Virus record (IMG/VR): IMGVR_UViG_3300018411_000037
Span: 1-43,510 of that record
Direction: 5' to 3' (one strand)
DNA: 43,510 bases
Source: a virus
The notes beneath the pieces were generated by a model, which worked only from the letters and a program-made list of their open reading frames with translations, did no database searches and had not been told where the DNA came from. The translations under genes and the position numbers were made by a program. Numbering within the stretch: position 1 is the stretch's first letter; every line of letters starts with the position of its first letter. Positions 1-43,510 of the stretch are shown piece by piece.

Positions 1-31
1 ACGGTTGGTTGATAAAATGCAGAAAAGATAG
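1..31 (+). CDS. Possible 3' end of an upstream gene (partial)
   Basis: The window opens inside or just after an upstream gene. The frame starting at base 2 stays open for nine codons (ending ...DKMQKR) and stops with TAG at 29-31, 14 bases before the next start. Frame 1 stops sooner, at TGA 10-12. The true frame cannot be decided from so few codons, and no function can be assigned. Confidence 0.3.
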   Translation, partial: RLVDKMQKR

Positions 32-45
32 TCAGGAGAATAGAA

Positions 46-747
46 ATGAGTATTATAAAAAATGCTTTAAAAAAAGAAATAAGAGAGAATAATTTACAAC
101 AATTCGGCGACACCACGGCCACTATTCTTGAATATGATATTATATCGAACACTGCAACCATTCGTTTTATGAATCCTAATGGCGAAGGTTATCTCCTAAG
201 AAAAAATGTTCATGTATCCAATACTATGGGAGGTGTTACAGGGTCTGGTCTTTATTCAGGCCAGCTCTGTAACATTTCTTTTATCAAAAATAACGTCCAC
301 AATCCGATTATTACTGGAGTCATGTCAAATAACTACAATACAAAAACAACCAGTGGACAGGGGGCTTTCTTGGTCGACAACACTATCTTAGAAGTCAAAG
401 AGCCAGAAGAAATTACCCCAATGATTGAATCATGGATTGAAAAAGATAATGAGAATGTCAATAAATATCAGACAGACTTAGGGGACTATACAAATATCGA
501 CTCCTTTCAAAAAGCAAATGATGCGGTTCGGTCTCTTGACAAATACAGCCCCAGAGACCAAGGCATCACGCATCTTGATACAAAGTCTACGATTAAGTTA
601 AAAGAAAACGGGGATATCGATATCTTTGTTGACGGTAATTTAGGAATTCGAATTTCACCAAAAGACAAGTCCGTTAATATACATGGCACAGTCAAAGTTA
701 ATAATAAAGTAATTAACTTTGATGATGAAACAAACACAAAGGAGTGA
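46..747 (+). CDS. Baseplate spike / gpV-like assembly protein
   Basis: A 233-residue protein that looks like a phage baseplate assembly protein V or central spike component. It has a short N-terminal helix, then an OB-fold-like segment at about residues 22-95 with alternating strands: ATILEYD, ATIRFMNP, GQLCNISFI and NPIITGVM. The turn from GQLCNISF to NPIITG is typical of gpV/gp5-type OB domains. The C-terminal third (DGNLGIRISPKDKSVNIHG) looks like the start of a beta-helical spike. In contractile tails this class sits on the tail axis and pierces the host envelope. AGGAGA at 34-39 supports the ATG at 46, and the stop is 7 bases before the gp25-like gene. The assignment rests on fold pattern and neighbours, because no catalytic motif is present. 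Confidence 0.6.
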   Translation: MSIIKNALKKEIRENNLQQFGDTTATILEYDIISNTATIRFMNPNGEGYLLRKNVHVSNTMGGVTGSGLYSGQLCNISFIKNNVHNPIITGVMSNNYNTKTTSGQGAFLVDNTILEVKEPEEITPMIESWIEKDNENVNKYQTDLGDYTNIDSFQKANDAVRSLDKYSPRDQGITHLDTKSTIKLKENGDIDIFVDGNLGIRISPKDKSVNIHGTVKVNNKVINFDDETNTKE

Positions 748-754
748 TATAATC

Positions 755-1192
755 ATGATAGATGGATTTGATTTCGGATTTAGTCCGGAAGGGGAAATTA
801 CGATTGATGAATTAACCCATGATATCAAAAAACAAACAAACGATGATTTAAGAATACAGCTAGCTTATAACCGAGTTAAGTCTATTTCAAGAACATGGTA
901 CATTGATAAGATAGGCGCAGACCTTGAAGAAATCATTGGCCGACCATGCACAAAAGAAATCGTTGATTACGGTAAACTTAAAATAATTGAGGCAATTACT
1001 TTTGACAATGTCTGGGCCAAAGAGGATATTTTTATCAAAGCTACCATTATCGATAATACAAAAATTACTTACAATATTTACTTAAAGATAGTTCAGCAAG
1101 AAAGCGAAGATACTTACTCTTACGAGATTATTGCTGAATTAGATTTAGTTAAAGGTGTCTTTGTCCGATACGGCTGGGAACCAAGAAGATAA
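755..1192 (+). CDS. Baseplate wedge protein, gp25/XkdS-like
   Basis: A protein of about 145 residues, the size expected for gp25/W-type baseplate wedge proteins, which form the inner wedge with the J-type protein. The central segment DLRIQLAYNRVKSISRTW, followed by DLEEIIGRPCTKE, matches the DUF2634/XkdS-like pattern. The C-terminus gives alternating strands (DNVWAKEDIFIKATI, NIYLKIV). I chose the ATG at 755 because AAAGGAG at 738-744 lies ten bases upstream. The same frame stays open to an earlier ATG at 719, but that start lies inside the preceding gene and has no ribosome binding site. The gp25-J order is the normal one in contractile tails, although here a Kelch gene separates the two. 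Confidence 0.6.
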   Translation: MIDGFDFGFSPEGEITIDELTHDIKKQTNDDLRIQLAYNRVKSISRTWYIDKIGADLEEIIGRPCTKEIVDYGKLKIIEAITFDNVWAKEDIFIKATIIDNTKITYNIYLKIVQQESEDTYSYEIIAELDLVKGVFVRYGWEPRR

Positions 1193-1221
1193 TAATTTAA
1201 AAAGCAAAAGGAGGACTAAAA

Positions 1222-1764
1222 GTGAGTGAAGTAATAAGGTTTGACATATTAAAATATCCGTCAAACTTACCATATAATGTTTATGCACATACTGCAACAA
1301 AAGTCGGTACAGATATTTATCTTATGGGAGGGATAACAACAGGAACAACTCAAATTAATAAAAATTACAAATATAATACTTTGACAAATACTTGGTCACA
1401 ACTAGAGCCAGTCCCGTACAATGTGGCTAGACATAAGGCAATTGTCATAGGAACCGATATTTTTTTAATGGGAGGAACGTCAATCGGCACTACAAGTATT
1501 AATAAAAATTATAAATACGACACTTTAAATAATACATGGGATATCATGACAGCAATGCCGTATGCCGTACATTATCATACAGCAACACTAATAGACGATG
1601 ACATCTATCTTATGGGTGGATTAATAAATGGAAGCACTATAAGCAATACTGATTTCGTTATGTCAACCATTTTTTCTTTAACTCCAGAAGAAATTGCGCT
1701 AGAAAAATCAAATAGATTAAAATCATTATATATATTACTGAAAGAACTAAATTTTAAAATATAA
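1222..1764 (+). CDS. Kelch-repeat protein inserted among baseplate genes
   Basis: A 180-residue protein with three clear Kelch-type repeats at about residues 18-66, 67-113 and 114-150. Each carries the signature of H-T-A (or H-K-A), a hydrophobic strand ending in LMGG, an aromatic-rich strand with NKNYKY or similar, and a tryptophan near the end (NTWSQL, NTWDIM). Kelch repeats are single blades of a beta-propeller, and complete propellers usually need five to seven blades. This chain has three, so it would have to be a partial propeller or assemble as a multimer. The C-terminal 35 residues (SLTPEEIALEKSNRLKSL) form a helix of unknown role. The GTG start at 1222 follows GGAGG at 1211-1215. The gene interrupts the usual adjacency of gp25-like and J-like genes, which suggests an acquired surface-binding or assembly accessory gene. 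Confidence 0.75.
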   Translation: MSEVIRFDILKYPSNLPYNVYAHTATKVGTDIYLMGGITTGTTQINKNYKYNTLTNTWSQLEPVPYNVARHKAIVIGTDIFLMGGTSIGTTSINKNYKYDTLNNTWDIMTAMPYAVHYHTATLIDDDIYLMGGLINGSTISNTDFVMSTIFSLTPEEIALEKSNRLKSLYILLKELNFKI

Positions 1765-1782
1765 TAAAAAGGAGGTATACCT

Positions 1783-2601
1783 ATGAATGTTTTAAATACA
1801 AAAACACTTGAAGAGTTAATTCAAGAATCAACAGCAGATTTACAAGCTGTAGGTTTTTCAACAGCTCCTGGGGCAATTGCTAAGTTATTCATGAATATCG
1901 TTAATGAAAACATTGCTAACTTATACAATACGCTTACCGTAAATCACCTTCGAGCTTTTGTTACAACGGCAAAAGACGATGGATTGGATGCAATCGGAGT
2001 CCTTGTTCGCTGCAAAAGACTTCCTAATGAATCCAATGATAACTATCGATTTCGGGTAACTAATCAATGTGCAACCTTAGCGACATCCAACGAAACCGCC
2101 ATCCGCCTAACGGCGTTAACTGTGGATAAAGTTCAAGACATTGTTCTTAAACCTTATTCAATGGGAGCTGGCTCTTTTACGGTTATTGTTCTTACTGATG
2201 AAGATGTTACCAAAAGTGATATCTTGGCAAAGGTCTATGGAAGACTATTAGACGTACATGGTTACGGTGTTCGCTATAACGTTGTAACGCCGACTCTTAC
2301 TTATGTCTCGATTAAGCATCGTATTTTTATTCAGGACGCCTTATCTGATACTGAAAAACAAGAGATTCGATACAATGTACAACTGGCTTTAGTAAAATAT
2401 TTATCAAGCCTATCAATTGGCGAAGGAATTGTTTTAGATAAAATAACACAAGTTATCATGAATGTTTCAAGTCATATCATTCAAGAAAGCAACATGACTT
2501 TTTATATCAACGGAGAGAAAGCTTTATATGTTAATCAGTCGTGTCGTTGGTTTGAACGTTTTATTGTCTCAAAAGAAGCTGACAATGTCGTTATTGTATA
2601 A
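1783..2601 (+). CDS. Baseplate J-like wedge protein
   Basis: A 272-residue member of the baseplate J-like (gpJ/T4 gp6-type) family. Visible family features are an N-terminal region that wraps the wedge (LEELIQESTADLQAVGFSTAPGAIAKLF), the internal motif CKRLPNESNDNYRFRV, and a conserved alternating strand-helix C-terminal half. Nearby is the DKITQVIMNVSSHI helix. J-like proteins form the ring of the baseplate that couples receptor binding to sheath contraction. The ATG at 1783 follows an AGGAGG element at 1771-1776. The next gene starts 18 bases after the stop and has a related ...RLP.E.N..Y..R motif. Confidence 0.75.
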   Translation: MNVLNTKTLEELIQESTADLQAVGFSTAPGAIAKLFMNIVNENIANLYNTLTVNHLRAFVTTAKDDGLDAIGVLVRCKRLPNESNDNYRFRVTNQCATLATSNETAIRLTALTVDKVQDIVLKPYSMGAGSFTVIVLTDEDVTKSDILAKVYGRLLDVHGYGVRYNVVTPTLTYVSIKHRIFIQDALSDTEKQEIRYNVQLALVKYLSSLSIGEGIVLDKITQVIMNVSSHIIQESNMTFYINGEKALYVNQSCRWFERFIVSKEADNVVIV

Positions 2602-2619
2602 CGCAGAAAGGAGGATTCA

Positions 2620-3732
2620 ATGGCTGATTTGACATTTGCAAAATACACGAATGCAATTTTAAACGCATTACCCCATTGGTTTAAAATCCGAAAAGATTCA
2701 TCCAATAGTATTGGTGCTCGATTCTTAAATGTTTGCGGCTTAGAACTTGATGATGCTCGCTATGTCATTGATTATGCATATCAACAATGCTATATCGAAA
2801 CAGCGGATATTACTCAAGTCGATTTTTGCTATAAAACAATTGTCCCCATGCCACTAAAAACAGCGAACTTAAAATTTGTCTATGCAAATAATACTAACTT
2901 AATTCGAGCAAAAGATATTAAAGAGTTTTTTGGCATTGACCAAAATGGCATCCAAGATAAAACATTGCATTCGTTTGATTCTTATCTCGTAGACGAAGAA
3001 AGAAATATTATTTATGTCCGGCAACGTTTCAATGCTGACGCAATTAATTCTAACGGCAAGATAAGACTAACTTTTAATGACGACAGCCAATACACCAGAG
3101 CATTAATTCCCCATCAAGTGTGGAATTTTTTTGATGAACTGGGTGCGCTGGTTTCATGTCCTAGACTGCCACAAGAACCGAATATCGAATATAAGAAAAG
3201 AATCCTCGATGTCTTTACGAACAAAGCAGGAGCAAGCCTTAATGGGCTTGTAAATGGTATCGGTAGAGAGCTGGCCATTCGAAGAATTCTAACATGGTCA
3301 GACCCAAGTAAAGATATTGAACTTGAAGATGCTATGATTGTTTTAAACTCGATTACCGTTAATGACAAATATGTCGATAAGTCTAAGATATTTCTGACAG
3401 CAACCGGAACAGTTATGATAAAAGCAGATGCGACAATTGCTCCCGGCAGCCCGGTCAGTTATGTCTATGGTCTTGAAATGCATCAGTTATTTAATCAAGA
3501 TGACATTAAGTTATATAACGAATTGTTTACTGTTGAGAAAAAGCCCAAGACAAAGCTTAAACAATACATTGATATTTTAAATTCAGAGTCGCCAATCTTT
3601 TGGGATAGTTTTCACTGGAATGAGCATTTCTGGAATCAAAACGAAGCCAATGTTTCTGGGCTGGGGCTTATTCCACATCTGTATGATGGTTCAATCAAAG
3701 GTTTTAGAAATTATAAACGCAAGGGGGTGTAA
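2620..3732 (+). CDS. Second baseplate wedge protein (tail protein I / J-like motif)
   Basis: A 370-residue structural protein. The N-terminus (residues about 5-65: NAILNALPHWFKIRKDSSNSIGA, then DDARYVIDYAYQQ) resembles the start of tail protein I-type wedge proteins. The middle holds CPRLPQEPNIEYKKRILDVF at about residues 183-202. This parallels the CKRLPNESNDNYRFRV motif of the preceding J-like protein, so the two may share a domain. The C-terminus is rich in Trp and His (WDSFHWNEHFWNQNE). The gene follows its neighbour by 18 bases with AAAGGAGG ahead of the ATG, and the next gene begins four bases after its stop. The most likely role is an outer wedge part linking the J ring to fibres, but this rests mainly on position. 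Confidence 0.5.
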   Translation: MADLTFAKYTNAILNALPHWFKIRKDSSNSIGARFLNVCGLELDDARYVIDYAYQQCYIETADITQVDFCYKTIVPMPLKTANLKFVYANNTNLIRAKDIKEFFGIDQNGIQDKTLHSFDSYLVDEERNIIYVRQRFNADAINSNGKIRLTFNDDSQYTRALIPHQVWNFFDELGALVSCPRLPQEPNIEYKKRILDVFTNKAGASLNGLVNGIGRELAIRRILTWSDPSKDIELEDAMIVLNSITVNDKYVDKSKIFLTATGTVMIKADATIAPGSPVSYVYGLEMHQLFNQDDIKLYNELFTVEKKPKTKLKQYIDILNSESPIFWDSFHWNEHFWNQNEANVSGLGLIPHLYDGSIKGFRNYKRKGV

Positions 3733-3735
3733 CCC

Positions 3736-5100
3736 TTGTCGATAGAAATCACGCCTCCTTTTGATAAATGGAACCAAGAATCAGATGCCTTTATTGCTGT
3801 TTTTAAAGCTTTTGACGATAAAGGAAATAAATGTAAAGGCGATAAGTTTTTCATTGAATACGGCCTTACGTATGACGGAACCATGCCTAATTTGGGAGCA
3901 CTGACAAAACTTGACAGCGATGCCAGTGGATTAATTATATTAACAATTACGATGCCTTGTGTTATTAGTCTTTACGGTTCTTATGCTCATGATGTTTATG
4001 ACAGCAGCAAAGGGATGATAAGACAAGAACTTGGTATTAATTACCAAATAACATTTCAGCCAATCATAATAGGGTTCAGCGCTATTTATTCCGGCCAGCC
4101 TGTTCCCATAACAGACAATTTTGACTATATGGAGTTAACTATTATTGCTCATATGAGTGACGGTTCAAAAATAGTAGATGGAATTGATGGTTGTGTTATT
4201 AATCGATTCGATATTGATATCGTTGGTGACAACATAAGAACGGTTACCTATAATGACCTATCTCTTGGGGTTATCTGGATAGCTGAATTTACAGTTATCG
4301 GTATCCCCAAATTATTATTTATCCAGTCTTATTATACATCTTACAAGAAAATCATCGGTGATAGAATATTACCCAGCGAAGTATCGGTTACCGGAACATA
4401 TTTAACAGAGCTTGATAAACAAGAAGAAGTTGAATTAACCGAAGACCGATGGTACTTTGTCGATATTCCTATTATTACTGAATCAAACAATGGAATTATA
4501 ACAATCGGATATAACGGATGCATATCAACAATTACTGTTCTTTATGAAACAACTACCTTTTTGCAATTGAATGTTTGGTATGAAGGTGATAAAATAGAAG
4601 TCGGTAGTTCTTACAGCCCAGAAAATCTAGCTATTTATTTAACTTATCCCGAAGAGCCTGACAAAATACGTATTACTCATAAAGAATGTACAATCTCTTC
4701 ATACGAGGTAACAAAAGAAGGTTGGAACTGGTTTACAGCAACTTATAATTACGAACTCAAAAAAGTAAAACAATGGTTTCCTGTCTTGGGTATCGTCTCA
4801 AAACAATACATCAATTTAGATTTTAAGGTATTATATATTGACGATATAACAAAACAAGAGACAGATTACACAGATACGTTTAAGTTAGCCATGACAACAC
4901 AGGATATTCTTTTTATTTCATGGGATATATTCTTAGCAAAAGTAAACGAATTAGCTTTATACGGTCTGTACATTGTAACAGCTCCAAGAGGAAAAGGACT
5001 ATCAAATCAACATGATACAGACTGGGAGGTCTTGTGCATTAACAATACAACACTTAAAGCAAGTATAAAATATTTTTATAAGGAGGAAGAAAATGGCTAA
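3736..5100 (+). CDS. Virion protein with Ig-like domains
   Basis: A 454-residue protein predicted to be almost all beta. Residues 1-105 open with an FDKWNQESDAFIAVFKAFDD segment typical of Ig-like domains that carry a 'Gly-x-x-Leu/Ile' strand. At about residues 110-195 and again at 275-350 the chain shows the repeat pattern FSAIYSGQPVPI...SDGSK and LNVWYEGDKIEVGSSY. This is the same aYxGp.V.vg..y...v.a.YsdG pattern found in the four repeats of the gene at 27749. I infer a baseplate or fibre component with stacked Ig-like modules. The start is TTG at 3736, with a GGGGG-type site at 3723-3727. The 3' end overlaps the next ATG by eight bases, implying coupled translation. Confidence 0.5.
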   Translation: MSIEITPPFDKWNQESDAFIAVFKAFDDKGNKCKGDKFFIEYGLTYDGTMPNLGALTKLDSDASGLIILTITMPCVISLYGSYAHDVYDSSKGMIRQELGINYQITFQPIIIGFSAIYSGQPVPITDNFDYMELTIIAHMSDGSKIVDGIDGCVINRFDIDIVGDNIRTVTYNDLSLGVIWIAEFTVIGIPKLLFIQSYYTSYKKIIGDRILPSEVSVTGTYLTELDKQEEVELTEDRWYFVDIPIITESNNGIITIGYNGCISTITVLYETTTFLQLNVWYEGDKIEVGSSYSPENLAIYLTYPEEPDKIRITHKECTISSYEVTKEGWNWFTATYNYELKKVKQWFPVLGIVSKQYINLDFKVLYIDDITKQETDYTDTFKLAMTTQDILFISWDIFLAKVNELALYGLYIVTAPRGKGLSNQHDTDWEVLCINNTTLKASIKYFYKEEENG

Positions 5101-5443
5101 GCGACCAATTGAAAGAAACGATGGCAAAAAAGAAACGTATGAGGATTTAAAGGTGATTGAAATAATCCCGGAACCAGAAGTGATGCTGGCGGCAATGCCT
5201 GAAACAGCGCCTGAAGAAATAGCACCTAAAGAGACGATTGAAAAAAATCCAGTAATCATTGCAAAAGTTCCAACGGTGTTCAGGAGCAGCCCCAATCTAA
5301 GTTCAGAATACATCAAAGGAACGATGCCAGTTGGTGTAGCATTTGAGATTATCAGTGAATACAAAAGCAAAATCTATGGCGAGTTTTATAAACTCCAAAA
5401 TGGAATGTACATTACAAAGGGTGGCCTGTACGCAATAAGTTAA
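5093..5443 (+). CDS. Small SH3b-like virion-associated protein
   Basis: A 116-residue protein in two parts. The first is a charged, Pro/Glu-rich and probably flexible N-terminus (residues 1-50). The second is a compact C-terminal domain (residues 52-116) with the bacterial SH3 pattern: VPTVFRSSPNLSSEYIKGTM, then PVGVAFEIISEY, then EFYKLQNGMYITKGG. SH3b domains bind peptidoglycan or form protein interfaces. No catalytic domain accompanies it here, so it probably bridges or decorates the baseplate rather than lysing cells. Its ATG overlaps the end of the preceding gene and has AAGGAGG upstream. The giant vWA protein follows 13 bases later. Confidence 0.6.
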   Translation: MAKRPIERNDGKKETYEDLKVIEIIPEPEVMLAAMPETAPEEIAPKETIEKNPVIIAKVPTVFRSSPNLSSEYIKGTMPVGVAFEIISEYKSKIYGEFYKLQNGMYITKGGLYAIS

Positions 5444-5456
5444 GAGAGGGATATAC

Positions 5457-8400
5457 ATGATAATTCAATACAATATTGTCTTGACCATTGCCAACCTTAC
5501 CAACAATGGAACAAGTAAATTCAGTAAGGTGTTTGAAACAGATTTAAGCGCTACCGGCGCTTTGTTGTATAATAATTATCATATCTTATCCGAAGGCGTG
5601 TATGTACTTGATATGTTTGATGCTGAAGTCAGCGCTTACTGTACCGCAATGGGAATTACAAAATCCTCGATTGAGATTGATGAATTTGAAATTGTTGCTC
5701 TTACTGAGCGTACAGAAGTGTTTTTCGAATCAGCGGGTGAAGATAATTCGTTATCACTTAAACCCATTATCAAATGTTATGTTCTCCCGAAATATGATGC
5801 ATTAAAAGTCCCTAGTCTGACTGGTGTGGCCTACGATAGTAATACAATTATCTGGTCATGGCCAAATGACGAAGGGTTTGCTCATTATCTTGTAACCGAA
5901 GCAATCGACCCTAATAGTGCAGCGAGCAGTGATAAAATCATTGCTCAGCTCCCTATTGGGGCTGTTTCATATACAGAGACCGGTTTGGACCCAAATACCG
6001 CCTACACACGAAGATTGATTAATTATACTGATGAACAAACGTCGTCACCGTCGCCCAGCGTGACCATAACGACAGAGACCGCTCAAATATCACAATCGTT
6101 AGAGCAATATACTATTCCTAAGAATTATGACTTTACAACAGATGATAATGAGCGAGAATTGATTCAAGAAAACCTCGAAGCCTTTCATTCCGGTGTTGGG
6201 GATTTTACCGATTTAAAAGTCTATAAGCAAATGGATGCAGACTTTTACCAAAAGTTTAAAGCTTATTTTGAACTAACTGGTAGACGCATCCAACGAGAGA
6301 AGCGTTATGACCAAGTCGGTTTTTATTATAAAATCTGTTTAGAGGCTCAAGAAACAATCGAAGAACAAGAAGGCGAAGTTACGTTTGACATCGATGTATA
6401 TCCCCGAGAATGGGTATCGATTCAACAATACATGTATGCGTCTATGCCAGTTTTAGTTTATGCTAAACTTTATGCTACGATTTTACTTCGAAAAGAAGAA
6501 CCAGAAACAAATTTTGTCGATATTGAAATTCTTGAAGAAGTCTGGGAGCCAGGAGAGCTTGTAACTGATTTTATTGGTGGTAAAATACGAGTTGTATTTG
6601 TTCTTGACGCAACATGGTCAATTTATCATTTGGGCGGCGGTTCTAGTGATGCATATCGTAACGCAATTCGACAAGGTGTTGTAAATTGTATTGACGATAT
6701 AGAAGCTAAAAAGGTTCAGGTTGGAATTAATACAGGTACAGAACCAACTGTAGAATATAACTTAATTGTTTTTACAGCGGGAACGCATAATCACGCTTCA
6801 ACAGGAACAGCTATTCGAGGCGTATCTGGCTGGACTAGCGCTGGCGGAGCAAAAGATTGGGTTGATAATGATAATCCAGGAAGAGAAGAGGCCTTTAGTT
6901 CTTTTAATGGATATGATTTAACCGATGGAAACACCTCTTGGTATGGAGGACTTGAAGAGGCCTGTAATATTATATTAGCAAGTAAAAACGAAGACAGCGA
7001 AAGAAAACATATAACTTTATTTTTCTCTGATGGATTTCCAAATACAATTGGACATAGCCAATACGGAGGAGACCTTCTTAATAATAGTAGTGACCAAGAG
7101 ACAGTTCTATACCGAGGAAACGAACCATATGATGGCGTATTGGGAAGCGGGCGAGGAAGTATTCGATGGGTAGCAGGCGTTCTTAAAGCTCGATGCGATA
7201 TGACTGCATGTATTGTTTATCAAAACGGCGCATATAATTCAGGTGGAGTATGGCATTATAACGACTACCATGATAACTGGTACAACGAACACTACTCGGC
7301 AGGTTTTATTTCAGCTGCTCATACATTAGTTGGTGTTGACGGTAACCCCGACGTTGGGCCTAGCGGTACTAAATTTGACGGTCGATATTTTTGGACTGAC
7401 TTAAATTCATTAACCACAATGTTTGAAAAGATTGTTCAAAATATTATGCATCAAACACAATTACCAGATGTTTTCAAAGGCTTTACAACAAGAACAGAGC
7501 GAATTAATATTAACTCTAGCATTGACTCCGTCAAAGCTGTTAATATTGAGTCAGCTTTACTTGGCCCATTCGAATTTAATAAAACAAAAACACCTATTTT
7601 TTATAACTCAAAAGAAAAACGAGCTACAATGGACAAAACTGGCTTTATTCGACCTCGAATTCAAAAAATAAGCACTAGGTCAGTTTATGATTTATTACTA
7701 GACGCAGCTAAGTTAACTCCAGAATGGGGAGCTGGATATAATTTACCAGTCGGAACAACTGATGGTAGTTATATAATTAAAGGCTTACATGTTAAAGACA
7801 CTTATGCATACGCTGATGAAGATGTTATGACCAGTGCTACTTTTAATACCTCAGACCTTGAAGATGGTATGACTGGAACGGTTAATGTTTATACTGATGT
7901 TGATAAAGCCGGAACAACTACAACTTTCGGAGATGATTGTTATTTGGTTTCTCAAGGTAATTATGTCTATATTGATGGCTACACTGATGGCATTATTTAT
8001 GATGGTACTCGTTATGTTTCTGTTGAACTTAATGCTTATAATCGGCCAAGTGAAATCTTAATTGATGCTGGAGGTGACTACAGTGACCAGTTATATAACC
8101 GCAAAAATGAAAACATTAACTACAGCGGCAGTCAGTCCGAAATTGACTCAGTTGTTACTATCTTAGAAATCGATGAAGATATTTATCTAACTGGATATCC
8201 AAATCTTGTTAAACGTGGCGACACCCTTTATATCAATGATTTAACGAATAATTTAGTTGCTCATATTGACGTTCATTGGGAGTCGCCGATATTAAATTAT
8301 CGATTTAACTTAGAAGACCCGGATGCAAAAACACCATATTATGAAATACTTCCAAAAGCAAATCCACAAAACAATCATTTATGCATTGTCTTATTGCATG

Positions 8401-11288
8401 TTTATTATGCCAAAAACGTCTGGATTACCAATTATAGTAATTACGTTGAGTTATTCGGAGATAGCCCAATCGCAACCGAATCAACGCCATACATGGCATT
8501 TATTGAAAACATGAACTCATGGAGTATGATGGAATGGCGGGACGGCATTGGCCAAGAAAATGGAAAATACATTGATAGCTATCTATGGTTTCAAGCTAAG
8601 CCGATGTTAAAAACACAAGACTATTATGACGAATTGCCCGGTAAAGGCATGGATACTTTTTATGGGTTAGTTAATGGCCGATACCGAATCGATAATCAAG
8701 ATGGCAAGAAAGACTTAATCGTTGATACACCTCAGTTTAATATTCCAACAACAGTTCACAAAGACACTATTCGAATTTATGCTATGATTACCGAGTCTCA
8801 CCCAAAAGACGCCTTAATCTCATATAAATGGGAGCATCCGTGGAATAGTAAAGATGGTATTACAATTACCAATGGTGACTATATCACGTTTAGATGTGAT
8901 AGCTTGACTTACAAAGATATCGAATATTACGATGTCATCTGTACGATTAATAAACAAAATCAAGAAATTTTTAATCAAAAGACAACCGAGGTTATTTATG
9001 CAATAGAAAAACCAGAAACTGTTTATACTTACTTAGACTATTATCTTAAAGTAGGAACAGACAACTCTGATGTTATTGTAATGAGATATCCGACTCAAAT
9101 TACCTTTGACGAAAACGGCGAAGCTTCAATTGGTGTATCTTTCAAAGGTGTCATCAATGCGACATCACAATGGGCTCCTCGTATTCACAATGGTTATTAT
9201 TATTTAAACCAACATGAGTATTTTGCCTATAGTGAATTTGATGTAGTAGCTAATTTTGATACCGTAGAAGAAAAAAACTTTAAGACAATCAACGGTTATC
9301 TATCACTTGATGTCAAGCTTCGGCATTTGGCAAAACCAGTTGAGCAATACTCAATCACAAAAGATACCCGCTCCGAGCTTTTACAAGACGAAGACTTATT
9401 CCAATGGGTAGACGATAAAGGAGTAACGCTTAAACCAATCATTGACGGTGAATTCTATCGAGAATATTTACCCAGTGTTTATTACTCGCCGATTATATTA
9501 TTCCCAAACATATTAACCGAAGCTGGGACGCTTAAAGTCAATTATACTTTCGATGATGAATCAGAATTTCTACCAATGGAAGTTCGAAGTTACAATTTAG
9601 AACTTGGTAAATGGAGCGATTGGGAAATCTTTAATAACGACACTGTTCCAACTGTTCCATTAAGTTGTGGTTATCAAGTTCGATTTACTTTACAAGCCTC
9701 TGTACAGAACTTTAAAATTAATATCGAAGATTATATGTGCTGCTATCTTGACTGGAAAGATGACATGAATCCAGCTAACACAGTTAATATCGTAACCATT
9801 ACTGACCATATGACGACTGGGCCGGATAAAGCTGGCGGTGTCTATGTATCACGAGTCATTGACTATGGTTGTCAAACTTCGTTCAAGCTTGATATTTTTG
9901 ATTCTTATTATAAAGACCGGTGTCAGATTTTTATTGCTTATACATCAGACCATCCAGATAAATTATTGCTTGAAAACATTGTCTGGTCAAATATATCAAC
10001 ACTGAAAGAAACAGCTTTTACTAGCAGATATTTTCGATATAAAATAGTCGTTCCTCAAGACGAAAAGCTTTACTGGTTACACAAACGAATCGAAACTCTT
10101 GAAACACATGAAATATTGCCTTATATTACTGGTGTTACAATGACCGGGACTTATGCTCCAGCCGATATCGTAACTAATTTTATTAATACCGAAGCGTTCA
10201 GTATTCCCAGAGACGGAATAACACATACGATATTTGACCGAGTCATCGACGTTATTGGGGCAGACGTAACCGAAAGAGGTTTTACGAAAGAAGAAATCGA
10301 AGCGATTACGATTCAATGTACAACAGCCGATATTCGACTTGAGTTTGACCAGAACTTATTAAATCCATATCCAACGGCTTATTTAAATACTCCAATTAAG
10401 GCGGTCTCTGACATCGATTTTGATATTATCACTAAGAACACGCCTTATATCTTTACAGAAAAAGATGGAGAAGATAATGACATCGTTGTTATCGCTGGAA
10501 CGCCGCAGCAATATTGTCCCATTACAGTTGAAGACGTAAATGGCAATTCGTTTATAGAATTACACGATACAGATTCATTTACTTTAATCGAAGAATATAC
10601 TGTGACAGAGGTAACAAAGTATATCGAGCTTAAAGAAAATCGATATGACCCAGACACCTTTGAGGTTTACGATGGGGATATCTTATTAGATATCGACGAT
10701 TACCGAGTCGTAAATCACTTATTAATTTTCAATGATTCAATCGAAATAGGTCATACTATAAAAATATCTTACGAGATGTTGTATTGCTTTATTCCAATGA
10801 TTGACAGAATTAATAACATTACAACGATTTACTTACATACGGGACAAGGTGTACCAGTTCCGAATAAAGTTAAAGTTTATTTCGAAACTGGTAAGAAAAA
10901 TAATAAGTTCGTTGCCAAAGAATTAAGTCTTAATCCAATCTATCGAACTGACTACAAAGGCTTTATTTATCTAACTGACGAACACAACGAACCATATGAT
11001 ATTAATATTCATTGCAACCCAATGATATTAAAAGCTGGCGGATTTGATAAAGTTGATATTGTTATCGAAGTATTGGACATCCAAGGTAATCCAGTTATTG
11101 CAAAAGATATTGCTGTAGACTGTAGTTTCGGCATATTAAACTGTGATTCATATACTACTGACATGAATGGCGTTATCCATATCGTATACGAATCTGCTTA
11201 CATGAAATGCTCTGATAAGTTGACAGCTCGAACCCTAAAAGACGATAACACAACAATTGAACAAAGCATTACTATCATAAATGAGTAG
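5457..11288 (+). CDS. Giant modular baseplate/tail protein with FN3, vWA and Ig-like domains
   Basis: A 1943-residue virion protein with several recognisable modules. Residues about 115-205 form a fibronectin type III domain (GVAYDSNTIIWSWPND... SYTETGLDPNTAYTRRLINYTDE). Residues about 378-670 form a von Willebrand A domain with a complete-looking metal site: FVLDATWS (DxTxS), the threonine of GNTSWYGGLEEA, and the aspartate of FFSDGFPNT. The long middle part is unassigned beta-rich sequence. The last 120 residues (VIEVLDIQGNPVIAKDI... TTDMNGVIHIVY) resemble an invasin/Big_1-type Ig domain. vWA and FN3 domains are adhesion modules, so a role in host-surface contact or in long baseplate fibres is likely. 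The ATG at 5457 has AGAGAGG upstream. It is co-transcribed with the baseplate genes and followed after 11 bases by another giant gene. Confidence 0.7.
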   Translation: MIIQYNIVLTIANLTNNGTSKFSKVFETDLSATGALLYNNYHILSEGVYVLDMFDAEVSAYCTAMGITKSSIEIDEFEIVALTERTEVFFESAGEDNSLSLKPIIKCYVLPKYDALKVPSLTGVAYDSNTIIWSWPNDEGFAHYLVTEAIDPNSAASSDKIIAQLPIGAVSYTETGLDPNTAYTRRLINYTDEQTSSPSPSVTITTETAQISQSLEQYTIPKNYDFTTDDNERELIQENLEAFHSGVGDFTDLKVYKQMDADFYQKFKAYFELTGRRIQREKRYDQVGFYYKICLEAQETIEEQEGEVTFDIDVYPREWVSIQQYMYASMPVLVYAKLYATILLRKEEPETNFVDIEILEEVWEPGELVTDFIGGKIRVVFVLDATWSIYHLGGGSSDAYRNAIRQGVVNCIDDIEAKKVQVGINTGTEPTVEYNLIVFTAGTHNHASTGTAIRGVSGWTSAGGAKDWVDNDNPGREEAFSSFNGYDLTDGNTSWYGGLEEACNIILASKNEDSERKHITLFFSDGFPNTIGHSQYGGDLLNNSSDQETVLYRGNEPYDGVLGSGRGSIRWVAGVLKARCDMTACIVYQNGAYNSGGVWHYNDYHDNWYNEHYSAGFISAAHTLVGVDGNPDVGPSGTKFDGRYFWTDLNSLTTMFEKIVQNIMHQTQLPDVFKGFTTRTERININSSIDSVKAVNIESALLGPFEFNKTKTPIFYNSKEKRATMDKTGFIRPRIQKISTRSVYDLLLDAAKLTPEWGAGYNLPVGTTDGSYIIKGLHVKDTYAYADEDVMTSATFNTSDLEDGMTGTVNVYTDVDKAGTTTTFGDDCYLVSQGNYVYIDGYTDGIIYDGTRYVSVELNAYNRPSEILIDAGGDYSDQLYNRKNENINYSGSQSEIDSVVTILEIDEDIYLTGYPNLVKRGDTLYINDLTNNLVAHIDVHWESPILNYRFNLEDPDAKTPYYEILPKANPQNNHLCIVLLHVYYAKNVWITNYSNYVELFGDSPIATESTPYMAFIENMNSWSMMEWRDGIGQENGKYIDSYLWFQAKPMLKTQDYYDELPGKGMDTFYGLVNGRYRIDNQDGKKDLIVDTPQFNIPTTVHKDTIRIYAMITESHPKDALISYKWEHPWNSKDGITITNGDYITFRCDSLTYKDIEYYDVICTINKQNQEIFNQKTTEVIYAIEKPETVYTYLDYYLKVGTDNSDVIVMRYPTQITFDENGEASIGVSFKGVINATSQWAPRIHNGYYYLNQHEYFAYSEFDVVANFDTVEEKNFKTINGYLSLDVKLRHLAKPVEQYSITKDTRSELLQDEDLFQWVDDKGVTLKPIIDGEFYREYLPSVYYSPIILFPNILTEAGTLKVNYTFDDESEFLPMEVRSYNLELGKWSDWEIFNNDTVPTVPLSCGYQVRFTLQASVQNFKINIEDYMCCYLDWKDDMNPANTVNIVTITDHMTTGPDKAGGVYVSRVIDYGCQTSFKLDIFDSYYKDRCQIFIAYTSDHPDKLLLENIVWSNISTLKETAFTSRYFRYKIVVPQDEKLYWLHKRIETLETHEILPYITGVTMTGTYAPADIVTNFINTEAFSIPRDGITHTIFDRVIDVIGADVTERGFTKEEIEAITIQCTTADIRLEFDQNLLNPYPTAYLNTPIKAVSDIDFDIITKNTPYIFTEKDGEDNDIVVIAGTPQQYCPITVEDVNGNSFIELHDTDSFTLIEEYTVTEVTKYIELKENRYDPDTFEVYDGDILLDIDDYRVVNHLLIFNDSIEIGHTIKISYEMLYCFIPMIDRINNITTIYLHTGQGVPVPNKVKVYFETGKKNNKFVAKELSLNPIYRTDYKGFIYLTDEHNEPYDINIHCNPMILKAGGFDKVDIVIEVLDIQGNPVIAKDIAVDCSFGILNCDSYTTDMNGVIHIVYESAYMKCSDKLTARTLKDDNTTIEQSITIINE

Positions 11289-11299
11289 GAGGAAGAAAG

Positions 11300-14200
11300 A
11301 TGTTTAAAGCAACAAGGCCATTCAAAGACAGCGTTACAAACTATCCGAAGGAACCAGTCCTTCGGATAGGACGCTTCGTCCCTCCTAACGCTGTTAATTT
11401 AGCTTATTATTATAACCCAACAGCGACTGACGCAGAGAAAGTATTAACCGCAGAAGCTCCAAGAAATACCATCGACCATCGTGTCGAAGAAGCTTATCGA
11501 TACTTGTTTAATCAATCAAGTGACGACGACAACTTATTTCCCGGGTCTGTTCTTTACGAAGACGAGGAAGGTTATCAGGGGCGATTAGGACGTATGTATG
11601 TCAACTGGTATCCAGAAGCTCATATCTTAATTAAAAACGTCACCCGAATAAAAGAAATGATTGTTATTGAAAAATCAGAAGTCATTAAAATGATTGAATA
11701 TAGTGACGAAGCCGGGTACTCGGGTAATCTATTTCTCGACGTAGTTACTTACGAAGTAACAAAAACAAAAGATGTTTCCACGACTGAAGTCATTGACCGA
11801 GAAGTCTTTGACTATGAATTAAATTATCGTCAAATATTTGGCAATTATATTAAGCCAGATAAAATTGATGCATGGACAAAAGAACCAACAGCAGACGCAA
11901 GTACCATGTGGCCAAACATGATTACAATTGACTTTTTAAAAGAAATCGCTACTGAAGGAAATACGACAGTTCAAAATTTCATTAACGCAACTGCTAATCC
12001 TTTTGATGAAGCTATTGGTACATTGCAATTTACTAACCTAGAATTCGAGCCAATCTATGTCGGAGCCTCTGCTGATGCAAGCGAATCTATTGCTGGAGAA
12101 ATAAATGGCGTTGCTTCTAATATTACAGATGCTAAACCAGACATGACTTCGGCAGAAGCGCTTGCCATAATGAAAGTCAAATACGAAGCTGTTTATGACG
12201 AAACAACAGACACTTATGATTATACAGAAATCAATGACTTTCTTACAATGGCCGCCGCTCGATATGAAACTGGCACAGGCTCATTCGCTTTTACTAAAAT
12301 TGCAGATGCAATGGCCAGCAATGGCGACGTAGCAATTATTATGACATCATTTAAAATGAAAGGCGAAGTAGCCGCTGGGTCAAATAAATGGTTTGAGGCA
12401 ACTTATCGTTATCAGACCGCTGAAGGCGGCGTAAGCGACGGAGGAAGTTATGAGTACAACGTGACCGTTAATTATGCTGGGCTACTTAAAAAGACCGTTA
12501 CAACGATTAAAGAAATTGCTGCCGAATATAAAGCAACTTGTGAATATGTTGGAATTGCCAGAAAAGTCTGGTATGACTATGATGGTGTAGCTTATTATCG
12601 AGGAGCTGTTACAAAAGGCAATGGTGTCGGTAACGTTAATCCAGAGGGTGACAATGAGATACTCATGTTCTCTGATGATAATGGCTATTTAAGACGACCT
12701 GTCGATGTTACTGACCAAAATGGCGAAATCTCAACAAAGAATTTCTATCGAGTTGAGTCTGACCATATTTACTTAACCGATGTCTTTAAAGAAAATAAAG
12801 GTTGTTTTTATAGGTATCAACTTAAGAAACCCATTTATGACTATCGAGGGCCGGATGAAAATGGCTTCTATGAAGGTGATGCGGTTAAGATATTTACTTC
12901 CGGATTAAAAGATATCCCTAAAGGATATGTTCATAATATGAAACTTGTCGTCGCAGAATACGAAACGATTCAAGAGACCACTGATGACTTTCAATTAGTG
13001 TCTCGGCAAGTTCCAAAACGATACAATGCCGAGCTATACACATCGTTCATATCTAGTTCGACCGATACATTTAAAGTAGTCTACAATGCATTTAATGATT
13101 CTGATGACGAAAACGTTGCATTAAGCAGTGGTGTGACTGAGGATATTTACTGCTGTCCGTTCATGATAAAAAACAAAGATTTCGTTATTGAACCAGTCGA
13201 TGTCCGGGCCCGGGTTAATAAAATAAAATTACTAACACCGAGACGAATCAAAGACACTAGAAGATATGTTACGTTTACGTATACTATTACCGCTGAACGA
13301 AAAAGCGACGGAAAGAAAATAACCACATCTCCTCGAACCGTTAGTATTTTAAATCGAGATTACGTCGTTCCTGCTGAATATAATAAGTTCGATGGACGAG
13401 CTATGATAGTATCTCCCTACTCTGATGGTGTTCAGCTTTCGCCACTTGATTTAGTCCTATATGACCAAGCGGCCAGTCGAGTTGAAACAGTCATAACATC
13501 TAAAGATACCGGCTTTGTCTTTTCTGCTACAATTACAGAAATTGCTTCCGGAACAAGAGGTGGGATTAATGTAAATTGTAATCCAGATGGCGGCGGATAT
13601 ATCACAGCCGAGACGACAATTGAGACTGGTTTCTGGAACGAAGAACTGGGGACTTATACCAAAAAGCTTTCGTTAGATAGTCCGTATATTATCGAAAATG
13701 GCTATATCTATCCTGGCTTTAAAGTAAAATGCATGGATACTCGATTTATCAAAGTACAAGCTCCGAGAGAAGAAGCATTAGTCGATTCATGGTATCCAAT
13801 GATTCAATTCGGCCATTACAGTCAGGTGCTTGACCAATACGGCGCTCATGTAAAGATTTGTTATACCATGCCAGAATATGATGAGCAACATTTTTCAGCA
13901 ATATATGGTGCACCATATATCGATATTACAAAAGAAAAAGTTACAATTCTGAATTCACATATGGTAAAAACAAAATGTTTTCCATTGCATACAGAGTATG
14001 AACTCGGTGTGTTAAAGACGATTAAGCTATTTAAGCAAATCGACGCAGAGTTATTCGAGCTTACGATTCAAAATATTTCATTCTCAGATGGTATTATTCT
14101 TACCGAAGAAACAATTAGTGAAAATGACAAAATCGTTTGTGATTATACTTACATCGAAGAAAATTTTAACTATCGAGGTTATTGGCGAAACAACAGCGAC

Positions 14201-14893
14201 TTTGCCAGAATCGATTTAAATCCCAATAAATACCATACTTATTCAGACTTGAACTATACGCCTTCAGAAACAAAGGCTTCAAAGAATTTATTTAACAAAG
14301 TTATTTATTTCTTTATGCGGCCCACGGTTGTCTATGAAGTAGCTGCTGACAATGATAGCCTGATTTATGATGCCGAAACTGACGAAGATATCGGAACAAT
14401 TACTTTACAAAATAATAAAACACTTTATCATCAAATCGATAGCGCCATCCCGGAGTCTGACCTGGATATCTATATCGGTAGTGTTTATATCAGACAGAAC
14501 ACATCGTTGCAATCTACGATTCTGATTGACTCCCGAACCAGAGGGGGAGGTGTTTTGGATTCAATGAAAGATTCGCTTCGAAAAGAGTTGGAACCAGAGT
14601 CTGATTATTACTTAGATATTGGCTACTATGATGGTGAACCTTATCAAGAAAACGGTGTTGTTATTATCCGACTTGATAATAGCCTGCTGCAAGAATTCGG
14701 TGGACGATTTACGCAAGGCGATATTGAAGCCAAAGTAAAACGATGGATTGGCCTTGGTGTCTATCCTATTATCGAATACGTCGACAGTTATAGCAAAAAA
14801 GATATGCCACAATACAACCTCATTGTCGAAAACTCATACACAAATGTAAGCAATGAGACGCCAGAGATATTACTTGAATGTATCTTGGTTTAA
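11300..14893 (+). CDS. Giant virion structural protein, function unknown
   Basis: A 1197-residue protein that I do not recognise as a known family. It is acidic, rich in Tyr, Asp, Glu and Thr, and almost entirely beta-strand in pattern. It has no transmembrane segment and no catalytic motif that I can see. Residues about 215-400 look like a distinct, more Ala/Gly/Thr-rich module (TTVQNFINATANPFDEAIG through YEYNVTVNYAG) inside otherwise uniform sequence, possibly an inserted domain. Size and position (last gene before a terminator-like hairpin, next to the 1943-residue protein) suggest a long baseplate appendage or fibre. Its first 80 coding bases contain two strong consecutive hairpins, annotated separately. 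GGAGG at 11289-11293 supports the ATG at 11300. Confidence 0.55.
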   Translation: MFKATRPFKDSVTNYPKEPVLRIGRFVPPNAVNLAYYYNPTATDAEKVLTAEAPRNTIDHRVEEAYRYLFNQSSDDDNLFPGSVLYEDEEGYQGRLGRMYVNWYPEAHILIKNVTRIKEMIVIEKSEVIKMIEYSDEAGYSGNLFLDVVTYEVTKTKDVSTTEVIDREVFDYELNYRQIFGNYIKPDKIDAWTKEPTADASTMWPNMITIDFLKEIATEGNTTVQNFINATANPFDEAIGTLQFTNLEFEPIYVGASADASESIAGEINGVASNITDAKPDMTSAEALAIMKVKYEAVYDETTDTYDYTEINDFLTMAAARYETGTGSFAFTKIADAMASNGDVAIIMTSFKMKGEVAAGSNKWFEATYRYQTAEGGVSDGGSYEYNVTVNYAGLLKKTVTTIKEIAAEYKATCEYVGIARKVWYDYDGVAYYRGAVTKGNGVGNVNPEGDNEILMFSDDNGYLRRPVDVTDQNGEISTKNFYRVESDHIYLTDVFKENKGCFYRYQLKKPIYDYRGPDENGFYEGDAVKIFTSGLKDIPKGYVHNMKLVVAEYETIQETTDDFQLVSRQVPKRYNAELYTSFISSSTDTFKVVYNAFNDSDDENVALSSGVTEDIYCCPFMIKNKDFVIEPVDVRARVNKIKLLTPRRIKDTRRYVTFTYTITAERKSDGKKITTSPRTVSILNRDYVVPAEYNKFDGRAMIVSPYSDGVQLSPLDLVLYDQAASRVETVITSKDTGFVFSATITEIASGTRGGINVNCNPDGGGYITAETTIETGFWNEELGTYTKKLSLDSPYIIENGYIYPGFKVKCMDTRFIKVQAPREEALVDSWYPMIQFGHYSQVLDQYGAHVKICYTMPEYDEQHFSAIYGAPYIDITKEKVTILNSHMVKTKCFPLHTEYELGVLKTIKLFKQIDAELFELTIQNISFSDGIILTEETISENDKIVCDYTYIEENFNYRGYWRNNSDFARIDLNPNKYHTYSDLNYTPSETKASKNLFNKVIYFFMRPTVVYEVAADNDSLIYDAETDEDIGTITLQNNKTLYHQIDSAIPESDLDIYIGSVYIRQNTSLQSTILIDSRTRGGGVLDSMKDSLRKELEPESDYYLDIGYYDGEPYQENGVVIIRLDNSLLQEFGGRFTQGDIEAKVKRWIGLGVYPIIEYVDSYSKKDMPQYNLIVENSYTNVSNETPEILLECILV
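11341..11381 (+). repeat. Two consecutive perfect hairpins in the 5' coding region of the 1197-residue protein
   Basis: CTATCCGAAGGA (11341-11352) is followed after five bases by its exact reverse complement TCCTTCGGATAG (11358-11369). This gives a 12-bp perfect stem with loop ACCAG. The last G of that stem also begins a second one, GGACG (11369-11373) / CGTCC (11377-11381), with a CTT loop. They start 41 bases after the ATG of the gene. The structure is seen directly. A role in translation control, mRNA processing or stability is inference. Confidence 0.7.
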
Positions 14894-14924
14894 TAATATA
14901 ATCTAATAAGAACTTAAATTAAAC

Positions 14925-14948
14925 AGGCCGGAGAGAATCCGGCCTTTT
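14925..14948 (+). terminator. Rho-independent-type terminator between the giant gene and the fibre cluster
   Basis: AGGCCGGA (14925-14932) pairs perfectly with TCCGGCCT (14938-14945) around a GAGAA loop and is followed by a short T-run (TTTT, 14945-14948). It lies in the 76-base gap after the 1197-residue gene. The T-run is short, so partial read-through into the gene at 14970 is likely. No promoter is evident between this hairpin and 14970. Confidence 0.7.
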
Positions 14949-14969
14949 AAATAGAAAGGCGGTTTTTTA

Positions 14970-16124
14970 ATGAGCTATGTACAGATGTCTATTCCGAAAG
15001 TTTCCGCTCTGTATAATTTATATATCTATCGGTCTAAATCGGCTGAAGATATAAACACCATCGCAAAGATAAAAGAATTAAGTCCGGTTATTGTAATCAA
15101 TGAAGCAACCGCAACAGTTGTTGATGTTAATGGAGTTGATTGTTATCAAGTCTCGGATGCTACCCCGGATACACCACAGGCTGGCGTTGAGTATCTCGGG
15201 CCCGGGCCAAGTATTATTCCAGTAACTGAATACGAAACAAGTATCGATGTTGTTAAAATCAATGATTATACTTATGTTAACAAATTGATTATCAATCCAC
15301 TACCAAGCAAATACAGCGGCACAATGCTTTATTATTCTGTTATCGGGGTTAACCCAGCAAATAATACGATTACTCACTTGTCAAAAGTAAATGGTGTCAT
15401 GGTCAATAGTCCATACGAAAAAGAAGGAACCCGGCATTTATATTCATGTGTTGACTTTCAAAATAAACCAGAAGATGTCTGGGCTTATGTAGGTTCTGTT
15501 CCCTGGGATAAAAATATTACATTAGGAGACATTAGCGACCCGGCAGCAATGGAACAATACGGCAATCCCTTTGTTAATACCGTTCATGCTTTTGCTGGAA
15601 CGGATGTTAAATATTCGATTAAATCTGTTCTGGCTGGCAACTATATGTTTATTGAATTACCAAACCCTTGGCAATATAACAATAAACCATACAATTATCG
15701 CAAACTTAAATCTTACAAAGTCCAAAATGTTTATAACCTGGAATACAGTTCTTTCAGTGAACCAACTTTCCAAAGCGAGCTGCCGGTGAGTATTGAAAAA
15801 ATGCTTATCTTAAGAAAAACAGACGCAGAACACCCCGAAGATATTATTCCATTAATCGAATCCGAACATGAAGCAGTTGACAAATATCAAATTATTCGCA
15901 AAGACGGAGTATATTATAATAATATAGAGCATCGCAGTCTTGGATTAAATAAATACAGCATTCCGTTAGAAGAGCCAATCGGAGTTTTCTCTGAATCATC
16001 GGTACAAGATTTTATTAAAATGCAAATCGAAGCATTACCGAATCATGTTTATTCTTTTACGGTTTATCTAATTGATATTTATAAAAATACATCTGCCCCA
16101 GCTCATTTTGTAGTTACGACATAA
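14970..16124 (+). CDS. Tail structural protein, beta-rich, unknown
   Basis: A 384-residue protein without a recognisable family. The start SIPKVSALYNLYIYRSKS and the end VYSFTVYLIDIYKNTSAPAHFVV resemble fibronectin III-like edges, as if two beta-sandwich domains flank a central region that contains LGPGPS and NPWQYNNKPYNYRK. It begins 77 bases after the previous gene, beyond the hairpin at 14925, with AAAGGCGG at 14956-14963 as a plausible ribosome site. It sits first in the fibre cluster, and the next gene starts 16 bases downstream, so a tail or baseplate accessory role is inferred from context only. Confidence 0.5.
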   Translation: MSYVQMSIPKVSALYNLYIYRSKSAEDINTIAKIKELSPVIVINEATATVVDVNGVDCYQVSDATPDTPQAGVEYLGPGPSIIPVTEYETSIDVVKINDYTYVNKLIINPLPSKYSGTMLYYSVIGVNPANNTITHLSKVNGVMVNSPYEKEGTRHLYSCVDFQNKPEDVWAYVGSVPWDKNITLGDISDPAAMEQYGNPFVNTVHAFAGTDVKYSIKSVLAGNYMFIELPNPWQYNNKPYNYRKLKSYKVQNVYNLEYSSFSEPTFQSELPVSIEKMLILRKTDAEHPEDIIPLIESEHEAVDKYQIIRKDGVYYNNIEHRSLGLNKYSIPLEEPIGVFSESSVQDFIKMQIEALPNHVYSFTVYLIDIYKNTSAPAHFVVTT

Positions 16125-16140
16125 GATACGGAGGTACGTA

Positions 16141-16635
16141 ATGGATTATGTTATACCAGCCCTATTAAAGAAAACTATAACATTTAAAAGACTCAAGGCT
16201 AAAAATGTTACCGGTTATGAAATCTATGCCCAGTTCAAAGACGATACTTATGATTCCGGAATCCGGACTGAATTACTGGAAGTTGTTAAAAATCCAGACG
16301 TACCGGATGCATATATTAAAAATGTTGAATTGCCTTATAATGAGAACGCAACATGGAGTCTTCCGGACGATGCTTATCTGGACAGAGACCATCAGTTTAG
16401 ATTATTCATGAATGACTTTATCTTGAGTTCAATGTGTTACAAATACAATCGGCTTAGTAAACTTATTACATTGGATACGGTAGCAAAAGACTATAGCATC
16501 AATGACAAAATTACAATGGATTATTACCAAGACCTAATCATAAGAAGCTATATGTTAGAAAAAGATTGCGAGATAACAATTAAGCCAATCTTTACAGAAA
16601 GCTATTCTTATGGAACACATAGCGTTATAGTATAA
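16141..16635 (+). CDS. Small tail-cluster protein, unknown
   Basis: A 164-residue protein that I do not recognise. The pattern is beta-rich (TITFKRLKAKNVTGYEIYAQ, CEITIKPIFTES). There is no signal peptide, membrane segment or catalytic motif. A GGAGG site at 16131-16135 precedes the ATG, and it is followed after 15 bases by the frameshifted gene. Its likely role is virion assembly or fibre attachment, from its place inside the fibre operon. Confidence 0.45.
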   Translation: MDYVIPALLKKTITFKRLKAKNVTGYEIYAQFKDDTYDSGIRTELLEVVKNPDVPDAYIKNVELPYNENATWSLPDDAYLDRDHQFRLFMNDFILSSMCYKYNRLSKLITLDTVAKDYSINDKITMDYYQDLIIRSYMLEKDCEITIKPIFTESYSYGTHSVIV

Positions 16636-16650
16636 AAAAGGAGAAAAGAC

Positions 16651-17698
16651 ATGGCACTTAATGAGTACGATAGCAAACGGCAATATACTCAATACAAGAG
16701 ACACGTAAACGAATCAAGTGAAAGAGTTAATGCAGAAACAGTTAATCAACTACAAACCGATATCAATACCCAGCAACAAGATACAAATCAGGTTAAAGAT
16801 ACCGCTTTTGAAGAACGGGTCTATACGATTTTTAATAATAATTTATATACAAATGCAATGTTTATTGATTATTATAAAACCGGAGAATATCTAAATGTCG
16901 CAGAGTCTAATGCTGTCGTCATCGACTTTGAAAAATCATTAGTAACCATTGACAGTAAATCGACTAAAGGAACTGCCATCAGTACAGAGATATTTAGTGT
17001 ACATGGTGTCGAAATCGAAACCAATGACTTCTTTTTGATTACAAATGACTACACTCCTATCGGAGCAGATATCAAATACTTTTTAGAAACTCATACCGGA
17101 GAACGCTGGCCAATTGTGCCAAATGCGTTAAAGCTGCCATTGCATTTAAGCGAAAACATTGCTTATGGATTTAAGGTCGTAACTGAATTAACAGCAAATG
17201 CTCTTGGAGAAAAGCCTTACGTTAATGGGTATGCTCTTTTATACTGGGATAAGCAAGTTGAATTAAACTACGGGATGACCAACCCAGACTTAGCCCGGTT
17301 CCCCTAGCATAGAAATAGGCTCCGATGATGGGCTAACAATAATCATCAGAGACAGAGCACAAGAAGACAAAGTTGTTAAAGTTCTTCAGCCGCTTAATAC
17401 GGTTGACCTTACTTATGACTTTGCCGGAAATGACGGACGCCTTGCATTTGTTAAGACCAACTGGCCAGATTATGAAGGGGTTGAGGTTAACCAGATAAAT
17501 AAATTATATTATGGCGATTATCTTAACAGTTTAGGCGAAACAGAAAATGTGCTACAAAAAGTTCAACAATCAACAGATATCGGAACAGAAAGATTGGAAA
17601 ATGTTCAGGTTATAAGAAATTGCAAACAATGCCCAGTCTATGATGAACTTGATGCTGAAATTACCCAACTTAAATCGGAAGGAGATGGAACTATATGA
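16651..17698 (+). CDS. Tail/fibre protein made by a candidate +1 ribosomal frameshift (348 residues)
   Basis: The zero frame runs from ATG 16651 (AAGGAG upstream) through 218 codons to a TAG at 17305-17307. The +1 frame is then open from AGC 17306 for 130 codons to TGA 17696-17698. It contains no ATG and no ribosome site of its own. It begins SIEIGSDDGLTIIIRDRAQ, reads as ordinary protein, and its stop overlaps the next ATG as ATGA, the normal coupling in this operon. Joining the two at CCC gives one 348-residue protein ending with a coiled-coil-like CPVYDELDAEITQLKSE. Residues 1-45 (KRQYTQYKRHVNESSERVNAE) form a helical N-terminus. The protein family is unknown, and the tail role comes from context. 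A base-calling error in the CCCC run, or a real mutation, would look the same. Confidence 0.7.
17299..17308 (+). other. Candidate programmed +1 frameshift site (TTC CCC TAG C)
   Basis: The P-site proline codon CCC (17302-17304) is followed directly by a TAG stop. Slipping one base forward re-pairs the tRNA on CCT and places AGC in the A site, which enters the long open +1 frame. Slow termination next to a CCC-T slip is the arrangement known from Listeria phage PSA tail genes. A 7-bp inverted repeat (TTAGCCC 17290-17296, GGGCTAA 17330-17336) brackets the site and might help. No internal Shine-Dalgarno stimulator of the RF2 type is visible. Confidence 0.6.
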
Positions 17699-18906
17699 GA
17701 ATGGAAGAGTTATCTGACAGCAGGTATATAAAAACAACAGATACCGTCGAGAAGTATTTACTAAATCTTGTCGAACAATATTTTACTAATCACAATGTCG
17801 CCTCTGTAACATCTCGTGAGTATATTATTAAAAAAGCTATTGAACGAATGAAAGAAGAGCTTTCTTATGACGATATCGGCGTTCTTAGTATAACCCTTCC
17901 AAGCGGAGAACGAAGAACTGGCGCAATTACAATTACACTTGAAGACTTACACGGTGAGCCTTTGATTACTCCTAAACTGTCTGCTTTCAATGTTCCATTT
18001 GGAAATGAACAGAATACAGCTTGCGAAGGAAATGACCCACGCTTGTTCGATGAAAGAATGCCAGTTGCTCATAATCATACAATCGAAAACATTATCGGAC
18101 TCGAAGGAAAGCTTAGCACTATCTTTGGGAAAATGGAACGAATCAATGGACTTAGTCATGAACATAGTAATAAAGACGTTCTTGATATGCTTGTTTATAC
18201 TGGCGACAAATCAATTATTGATTTAACACTTATCGATACACTCGAAGACAAAGTCAATCTAATCGTGCAACAAATTCGAACGGAAATAGCAGACTACAAA
18301 AATACGATTGACACAAAGATAGCAGGAGTCAATTCCGAAATAGTTGTCGTTAAAGGTCAGATTAATGACCTTCGAGATTTCATCTTACAAAAGAACCAAG
18401 AGTATTTAATACTTGCGAATCAATATACTGATACAGAGATATCTGAACAAAACGCTTATATCCAGCAAATTATCGGAACCCTTATGACCCGAGACAAGAT
18501 TCAGGATATAATTGATATGGCAAAAGATACTTATACGCTAGCTGGGTCAATGCGTTTTTCAATTGCTTCAGTTATAGATGTTGGCGGCAGCTTAAAAGAA
18601 TATACAAGTGAAAAAGATATTAGCTCAAACATTCTTTCAGAGCTAACGGTTCGAAATACGAATTTAAGTAATTGCCAAATCGAAGCTTTAATCGAATATC
18701 AAAGCGGCGGTCAGGCTGTATATGCTCCTTTGCCGTACATTACATTTAAAGATAATGGAACGGATGGAGCGATTCAAGTAAGCACAGTCTCTGCCAACAA
18801 TAAAATAATTTTTAAGTTAACAACGGCGGCTGGGGTCATTGCTCCTGAAATACAATCGGCTTTTATTATATATAACGTATATTCAAAAGAAGAAATAGCG
18901 ATATAG
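17695..18906 (+). CDS. Tail-fibre protein A of a paralogous pair
   Basis: A 403-residue protein. The N-terminus (VEKYLLNLVEQYF) and the segment NTACEGNDPRLFDERMPVAH, then HTIENIIGLEGKL (about residues 107-143), match the 'ACEGNDPRL...HNH' motif common in phage fibre proteins. Residues about 180-270 are coiled-coil-like (KVNLIVQQIRTEIADYKNT, GQINDLRDFILQKNQ), as expected for a trimeric fibre shaft. The C-terminus (about 285-403) is a beta-rich tip. It shares its N-terminal third and C-terminal tip pattern with the next gene but lacks that gene's large insert. The ATG overlaps the stop of the frameshifted gene as ATGA, so its expression should depend on ribosomes that have shifted frame. Confidence 0.7.
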   Translation: MRMEELSDSRYIKTTDTVEKYLLNLVEQYFTNHNVASVTSREYIIKKAIERMKEELSYDDIGVLSITLPSGERRTGAITITLEDLHGEPLITPKLSAFNVPFGNEQNTACEGNDPRLFDERMPVAHNHTIENIIGLEGKLSTIFGKMERINGLSHEHSNKDVLDMLVYTGDKSIIDLTLIDTLEDKVNLIVQQIRTEIADYKNTIDTKIAGVNSEIVVVKGQINDLRDFILQKNQEYLILANQYTDTEISEQNAYIQQIIGTLMTRDKIQDIIDMAKDTYTLAGSMRFSIASVIDVGGSLKEYTSEKDISSNILSELTVRNTNLSNCQIEALIEYQSGGQAVYAPLPYITFKDNGTDGAIQVSTVSANNKIIFKLTTAAGVIAPEIQSAFIIYNVYSKEEIAI

Positions 18907-18919
18907 GGCAGGTGATAGT

Positions 18920-21304
18920 ATGAATTTTAAAGAACATGACAATAGTATTGTCACTAAAGAAAAGTCGGACATTGAGAAGTATTTATTAAGAATCATCCAG
19001 CGCTATTTCGACATTGAGAATAATTATACGAAAGAATCAATCGAAGAAATAATCATGGAATCACTGACTCGATTTAAACAATCTGTCATACTTGAAAATG
19101 GATTTATCTTTTCACTTAACAAAAAGACCGGTAATCTAATCTTATCCGTCCAGGATTTTGGTGGCCAGCCTCGCTTTAATAAAAACACAGCTTTTAATAA
19201 AGAATTCGGAATAGTCGCCAATACAATTTGTGAAGGTGATGACCCGAGGTTGTCTAATGCTAGAACGCCAATATATCACAATCACGTAATCGGTCATATC
19301 AATGGGCTGGCCGAACTTTTAAAACCAGCTGAGTCCGCTGCTGAAATAGATGTTCATGTAAATCACTCTGTTATTAACATGCTACGATATACTGGTGAAC
19401 GTATCGAAATAGACTTAATCTTTTTAGAGTATCTCGAACAATCGATTAATAAATATTATGAAAATTTAGAATTCAGCCAAAGAGAGGCCGGGTCTATTTT
19501 AAGAAGCGGTCTTGAAACAATTGAGAATCAATTAATTGAAGTCAAACATTTAGTCGAAGTTGTTCAAGACATGGTGACGAACGATATAAACTGGCTACCT
19601 AAGGCCAAAGAGTATGCTGATATTGGTATAACTAAAAATAAAAACGAACTTCTTCAGGCGATTCTTAAATGCCTGACCCAAGCAAACGTAGACACCTTAA
19701 GAGACTTTTTTAAATCTTCATATCGAGTTATTACTGATGGTGAAATTCCTTTGTCAGACGGAATTATTTCATGTATTCCGGTTATGGATAGTCAAATTAT
19801 TGAAGCCGGAAGCGAAGAAGGAGCTACGCTTTATGAAATATTCACAGAAGGAGCGCAAATAAAAGTACGTGAATCAACAGACTCTGCTGCGGCCCTTCTT
19901 CCTGGTGATTCAGCAATCCTTCTTCCTGGGCAAACAGTGCCTGCCGACTGGGGAGTAGGTCTTTGGACTTGGAGCGATATAGATAATTCATTTTACTATA
20001 GCTACAATGACCAAACTAACTATGCAATGTTTGTTAGTGCAAATAAATTTGAAACTTATACCCATCGAGTAACTTTTTTTGCGAATAGTTCTGATGACGA
20101 TTTAATTTCTACCGTTATTGCTTACGATGAAGAGACGGGAAACGAGTTATCTTTAGCTGTAATAGCTGGAGGTTTTAACTTTCCTGGCGCCTATGGGACT
20201 TCGGCATCTATTATATTAAATTTTAAATGTAACTGGTCAGTAGGCACTTATGCTACGTTTGGAACTGAACCTAACGCAAATGGAGACTGCTATAAAATGA
20301 TAGGGCCTCAAAGTGGCTGGTCAAGCTTGGCTAATGGTGTAACTGTTTTAGTCAAACGAACTAAAAACAATATTAAAGCTTGGGTAAACTACAACACTCC
20401 AAACATATGGCAATCTGAAACTATTGATGGTATAAAAAGCATTTACCCAACAACATTACCTGATTTTGAGCTTAACTTTGAAGACCACCCAGAATTAGCT
20501 TGTTTTGTTGATAAAAAAGCAAAATATGGTTACGGTTGTCATTCTCAAGAGCGCTCAAGTTATCGAGATGTTTATGTTATTGGAGAATCATTTAGTACCG
20601 TAACTGGCTCGGCGGGTCATGCTAATATTAAAGAAACAAAAGAGATATCTTATAATGTTCCATCGGCCATAATTAACACTGTTCCAAATAGTAAAATCAA
20701 AATGTATTTTAAACATGATTTAGAAGATGGAACAGTTGTCACGACGCCATTACCGTATAGTTTTTTAGATAAAGACAACATTAATACAGTTATTCAAGGT
20801 GCTTATACTGCTGCCGGAGTGATTACTATACAAGCAAGTCTCTTTAATAAGATTCCAGAATTTTATGCCAGTAATCTTGCGGTTTACCAAAATCAATTAG
20901 TTATTGGATGTTGTAAATGTACACCAGAAGTAATACAAAAACTTAAAGGTTATAATACTAATTTTGCCAGAATAGAGTCAAGCGCTAAAAATGATTTCGT
21001 TAAAGCACTTATCTTAGATGATAATTTGTATCGTATCCAAGGCGAGAGCATGTATTGGTACACAGGAAATCCAACCGAAGAGCGGTATCGTTTTAGCGAT
21101 TTAACTTTCATGAGTTATTTTAATTGGAACTTAGCTTTAAAAGACAAAACAAAAGTAAGTATTTCTATTAATAAAAATGGAGATTGGGCTTCCACAGGAC
21201 TTACCTCCAATAATTATTATGTATTAGAATATAAAGCCAAAAAGCTTAGCGACTACTTTATAAACCCCCGGGTTTATTATCAAGTATTAGGAAATGAGGG
21301 ATAA
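18920..21304 (+). CDS. Tail-fibre protein B with inserted lectin-like domain
   Basis: A 794-residue paralogue of the preceding fibre. The matching blocks are IEKYLLRIIQRYF, NTICEGDDPRLSNARTPIYH, NHVIGHINGLAELL, the coiled-coil shaft (about 165-260), and the tip (SYNVPSAIINTVPNSKIKMY... TPLPYSFLDKDNINTVIQGA). Between shaft and tip, at about residues 305-575, lies a domain absent from paralogue A. Its strand pattern (HRVTFFANSSDDDLIS, GVTVLVKRTKNNIKAWVN, YGYGCHSQERSSYRDVYV) resembles concanavalin/LamG-type beta-sandwich lectins. I infer that it is the receptor-binding variant. A third block (about 640-794) follows the tip. AGGTGATAG precedes the ATG at 18920. Confidence 0.65.
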   Translation: MNFKEHDNSIVTKEKSDIEKYLLRIIQRYFDIENNYTKESIEEIIMESLTRFKQSVILENGFIFSLNKKTGNLILSVQDFGGQPRFNKNTAFNKEFGIVANTICEGDDPRLSNARTPIYHNHVIGHINGLAELLKPAESAAEIDVHVNHSVINMLRYTGERIEIDLIFLEYLEQSINKYYENLEFSQREAGSILRSGLETIENQLIEVKHLVEVVQDMVTNDINWLPKAKEYADIGITKNKNELLQAILKCLTQANVDTLRDFFKSSYRVITDGEIPLSDGIISCIPVMDSQIIEAGSEEGATLYEIFTEGAQIKVRESTDSAAALLPGDSAILLPGQTVPADWGVGLWTWSDIDNSFYYSYNDQTNYAMFVSANKFETYTHRVTFFANSSDDDLISTVIAYDEETGNELSLAVIAGGFNFPGAYGTSASIILNFKCNWSVGTYATFGTEPNANGDCYKMIGPQSGWSSLANGVTVLVKRTKNNIKAWVNYNTPNIWQSETIDGIKSIYPTTLPDFELNFEDHPELACFVDKKAKYGYGCHSQERSSYRDVYVIGESFSTVTGSAGHANIKETKEISYNVPSAIINTVPNSKIKMYFKHDLEDGTVVTTPLPYSFLDKDNINTVIQGAYTAAGVITIQASLFNKIPEFYASNLAVYQNQLVIGCCKCTPEVIQKLKGYNTNFARIESSAKNDFVKALILDDNLYRIQGESMYWYTGNPTEERYRFSDLTFMSYFNWNLALKDKTKVSISINKNGDWASTGLTSNNYYVLEYKAKKLSDYFINPRVYYQVLGNEG

Positions 21305-21307
21305 CAA

Positions 21308-23575
21308 TTGGAAACTTCTCTTGATTTAATAAAAGAAAAAATGATAACAAAAGTCATCGGCCAGTTAGAGAATATCCGGTATATGACTTCAAACGAAAGA
21401 ACGTTATACGAAGAAGACTTACTTAATAAAATAAAATTAAGAATGCTGGCCACAACGGTTCGTCATCAGGAAGATATGACGAACGCCGATGATTATAACC
21501 AGACAGCTTACGAGATATACTTAGATATCATTACAACGTTTGGGTATGTGAACGAGCTATACAATACAATTAACAGTCATCAACAATTAAACGAAAGTAT
21601 TGTTAATACATTGTACTCTAATATCGCTACGTTAAACGACAAACTTGACGAATATGAATCGGTTATCGGTACGGCTGGCTCTCCGGATTGTTTTGTTGAA
21701 GGATTCCGGACTCAAAATAACCAAGAGCCTGACCCGGTTTATTACACAGAACGGTATGGCGAACGAATGCCGTTAGCGACATATGCAAATTTTAATTCCG
21801 AACAGGAAAATCTTACACTCGGATATACCCGACAGCAGAATGTCATGGTTTATAAGTCAGGCGTTCAGCTTGGTAAGATAAGCCTGACTAAACAATACGG
21901 CGCTGGTTTTATTAAAGCCTATAATTCCGAAGCCAAGTTAGAGAATGCCATTGATACTTCGGCCAGTAGTTACTGGTCAGAGACTATTTTGTCCGATGCT
22001 GAAATGAAAATTGTTGGCGAAAAATACAGCAATGCCGATGGCATCAAAGAAGAAAACCGGTCTTTCTATGACTTACCCCGGGGTGCGCTATGTGAAATAT
22101 GCTTAACTTTCGAAGCCCTGGCTAAAATCAATGAAGTGGTTTTACGGCCATTTGGAAACTTTCCGATTGATATCATAGCTATCCGGTATTCGCTTTCAGA
22201 TGACGAAGATGACGATACCTATGATGTCGTCTGCCCGGACAATCAAACCAATGACTGGCTTAGTAACAAAAGCATTAGCCAAGAATATGCTTTTCATTTT
22301 CCTCAGGTTACCTGTAAGCGGTTATATATTTTAATTAATCAGCTGCATTGTGTAAAAAAGACATTTATGATTTCATGTAACCAGATGTTTAAAAATGAAC
22401 TTTGGTTTAATGCAACATATAATAGCGAAGATGATGCTAAAATGGAGAACTCTTCTGTTTTTGCACCATTATATTTAGACCGGGCTGCGGACAATGCCGT
22501 CTGGAAGTATGTCAATAACAAAATGAACACAAACAAGATGTTGGACATCAATGATTTATTAATTAACAACAGCAATAAGTATTTGCCAGTTACTAAGTAT
22601 CAATATAATTATGGCTTTTATAACATTGCTCCTAACTTTGTTGAGTTTCAAAAAGCAGGTATTTATGTTTCACAGGAAATCGAAGTTGATGGCCCAATTG
22701 ATACGATTAAATTATATTCCGAAGAAGAACACTTTACGACAACCGATGGATACATTGCAACTGATATAGAGTTTTACGTGACGACAAAAAAGAATCCATC
22801 TTATCAGGACTGGAAGCCAATTTGTCCATACAATAAAGATTATATTTATAAAGAGTTAATCCAACTCGATTATTCATATTGTTATTTAAGACATACCGCT
22901 GTTTGCGGAAACGTCATAAGTTATAATATAAAAGGTGAGCAGCAAGTTACCATGATACGACCGGTGTTATATTTAAACGACATTGTTATGACTGAAGATG
23001 CGGATTATATCTTGCGATACGACAAAGATAATAATGTCATCGCTGTTGAAATTTCAAACATTGACCACTTTGCTGTTTATACAATTTCGTATCAGCCTGT
23101 TGATTCTTCTAAGGAACTAAGCTTAATCAGTAACGATGAACCTATTCCATCAACCTCGTTTGAAGAGATAATGGGGGACGGGACAGCGTGTTATGAGCTA
23201 AGCAGCTATCCATTTTATAGTCGGCTAACGCCGGAGCTGACCTCTAGTTATCTTAAAATAATCGATATCACAGAAAATAAAGTATTCAACCAAACAAACC
23301 AAGAAACAAGCGCTATTCAATGCGTTACGAACAAAGAGAACCCAGCGGAAAGCTATAAAAACTTCGTTGCAAATAGTAATAAAATACAGTATTATACTAA
23401 TGGAAGGTATATTTATTTCAATCAACCCATCAGTCCTTTACAGAAAATGGAATTCAATTACCCCAGTTTTGATTGCAAGGTTCGTTTAAAGATTATCTTG
23501 CGGCGTAACACCAAGAGAGATAGCTGGATAACTCCAGTGCTCAATAAATACCGGCTAGAGTTTACTACAATCTAA
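21308..23575 (+). CDS. Fibre-cluster protein 1 of a four-member paralogue family, discoidin-like
   Basis: A 755-residue virion protein. Residues about 1-120 are helical and coiled-coil-like (KMITKVIGQLENIRYMTSNE, YSNIATLNDKLDEYES). Residues about 215-360 resemble a galactose-binding/discoidin (F5/8C-type) sandwich: AIDTSASSYWSE, then LCEICLTFEALAKINEVVLR, then PIDIIAIRYSLSDD. A later module, IYVSQEIEVDGPIDTIKLYS with a Trp-rich end (QDWKPI), recurs in the genes at 23931 and 25696. The final domain ends with YRLEFTT. The start is TTG at 21308, seven bases after GAGGG. The family role (multi-domain sugar-binding tail protein) is inference from fold patterns. Confidence 0.55.
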   Translation: METSLDLIKEKMITKVIGQLENIRYMTSNERTLYEEDLLNKIKLRMLATTVRHQEDMTNADDYNQTAYEIYLDIITTFGYVNELYNTINSHQQLNESIVNTLYSNIATLNDKLDEYESVIGTAGSPDCFVEGFRTQNNQEPDPVYYTERYGERMPLATYANFNSEQENLTLGYTRQQNVMVYKSGVQLGKISLTKQYGAGFIKAYNSEAKLENAIDTSASSYWSETILSDAEMKIVGEKYSNADGIKEENRSFYDLPRGALCEICLTFEALAKINEVVLRPFGNFPIDIIAIRYSLSDDEDDDTYDVVCPDNQTNDWLSNKSISQEYAFHFPQVTCKRLYILINQLHCVKKTFMISCNQMFKNELWFNATYNSEDDAKMENSSVFAPLYLDRAADNAVWKYVNNKMNTNKMLDINDLLINNSNKYLPVTKYQYNYGFYNIAPNFVEFQKAGIYVSQEIEVDGPIDTIKLYSEEEHFTTTDGYIATDIEFYVTTKKNPSYQDWKPICPYNKDYIYKELIQLDYSYCYLRHTAVCGNVISYNIKGEQQVTMIRPVLYLNDIVMTEDADYILRYDKDNNVIAVEISNIDHFAVYTISYQPVDSSKELSLISNDEPIPSTSFEEIMGDGTACYELSSYPFYSRLTPELTSSYLKIIDITENKVFNQTNQETSAIQCVTNKENPAESYKNFVANSNKIQYYTNGRYIYFNQPISPLQKMEFNYPSFDCKVRLKIILRRNTKRDSWITPVLNKYRLEFTTI

Positions 23576-23610
23576 TTAAATTTTTTAATAAGAAAGCGGG
23601 GACACAAAGT

Positions 23611-23907
23611 ATGACTTACACTGAAGAACAAATTCAATGGGTATGCGACAAATCGGCCAAGCTATTAAAAGAATTCTCGGACATGAAAAGCTGTATGTTT
23701 CCATCCGGCCCTATCGTCGAAGGTATGAAAACCGGACTAACGGTCGAAGAAATTGGAGAAAGAGCTTTTGAGTCAATTACCGAGATACCGGTTAGCCAAA
23801 CAAGCTTTAATGAAAATGTCGCACAAATGAGTATGCGTAATATCGCTATCTTTATGCAAGGTAAAATCATGGATTTTATTAACAATGTACCAACTGCTAT
23901 TATTTAA
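23611..23907 (+). CDS. Small conserved-looking protein in fibre cluster, unknown
   Basis: A 98-residue protein, mostly helical (IQWVCDKSAKLLKEFSDMKS, MSMRNIAIFMQGKIMDFINN), without a recognised domain. It is preceded by an AAGCGGGGAC site and lies between two fibre paralogues, with gaps of 35 and 23 bases. A chaperone or adaptor for the neighbouring fibres is possible, but nothing in the sequence proves it. Confidence 0.45.
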   Translation: MTYTEEQIQWVCDKSAKLLKEFSDMKSCMFPSGPIVEGMKTGLTVEEIGERAFESITEIPVSQTSFNENVAQMSMRNIAIFMQGKIMDFINNVPTAII

Positions 23908-23930
23908 ATTATAAAACAAAGGAGATTCAC

Positions 23931-25706
23931 ATGGGAAACTTGTTACAATATACTGACAAAAGTTCTACGATTGATAACAAGCTTTCTTCTTTACTAAGTC
24001 AAATCCGTTACGATTATGACAATGGTAACATCAGAACAGAAACAGAATATTATTATCGAATTAAAAATATGCTGGCCCAGTTTTATACATCGCTAACAAA
24101 TCCGACGTTTAAATACCGGCCAGCCATCAGCACCCCAATGTCTGACGAGTACAATGCAATGATTTCAGAATCATTTAGTGACATGGAGTACATTATTAAA
24201 GACTGTGAGACTTTGAATAAATTAGTCTCACAGTCTTTTACCGATGCAGACCTAAGTCGCCTAATGATGACAAATGAACTTGCTTATATTACTAAAAAGA
24301 TTTCAGCAATCAGTGAAAGCATTGCTAAAAATCAGCCTATTGGGACGGTTATCTTTACAGAATTATTTAGTGATTTAGAAATGGCTGGTAATGAAAGCTC
24401 TAGCGAAAGTTGTCACATCAATACACTAGATGGTATTTTGACACTCAAGCGAAGCATGAGCAGCGATACTTTAATATCTAAAATTGAAATAGATAAAGAA
24501 GTAAGCAACGGATTCCCTGGGAATACCCATTGCGTTGACACACTAAATAACGAATTGCATTTTATTGGCCAAGACGGTCTGCATTTCGATACCGAAGCAA
24601 TAATCGATAATAACAAAGACACATGGTTTGAATTCGAACTATTTTCTATCACTGATGAAACGAGAAAAGCTTGCAACTCTTATGGATTCGAATACGATGA
24701 AGGCGTCAGCTGGGTAAACAACGACGAAATATTAAGATTAAAGCTAATCGCCTATCTGCCATCCAGTTCGATTTGCTCTTGGGTTACCGTTATGCCGTAT
24801 CTTTCTGAAATCAAAGGCGTTAAGAATTGTTTTTTAGAGAAATGCGAAGTCATTACGAGTTCAAATAACGTATATCAGGTTGCTGTCAACAAACCGTTTG
24901 ACGATATCTTGGTATTTCCATTTCCTCCCCAAAGCATTAATCGCATTGAATTTACATTTGCACAACCTTCGAAATATTCTACAAAGATTGGGCATTTCTA
25001 TTATACGGCTGCCGATACCTCTAGCATGTCCATATTTCAGGATTTTGATTACTCTGACATGTTTGCTCGCATCAAAGGGAAAAGTCCATCTGTGAGTCTG
25101 TTAGGCTGTAAATATGACCCAACAACACAATGGATTAACTATCCGGATACAACAACTGAAATGTCGACACCTGAATACATTAAAGACAAGCTGTTCTCGC
25201 TTCCGGAGAGTACAATATCACAAAAAGCAAACCAAGAAATTATTAACGCTTATCGATACATGATTGGCATTCGAGGCATTACGATGTCGTCTTATACTTT
25301 TTTAGAAAAAGGCGAGTACGTCAGCAAACTGTTCACAACTGATGATGTCATTACAAGTATTTGCTTAGAGTCAAAAGAATATATCCCGGGCGATGACGCT
25401 GAAATTATTCGTTATTTTATTAGTCTAAATGGTGGAATCACATGGCACAAGATATATCCGATTCATCGAGCTTATGCCGGCATTTATAAATATTATGTCA
25501 ATAATGATTCTATCGAAAATTTATTAACGAATAATAGTGAAGCAAAGAAAAGTAAGAACTTAAGCATTGTTGGAGAGGCCCGAGGCATTCAAATCAAAAT
25601 AGAAATGAATAGACCAGAAGACATTGACAATAAAGAATATGCAACCCCTATCGTCTATGAGTATAAATTAAAACTTACAACAGGAGGTGAGACCATTGAG
25701 TATTAG
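23931..25706 (+). CDS. Fibre-cluster protein 2 of the paralogue family
   Basis: A 591-residue protein. The N-terminal block (KYRPAISTPMSDEYNAMISE, SFSDMEYIIKDCETLNKL) parallels the N-terminus of the gene at 29470 (KYRAPMNSHELNLMQQESF). Residues about 200-365 form a beta-sandwich with a discoidin-like flavour (AIIDNNKDTWFEFELFS, then SINRIEFTFAQPSKYSTKIG). The shared module EYVSKLFTTDDVITSICLES... GITWHKIYPIHR and a closing YEYKLKLTTG segment follow. AAAGGAG precedes the ATG at 23931. A strong terminator-like hairpin lies 270 bases inside the gene. The 3' end overlaps the start of the next gene by 11 bases. Confidence 0.55.
   Translation: MGNLLQYTDKSSTIDNKLSSLLSQIRYDYDNGNIRTETEYYYRIKNMLAQFYTSLTNPTFKYRPAISTPMSDEYNAMISESFSDMEYIIKDCETLNKLVSQSFTDADLSRLMMTNELAYITKKISAISESIAKNQPIGTVIFTELFSDLEMAGNESSSESCHINTLDGILTLKRSMSSDTLISKIEIDKEVSNGFPGNTHCVDTLNNELHFIGQDGLHFDTEAIIDNNKDTWFEFELFSITDETRKACNSYGFEYDEGVSWVNNDEILRLKLIAYLPSSSICSWVTVMPYLSEIKGVKNCFLEKCEVITSSNNVYQVAVNKPFDDILVFPFPPQSINRIEFTFAQPSKYSTKIGHFYYTAADTSSMSIFQDFDYSDMFARIKGKSPSVSLLGCKYDPTTQWINYPDTTTEMSTPEYIKDKLFSLPESTISQKANQEIINAYRYMIGIRGITMSSYTFLEKGEYVSKLFTTDDVITSICLESKEYIPGDDAEIIRYFISLNGGITWHKIYPIHRAYAGIYKYYVNNDSIENLLTNNSEAKKSKNLSIVGEARGIQIKIEMNRPEDIDNKEYATPIVYEYKLKLTTGGETIEY
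24198..24238 (+). repeat. 15-bp perfect hairpin with T-run inside a fibre gene
   Basis: AAAGACTGTGAGACT (24198-24212) and AGTCTCACAGTCTTT (24224-24238) are exact reverse complements around an 11-base loop, followed by one further T (TTTT, then A). The shape is that of an intrinsic terminator, yet it lies within the coding sequence of the 591-residue protein, about 90 codons in. The repeat is seen directly, and premature termination or RNA processing is inference. Confidence 0.75.
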
Positions 25707-27741
25707 TTCGATTCAAAGAAAAAGAAAGACTGAAGAATTTGTCCAGATGCTTTTAAAAAAAGGCATTGAACCCAATAACTATGAACTCAATAAGTTGCTC
25801 ACTGAACATTTTGATAATCATATACTGGGGATGCCATATTACGCTCCAGTTAAGCAAATCGCATACGAAGAATCAAATAAGCTAGGTTACAATCATAACT
25901 TTTCAACGTTTGACGAAGATATTAATACTATTTATCAGGCCAATATCGAGACAAATAATAAAGCCGTAGCCATGCAAGAGTATTACGACACCGAGAAAAA
26001 CAAAGTCCGGAACGCTATTACTAAGTTGTCGCTTCGGGTTGAAAATATCAACGAGGCCTTAAAGTCTACCAGCCGGGTTAAGCAATACGTTCAAGTGTTT
26101 GACGACATGTACTCGATTGAGTTTTATGGAAATGCTAAACGAAATATTCCGTACACAACAGCTTTTGTGGATTTACTCCAGAAGAAGTTATATACCGAAA
26201 AGACCAGTAACAAGATAAATAAAATTCCAATGACAGACGCAACCGTTACAGTTACCGGGCTTAATTCATTTGATTCATATGAGACCCAAGGCAGTCTTTC
26301 AAAAATCTTGACCGATACAATCAGTGACATTTATATGCTCTCTTGCAAGTCTACGAACGACAAAGAAAAGAAAATAGCATTTGACATTGACTTAGGTCAG
26401 CTCACTGAATTTAACATGGTTTCGTTTGATTACATGTCGACCCGTTCTATGTTGTGTGAATTGTCTTTATCTGAAGATGGAGAAAACTTTGTTTCGGTTT
26501 ATGATATGTCAAGCCGGGACTACATCGAATGGAACTTTAACGCAAAAACGGCCAGATATCTAAGACTTGTCTGTTACAAACCAGAGCCAGACGGTATGAC
26601 GACCGACAAATCTAACGCTGTCTTTTATGAGTATTATTTTATTTTAAAGAATTTGTCGATTGCTAATGAACGCTTCGAACAAAAGTCAGTGTTCGTATCT
26701 AAGGTTATTGACTTTGATGATTTAACCAGCACAATAAAACTCGACGCTACCGATATGATTTTTAACAATACGAGAATCGATTATTTTATTGGCTTTGATA
26801 ACGAAAAAGATAAAATCGGTTGGGATGCAATTCCTAATCATCAAGACCATAAGTTATTTATGTTTGAAAAACGACATAAGATTTTAAACGCTCATGTCCG
26901 AGACTTCGGCCAGCGAGGAGAGGTTTTAAATCTATACCGACTTTATAAGCTGCCGCTTAATGTTAATACTAATAGTATCAAGGTCACCCCGGCTTATAAT
27001 ATGTGGTCTGTCAAAAAGTACAACCGTAAAACTGGAGATTCTAATGCAGATGGTTTCTCGCTAACTTCAATGGACTTAAGTGATTATATTAGCAAATGCA
27101 ATATGACACAAAAATTCATGGACTGTGATAACTATTCCGGGTTCGGCATTGATACCAATGTCTTATATATTATGACCCAGTTTGTTTCATTAGAAGAATC
27201 GGCGAACCTGTTTAATAAGTTTATTAGAATCACTGATACCACTCATAAGACTGATGTTGCGAATGCAGAAATGCGTATCTTTCTAAACGGTTATGAGATT
27301 ACCGCAATGGATAACAGCTCGTTTTCGTTTGCCTTACGTAAAGGTGTAAATAAGATTCAAATAGTATTGCATTGCCCAAGTGCTAATGTCGGAACCAATC
27401 GATTGTATCATAACTTAAACTTTAAAGACCTGACGAACGATGTCTTTGGGTTTGTACCAATGCGATACACCAGCAATACCATCTTGGACAAAATGATAGG
27501 CGAGAATTATTTATATTATACGATTAAAGATGGCTATATCTATGTTAAATGCGACCCGGACGAAATGATTAAATCTGAATTGGATGACATGGGTTATTTT
27601 ATTAGCTACTATTGTCTTCGAGAAGATATGGTCAATTATTTCAAAGATAATCATATTAAGTTTCGAATCATGGCGATATTAACTTCGAATGATAAAAATG
27701 TATCACCGGAGTTAATTAACTTCAGGATTACAGGAAGGTAG
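25696..27741 (+). CDS. Fibre-cluster protein 3 of the paralogue family, discoidin-like
   Basis: A 681-residue protein. I place the start at TTG 25696, eight bases after GGAGG (25683-25687). The earlier in-frame GTG at 25687 overlaps that ribosome site. It has a helical N-terminus (AMQEYYDTEKNKVRNAITKL). A discoidin-like sandwich follows at about residues 200-310 (KIAFDIDLGQLTEFNMVSFD, CELSLSEDGENFVSVYD, TARYLRLVCYKPEPDG). Next comes the shared module VFVSKVIDFDDLTSTIKLDA... IDYFIGFDNEKDKIGWDAIP. The chain ends with INFRITGR, equivalent to the ends of its paralogues. The role is probably glycan contact or a peripheral baseplate part. Confidence 0.6.
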   Translation: MSISSIQRKRKTEEFVQMLLKKGIEPNNYELNKLLTEHFDNHILGMPYYAPVKQIAYEESNKLGYNHNFSTFDEDINTIYQANIETNNKAVAMQEYYDTEKNKVRNAITKLSLRVENINEALKSTSRVKQYVQVFDDMYSIEFYGNAKRNIPYTTAFVDLLQKKLYTEKTSNKINKIPMTDATVTVTGLNSFDSYETQGSLSKILTDTISDIYMLSCKSTNDKEKKIAFDIDLGQLTEFNMVSFDYMSTRSMLCELSLSEDGENFVSVYDMSSRDYIEWNFNAKTARYLRLVCYKPEPDGMTTDKSNAVFYEYYFILKNLSIANERFEQKSVFVSKVIDFDDLTSTIKLDATDMIFNNTRIDYFIGFDNEKDKIGWDAIPNHQDHKLFMFEKRHKILNAHVRDFGQRGEVLNLYRLYKLPLNVNTNSIKVTPAYNMWSVKKYNRKTGDSNADGFSLTSMDLSDYISKCNMTQKFMDCDNYSGFGIDTNVLYIMTQFVSLEESANLFNKFIRITDTTHKTDVANAEMRIFLNGYEITAMDNSSFSFALRKGVNKIQIVLHCPSANVGTNRLYHNLNFKDLTNDVFGFVPMRYTSNTILDKMIGENYLYYTIKDGYIYVKCDPDEMIKSELDDMGYFISYYCLREDMVNYFKDNHIKFRIMAILTSNDKNVSPELINFRITGR

Positions 27742-27748
27742 GTAAGAG

Positions 27749-29458
27749 ATGGGCGTATATACATTCAGTTGGTGTCGAGTTGAAGGAATGCCGATTCTTG
27801 ATTTGAAAAAAGAATACGGAGCATTTAATCAATTACCCGACACAACAAAAGTCTTTTATGGAACTCCTGAAGTCAAAATCATTAATCCAACCAGTTTAGT
27901 CAACGGCTCAATTTATCGAGTCGTTCCGATTTCTGAATTTGGCTATTCAACCATCCTGGATATTGACAGCAACTATTCGGCCTTAATTAATAAGATAAGC
28001 TTATTTGATAAGAGCATCGATATGCAAGATGCAGGCAACAGTGGCATTTATTATTATGAGCCATTTGTAGTCGACCGCAGCTGTGTTATCTTTCACTGTG
28101 ATTCAACCAAGACAACCTATGACCATTACTCAATTATTCTAGTCGATTCGTTTGCTACACCTGAAATCATTACGGTTGTTGCTAATTATGTTGGTGGCCC
28201 GGTTGCCGTAGGAGACCCGTTTGATACAAAGTTTCTTCAACTTTATGCAATTTACTCAGACGGAAATCGAGTAGCTATTCTTCAAGGGTATACGATTGAG
28301 CCAGCTAACAAAATTGTTACTCAGACAAAAAGTAATGTCTTTGTCATTAGTTATACAACCCCTCAGTTTGTTATGTTTAAGACTTCGATTATCGTCGAAG
28401 GGATTAAAAAGTTAACCGGGATTAAAGCATACTATGATGGCCCGGATGTTTCTTACACTCAAGAAGCCTTAAGAAAATACTTTATTGTGGTTGCCGAATA
28501 CTCGGACGGCTCAAGTGCCACAGTTACAGATTTCACATTCCCTAACGGGAATATTGTGAGTGAAACTAATTCAGGAGCAATCGCTATCTATTATGAGGGT
28601 TTTTATGCGACCGTTATTGTGAGTCTTTTCACTGTCTCTTCCTCTCGGCTTATTGCTTATTATAATGGGCCTAATGTCGAGATTAATCATGATTTCGATA
28701 TTACTTATTGCAATATTAAAATCTATTACAAATCCTCGGATGATATTAATACCTATTATGAAAATATTCCGGCCAATCTCTGTACGTTTGCCCCTACGAA
28801 TATCGACCATGAAGGTGTTAATTATATCCTAGTTGAATATACTGGTAAAGCCGGTAAGGTCTCTACAAATATGATTGTTATCGGCATAAAACCAGAAGTA
28901 AGATTAAACTTTATCGAAGCCAGTTATGTTGGGCCGTCTGTTTATGTCGGCAGCCCTTATAGCATCGAGCGAGTCATTTGTAAAGCGCATTATTCCAACG
29001 GCTCGATTGTACTAATCAAAAACTTTAGAATTAACAGCAATGTTATTAATCACGTTGGTATTAATGAATTTGTCGTATCGTACCAAGAAAAAGAAACAAC
29101 GGTTCAAACGACTATTTCAGTTACCGGTATCGATAAAGACTCAACGTCAGAAACTGGATATAATGCTATTTACTTAGATAACAACTACCCGGAGGCAACG
29201 AGAGTAAACAATCGCTATCGTGGCCCCGCAGAAGCGTTTAAACATGACAAGGTGAACTATTTAATTAATAAAAATATCCGGAACCTGTATGGGCTCTTCG
29301 CCCAAATAGAGGGTAACTATAATCAAGTAGTCGAAAGAATTAATGGTAATAGTTCAGTTAAAGCAAAAACAATTAACAGCGTCACGACTTTAGAGATAGA
29401 GTCAGGGGCATGGACATACGACCAGCGGTTTACCAACGGGAAATACAAAACAGAATAG
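27749..29458 (+). CDS. Tail protein with four tandem Ig-like repeats
   Basis: A 569-residue protein. After a unique head (1-135) come four Ig-like repeats at about residues 139-222, 224-302, 304-388 and 390-468. Each begins with a line such as VVANYVGGPVAVGDPF, IKAYYDGPDVSYTQEAL, LIAYYNGPNVEINHDFD or IEASYVGPSVYVGSPYS. All but the third have an aYSDG/YSNG turn, and each closes with a strand before the next. The C-terminal 90 residues (RYRGPAEAFKHDKVNYLINK) are helical and may attach it to the tail. The same repeat occurs in the gene at 3736. Ig-like domains on phage tails are usually accessory binders of cell-surface polysaccharide. The ATG at 27749 lies 8 bases after the previous stop. Confidence 0.65.
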   Translation: MGVYTFSWCRVEGMPILDLKKEYGAFNQLPDTTKVFYGTPEVKIINPTSLVNGSIYRVVPISEFGYSTILDIDSNYSALINKISLFDKSIDMQDAGNSGIYYYEPFVVDRSCVIFHCDSTKTTYDHYSIILVDSFATPEIITVVANYVGGPVAVGDPFDTKFLQLYAIYSDGNRVAILQGYTIEPANKIVTQTKSNVFVISYTTPQFVMFKTSIIVEGIKKLTGIKAYYDGPDVSYTQEALRKYFIVVAEYSDGSSATVTDFTFPNGNIVSETNSGAIAIYYEGFYATVIVSLFTVSSSRLIAYYNGPNVEINHDFDITYCNIKIYYKSSDDINTYYENIPANLCTFAPTNIDHEGVNYILVEYTGKAGKVSTNMIVIGIKPEVRLNFIEASYVGPSVYVGSPYSIERVICKAHYSNGSIVLIKNFRINSNVINHVGINEFVVSYQEKETTVQTTISVTGIDKDSTSETGYNAIYLDNNYPEATRVNNRYRGPAEAFKHDKVNYLINKNIRNLYGLFAQIEGNYNQVVERINGNSSVKAKTINSVTTLEIESGAWTYDQRFTNGKYKTE

Positions 29459-29469
29459 GATGTGGGATA

Positions 29470-30741
29470 ATGAACAGTAATAGTAATTTATTCGTTAAGA
29501 ACATACCAGCTATTCAAGAACGGGAATTTAAATACCGAGCGCCAATGAATAGTCATGAACTTAACCTAATGCAACAAGAGTCCTTTGGGGATATTCTTGA
29601 TTTATTTAACAAGGCCAATGCTTTACAAAAGACAATCTATGAAATGAATCTGGCCAATAATATCGAATCAACCTGTTATGCTAAACGTTTGGATGCAGCG
29701 CTGGCCAAGCTTGACCAACTGACCGAGTCTTATAATAACTTAATCAGTGTTGATGATGACTTTAGATACAAGACCCAATACGCTTACAACGCAACGACAA
29801 TGGATGACGCTTATGGTTGTCTAATTGACCAAAATACAAATGATATTACAGCACACATTGCTAACAGTATCAGCAAGACCCGTCTTTATGACGAGACCTA
29901 TGACGAGACTTTAGTTCCGCCAAGCTTGCAAGCCTATATCGGCCCGGATTCTTTTCGGGTTGGTGGCAGTATTTATTCTATCGAAGATAGTGATATCAAT
30001 AATGCCTTTGACGGCAGCAGTGCTAATATCTGGTTTCGAAAAGTAGTAACCGCTCCAACGGTCGAAGAAATCGAAAATGAAATAATTATCGGTCTTCCGG
30101 AAGATATTATTACGACCCGGCTCATGAATGAAATTATTATCAAGACATTCCCGGTTGGATATGTGGACATCATGGATATCAAATATAAGTCTAACGGCGC
30201 ATGGCAAACCATTCCCGGTTTCCAGAAACATCATGGCTGTACCGAGAAAGAAGCCAATGATATCTTTGGCAATACATATACGTATTGGTCAATCGACAAT
30301 GCTGGAGATTTAAAGTTCAACTTTCAGAATCTGCAAACCAATCAGATTAAGATTAAAATGCGGCAGCGGAATTATGAGTTTGATGCCGAAAACAATCGAC
30401 GTATCTGGTACTTGGGCCTCCGGGATATCGATATTATTTATAATACGTATACCAGAGACCATTCTGTTTTTGATATGGTGTATTCATTTCAAGAAACTAG
30501 CAAGAACATTAAAGTTTACGATGCTGAAGTTTTGTTTAATAATGCAAATAACTCAGATGATACAAACTTTGGCGTATCAAAAGAGTATTACTATTACGAC
30601 ACGACTGGCAATATTCATAAAATTCCATCAACCTGCCCTTTTATTCTCGAAGGACACAAGATGATGATACGGTTTACAATTGAGGGGAATCAAACTACCC
30701 CTAATATATATGCCTGTAAAATAAAGTACAAAATAATGTAA
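29470..30741 (+). CDS. Fibre-cluster protein 4 of the paralogue family (last late gene)
   Basis: A 423-residue protein. The ATG at 29470 is chosen because AGGATGTGGG lies just upstream. An in-frame ATG at 29410 is buried in the preceding gene. The N-terminus (FKYRAPMNSHELNLMQQESF, LDLFNKANALQKTIYEMN) parallels the protein at 23931. Residues about 155-325 form a discoidin-like sandwich: DSFRVGGSIYSIEDSDINNA, then FDGSSANIWFRK, then LMNEIIIKTFPVGYVDIMDI. It is shorter than its relatives, and the shared SK/DW module is weak or absent. It ends with IYACKIKYKIM, just before the terminator at 30833. Confidence 0.55.
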   Translation: MNSNSNLFVKNIPAIQEREFKYRAPMNSHELNLMQQESFGDILDLFNKANALQKTIYEMNLANNIESTCYAKRLDAALAKLDQLTESYNNLISVDDDFRYKTQYAYNATTMDDAYGCLIDQNTNDITAHIANSISKTRLYDETYDETLVPPSLQAYIGPDSFRVGGSIYSIEDSDINNAFDGSSANIWFRKVVTAPTVEEIENEIIIGLPEDIITTRLMNEIIIKTFPVGYVDIMDIKYKSNGAWQTIPGFQKHHGCTEKEANDIFGNTYTYWSIDNAGDLKFNFQNLQTNQIKIKMRQRNYEFDAENNRRIWYLGLRDIDIIYNTYTRDHSVFDMVYSFQETSKNIKVYDAEVLFNNANNSDDTNFGVSKEYYYYDTTGNIHKIPSTCPFILEGHKMMIRFTIEGNQTTPNIYACKIKYKIM

Positions 30742-30753
30742 AATGTCAATTGT

Positions 30754-30791
30754 ATTTTACTAGATATTGATATACAATAAAGAAGTAAAAT
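30754..30791 (+). repeat. Small inverted repeat in the module boundary
   Basis: ATTTTACT (30754-30761) and AGTAAAAT (30784-30791) form an 8-bp inverted repeat around a 22-base AT-rich spacer. It lies 13 bases after the last fibre gene, and CATTTTAC recurs just downstream. It may be a weak hairpin or a protein-binding site. The 195-base gap 30742-30936 otherwise holds the terminator and promoter listed next, and no tRNA or short gene is visible in it. Confidence 0.35.
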
Positions 30792-30832
30792 CCATCTTTT
30801 TCATTTTACCCCTCATGAAATATTATAAAGTT

Positions 30833-30865
30833 AGACCGGAAAATATTCTGGTCTTTCTTTATTTT
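30833..30865 (+). terminator. Rho-independent terminator at end of the fibre operon
   Basis: AGACCGGA (30833-30840) pairs with TCTGGTCT (30847-30854), with one G-U pair, around an AAATAT loop. It is followed by the T-rich tract TTCTTTATTTT. It lies 91 bases after the last fibre gene and immediately before a promoter, so it separates the late structural genes from the replication module. Confidence 0.8.
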
Positions 30866-30870
30866 CAGTA

Positions 30871-30899
30871 TTGACATCTAGGAAATTAAGTTGTAATAT
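30871..30899 (+). promoter_or_regulatory. Near-consensus sigma-A/sigma-70 promoter for the replication module
   Basis: A perfect -35 box TTGACA (30871-30876), a 17-base spacer and a -10 box TAATAT (30894-30899) lie 38 bases before the start of the first replication gene at 30937. Such a strong match to the host vegetative consensus is expected for early phage genes. It is the best promoter I can see in the window. Confidence 0.8.
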
Positions 30900-30936
30900 T
30901 AACGGGCGAGGTTTACAAACGAAAGGAGCATTAAAA

Positions 30937-31749
30937 ATGAACAATCCAGAGCTATGCAGATATTATATGCAGCAAGAAAACACAGTAAAAATAATTCCAA
31001 ACGTACAAGACAAAAATATTATTGATATTCTCGACGAGACTTTCGATAAAAATTGGACATGGGAATTAACCGATGAAAGATTTTATGCCGATGGCCAATC
31101 CGTTTCCACCACAGTTACAGTGTATCTTCCCGGCAGAGTGCTTACGGGGCGAGCAATGTGTAAGCTCAAAGATTACTTAGATAATCACGAAAGAGCAATT
31201 GACAATGCTTGTTTCCGACTCATGGGCACAATGCAACCTTACCAATCGGTTTCACCGTTACTAGAATCAGAAATGGCGAAAGCTCAAAATATGACAGCCG
31301 AACAAATTATGGCGTCACTTAGTCACACCGCTTCACTTAATCCAGTTAACTCCGATACTCAGCCAATTAATTCTTCTTCAGAAGTAGGCATCCCGGAAGT
31401 ATCTCAAAATACCATTAATCCTGAAACAGCTCAAGTGCCAGCTACTCATCCCCCTCAATTAAAAACTCAAGAATCAATACCTACGACTCAGACTAATACT
31501 TCAGCAGCACCACCTGTCGATGGCGTATACGGGCCAGATGACCCACAGCCTCGATATAAAGGTTTCTCTCAATCCCAAGTTGATAAATTGAATCAATTCA
31601 AAGCTGACTTCGATATCTTAAACGATGATATGTTTGCTAACTATGTCAAGACATGGGACAAGGGGTTAAAATCAAAAGGCGATATTACTCCCTCAAATGT
31701 CAACGCTTTCTTAACATGGGTTGATAGCTTGGGAAAAATGGACTGCTAG
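30937..31749 (+). CDS. Candidate Rad52-like single-strand annealing protein
   Basis: A 270-residue protein. Residues about 25-95 (IIDILDETFDKNWTWELTDE, then SVSTTVTVYLPGRVLTGRAM) follow the Rad52/Sak-type pattern: hydrophobic-Asp, Trp-x-Trp-Glu, then a variable strand pair and a Gly-rich turn. A long Ser/Thr/Pro/Gln-rich linker (about 118-205) leads to a compact C-terminal domain (YKGFSQSQVDKLNQFKADFD... NAFLTWVDSLGK). Annealing proteins of phages often have this core-linker-tail layout. It is the first gene after the strong promoter and begins the replication operon (AAAGGAG before the ATG). The assignment is tentative, because the Rad52 core is short and a search would be needed. Near its 3' end lies a GGGAAAA heptamer that may allow -1 frameshifting. 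Confidence 0.45.
   Translation: MNNPELCRYYMQQENTVKIIPNVQDKNIIDILDETFDKNWTWELTDERFYADGQSVSTTVTVYLPGRVLTGRAMCKLKDYLDNHERAIDNACFRLMGTMQPYQSVSPLLESEMAKAQNMTAEQIMASLSHTASLNPVNSDTQPINSSSEVGIPEVSQNTINPETAQVPATHPPQLKTQESIPTTQTNTSAAPPVDGVYGPDDPQPRYKGFSQSQVDKLNQFKADFDILNDDMFANYVKTWDKGLKSKGDITPSNVNAFLTWVDSLGKMDC
31731..31737 (+). other. Possible -1 slippery heptamer GGGAAAA at the end of the annealing-protein gene
   Basis: In the frame of the 30937 gene the bases read G GGA AAA, which is an X XXY YYZ heptamer. A -1 slip leads into the frame of the 31773 gene, which is open from 31728 onward. The next codons read AAT GGA CTG CTA GTT AAA, so a fusion protein could be made. No strong downstream stem or pseudoknot was found. 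The following gene also has weak start signals of its own. Confidence 0.3.
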
Positions 31750-31772
31750 TTAAAAAAGGTTCTATCTATGAT

Positions 31773-32405
31773 TTGGCCGCTACATACATGATGCTAATCG
31801 AAAAAGAAATGATTGGAAAAGACAAACAGGCTGCATTACTTAATAATCTAGCCTCCGCTCTTGGAAATGGCCATACGTATCAGGATATTATGAAAGATAT
31901 TGTTAATACATTCCACAACGGTTCCCCATTTTCTTTTGCCAAATACAATAAAGTAATCCAACTTAACTTAATAAGGCCGGGTGTTGTTTATTATCACAAA
32001 GAATTAAAACTAATAAACGACTTACCTGTTGTTAATCATGACGTAGATAGTGGAACCATAACTAGCAGCGAGGTAGAATACTACCTAGAACCGGTCGCCA
32101 GTTATACAATGCAAGATTTATTAACATACTTTTATTCTAAAGGTATGACGGACGTAAAAGAATATAACGCCAAGAGAATGGCCGGGGTACTTAAATACAT
32201 GATAGATAAATATGCCATTGATAAAGTTCTATTTATGATAGAAGCAGCAGCCCGGATGTTCCAGTCTGACAAAAAGATATTTTCAATGAATGATTTCGAA
32301 GGTTATAACTATACCGCAACAGTTTTCTTAGAACAAATCAGAGACAGTTGTAAATACTCAGGAGGCGATAAGTATGTCTTACGAAAACGAGTATTATTTG
32401 GTTGA
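31773..32405 (+). CDS. Replication-module protein of unknown function
   Basis: A 210-residue (or slightly longer) mostly helical protein. I do not recognise it. It contains IGKDKQAALLNNLASALG and MAGVLKYMIDKYAIDKVLFM. The start is uncertain: TTG 31773 is 13 bases after AAAAAGG, and ATG 31788 has no ribosome site. The frame is open back to 31728, inside the preceding gene, without an ATG. It may therefore be coupled to, or fused by frameshift with, the upstream gene. Its end overlaps the primase start by 32 bases. A replication accessory role is inferred from position only. Confidence 0.5.
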   Translation: MAATYMMLIEKEMIGKDKQAALLNNLASALGNGHTYQDIMKDIVNTFHNGSPFSFAKYNKVIQLNLIRPGVVYYHKELKLINDLPVVNHDVDSGTITSSEVEYYLEPVASYTMQDLLTYFYSKGMTDVKEYNAKRMAGVLKYMIDKYAIDKVLFMIEAAARMFQSDKKIFSMNDFEGYNYTATVFLEQIRDSCKYSGGDKYVLRKRVLFG

Positions 32406-33450
32406 GGTGGGCTATGGCTTTAAGACAGCCAAAGGAAAAGGATTTAGTCGTGGGGACTATGTACCAGTTAAAACGATTAATAATTTTATTAAAAAACGTA
32501 ATTCGCACAGTGTTTTCCATACGGTTTATCGTTACAAAGATGTAGAAATCGAAAGCGCTAAACAAATCGGAGATGTTGAAATTCAAAATGCCAGCTTATA
32601 CGGCGATTTATATTTAGACTTTGATGATATCAGCTGCTATGAGAATGTTAAAGCTGATGCGATTACAGCCTTGAGCTATTTAAAAATCATCTATCACATC
32701 AATGATAATCAGGTAAAGATTTACTTCAGTGGGAACAAGGGTGTTCATATTGTTGTTCCTGCTGAAATCCTTGGAGTCAAACCAATGATATCACTGAATG
32801 GTGTCTTTAGAAATATCGCTATATCAATTAATACGTTTAGCAAAAACAAAACAATTGATACGCAAATTTATGACAACAAGCGGATGTTCCGGATTCCAAA
32901 CACGATTCATGAAAAGAGTGGATTATATAAAGTTCCGATTACAGCTACAGAACTTCGAACTTTATCAGAGGCCGAGATTAGGGACTTAGCTAAGAGTCCC
33001 AGAGATATCAAGGTCGAACCGGTTGTCGAAACAAACAATATTGCCAGACAAGCCTTTGAGAAATGTATTATTGAGTTTCAAATTATGAATAACGAAGCCA
33101 AGAAAGATAAACGATTTAATGCCAAGCTGACAATTATTCCCCCATGTATTCAGTATCTTTTGGATAATGGCGCAATTGAGGGCCAGCGAAATATTACAAT
33201 TGCATGTCTTGCCAGCTTTTGGCGAAACTATGGCAAGTCATTAGACGAGACCATTGAGACCATCTCCGAATGGAATGCCAGTAATTCTGCACCAACCGGT
33301 CTGATGGAATTAAAACGAACTGTAAGAAGTATCTTCATGGGACAAAAGTCTTATGGTTGCAGCACACTAAAGCTCACATCCATATGTGATTCAGATAAAT
33401 GTAAATTATCAAAAAAGAAAGAGGTAAATAAAAATGTTATTAGAAGTTAA
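32374..33450 (+). CDS. DNA primase of the archaeo-eukaryotic type
   Basis: A 358-residue primase. It has the catalytic acidic motif YLDFDD (about residues 78-83), the nucleotide-binding SGNKGVHIVVP segment (about 119-129) and the third motif RMFRIPNTIHEKSGLYKVPI (about 170-190). These are the three motifs of the archaeo-eukaryotic primase family. The C-terminal part (NITIACLASFWRNYGKSLDE, then GCSTLKLTSICDSDKCK) looks like a PriCT-type helper with a small Cys cluster. It would make the primers for phage DNA replication together with the DnaB-type helicase downstream. GGAGG upstream supports the ATG at 32374, which lies inside the preceding gene. It overlaps the dUTPase gene by 17 bases. Confidence 0.8.
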   Translation: MSYENEYYLVEVGYGFKTAKGKGFSRGDYVPVKTINNFIKKRNSHSVFHTVYRYKDVEIESAKQIGDVEIQNASLYGDLYLDFDDISCYENVKADAITALSYLKIIYHINDNQVKIYFSGNKGVHIVVPAEILGVKPMISLNGVFRNIAISINTFSKNKTIDTQIYDNKRMFRIPNTIHEKSGLYKVPITATELRTLSEAEIRDLAKSPRDIKVEPVVETNNIARQAFEKCIIEFQIMNNEAKKDKRFNAKLTIIPPCIQYLLDNGAIEGQRNITIACLASFWRNYGKSLDETIETISEWNASNSAPTGLMELKRTVRSIFMGQKSYGCSTLKLTSICDSDKCKLSKKKEVNKNVIRS

Positions 33451-33889
33451 AGTAAAGAGATTACGGCCAAGCGCAAAGATTCCAATGTTCGGAAGCACCG
33501 AAGCAGCAGGAGCTGATTTATATGCTTGCCTGCAAGATATTGATTGCCCAGCAGTAGAAATTAAGCCGCATGAAACAAAGGTCATCCCATTAGGGTTTGC
33601 GACCCAGTTTGCTCCCGGCCATGTTGCTTTGTTGTATGCTCGTGGTGGCACAGCTACCAAAAAAGGAGCTGCTCCAGCTAACAAAGTCGGCGTGATTGAT
33701 TCTGACTATCGTGGTGAATGGATGGCTCCAATGCATAACCATACTAACGAAACCATTATTATCGAAGATGGCGAACGGATTGCCCAAATGGTTCTTCAGG
33801 AAGTTGAACGACCAACTTTTGTCGAAGTCAATGATTTATCTAATACTGAAAGAGGCGAGGGACGATTCGGCAGCACTGGCATAAAATAA
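33434..33889 (+). CDS. dut: dUTPase
   Basis: Deoxyuridine triphosphatase, which hydrolyses dUTP to dUMP and pyrophosphate. This keeps uracil out of phage DNA and feeds dTMP synthesis. The 151-residue length fits the trimeric dUTPase family. All five motifs are visible in order: AGADLYA (motif 1), ARGGTATKKG (motif 2, a variant of the usual RSG/RSS form), GVIDSDYRGE (motif 3), ERIAQMVL (motif 4) and RGEGRFGSTG (motif 5). The start overlaps the primase end by 17 bases, with GAGG upstream, and the helicase gene follows after 19 bases. Confidence 0.95.
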   Translation: MLLEVKVKRLRPSAKIPMFGSTEAAGADLYACLQDIDCPAVEIKPHETKVIPLGFATQFAPGHVALLYARGGTATKKGAAPANKVGVIDSDYRGEWMAPMHNHTNETIIIEDGERIAQMVLQEVERPTFVEVNDLSNTERGEGRFGSTGIK

Positions 33890-33908
33890 ATCATAAGGAG
33901 CGTTATGC

Positions 33909-35045
33909 ATGAGCAATCAGATAAAAGTTAATGACCAAGAAACCCAACAGACTATTACCATCAACGAACCGAATTTTTACGGCCCCGCTATTCCCGCCCA
34001 AGACATTGCTTACTCTGATTCAAGCTGCTCTATCCAAATAGGAAGCACAAATCCAGAAACGATAAACTTTCATTATCCCTGTAAACCACAAGAGGATTAT
34101 GAGCTGGCCATGTGGAACACACTCGATTCATTTGAAACGAACGCATGGCAAACTAAGAATGTCGGCATTAAAACTGGGTTCGACTATGTGGACAAAGCTT
34201 TTGAAGGTGGATTATATCCCGGGTTTATTATTATCGGCGGGGATAGTAACTTAGGGAAAACCGCCTTTCTTACACAGCTGGCATGGGGGATTGTCCAAAA
34301 CAATCAAAATGTTTATGTTATGGATTTATCCCTTGATGATGCGATGCCAGATAAACTGGCCAGGGTAGCAGCTTGCTCTGGCCAATTAATTATCAATGCT
34401 GTTAAAACACCTCTTAATTATGTTGATTACCCATTAATGTTGATTCGACGCAAAAATGCTATTTTAAATTTAAGGTCGCATGTTGGAAAATACCGAGCAT
34501 ATGATTCTACGTTCAGTACATTTGTCGAAGACATTGAGAAAGAAATCGAAGAAAAGCTAATCATGTTTGATTCACAAGGTATCGATAAACAATTAGTGGT
34601 CTGCATTGATAACTTTCATGATTTAAATATTTCATCCCAGCCAGGATTACAGGATAAAGCAAAATTTGACTTCTTGGCTCAGTGGTGTTCCGACATGGCC
34701 ATTAAACATAATATTGTTATGATTTGTTCAGCAGAACTTAAAAAGCTTAATGGTAATCGACGCCCAATGCTTGATGATTTACGAGAGTCTGTAAAGATTA
34801 AATACGAGGCCAAGGCGGTCTTACTTGTTTATAATGAAGTGCATTATAAAGGAGACTCGTCAGATATCTTCTACATGAAGAGTGGCTCACCGTTTAAGCA
34901 GCCGGTCTTTGAAGTTCACTTTGCTAAAAACAAATTCGGAACATACAAAGGCAGAGCCTTCTATGAGTTTTATCCTGAAATGGCTTATATGAAAGAATGT
35001 GCGCCTCAAGTACAGAAAACATATTCCCAGATTATATTCGGATAA
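33909..35045 (+). CDS. DnaB-type replicative helicase (RecA-fold core)
   Basis: A 378-residue hexameric-helicase-like ATPase. The Walker A motif GGDSNLGKTA is at about residues 110-119, and the Walker B-like segment VVCIDNFHDL at about 229-238. A downstream sensor-like region (MICSAELKKL, PMLDDLRESVKIKYEAKAVL) is arranged as in superfamily 4 (DnaB/KaiC) proteins. Residues 1-80 do not look like the canonical DnaB N-terminal helical domain, so it is a helicase core with a divergent front end. Next to primase and dUTPase, it probably unwinds DNA at the phage fork. AAGGAGC lies upstream of ATG 33909. Confidence 0.75.
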   Translation: MSNQIKVNDQETQQTITINEPNFYGPAIPAQDIAYSDSSCSIQIGSTNPETINFHYPCKPQEDYELAMWNTLDSFETNAWQTKNVGIKTGFDYVDKAFEGGLYPGFIIIGGDSNLGKTAFLTQLAWGIVQNNQNVYVMDLSLDDAMPDKLARVAACSGQLIINAVKTPLNYVDYPLMLIRRKNAILNLRSHVGKYRAYDSTFSTFVEDIEKEIEEKLIMFDSQGIDKQLVVCIDNFHDLNISSQPGLQDKAKFDFLAQWCSDMAIKHNIVMICSAELKKLNGNRRPMLDDLRESVKIKYEAKAVLLVYNEVHYKGDSSDIFYMKSGSPFKQPVFEVHFAKNKFGTYKGRAFYEFYPEMAYMKECAPQVQKTYSQIIFG

Positions 35046-35056
35046 AGGAGGGCAAC

Positions 35057-35458
35057 TTGGAAGACAAGGATATTATAAATAAGACGTTTAATGAACTAAC
35101 AATCTTAAGACACATCGGCAAGCCTGACACTGAAAAATACAGAACATGGAATACTGGACAATGGGTAGAATGTAGATGCAGTTGTGGAGAAATTACCGAA
35201 CTTCCATTATATGGGGTTGTTAATGAATATATTAAAAGCTGCGGCTGTCTCCGGAAAGAAAAAGCAGCTTTGACTCTTGAAGAAATCAAAAAGAATAACC
35301 CAACACCAACGGCTATTTATCTTACTTTTAAAGATAAAACCTTAAATATAAGCGACTGGTCAAAAGAAACTGGGATACCACGGTCTACGATTATGTATCG
35401 TATCTCAAGAGACTTACCGGTAGATAAAATATTAGAGAGGAGGAACGAGAATGAGTAA
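35057..35458 (+). CDS. Zinc-ribbon and helix-turn-helix DNA-binding protein
   Basis: A 133-residue protein. I take TTG 35057 as the start because AAAGGAGGG lies just upstream. The same frame is open further upstream, but that part lies inside the helicase gene. Residues about 8-75 contain NKTFNELTILRHIGK followed by a CxC...CGC zinc cluster (VECRCSCGEITELP, then IKSCGCLRKE). This module is common in phage HNH/AP2-type proteins. The C-terminus (LNISDWSKETGIPRSTIMYR) is a helix-turn-helix like those attached to homing endonucleases. No nuclease residues are evident. It may be a regulator or the DNA-binding remnant of a homing endonuclease. It overlaps the next gene by eight bases. Confidence 0.6.
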   Translation: MEDKDIINKTFNELTILRHIGKPDTEKYRTWNTGQWVECRCSCGEITELPLYGVVNEYIKSCGCLRKEKAALTLEEIKKNNPTPTAIYLTFKDKTLNISDWSKETGIPRSTIMYRISRDLPVDKILERRNENE

Positions 35459-35849
35459 ACGAAAAAGTAAGATTCAAAAGCTACAAGGAATTAACTTAAA
35501 CCAGTTATCCGAAATGGCTAAAACAAATCCCCGGTATACAAAAATCTTTGCAGGCTTAGCTCAAATCGACGGCATTATTAAAAAGCATGTTGAAGAAATT
35601 GTTGCAGCAACCGAAGACACCGCCAAGTTTTATGTTAAAACAGAGCTGATGGCCCAATGTTATACACTTTATTTGTTTAACGCCGAAAGACAAGCAACCG
35701 TTGGAGTAAGCTGGCCACTGGCTGATTTCTTAGACAAATGCGACAAGAAACTTATTGGTGATGATGTAAGATTCAAAGTCGAGAAAATGATTGCCAGATT
35801 TGATAACAAAGGACTTAGTACCGGAGAAAAGATTAACTGGGTTTATTAA
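35451..35849 (+). CDS. Small helical protein of unknown function
   Basis: A 132-residue basic, helical protein (RKSKIQKLQGINLNQLSEMA, VEEIVAATEDTAKFYVKTEL) without a recognised domain or motif. Its ATG overlaps the preceding gene, with GAGGAG upstream, and the next gene starts 17 bases after its stop. It belongs to the nucleotide/replication operon by context only. Confidence 0.5.
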   Translation: MSKRKSKIQKLQGINLNQLSEMAKTNPRYTKIFAGLAQIDGIIKKHVEEIVAATEDTAKFYVKTELMAQCYTLYLFNAERQATVGVSWPLADFLDKCDKKLIGDDVRFKVEKMIARFDNKGLSTGEKINWVY

Positions 35850-35865
35850 ACCCAAGGAGGAAGTT

Positions 35866-36231
35866 ATGAGTAATTTAGAACCAACAAAAGAAGAGCAGCG
35901 AAATGCACACAAAAACTTATTAAATTATATTGAAAATCTTTATGTAACTAAAAACAATGCCTACGGTAATTCGTTTAGTCGTCTTTACGAAGAAGTAGGC
36001 ATTCTATCAGCAGCGACATCAATTGGACATAAGTATCATCGATTTATTAACCTGGCAAAAAATGGTGAAGAAAACTTTGGCTATGAAGGCCTGAGAGATA
36101 CCCTAGTCGATATGGCTAATTATTGCTTATTGGCCGTTATGGAATTAGATAAACAAGAAAAAAGAAAAACACAGTCCATCAGTATAGCCAATGACACAGG
36201 AAAGCAGGTACAGGACAATGAAGGTTGTTAA
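35866..36231 (+). CDS. DUF1599-like (MazG-type all-alpha) nucleotide-associated protein
   Basis: A 121-residue protein. Its central part, VTKNNAYGNSFSRLYEEVG, then GHKYHRFINLAKN, then LRDTLVDMANYCLLAVMEL, matches the DUF1599 pattern: N/D-x-x-YG-x-SF, K-x-x-R, then a D-x-x-x-D-x-A-NY helix. This family belongs to the all-alpha NTP pyrophosphatase fold and is frequent in phages near nucleotide-metabolism genes. A role in dNTP pool control is inferred. ATG 35866 has AAGGAGG upstream. The C-terminus overlaps the nrdD start by 14 bases. Confidence 0.7.
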   Translation: MSNLEPTKEEQRNAHKNLLNYIENLYVTKNNAYGNSFSRLYEEVGILSAATSIGHKYHRFINLAKNGEENFGYEGLRDTLVDMANYCLLAVMELDKQEKRKTQSISIANDTGKQVQDNEGC

Positions 36232-37951
36232 AAGAAATGGCGAAGTAACCGAGTTTGACGAAGAAAAGATTTACAATGCAATATTAAAGGCAATGAAATT
36301 TGGCTCTGGTATTGTTAAAGCCAATATCGCATATACAATTTCTGAGGATATTAAGAAAGCTGTGACTGCTTCCGGAAAAGAACAAATTGATATTACCGAA
36401 ATCGAAACAATGGTTTTTGAAATGTTGATTGCCAAAAAACAAAAGATTACCGCCAAAGCCTACGAAGCTTACCGAGCCGTTCAGGAATTTAAGAGAGACG
36501 TAACAGAATTAGATACTGTTATCGAAAGCATCGTTGACGGCTCAAATAAAGACATCATCAATGAGAATTCAAATAAGAACTCAACCATTGCTTCGACTCA
36601 AAGAGATTTAATCGCTGGGGAATACTCAAAAGATTACAGTCGCCGGGTTTTACTTCCAAGTAATATTTTACATGCTCATGATGAAGGTATTATTCATATG
36701 CATGACTTAGATTACTTTATCGAAAAAATTCACAACTGTTTTGGTGGGAATATGCGATTTGTCACAAGTGACGGAGTTAAGGCTTTTAATGATTGTCATG
36801 ACAATCAACAAGTAGAAGTAATCGACAAAAACGGAACATGGCGACCAGCTATTGTTAAAAATTACGGAAAACAAAAAATGCAAATCGTTACTTTAACAAG
36901 TGGCCGGACTAATAAAAAAATCAAATGCACTCCTGGCCATCGCTGGTTTTTAAAAGATGGTTCTGTTACAACAAACCTCAAACAAGGAGACCGACTTTCT
37001 TTACTACAAGAAACGCAAAATCTTGATAACGTAAACCCAAAAGCATTTTGTCTTGGTTTTGTTTTAGGAGATGGAACGGATTATTGTAAAAAAACATCTG
37101 AAGGAGTTCAGGTTAGATTATGTAATAACAAAACTCAATATCTTGATATGTTCATTAAAGAAGGATACGCAATTTCTTCTCAACAATTTGGTAACGGAGA
37201 TATTATTTTAACCAAAAGTGGCAATGCTTTTAAACAGAAATTTTTATCCAGTCACGCTTGGAACTTTATGTCTAAAAATGATTTAATCAGTTTGTTTCTT
37301 GGATACTATGCCGCTGATGGGAATAAAGACCGAAATGGAATCTCTACTGCTAATGCCGACCTTGCTCAAATGATTAGAGACATTTCGTCTATTGCTGGAT
37401 ACTTTATTGCAAGTGAAAACTTCAAAGTAAGAAGCACTAACTTTAAAGAAGATGCCGAATTATATAACTTTAGATTTTTAAAATCTCAACCATCAAATCG
37501 AAATTGGATTGTTAAAGATATTAAAAGAGTTGATAATTCTAAATATGATGCATGGTGCATAGAAGAGCCTGTCACTAACTCATTCACTCTTGATGGCGGA
37601 ATTGTTACAGGAAACTGCTGCCTTGTTAATCTTGATGATATGCTGCAAAACGGGACGGTTATCAACCGTAAGCTTATTGAGAAACCTCGTTCTTTACAGA
37701 CAGCTTGTACAGTTGCCACTCAAATCGTCCAGCAAGTTGCTAACGGTCAATATGGTGGCCAGACAATTAGTTTAGCTCATTTAGCACCGTTTGTCAGAAT
37801 CAGTCATGATAAACTAATTGCGAAATATCTTGATAGAGGACTTGACCAGATATCAGCAGAGATATTTGCAGCAGAAGATTTAAAAGAAGAAGTCCGGGCC
37901 GGAATGCAGACCATTCAGTACCAAATAAATACTTTTTCAACATGTAACGGT
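36218..37951 (+). CDS. nrdD: Anaerobic ribonucleoside-triphosphate reductase NrdD, exon 1 (contains intein 1)
   Basis: First part of the class III ribonucleotide reductase, which makes dNTPs from NTPs using a glycyl radical and works only without oxygen. The N-terminal ATP-cone (MKVVKRNGEVTEFDEEKIYN) covers about residues 1-90 and mediates dATP/ATP regulation. The extein then reads to GIIHMHDLDYFIEKIHN, is interrupted by the 293-residue intein 1, and resumes with CCLVNLDDMLQNG. That Cys becomes residue 174 of the spliced protein and aligns with the conserved active-site Cys (E. coli Cys175, T4 Cys79). The exon ends at ...TCNG (37951) at a group I intron. Unspliced RNA would stop at TAA 37958-37960. 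The full coding sequence is join(36218..37951, 39095..41485). ATG 36218 is preferred to 36191 because the ATP-cone normally begins there. Confidence 0.95.
36737..37615 (+). mobile_element. Intein 1 in NrdD, with LAGLIDADG endonuclease
   Basis: A 293-residue in-frame insertion flanked by the extein residues HN and CCLVNL. It begins with Cys (CFGGNMRFVTSDG) and has a splicing block B of the TxxH type (CTPGHRWF). It ends with a block F/G (YDAWCIEEPVTNSFTLDGG...VTGN) whose last residue is Asn, and the +1 residue is Cys. The penultimate residue is Gly instead of the usual His, a known but less common variant. Two LAGLIDADG-like motifs, LGFVLGDGT (about 37051-37077) and FLGYYAADGN (about 37291-37320), both keep the acidic residue, so the homing endonuclease may be active. 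Confidence 0.9.
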
Positions 37952-39094
37952 TGGTGGTAAAGCTTGGCCGTTTTAAAACCTTGTTAACCTAACTTATAGG
38001 GTGTGTATATAGAATCATCTATATATGCTAACGGTATCAGCAAAATAAGACTCCTCATTGAGAGAAAACCAATAATGAGGCTTTAGAAAAAGACGAATAA
38101 GCTGACTAAGAAAGCTTGAGCCTGAAATGGCAAGATAGTAATACCGTGTCGAAACTTTATAAATAAATACTTTCGCTACTTAGGTTGAAAATTCAGCGTA
38201 TATATTATCTTAGAGGTGATATTATGTTTGGATATATATATGAAACAAAAAACTTAATCAACGGAAGAATTTATATAGGTAAAAAAGAACAAAGCAATTA
38301 TGATAAAAATTATTACGGAAGCGGAACAATCATTAAACAAGCAATTAAGAAGTACGGAAAAACTAATTTTTCAAATACAATGATTGACACCGCTGATACG
38401 CTTGAAGAACTAAACCAAAAAGAGCTGTATTATGTAAAATCCTGCAAAGAAATGTATGGAGACTTATGCTATAACATAGCCGAAGGTGGCACTGGAGGTA
38501 ACGCACTGTATTATATGTCAGAAGAGCAAAAACAAGAGTTCAAAGATAAAATGACAATAATTAATACTAAGCGTAGCCGGTCTAAAGAATCAAGAGAAAA
38601 CATAGGGAAAAAAGTTCGCCAATACTATGAAGACCATCCAGAGCAAAAAATCAAACAAGCTATCAAAATAAAAGCTTACTGGACAGAAGAAAGAAGAAAA
38701 GAACATGGTGAAAAAATAAAAGCTAGGCCGCAAGAAGTAAAAGACAGAGCTGTCAGTTATAAACCATGTGCGTTTATCCTCAATGATATTTATAAAGAAT
38801 TTAAGTCTGTTGATGAATTAAGAATGTTTTTAAAAGAAGAATATAATTATAATCCAGACAGAAGAAGCTTTATGAAAATTATGTCCGATGGAGCAAAAGG
38901 AATACCGTATAAACCATTTCATAAGAATAAGTTCAAAGACCTATTTGGTATGATAATCTATCATATCAATAATAAAGAAGATGTATCGACTAGCTGTGAT
39001 GAGTTTAGCAGCGTAGGATAGGAGATAAGTACCTATTCCAAAAGCAAGGCCATAGTTATTATAACTATGGAAGATATAGTCAGTTGGAGCAACG
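37952..39094 (+). ncRNA. Group I self-splicing intron in nrdD
   Basis: An intron of 1143 bases between AACGGT (exon end, T 37951) and CAAGCT (exon start, 39095). The boundaries are supported by guide pairing. Exon AACGGU pairs with the internal guide GCCGUU (37967-37972) through a terminal U-G pair (P1). The first six bases of exon 2, CAAGCU, pair with AGCUUG (37961-37966) as P10. The last intron base is G (39094). TGACTA (38103-38108) and TAGTCA (39077-39082) can form P7, the latter inside AAGATATAGTC as in T-even-like phage introns. GTTG-GAG-CAAC follows as a short P9. CCTCATT/AATGAGG (38053-38059, 38084-38090) is another stem. An endonuclease gene occupies the peripheral loop between the P7 strands. 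Splicing joins ...TCNG to QAPF.... Confidence 0.92.
38224..39021 (+). CDS. GIY-YIG homing endonuclease inside the nrdD intron
   Basis: A 265-residue intron-encoded endonuclease that would spread the intron by cutting intron-less nrdD alleles. The GIY-YIG pair is visible as GYIYETKNLINGRIYIGKK at the N-terminus, followed by YYGSGTIIKQAIKKYGKTNF and the catalytic-region segment ELNQKELYYVKS (with Glu). A GG-rich turn (NIAEGGTGGNA) closes the nuclease domain. The C-terminal half is basic and helical and contains a NUMOD3-like segment (SRSKESRENIGKKVRQYYED), which binds the long recognition site. AGAGGTGAT at 38212-38220 supports the ATG at 38224. Codon use is more AT-rich than in neighbouring host-like genes, in keeping with a mobile origin. 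Confidence 0.9.
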   Translation: MFGYIYETKNLINGRIYIGKKEQSNYDKNYYGSGTIIKQAIKKYGKTNFSNTMIDTADTLEELNQKELYYVKSCKEMYGDLCYNIAEGGTGGNALYYMSEEQKQEFKDKMTIINTKRSRSKESRENIGKKVRQYYEDHPEQKIKQAIKIKAYWTEERRKEHGEKIKARPQEVKDRAVSYKPCAFILNDIYKEFKSVDELRMFLKEEYNYNPDRRSFMKIMSDGAKGIPYKPFHKNKFKDLFGMIIYHINNKEDVSTSCDEFSSVG

Positions 39095-41485
39095 CAAGCT
39101 CCATTTTTATCGATTTATATGCATATTAGCGAAAACCCTGAATACGAAACTGAAACAGCTATGCTTATCGAAGAAGCATTACGCCAGCGCATCATTGGAA
39201 TGAAAAACGAAGCTGGTGTTTATATTACTCCCGCCTTCCCTAAATTACTTTACGTGACAGATGAAAACAATATCCATCCGGATTCTCCTTATTATTATTT
39301 AACCGAACTGGCTGCCGAGTGCGTGTCAAAACGGATGTTACCTGATTTTATTTCTGCCAAGAAAATGCGTGAAGAACATGATGGTGAGGTATTCCCGTGT
39401 ATGGGATGTGTTGAAGAAAACGAAATTATTACTTATAAGTATTGCGGCAAGCTTTATGTCGAATCATTTATCCGCATGTGGAATCGCTTAGGATTAGATT
39501 TCAAAATAGAAAATCAATTCTCAGAAGAAAATCCTAACGATAATCCCAATCTATTTATGAACCTTTCTGGTGTTACCATTTATGACAGCGGAAGAAATGA
39601 CTTTGTTATAACAGAAAAGATTATCAAAAATGTAAATAAAAACAATTGGATGAAGATTGAATTGTCGGGCGGCAGACTTGTTACCTGCACAGAAGACCAT
39701 CCTTTCCCAACAGCAAGAGGGCGAGTTTTGGCTGGAGATTTAAAAATAGACGATATCATCACAATCAACAAAGGGCAATACGTCGAAGAAGGCGTTATTG
39801 ATTCTTGGGATAGCGACCTTGCCTGGGCCTATGGTGTGTTGCTGCATAAAGCAAATTTATCAGAGACCGTAACAGTTTCACTACCTAGAGTTGGCAGACT
39901 ACATACCTCACTAATTGCTATTATTAATTATCATTACGATACTTACTGTGACACAAAAAAGATTGACGATTGTCAAGTCATTACGTTTAAATCTGAAAAA
40001 TTACAACAAGATTTAATTGCTCTTTTTGAAGGCGTTAAAAGAAGTGACCGACATATCCCAAATGAAGTTTTCTCAATGAGTAGAGAGACAAGAGTGGAAA
40101 TGCTGGCCGGTATTATTGATGCAAGCGGTCGTCTTTGTACGGATAACAACGAAAACAAGGTAACCATTAAAACAGCAAACAAAGAAATGGCTTTGCAAAT
40201 AATGGCTTTAATGCAGTCACTTGATATGCCTGCTTCGATTAAAGAAAAAGAGATGGCTAATTTTAAAACTCCAAAATATAAAGTCAGCTGCATCCCTTCG
40301 AAAGAATTACTTGAATCAATGATATGCTTGAATATTAAAGGTTCTCTTACTAATTTTGCCTTTAATAACGGACTACCTTCTAGTAGTAAACCTAAAACAA
40401 TCAAGGACGGAAGAGTTATTTCGATTAAAAATACTTATGTTGAAAGTTATAGCTATGACGTAGAAACCGAGTCTGACCATTTTGATGTTAGCGGTATTTA
40501 TAGTCATAACTGTCGCAGTTTCTTAGGATTATACAAAGACGAAAACGACAAATACAAATGGTATGGTCGTTTTAATCAAGGCGTCTGTACTCTTAATCTC
40601 GTAGACGTTGGGTTATCAGCAGAAAAAGATATCGAAATGTTCTGGGCCATCCTAGAAGAACGTTTAGAGCTTTGTTATCAGGCTCTCATGATTCGTCATG
40701 AGCGATTAAAAGATACCGATGTTGGCGTGTCTCCTATTCATTGGAAGTATGGCGCTTTAGCAAGAACCGAAAAAGATAATTTCAATGACTTGTTATATGG
40801 CGGGTATTCGAGTATCTCACTTGGATATGCCGGACTTTATGAGTGCGTCCTTTCTTTAATCGGAGAAAGTCATACGAGTGAAAATGGCCAGAAGCTGGCT
40901 CTTGAAATCATGGAACGACTTGGTAAGAAATGTGCTATCTGGAAAGAAAAAACCAATATCGGTTTTGCTTTATATGGAACACCGTTAGAGTCAACAACAT
41001 TTAAGCTGGCCAAGTGTTTAAAGAAACGATTCGGTATTATCGAAGGCATTACTGACCATGATTATGTTACGAATTCATATCATGTTAATGTTCAGGAAGA
41101 TATCAGCGCTGAAGATAAATTAAAATTTGAATCTCAGTTCCAGAGCATCTCTTCCGGAGGATTCATTTCTTATATCGAAACCTGTAACTTATCCGGAAAC
41201 ATCCCAGCGGTTATCGATATTATTAAATACATGTACGAAAATATTAAATACGCTGAAATGAATGGCAAGTTTGATTATTGCCAAGAGTGTGGATTCAGTG
41301 GTGAAATACTTTTAGACGAACATAACGAATGGTATTGTCCAAATTGTGGCAACACAAACCACGAGACTATGAACGTGGCCCGAAGAACGTGCGGCTACAT
41401 CGGAGATAATTTCTGGAACGACGGCAGAACCGAAGAGATAGGAGACAGAATAGTTCATGTTGATAACAAAGATTTAGTTATTTAA
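39095..41485 (+). CDS. nrdD: NrdD, exon 2 (contains intein 2 and the glycyl radical site)
   Basis: C-terminal part of the anaerobic reductase. After splicing it starts QAPFLSIYMHISEN and runs to ...EHDGEVFPCMG. The 368-residue intein 2 interrupts it, and the extein resumes with CRSFLGLYKDE, whose first Cys would be residue 390, aligning with the thiyl-radical Cys (E. coli Cys384, T4 Cys290). Near the end are a zinc site with two CxxC pairs (CQECGFSG, CPNCGN) and the glycyl radical loop RRTCGYIGDN. The radical Gly is at 41393-41395, residue 684 of 713 in the spliced protein (E. coli Gly681 of 712). The exteins of both exons thus give a full-length, apparently functional NrdD. No independent start is expected, although an ATG occurs at 39119. 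Confidence 0.95.
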   Translation, partial: QAPFLSIYMHISENPEYETETAMLIEEALRQRIIGMKNEAGVYITPAFPKLLYVTDENNIHPDSPYYYLTELAAECVSKRMLPDFISAKKMREEHDGEVFPCMGCVEENEIITYKYCGKLYVESFIRMWNRLGLDFKIENQFSEENPNDNPNLFMNLSGVTIYDSGRNDFVITEKIIKNVNKNNWMKIELSGGRLVTCTEDHPFPTARGRVLAGDLKIDDIITINKGQYVEEGVIDSWDSDLAWAYGVLLHKANLSETVTVSLPRVGRLHTSLIAIINYHYDTYCDTKKIDDCQVITFKSEKLQQDLIALFEGVKRSDRHIPNEVFSMSRETRVEMLAGIIDASGRLCTDNNENKVTIKTANKEMALQIMALMQSLDMPASIKEKEMANFKTPKYKVSCIPSKELLESMICLNIKGSLTNFAFNNGLPSSSKPKTIKDGRVISIKNTYVESYSYDVETESDHFDVSGIYSHNCRSFLGLYKDENDKYKWYGRFNQGVCTLNLVDVGLSAEKDIEMFWAILEERLELCYQALMIRHERLKDTDVGVSPIHWKYGALARTEKDNFNDLLYGGYSSISLGYAGLYECVLSLIGESHTSENGQKLALEIMERLGKKCAIWKEKTNIGFALYGTPLESTTFKLAKCLKKRFGIIEGITDHDYVTNSYHVNVQEDISAEDKLKFESQFQSISSGGFISYIETCNLSGNIPAVIDIIKYMYENIKYAEMNGKFDYCQECGFSGEILLDEHNEWYCPNCGNTNHETMNVARRTCGYIGDNFWNDGRTEEIGDRIVHVDNKDLVI
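39407..40510 (+). mobile_element. Intein 2 in NrdD, endonuclease probably dead
   Basis: A 368-residue insertion between ...FPCMG and CRSFLG. It begins CVEENEIITYKYCGKLY, has block B RLVTCTEDHPFPTARG with TxxH, and ends SYDVETESDHFDVSGIYSHN with the standard His-Asn pair and +1 Cys, so protein splicing should work. The LAGLIDADG region is degraded. The first motif reads WAYGVLLHKANLS, with no acidic residue where one is needed. The second reads LAGIIDASGR, where Ser replaces the catalytic Asp. The nuclease is therefore expected to be inactive, unlike that of intein 1. Confidence 0.92.
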
Positions 41486-41497
41486 GAAAAGAGGGTA

Positions 41498-41992
41498 ATG
41501 ATGAACGTAGCAAAAATCAGATGCGAGGATATCGCAAATGGCCCTGGTATCAGAGTCAGCATTTATGTACAAGGCTGCACTCGACAGTGTGAAGATTGTT
41601 TTAACAAAGAAACGTGGGACTTCAATGGAGGAAGTCCCCTTACTAATAATTTAAAAGAACGATTCTTAGAACTTGGTAATAAAAAGAAAATTGTTGGCTA
41701 TTCAATTCTGGGAGGGGAACCTCTCCAACAAGGAAAAGAAATGCTAAGTTTGGTTCAAGACATCCGGAAGGCTTATCCGGAGAAAACTATTTGGATGTGG
41801 ACAGGTTACAAATACGAAGATTTATCTGACGAGCAGCTCGAAATCGTTAAAGAGATAGACGTCCTTGTAGATGGTGAATTTGTGACTAAGCTAAAAAGCT
41901 CAAATCGGCATTTTATGGGGTCTAGCAATCAACGGCTTATCGATATTCATAAAACACTTGTTGCGGACACAGTCGTCCTATTCAAGCTATAG
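41498..41992 (+). CDS. nrdG: Anaerobic ribonucleotide reductase activating protein NrdG
   Basis: Radical-SAM activase that installs the glycyl radical in NrdD. The CX3CX2C iron-sulfur motif is clear as GCTRQCEDCFN with Cys27, Cys31 and Cys34. GPGIRVSIYVQG before it and SILGGEPLQQG (the SAM-binding GGE motif) after it fit NrdG. At 164 residues it matches the family (E. coli 154). GAGGG at 41491-41495 precedes ATG 41498; a second in-frame ATG follows immediately. It starts 12 bases after nrdD, the usual nrdD-nrdG order, and the two act as a pair. Confidence 0.95.
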   Translation: MMNVAKIRCEDIANGPGIRVSIYVQGCTRQCEDCFNKETWDFNGGSPLTNNLKERFLELGNKKKIVGYSILGGEPLQQGKEMLSLVQDIRKAYPEKTIWMWTGYKYEDLSDEQLEIVKEIDVLVDGEFVTKLKSSNRHFMGSSNQRLIDIHKTLVADTVVLFKL

Positions 41993-41998
41993 GCGCCT

Positions 41999-42505
41999 AT
42001 GTTAAAGTTAGCAAATAATTATGAAGACCAGATAGCCGAAGCAATGGTGGAAACATGGTATGATGATAAATATAAATTTTATCATTATTCGAATTACCGA
42101 ACAGAATTTAAGCTTCCAGACGGTGACTGGGATGGCCGACATTTTGTCTCGGTTGATAGTGACGATAACTTAATCGGTTATATCTGTTACGAAGTATGCA
42201 GGCCCAGCGACGTCATCGATGGATTCTGTGCAATTAACTTTACAAACAACAAGGCAACATTCGGAAAAGACCTTGCTCAAGTAATCGATGATATCTTTTG
42301 TAAGTTCAATCATAACAAAGTAGAGTTTAATGTTGTTATTGGTAATCCAATTGAGAAAAGCTACGACCGCATCGTTCACAAGTGCGGCGGCAGAATCGTT
42401 GGAGTTCGCCGGGAACATACCGTCTTAATCGATAATCAACATTATGACGACAAGCTTTATGAAATATTAAGACATGACTATCTTAAAGCAATGCCGATAA
42501 GATAG
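41999..42505 (+). CDS. GNAT-like acetyltransferase
   Basis: A 168-residue protein with a GNAT fold pattern. It has an N-terminal helix (EDQIAEAMVETWYDD) and a central strand pair (RHFVSVDSDDNLIGYICYEV) where GNAT proteins expose the acyl-acceptor side. A segment then follows leading to KSYDRIVHKCGGRIVGVRRE, which resembles the end of the fold, where the next residue finds its partner aromatic after A-x-x-Y-x-x-x-G-F-type elements. The classical Q/RxxGxG/A acetyl-CoA loop is not clear, so it could be a divergent or non-catalytic member. It lies six bases after nrdG. The substrate is unknown. Confidence 0.5.
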   Translation: MLKLANNYEDQIAEAMVETWYDDKYKFYHYSNYRTEFKLPDGDWDGRHFVSVDSDDNLIGYICYEVCRPSDVIDGFCAINFTNNKATFGKDLAQVIDDIFCKFNHNKVEFNVVIGNPIEKSYDRIVHKCGGRIVGVRREHTVLIDNQHYDDKLYEILRHDYLKAMPIR

Positions 42506-42518
42506 TGAGGCAAAACAC

Positions 42519-42580
42519 GCTTTTACTACACTAAGAATTTCGTTAGTGTAGTAAAAGCTAAAACACTACACTAACGGAGG
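42519..42580 (+). promoter_or_regulatory. Two mutually exclusive hairpins next to a ribosome binding site
   Basis: GCTTTTACTACACTAA (42519-42534) and TTAGTGTAGTAAAAGC (42543-42558) form a perfect 16-bp stem around GAATTTCG. The sequence ACTACACTAACG occurs again at 42565-42576 and is the exact complement of CGTTAGTGTAGT (42541-42552). The middle strand can therefore pair either upstream (16 bp) or downstream (12 bp). The downstream hairpin reaches the first G of the ribosome site GGAGG (42576-42580) of the gene at 42588. There is no T-run, so this is not an ordinary terminator. Regulatory function is inferred. Confidence 0.6.
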
Positions 42581-42587
42581 ATTAATA

Positions 42588-42980
42588 ATGTCAAATAATT
42601 TTATTCAAGGACTATACGAAGCAGCAAAATCAGATAGCAGCGTTGACCCAATCACAGGCGTTCCTAAATTTGATGAACAAAAACTAAGACGAAAACTTGA
42701 TGCCAATAAAAAACTGGGCAGCCGGAACAGAGATATCTTTGCCAGTGGCGAACGACGATTCAAAACTTGTCCTCGGTATAACCCCTGTCCTATTTGTGAT
42801 AAATGTCAAAATAAAGCCAGCCATTTATATGACTCATGCCGGGAATGTAAGATTCCTATTTGCACACACACTTACGAAGACCGAGACCGAATGATTAAGC
42901 GCAGTAACTTTTCGATACCGGTAACCGAAGAAGTAATGGACGCCATTAAAGAATTAGCCCATACTGTCACCAATGGTTGA
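42588..42980 (+). CDS. Cysteine-rich (probable zinc-binding) protein, unknown
   Basis: A 130-residue protein. The core holds at least eight Cys in closely spaced pairs: CPRYNPCPICDKC, then SCRECKIPICTH. This is typical of a two-zinc structural finger. The N-terminus is charged and helical (FDEQKLRRKLDANKKLGSRN), and the C-terminus is a helix (PVTEEVMDAIKELAHTV). No enzyme motif is seen. GGAGG at 42576-42580 and the alternative hairpins described above suggest that its translation is controlled. It overlaps the next gene by eight bases, suggesting that both are made together. Confidence 0.6.
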   Translation: MSNNFIQGLYEAAKSDSSVDPITGVPKFDEQKLRRKLDANKKLGSRNRDIFASGERRFKTCPRYNPCPICDKCQNKASHLYDSCRECKIPICTHTYEDRDRMIKRSNFSIPVTEEVMDAIKELAHTVTNG

Positions 42981-43510
42981 AATACAGAGTCAATGGTCTG
43001 CCGACATAAAAGGGGAGGGTATAGTTAACCAATTCTTAAATGATTTCCTTTATAGTCGGACAGGTCGGTCATTTCAAACCATCACTGACAAAAACCAGCA
43101 ATTTAGAGGCGTAGATACAAAAATGACTCTTTTTAATGGCCGGGTCATTTCAATCGATGAAAAATGCCAACTTAATCGACTCAACCAAACACCGACAACG
43201 CAATGTTTAGAACTCGGGTTCTATAACGATGCAGGCATTTATCGTAATGGATGGTTTGCAAAAAATACAGATACTGAATATTATTTGTTCACATGGATTC
43301 CAAAATGCAGAGCTAAAAACAAATACAATCTTACTTATGATTCAATCGATGAAGTGGCAGCAATGCTGGTCTCTAAAAAGAAACTCGAAGACCATTTAAA
43401 AAAGACATTTAATATCGACAAAGAAACACTTAGGTTTCCGATTGCAAAAATGATTTGCAATAATCATCATGAACAGAAAATAAATAACAGCGGGAAAAAG
43501 ACAAATTATG
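42973..43510 (+). CDS. PD-(D/E)XK-like nuclease, partial (runs off the window)
   Basis: An open frame of 179 codons from ATG 42973, with no stop before the window ends. The early part (DIKGEGIVNQFLNDFLYSRT) leads to FRGVDTKMTLFNG followed by GRVISIDEKCQLN. This spacing of an Asp, a strand, then D-E-x-x-Q/K is the pattern of PD-(D/E)XK nuclease-fold proteins: VD as the first acid and DEK as the ExK-type pair. Phage proteins of this type with DEK...QL are usually annotated as hypothetical. The C-terminal part carries Cys and His residues (MICNNHHEQK). The start overlaps the preceding gene by eight bases without its own ribosome site, implying coupling. The end of the gene and its true length are unknown. 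Confidence 0.5.
   Translation, partial: MVEIQSQWSADIKGEGIVNQFLNDFLYSRTGRSFQTITDKNQQFRGVDTKMTLFNGRVISIDEKCQLNRLNQTPTTQCLELGFYNDAGIYRNGWFAKNTDTEYYLFTWIPKCRAKNKYNLTYDSIDEVAAMLVSKKKLEDHLKKTFNIDKETLRFPIAKMICNNHHEQKINNSGKKTNY

What the first reader, a model, noticed from the sequence alone, without database searches (positions are those of the whole stretch)
16651..17698. Candidate programmed +1 frameshift at CCC-TAG in a tail gene
Seen directly: a 218-codon frame ends at TAG, and the +1 frame immediately after is open for 130 codons with no ATG. It ends in ATGA overlap with the next gene. The junction TTC CCC TAG C lets the proline tRNA slip from CCC to CCT. Known precedent: Listeria phage PSA uses +1 slips at CCC-T sites in structural genes to make two C-terminal variants. 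Inference: the virion would carry both a 218-residue and a 348-residue form. Expression of the fibre gene at 17695 (ATGA coupling) would depend on the fraction of shifted ribosomes. A 7-bp inverted repeat flanks the slip site. A single-base miscall in the CCCC run would mimic this exactly.
Basis: partly seen in the sequence, partly recalled or inferred. Interest (0 to 1): 0.78.

Follow-up and report, generated by a model that had tools for sequence, protein, structure and literature searches.

The report
Conserved +1 ribosomal frameshift, phage tail
In a family of roughly 210-kb bacterial viruses, one tail-region gene is kept in two reading frames joined at a rare CCC codon just before a stop, which almost certainly makes some ribosomes skip one base and produce a longer second version of the protein, a trick known from other phages but not reported for this gene family in the papers I could search.

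Summary
ORF 16651-17307 (218 codons) ends TTC CCC TAG; a +1-frame ORF continues from 17306 to 17698 (130 codons) and overlaps the next gene by ATGA. Five related ~210-kb phage contigs (55-71% identical to the window over the joined protein) have the same break at the same residue: Arg-Phe-Pro, CCC, then a stop (TAG four times, TGA once), with the conserved C-terminal part in the +1 frame. Synonymous sites are saturated between these phages, yet CCC is invariant although it is a rare proline codon (2-12% of Pro). In about 1,020 ORFs of the five relatives only six end in CCC-stop, and five are this gene. A miscalled CCCC run is rejected, because relatives have TTTCCC. In two relatives the shift interval is 11 nt. 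No conserved stem-loop, Shine-Dalgarno stimulator or 7-bp repeat was found, so the signal looks minimal: CCC + stop, possibly a Phe-Pro nascent end. Four of five relatives encode tRNA-Pro(UGG), an isoacceptor known to slip on CCC. Precedents are SPP1 gp17.1* (CCCUAA) and Listeria phage tsh genes (CCC-UGA). This is a new member of a known kind, in a probable baseplate/fibre protein. Both products in virions, and their ratio, are inferred.

The parts
16640..16643 (+). Shine-Dalgarno (GGAG) of the two-frame gene
   Evidence: sequence
16651..17307 (+). 0-frame ORF, 218 codons, ends Arg-Phe-Pro CCC TAG; short product
   Evidence: the same 218/219-codon ORF in five related contigs; jelly-roll domain 69-198 predicted
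17299..17307 (+). slip site TTC CCC TAG: P-site tRNA-Pro moves from CCC (17302-17304) to CCT (17303-17305)
   Evidence: CCC-stop in all 6 phages (5x TAG, 1x TGA), CCC invariant at synonymous level; the shift interval is 14 nt in the window and 11 nt in two relatives
17306..17698 (+). +1-frame continuation, 130 codons plus TGA; C-terminal extension giving a 348-residue long product
   Evidence: open and conserved in all 6 (119-143 codons), purifying selection in the +1 frame
17290..17336 (.). 7-bp inverted repeat TTAGCCC/GGGCTAA around the slip site; not conserved, judged incidental
   Evidence: present; absent in relatives; no conserved structure
17680..17684 (+). Shine-Dalgarno (AGGAG) of the next gene
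   Evidence: sequence
17695..18906 (+). next gene, 403 aa, tail-fibre-like protein; start overlaps the +1 stop (ATGA)
   Evidence: ATGA overlap in 5 of 6 phages
16141..16635 (+). upstream neighbour, 164 aa, conserved in the two relatives aligned

Best explanation
The gene at 16651-17698 is one gene in two frames, expressed by programmed +1 ribosomal frameshifting. Ribosomes translate 218 codons to ...Arg-Phe-Pro with CCC in the P site and a stop codon in the A site. Most probably terminate and release the 218-residue protein. A fraction, held up because release is slow and because tRNA-Pro (mainly the UGG isoacceptor) pairs weakly with CCC, re-pair the tRNA one base forward on CCU, read AGC as the next codon, and go on for 130 codons to make a 348-residue protein with a C-terminal extension. 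Shown by comparison: the two-frame architecture, the invariant CCC-stop, the narrow shift interval, and selection on the +1 part. Inferred: that slippage happens at a useful rate, that tRNA-Pro(UGG) is the slipping tRNA, that both proteins are assembled into the baseplate/tail-fibre region in a set ratio, and any coupling to the next gene.
For: Six distinct phage contigs, all with the 0-frame ORF ending at the same residue, CCC TAG x5 and CCC TGA x1, then a conserved +1 ORF of 119-143 codons; none fused. Synonymous sites are saturated (pS 0.64-0.91) with pN 0.10-0.40 in both parts, yet CCC is invariant (15 of 15 sequence pairs identical against 5.2 expected), while nearby codons vary freely except an invariant GAC 5 codons and GAT 18 codons upstream. 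CCC is 2.3-7.5% of Pro codons in the five relatives and 11.6% in the window; of 1,023 ORFs in the relatives 6 end in CCC-stop and 5 are this gene. Upstream +1-frame stops confine the shift to 11 nt in two relatives and 14 nt in the window; a Phe-codon slip cannot explain the window, which has TTC CCC. Substitutions after the junction follow +1-frame codon positions. Four of five relatives encode tRNA-Pro(UGG), an isoacceptor shown to be slip-prone on CCC (PMC4519876). Phe-Pro-CCC-UGA shifts +1 at 15% in E. coli pheL and the Phe matters (PMC5009743); Arg-Phe-Pro is invariant here.
Against: No protein, ribosome-profiling or reporter data. No stimulatory RNA structure or Shine-Dalgarno stimulator was found, so efficiency could be low. 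A PHROG profile (phrog_28136, 283 positions) matches across the junction, so some database protein is continuous or annotated as joined; I could not locate its genome, and an in-frame homologue elsewhere is possible. One relative (G013) shows no tRNA-Pro gene, so a phage tRNA is not essential.
Confidence: 0.92

Rival explanations
1. Sequencing or assembly error: one base too many in the CCCC run, the gene being really in one frame.
For: The window has CCCC, a short homopolymer, and is a metagenomic contig.
Against: Five other contigs from different metagenome datasets have the same frame break at the same residue with TTTCCC, not CCCC. The same error six times, always leaving CCC-stop, is not credible.
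Confidence: 0.01
2. Two separate genes: the 218-aa gene and an independently started downstream gene, without frameshifting.
For: Stop and second ORF are adjacent; in two relatives an ATG lies 27 nt into the second part.
Against: In the window, L008 and L012 there is no start-like codon until 243-318 nt into the second part, and none of the listed starts has a convincing Shine-Dalgarno. Conservation of the +1 frame begins right at the junction (SVEIGSDDG...RDRA). CCC would have no reason to be invariant. One profile spans both halves.
Confidence: 0.03
3. The frameshift is real but the long protein is the only useful product; the short one is waste, or the shift is a regulatory check (as in release-factor-2 prfB or antizyme).
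For: The C-terminal part is under strong purifying selection.
Against: No prfB-like upstream Shine-Dalgarno is apparent beside the slip codon, and the stop is UAG in five phages and UGA in one, so no single release factor is sensed. The 0-frame product holds a complete predicted jelly-roll domain ending about 20 residues before the stop. If only the long form were needed, a one-base change would fuse the frames, yet no fusion is seen in six divergent phages.
Confidence: 0.2
4. Stop-codon readthrough or reassignment of TAG.
For: TAG is the stop in five of six.
Against: The 0 frame closes 5-6 codons after the stop in all six, the homologous sequence is in the +1 frame, and TAG is an ordinary stop in these genomes (23-60 of about 200 ORFs).
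Confidence: 0.01

Closest known systems
Bacillus phage SPP1 gp17.1 / gp17.1* (+1 at CCCUAA)
   Same: CCC followed directly by a stop; CCC rare in phage and host; +1 slip to CCU; adds a C-terminal domain to a structural protein (PMC6316719)
   Different: SPP1 gene is the siphovirus tail-tube protein and products are measured at 3:1; here the gene is in the baseplate/fibre region of a large, probably contractile-tailed phage and products are not measured; no sequence relation tested
Listeria phages PSA, A118, A500 tsh (+1 at AAA CCC_UGA)
   Same: CCC-stop slip site, CCC 5% of host proline codons, slip site directly 5' of the stop codon (PMC5009743)
   Different: major tail shaft protein; UGA not UAG; Lys not Phe before Pro
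E. coli pheL CCC_UGA
   Same: Phe-Pro-CCC-stop, 15% +1 shifting, penultimate Phe matters (PMC5009743)
   Different: treated as incidental to attenuation, not conserved to make a product
prfB (release factor 2) +1 frameshift
   Same: +1 slip next to a stop codon (general knowledge)
   Different: needs an upstream Shine-Dalgarno and UGA and is autoregulatory; not the case here

Membership tests
+1 programmed frameshift at CCC-stop in phage structural genes (SPP1 17.1*, Listeria tsh) | 0-frame gene ends CCC followed by a stop codon | tested here: met
   6 of 6 phages
+1 programmed frameshift at CCC-stop in phage structural genes (SPP1 17.1*, Listeria tsh) | +1 frame open and under protein-level selection downstream | tested here: met
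   119-143 codons in all six; position-specific substitutions and low pN against saturated pS
+1 programmed frameshift at CCC-stop in phage structural genes (SPP1 17.1*, Listeria tsh) | CCC is a rare proline codon and is conserved | tested here: met
   2-12% of Pro codons; invariant in six; CCC-stop otherwise found once in about 1,020 ORFs
+1 programmed frameshift at CCC-stop in phage structural genes (SPP1 17.1*, Listeria tsh) | two products with common N-terminus, in a set ratio, in the virion | not testable with these tools
   needs mass spectrometry or a reporter
+1 programmed frameshift at CCC-stop in phage structural genes (SPP1 17.1*, Listeria tsh) | gene encodes the major tail (tube/shaft) protein | tested here: inconclusive
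   the 0-frame domain aligns best to a phi812 baseplate protein (Z 12.6, 138 residues) and the neighbours look like fibre/baseplate genes; the model is of middling confidence
+1 programmed frameshift at CCC-stop in phage structural genes (SPP1 17.1*, Listeria tsh) | extension is an Ig-like or FN3 domain | tested here: inconclusive
   the +1 part is predicted mostly beta with a C-terminal helix at low confidence (pLDDT 63), no clear fold match
prfB-type autoregulatory +1 frameshift | Shine-Dalgarno-like stimulator a few bases upstream of the slip codon | tested here: not met
   no such conserved motif in the six aligned junctions
frameshift with downstream RNA stem-loop/pseudoknot stimulator | conserved, covarying structure 3' of the slip site | tested here: not met
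   RNAalifold covariation term unfavourable; z-scores -1.8 to +1.3; pseudoknots not examined

The most novel reading that the evidence does not exclude
This lineage sets the ratio of two forms of a baseplate/fibre attachment protein with a minimal CCC-stop signal tuned by its own phage-encoded tRNA-Pro(UGG), so that shifting, and with it the ATGA-coupled fibre gene downstream, changes as phage tRNAs accumulate during infection.
Probability: 0.12. Interest if true: 0.7.

Novelty: new member of a known kind. Interest (0 to 1): 0.5.

Why it matters
It adds a well-conserved natural +1 frameshift site in a phage lineage and a virion region for which I found no report of one. The six natural variants, differing in nearly everything except CCC plus a stop, make a clean set for testing what a minimal +1 signal needs: the stop identity, the Phe-Pro end of the nascent chain, and the supply of tRNA-Pro(UGG). 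Automated annotation would split this gene in two and lose the long product.

Tried and rejected
Homopolymer miscall: rejected by relatives. TAG readthrough or reassignment: rejected by frames and stop usage. Separate downstream gene: rejected for lack of a conserved start. Stem-loop: RNAalifold and single folds gave nothing conserved. 7-bp inverted repeat: not conserved. tRNA-Phe slip on UUU-C: possible in five but not in the window (UUC CCC). Searches for relatives in annotated phages and bacterial genomes gave none, so fused homologues could not be examined; distant relatives by neighbouring genes (Moorella phage MTATph1, Bacillus phage KLEB27-3) showed no detectable homologue (an equivalent profile search does detect both halves in the five relatives). 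The +1 half gave no usable fold match. Fold matches of the N-terminal half to lectin-like, carbohydrate-binding and insecticidal proteins reflect a common jelly-roll and are not read as function.

Full report
What was checked. The window is a 43.5-kb IMG/VR virus record. ORF 16651-17307 codes 218 residues and ends TTC CCC TAG; the +1 frame from 17306 is open for 130 codons to TGA 17696-17698, overlapping the ATG at 17695. Read with one +1 step at CCC-T it gives one 348-residue protein.

Relatives. A search with the joined protein found one relative, 71% identical over its whole length. Searches with profiles of this protein and of the next gene brought the total to six distinct phages: the window and contigs 3300024270_000009, 3300012983_000001, 3300010163_000003 (with a second copy, 003666), 3300032038_000003 and 3300023371_000067, the relatives being 208-218 kb long. 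All six have a 218- or 219-codon ORF ending ...Arg-Phe-Pro, codon CCC, then a stop: TAG in five, TGA in one. All six continue in the +1 frame for 119-143 codons with conserved sequence. None is fused. Only the window has CCCC; the five relatives have TTTCCC, so a homopolymer miscall cannot explain the break.

Why this is selection and not inheritance of an accident. Synonymous sites are saturated between these phages (pS 0.64-0.91) while pN is 0.10-0.40 in both the 0-frame and the +1-frame parts. Differences after the junction fall mostly on +1-frame third positions. In a 45-column stretch around the junction the slip codon is CCC in all six (15 of 15 pairs identical against 5.2 expected), and nothing else near it stands out except an invariant GAC five codons and an invariant GAT eighteen codons upstream. 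CCC makes up 2.3-7.5% of proline codons in the five relatives and 11.6% in the window. Of 1,023 ORFs of at least 80 codons in the five relatives, six end in CCC-stop and five of those are this gene; the sixth lies just before a terminator-like hairpin.

Where the shift happens. In two relatives an upstream stop in the +1 frame leaves only GGTTTCCCTAG or GATTTCCCTAG as the place for the shift; in the window CCCGGTTCCCCTAG. A slip of tRNA-Phe from UUU to UUC is possible in five but not in the window (TTC CCC). A slip of tRNA-Pro from CCC to CCU fits all six. Since every stop begins with U, having TGA in place of TAG keeps the slip possible.

What helps the shift. The signal appears minimal: CCC plus a stop, perhaps helped by the invariant Arg-Phe-Pro end of the nascent chain. 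E. coli pheL, also Phe-Pro-CCC-stop, shifts at 15% and the Phe is known to matter (PMC5009743). Four of five relatives encode tRNA-Pro(UGG), the isoacceptor that pairs weakly with CCC and slips (PMC4519876). That the phage tRNA is the slipping one is inference; one relative (G013) shows none.

What the protein is. The surrounding genes include a baseplate wedge homologue and several virion-protein families, pointing to a contractile-tailed phage. The 0-frame product is predicted to have a long N-terminal helix and a jelly-roll domain (residues 69-198, blocks of pLDDT 48-94, most above 70), best aligned to a phi812 baseplate protein (Z 12.6, rmsd 3.2, 138 residues). The stop comes about 20 residues after that domain, so the short form could stand alone. 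The +1 part is predicted mostly beta with a C-terminal helix, at low confidence and without a match. A baseplate or fibre-attachment protein with an optional C-terminal extension is the best reading; it is not shown.

The next gene. The ATGA overlap exists in five of six, but the next gene has its own AGGAG in the window and one relative lacks the overlap. Coupling is possible, dependence unproven.

Known or new. SPP1 gp17.1* (CCCUAA, 3:1 ratio in tails; PMC6316719) and Listeria tsh (CCC-UGA; PMC5009743) use the same mechanism in siphovirus tail proteins. This is a new member of that kind in a different virion region and phage lineage. Weak points: no expression data, and a PHROG profile that spans the junction (phrog_28136) whose source genome could not be found; a fused homologue may exist there.

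Noticed in passing
36191-41485: The anaerobic ribonucleotide reductase gene (nrdD) looks split: N-terminal part 36191-37960, a homing endonuclease ORF 38185-39021, C-terminal part 39119-41485. An intron or other mobile insertion is likely; Rfam gives no match in the window at gathering threshold.
   Followed up: partly
34997-35458: HNH endonuclease overlapping the end of the DnaB-like helicase gene 33909-35045.
   Followed up: no
L050:15686-16061 (contig 3300024270_000009): The related phage encodes a tmRNA (tag ANRPMLAAA) beside 12 tRNAs. A phage tmRNA in a genome with a pause at Pro-stop is curious.
   Followed up: no
L072-L082 (contig 3300012983_000001): ARAGORN reports a tRNA with a four-base anticodon (ttag), i.e. 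an enlarged anticodon loop, in a phage that also has two tRNA-Pro(UGG) genes; possibly a misprediction.
   Followed up: partly
window, all ORFs: The window uses CCC for 11.6% of proline codons against 2-7% in the relatives, suggesting a different host or mutational bias.
   Followed up: no
L004:11631-15104 (Bacillus phage KLEB27-3): The homologue of the 755-aa virion protein at window 21308-23575 is spread over three consecutive ORFs in this phage.
   Followed up: no
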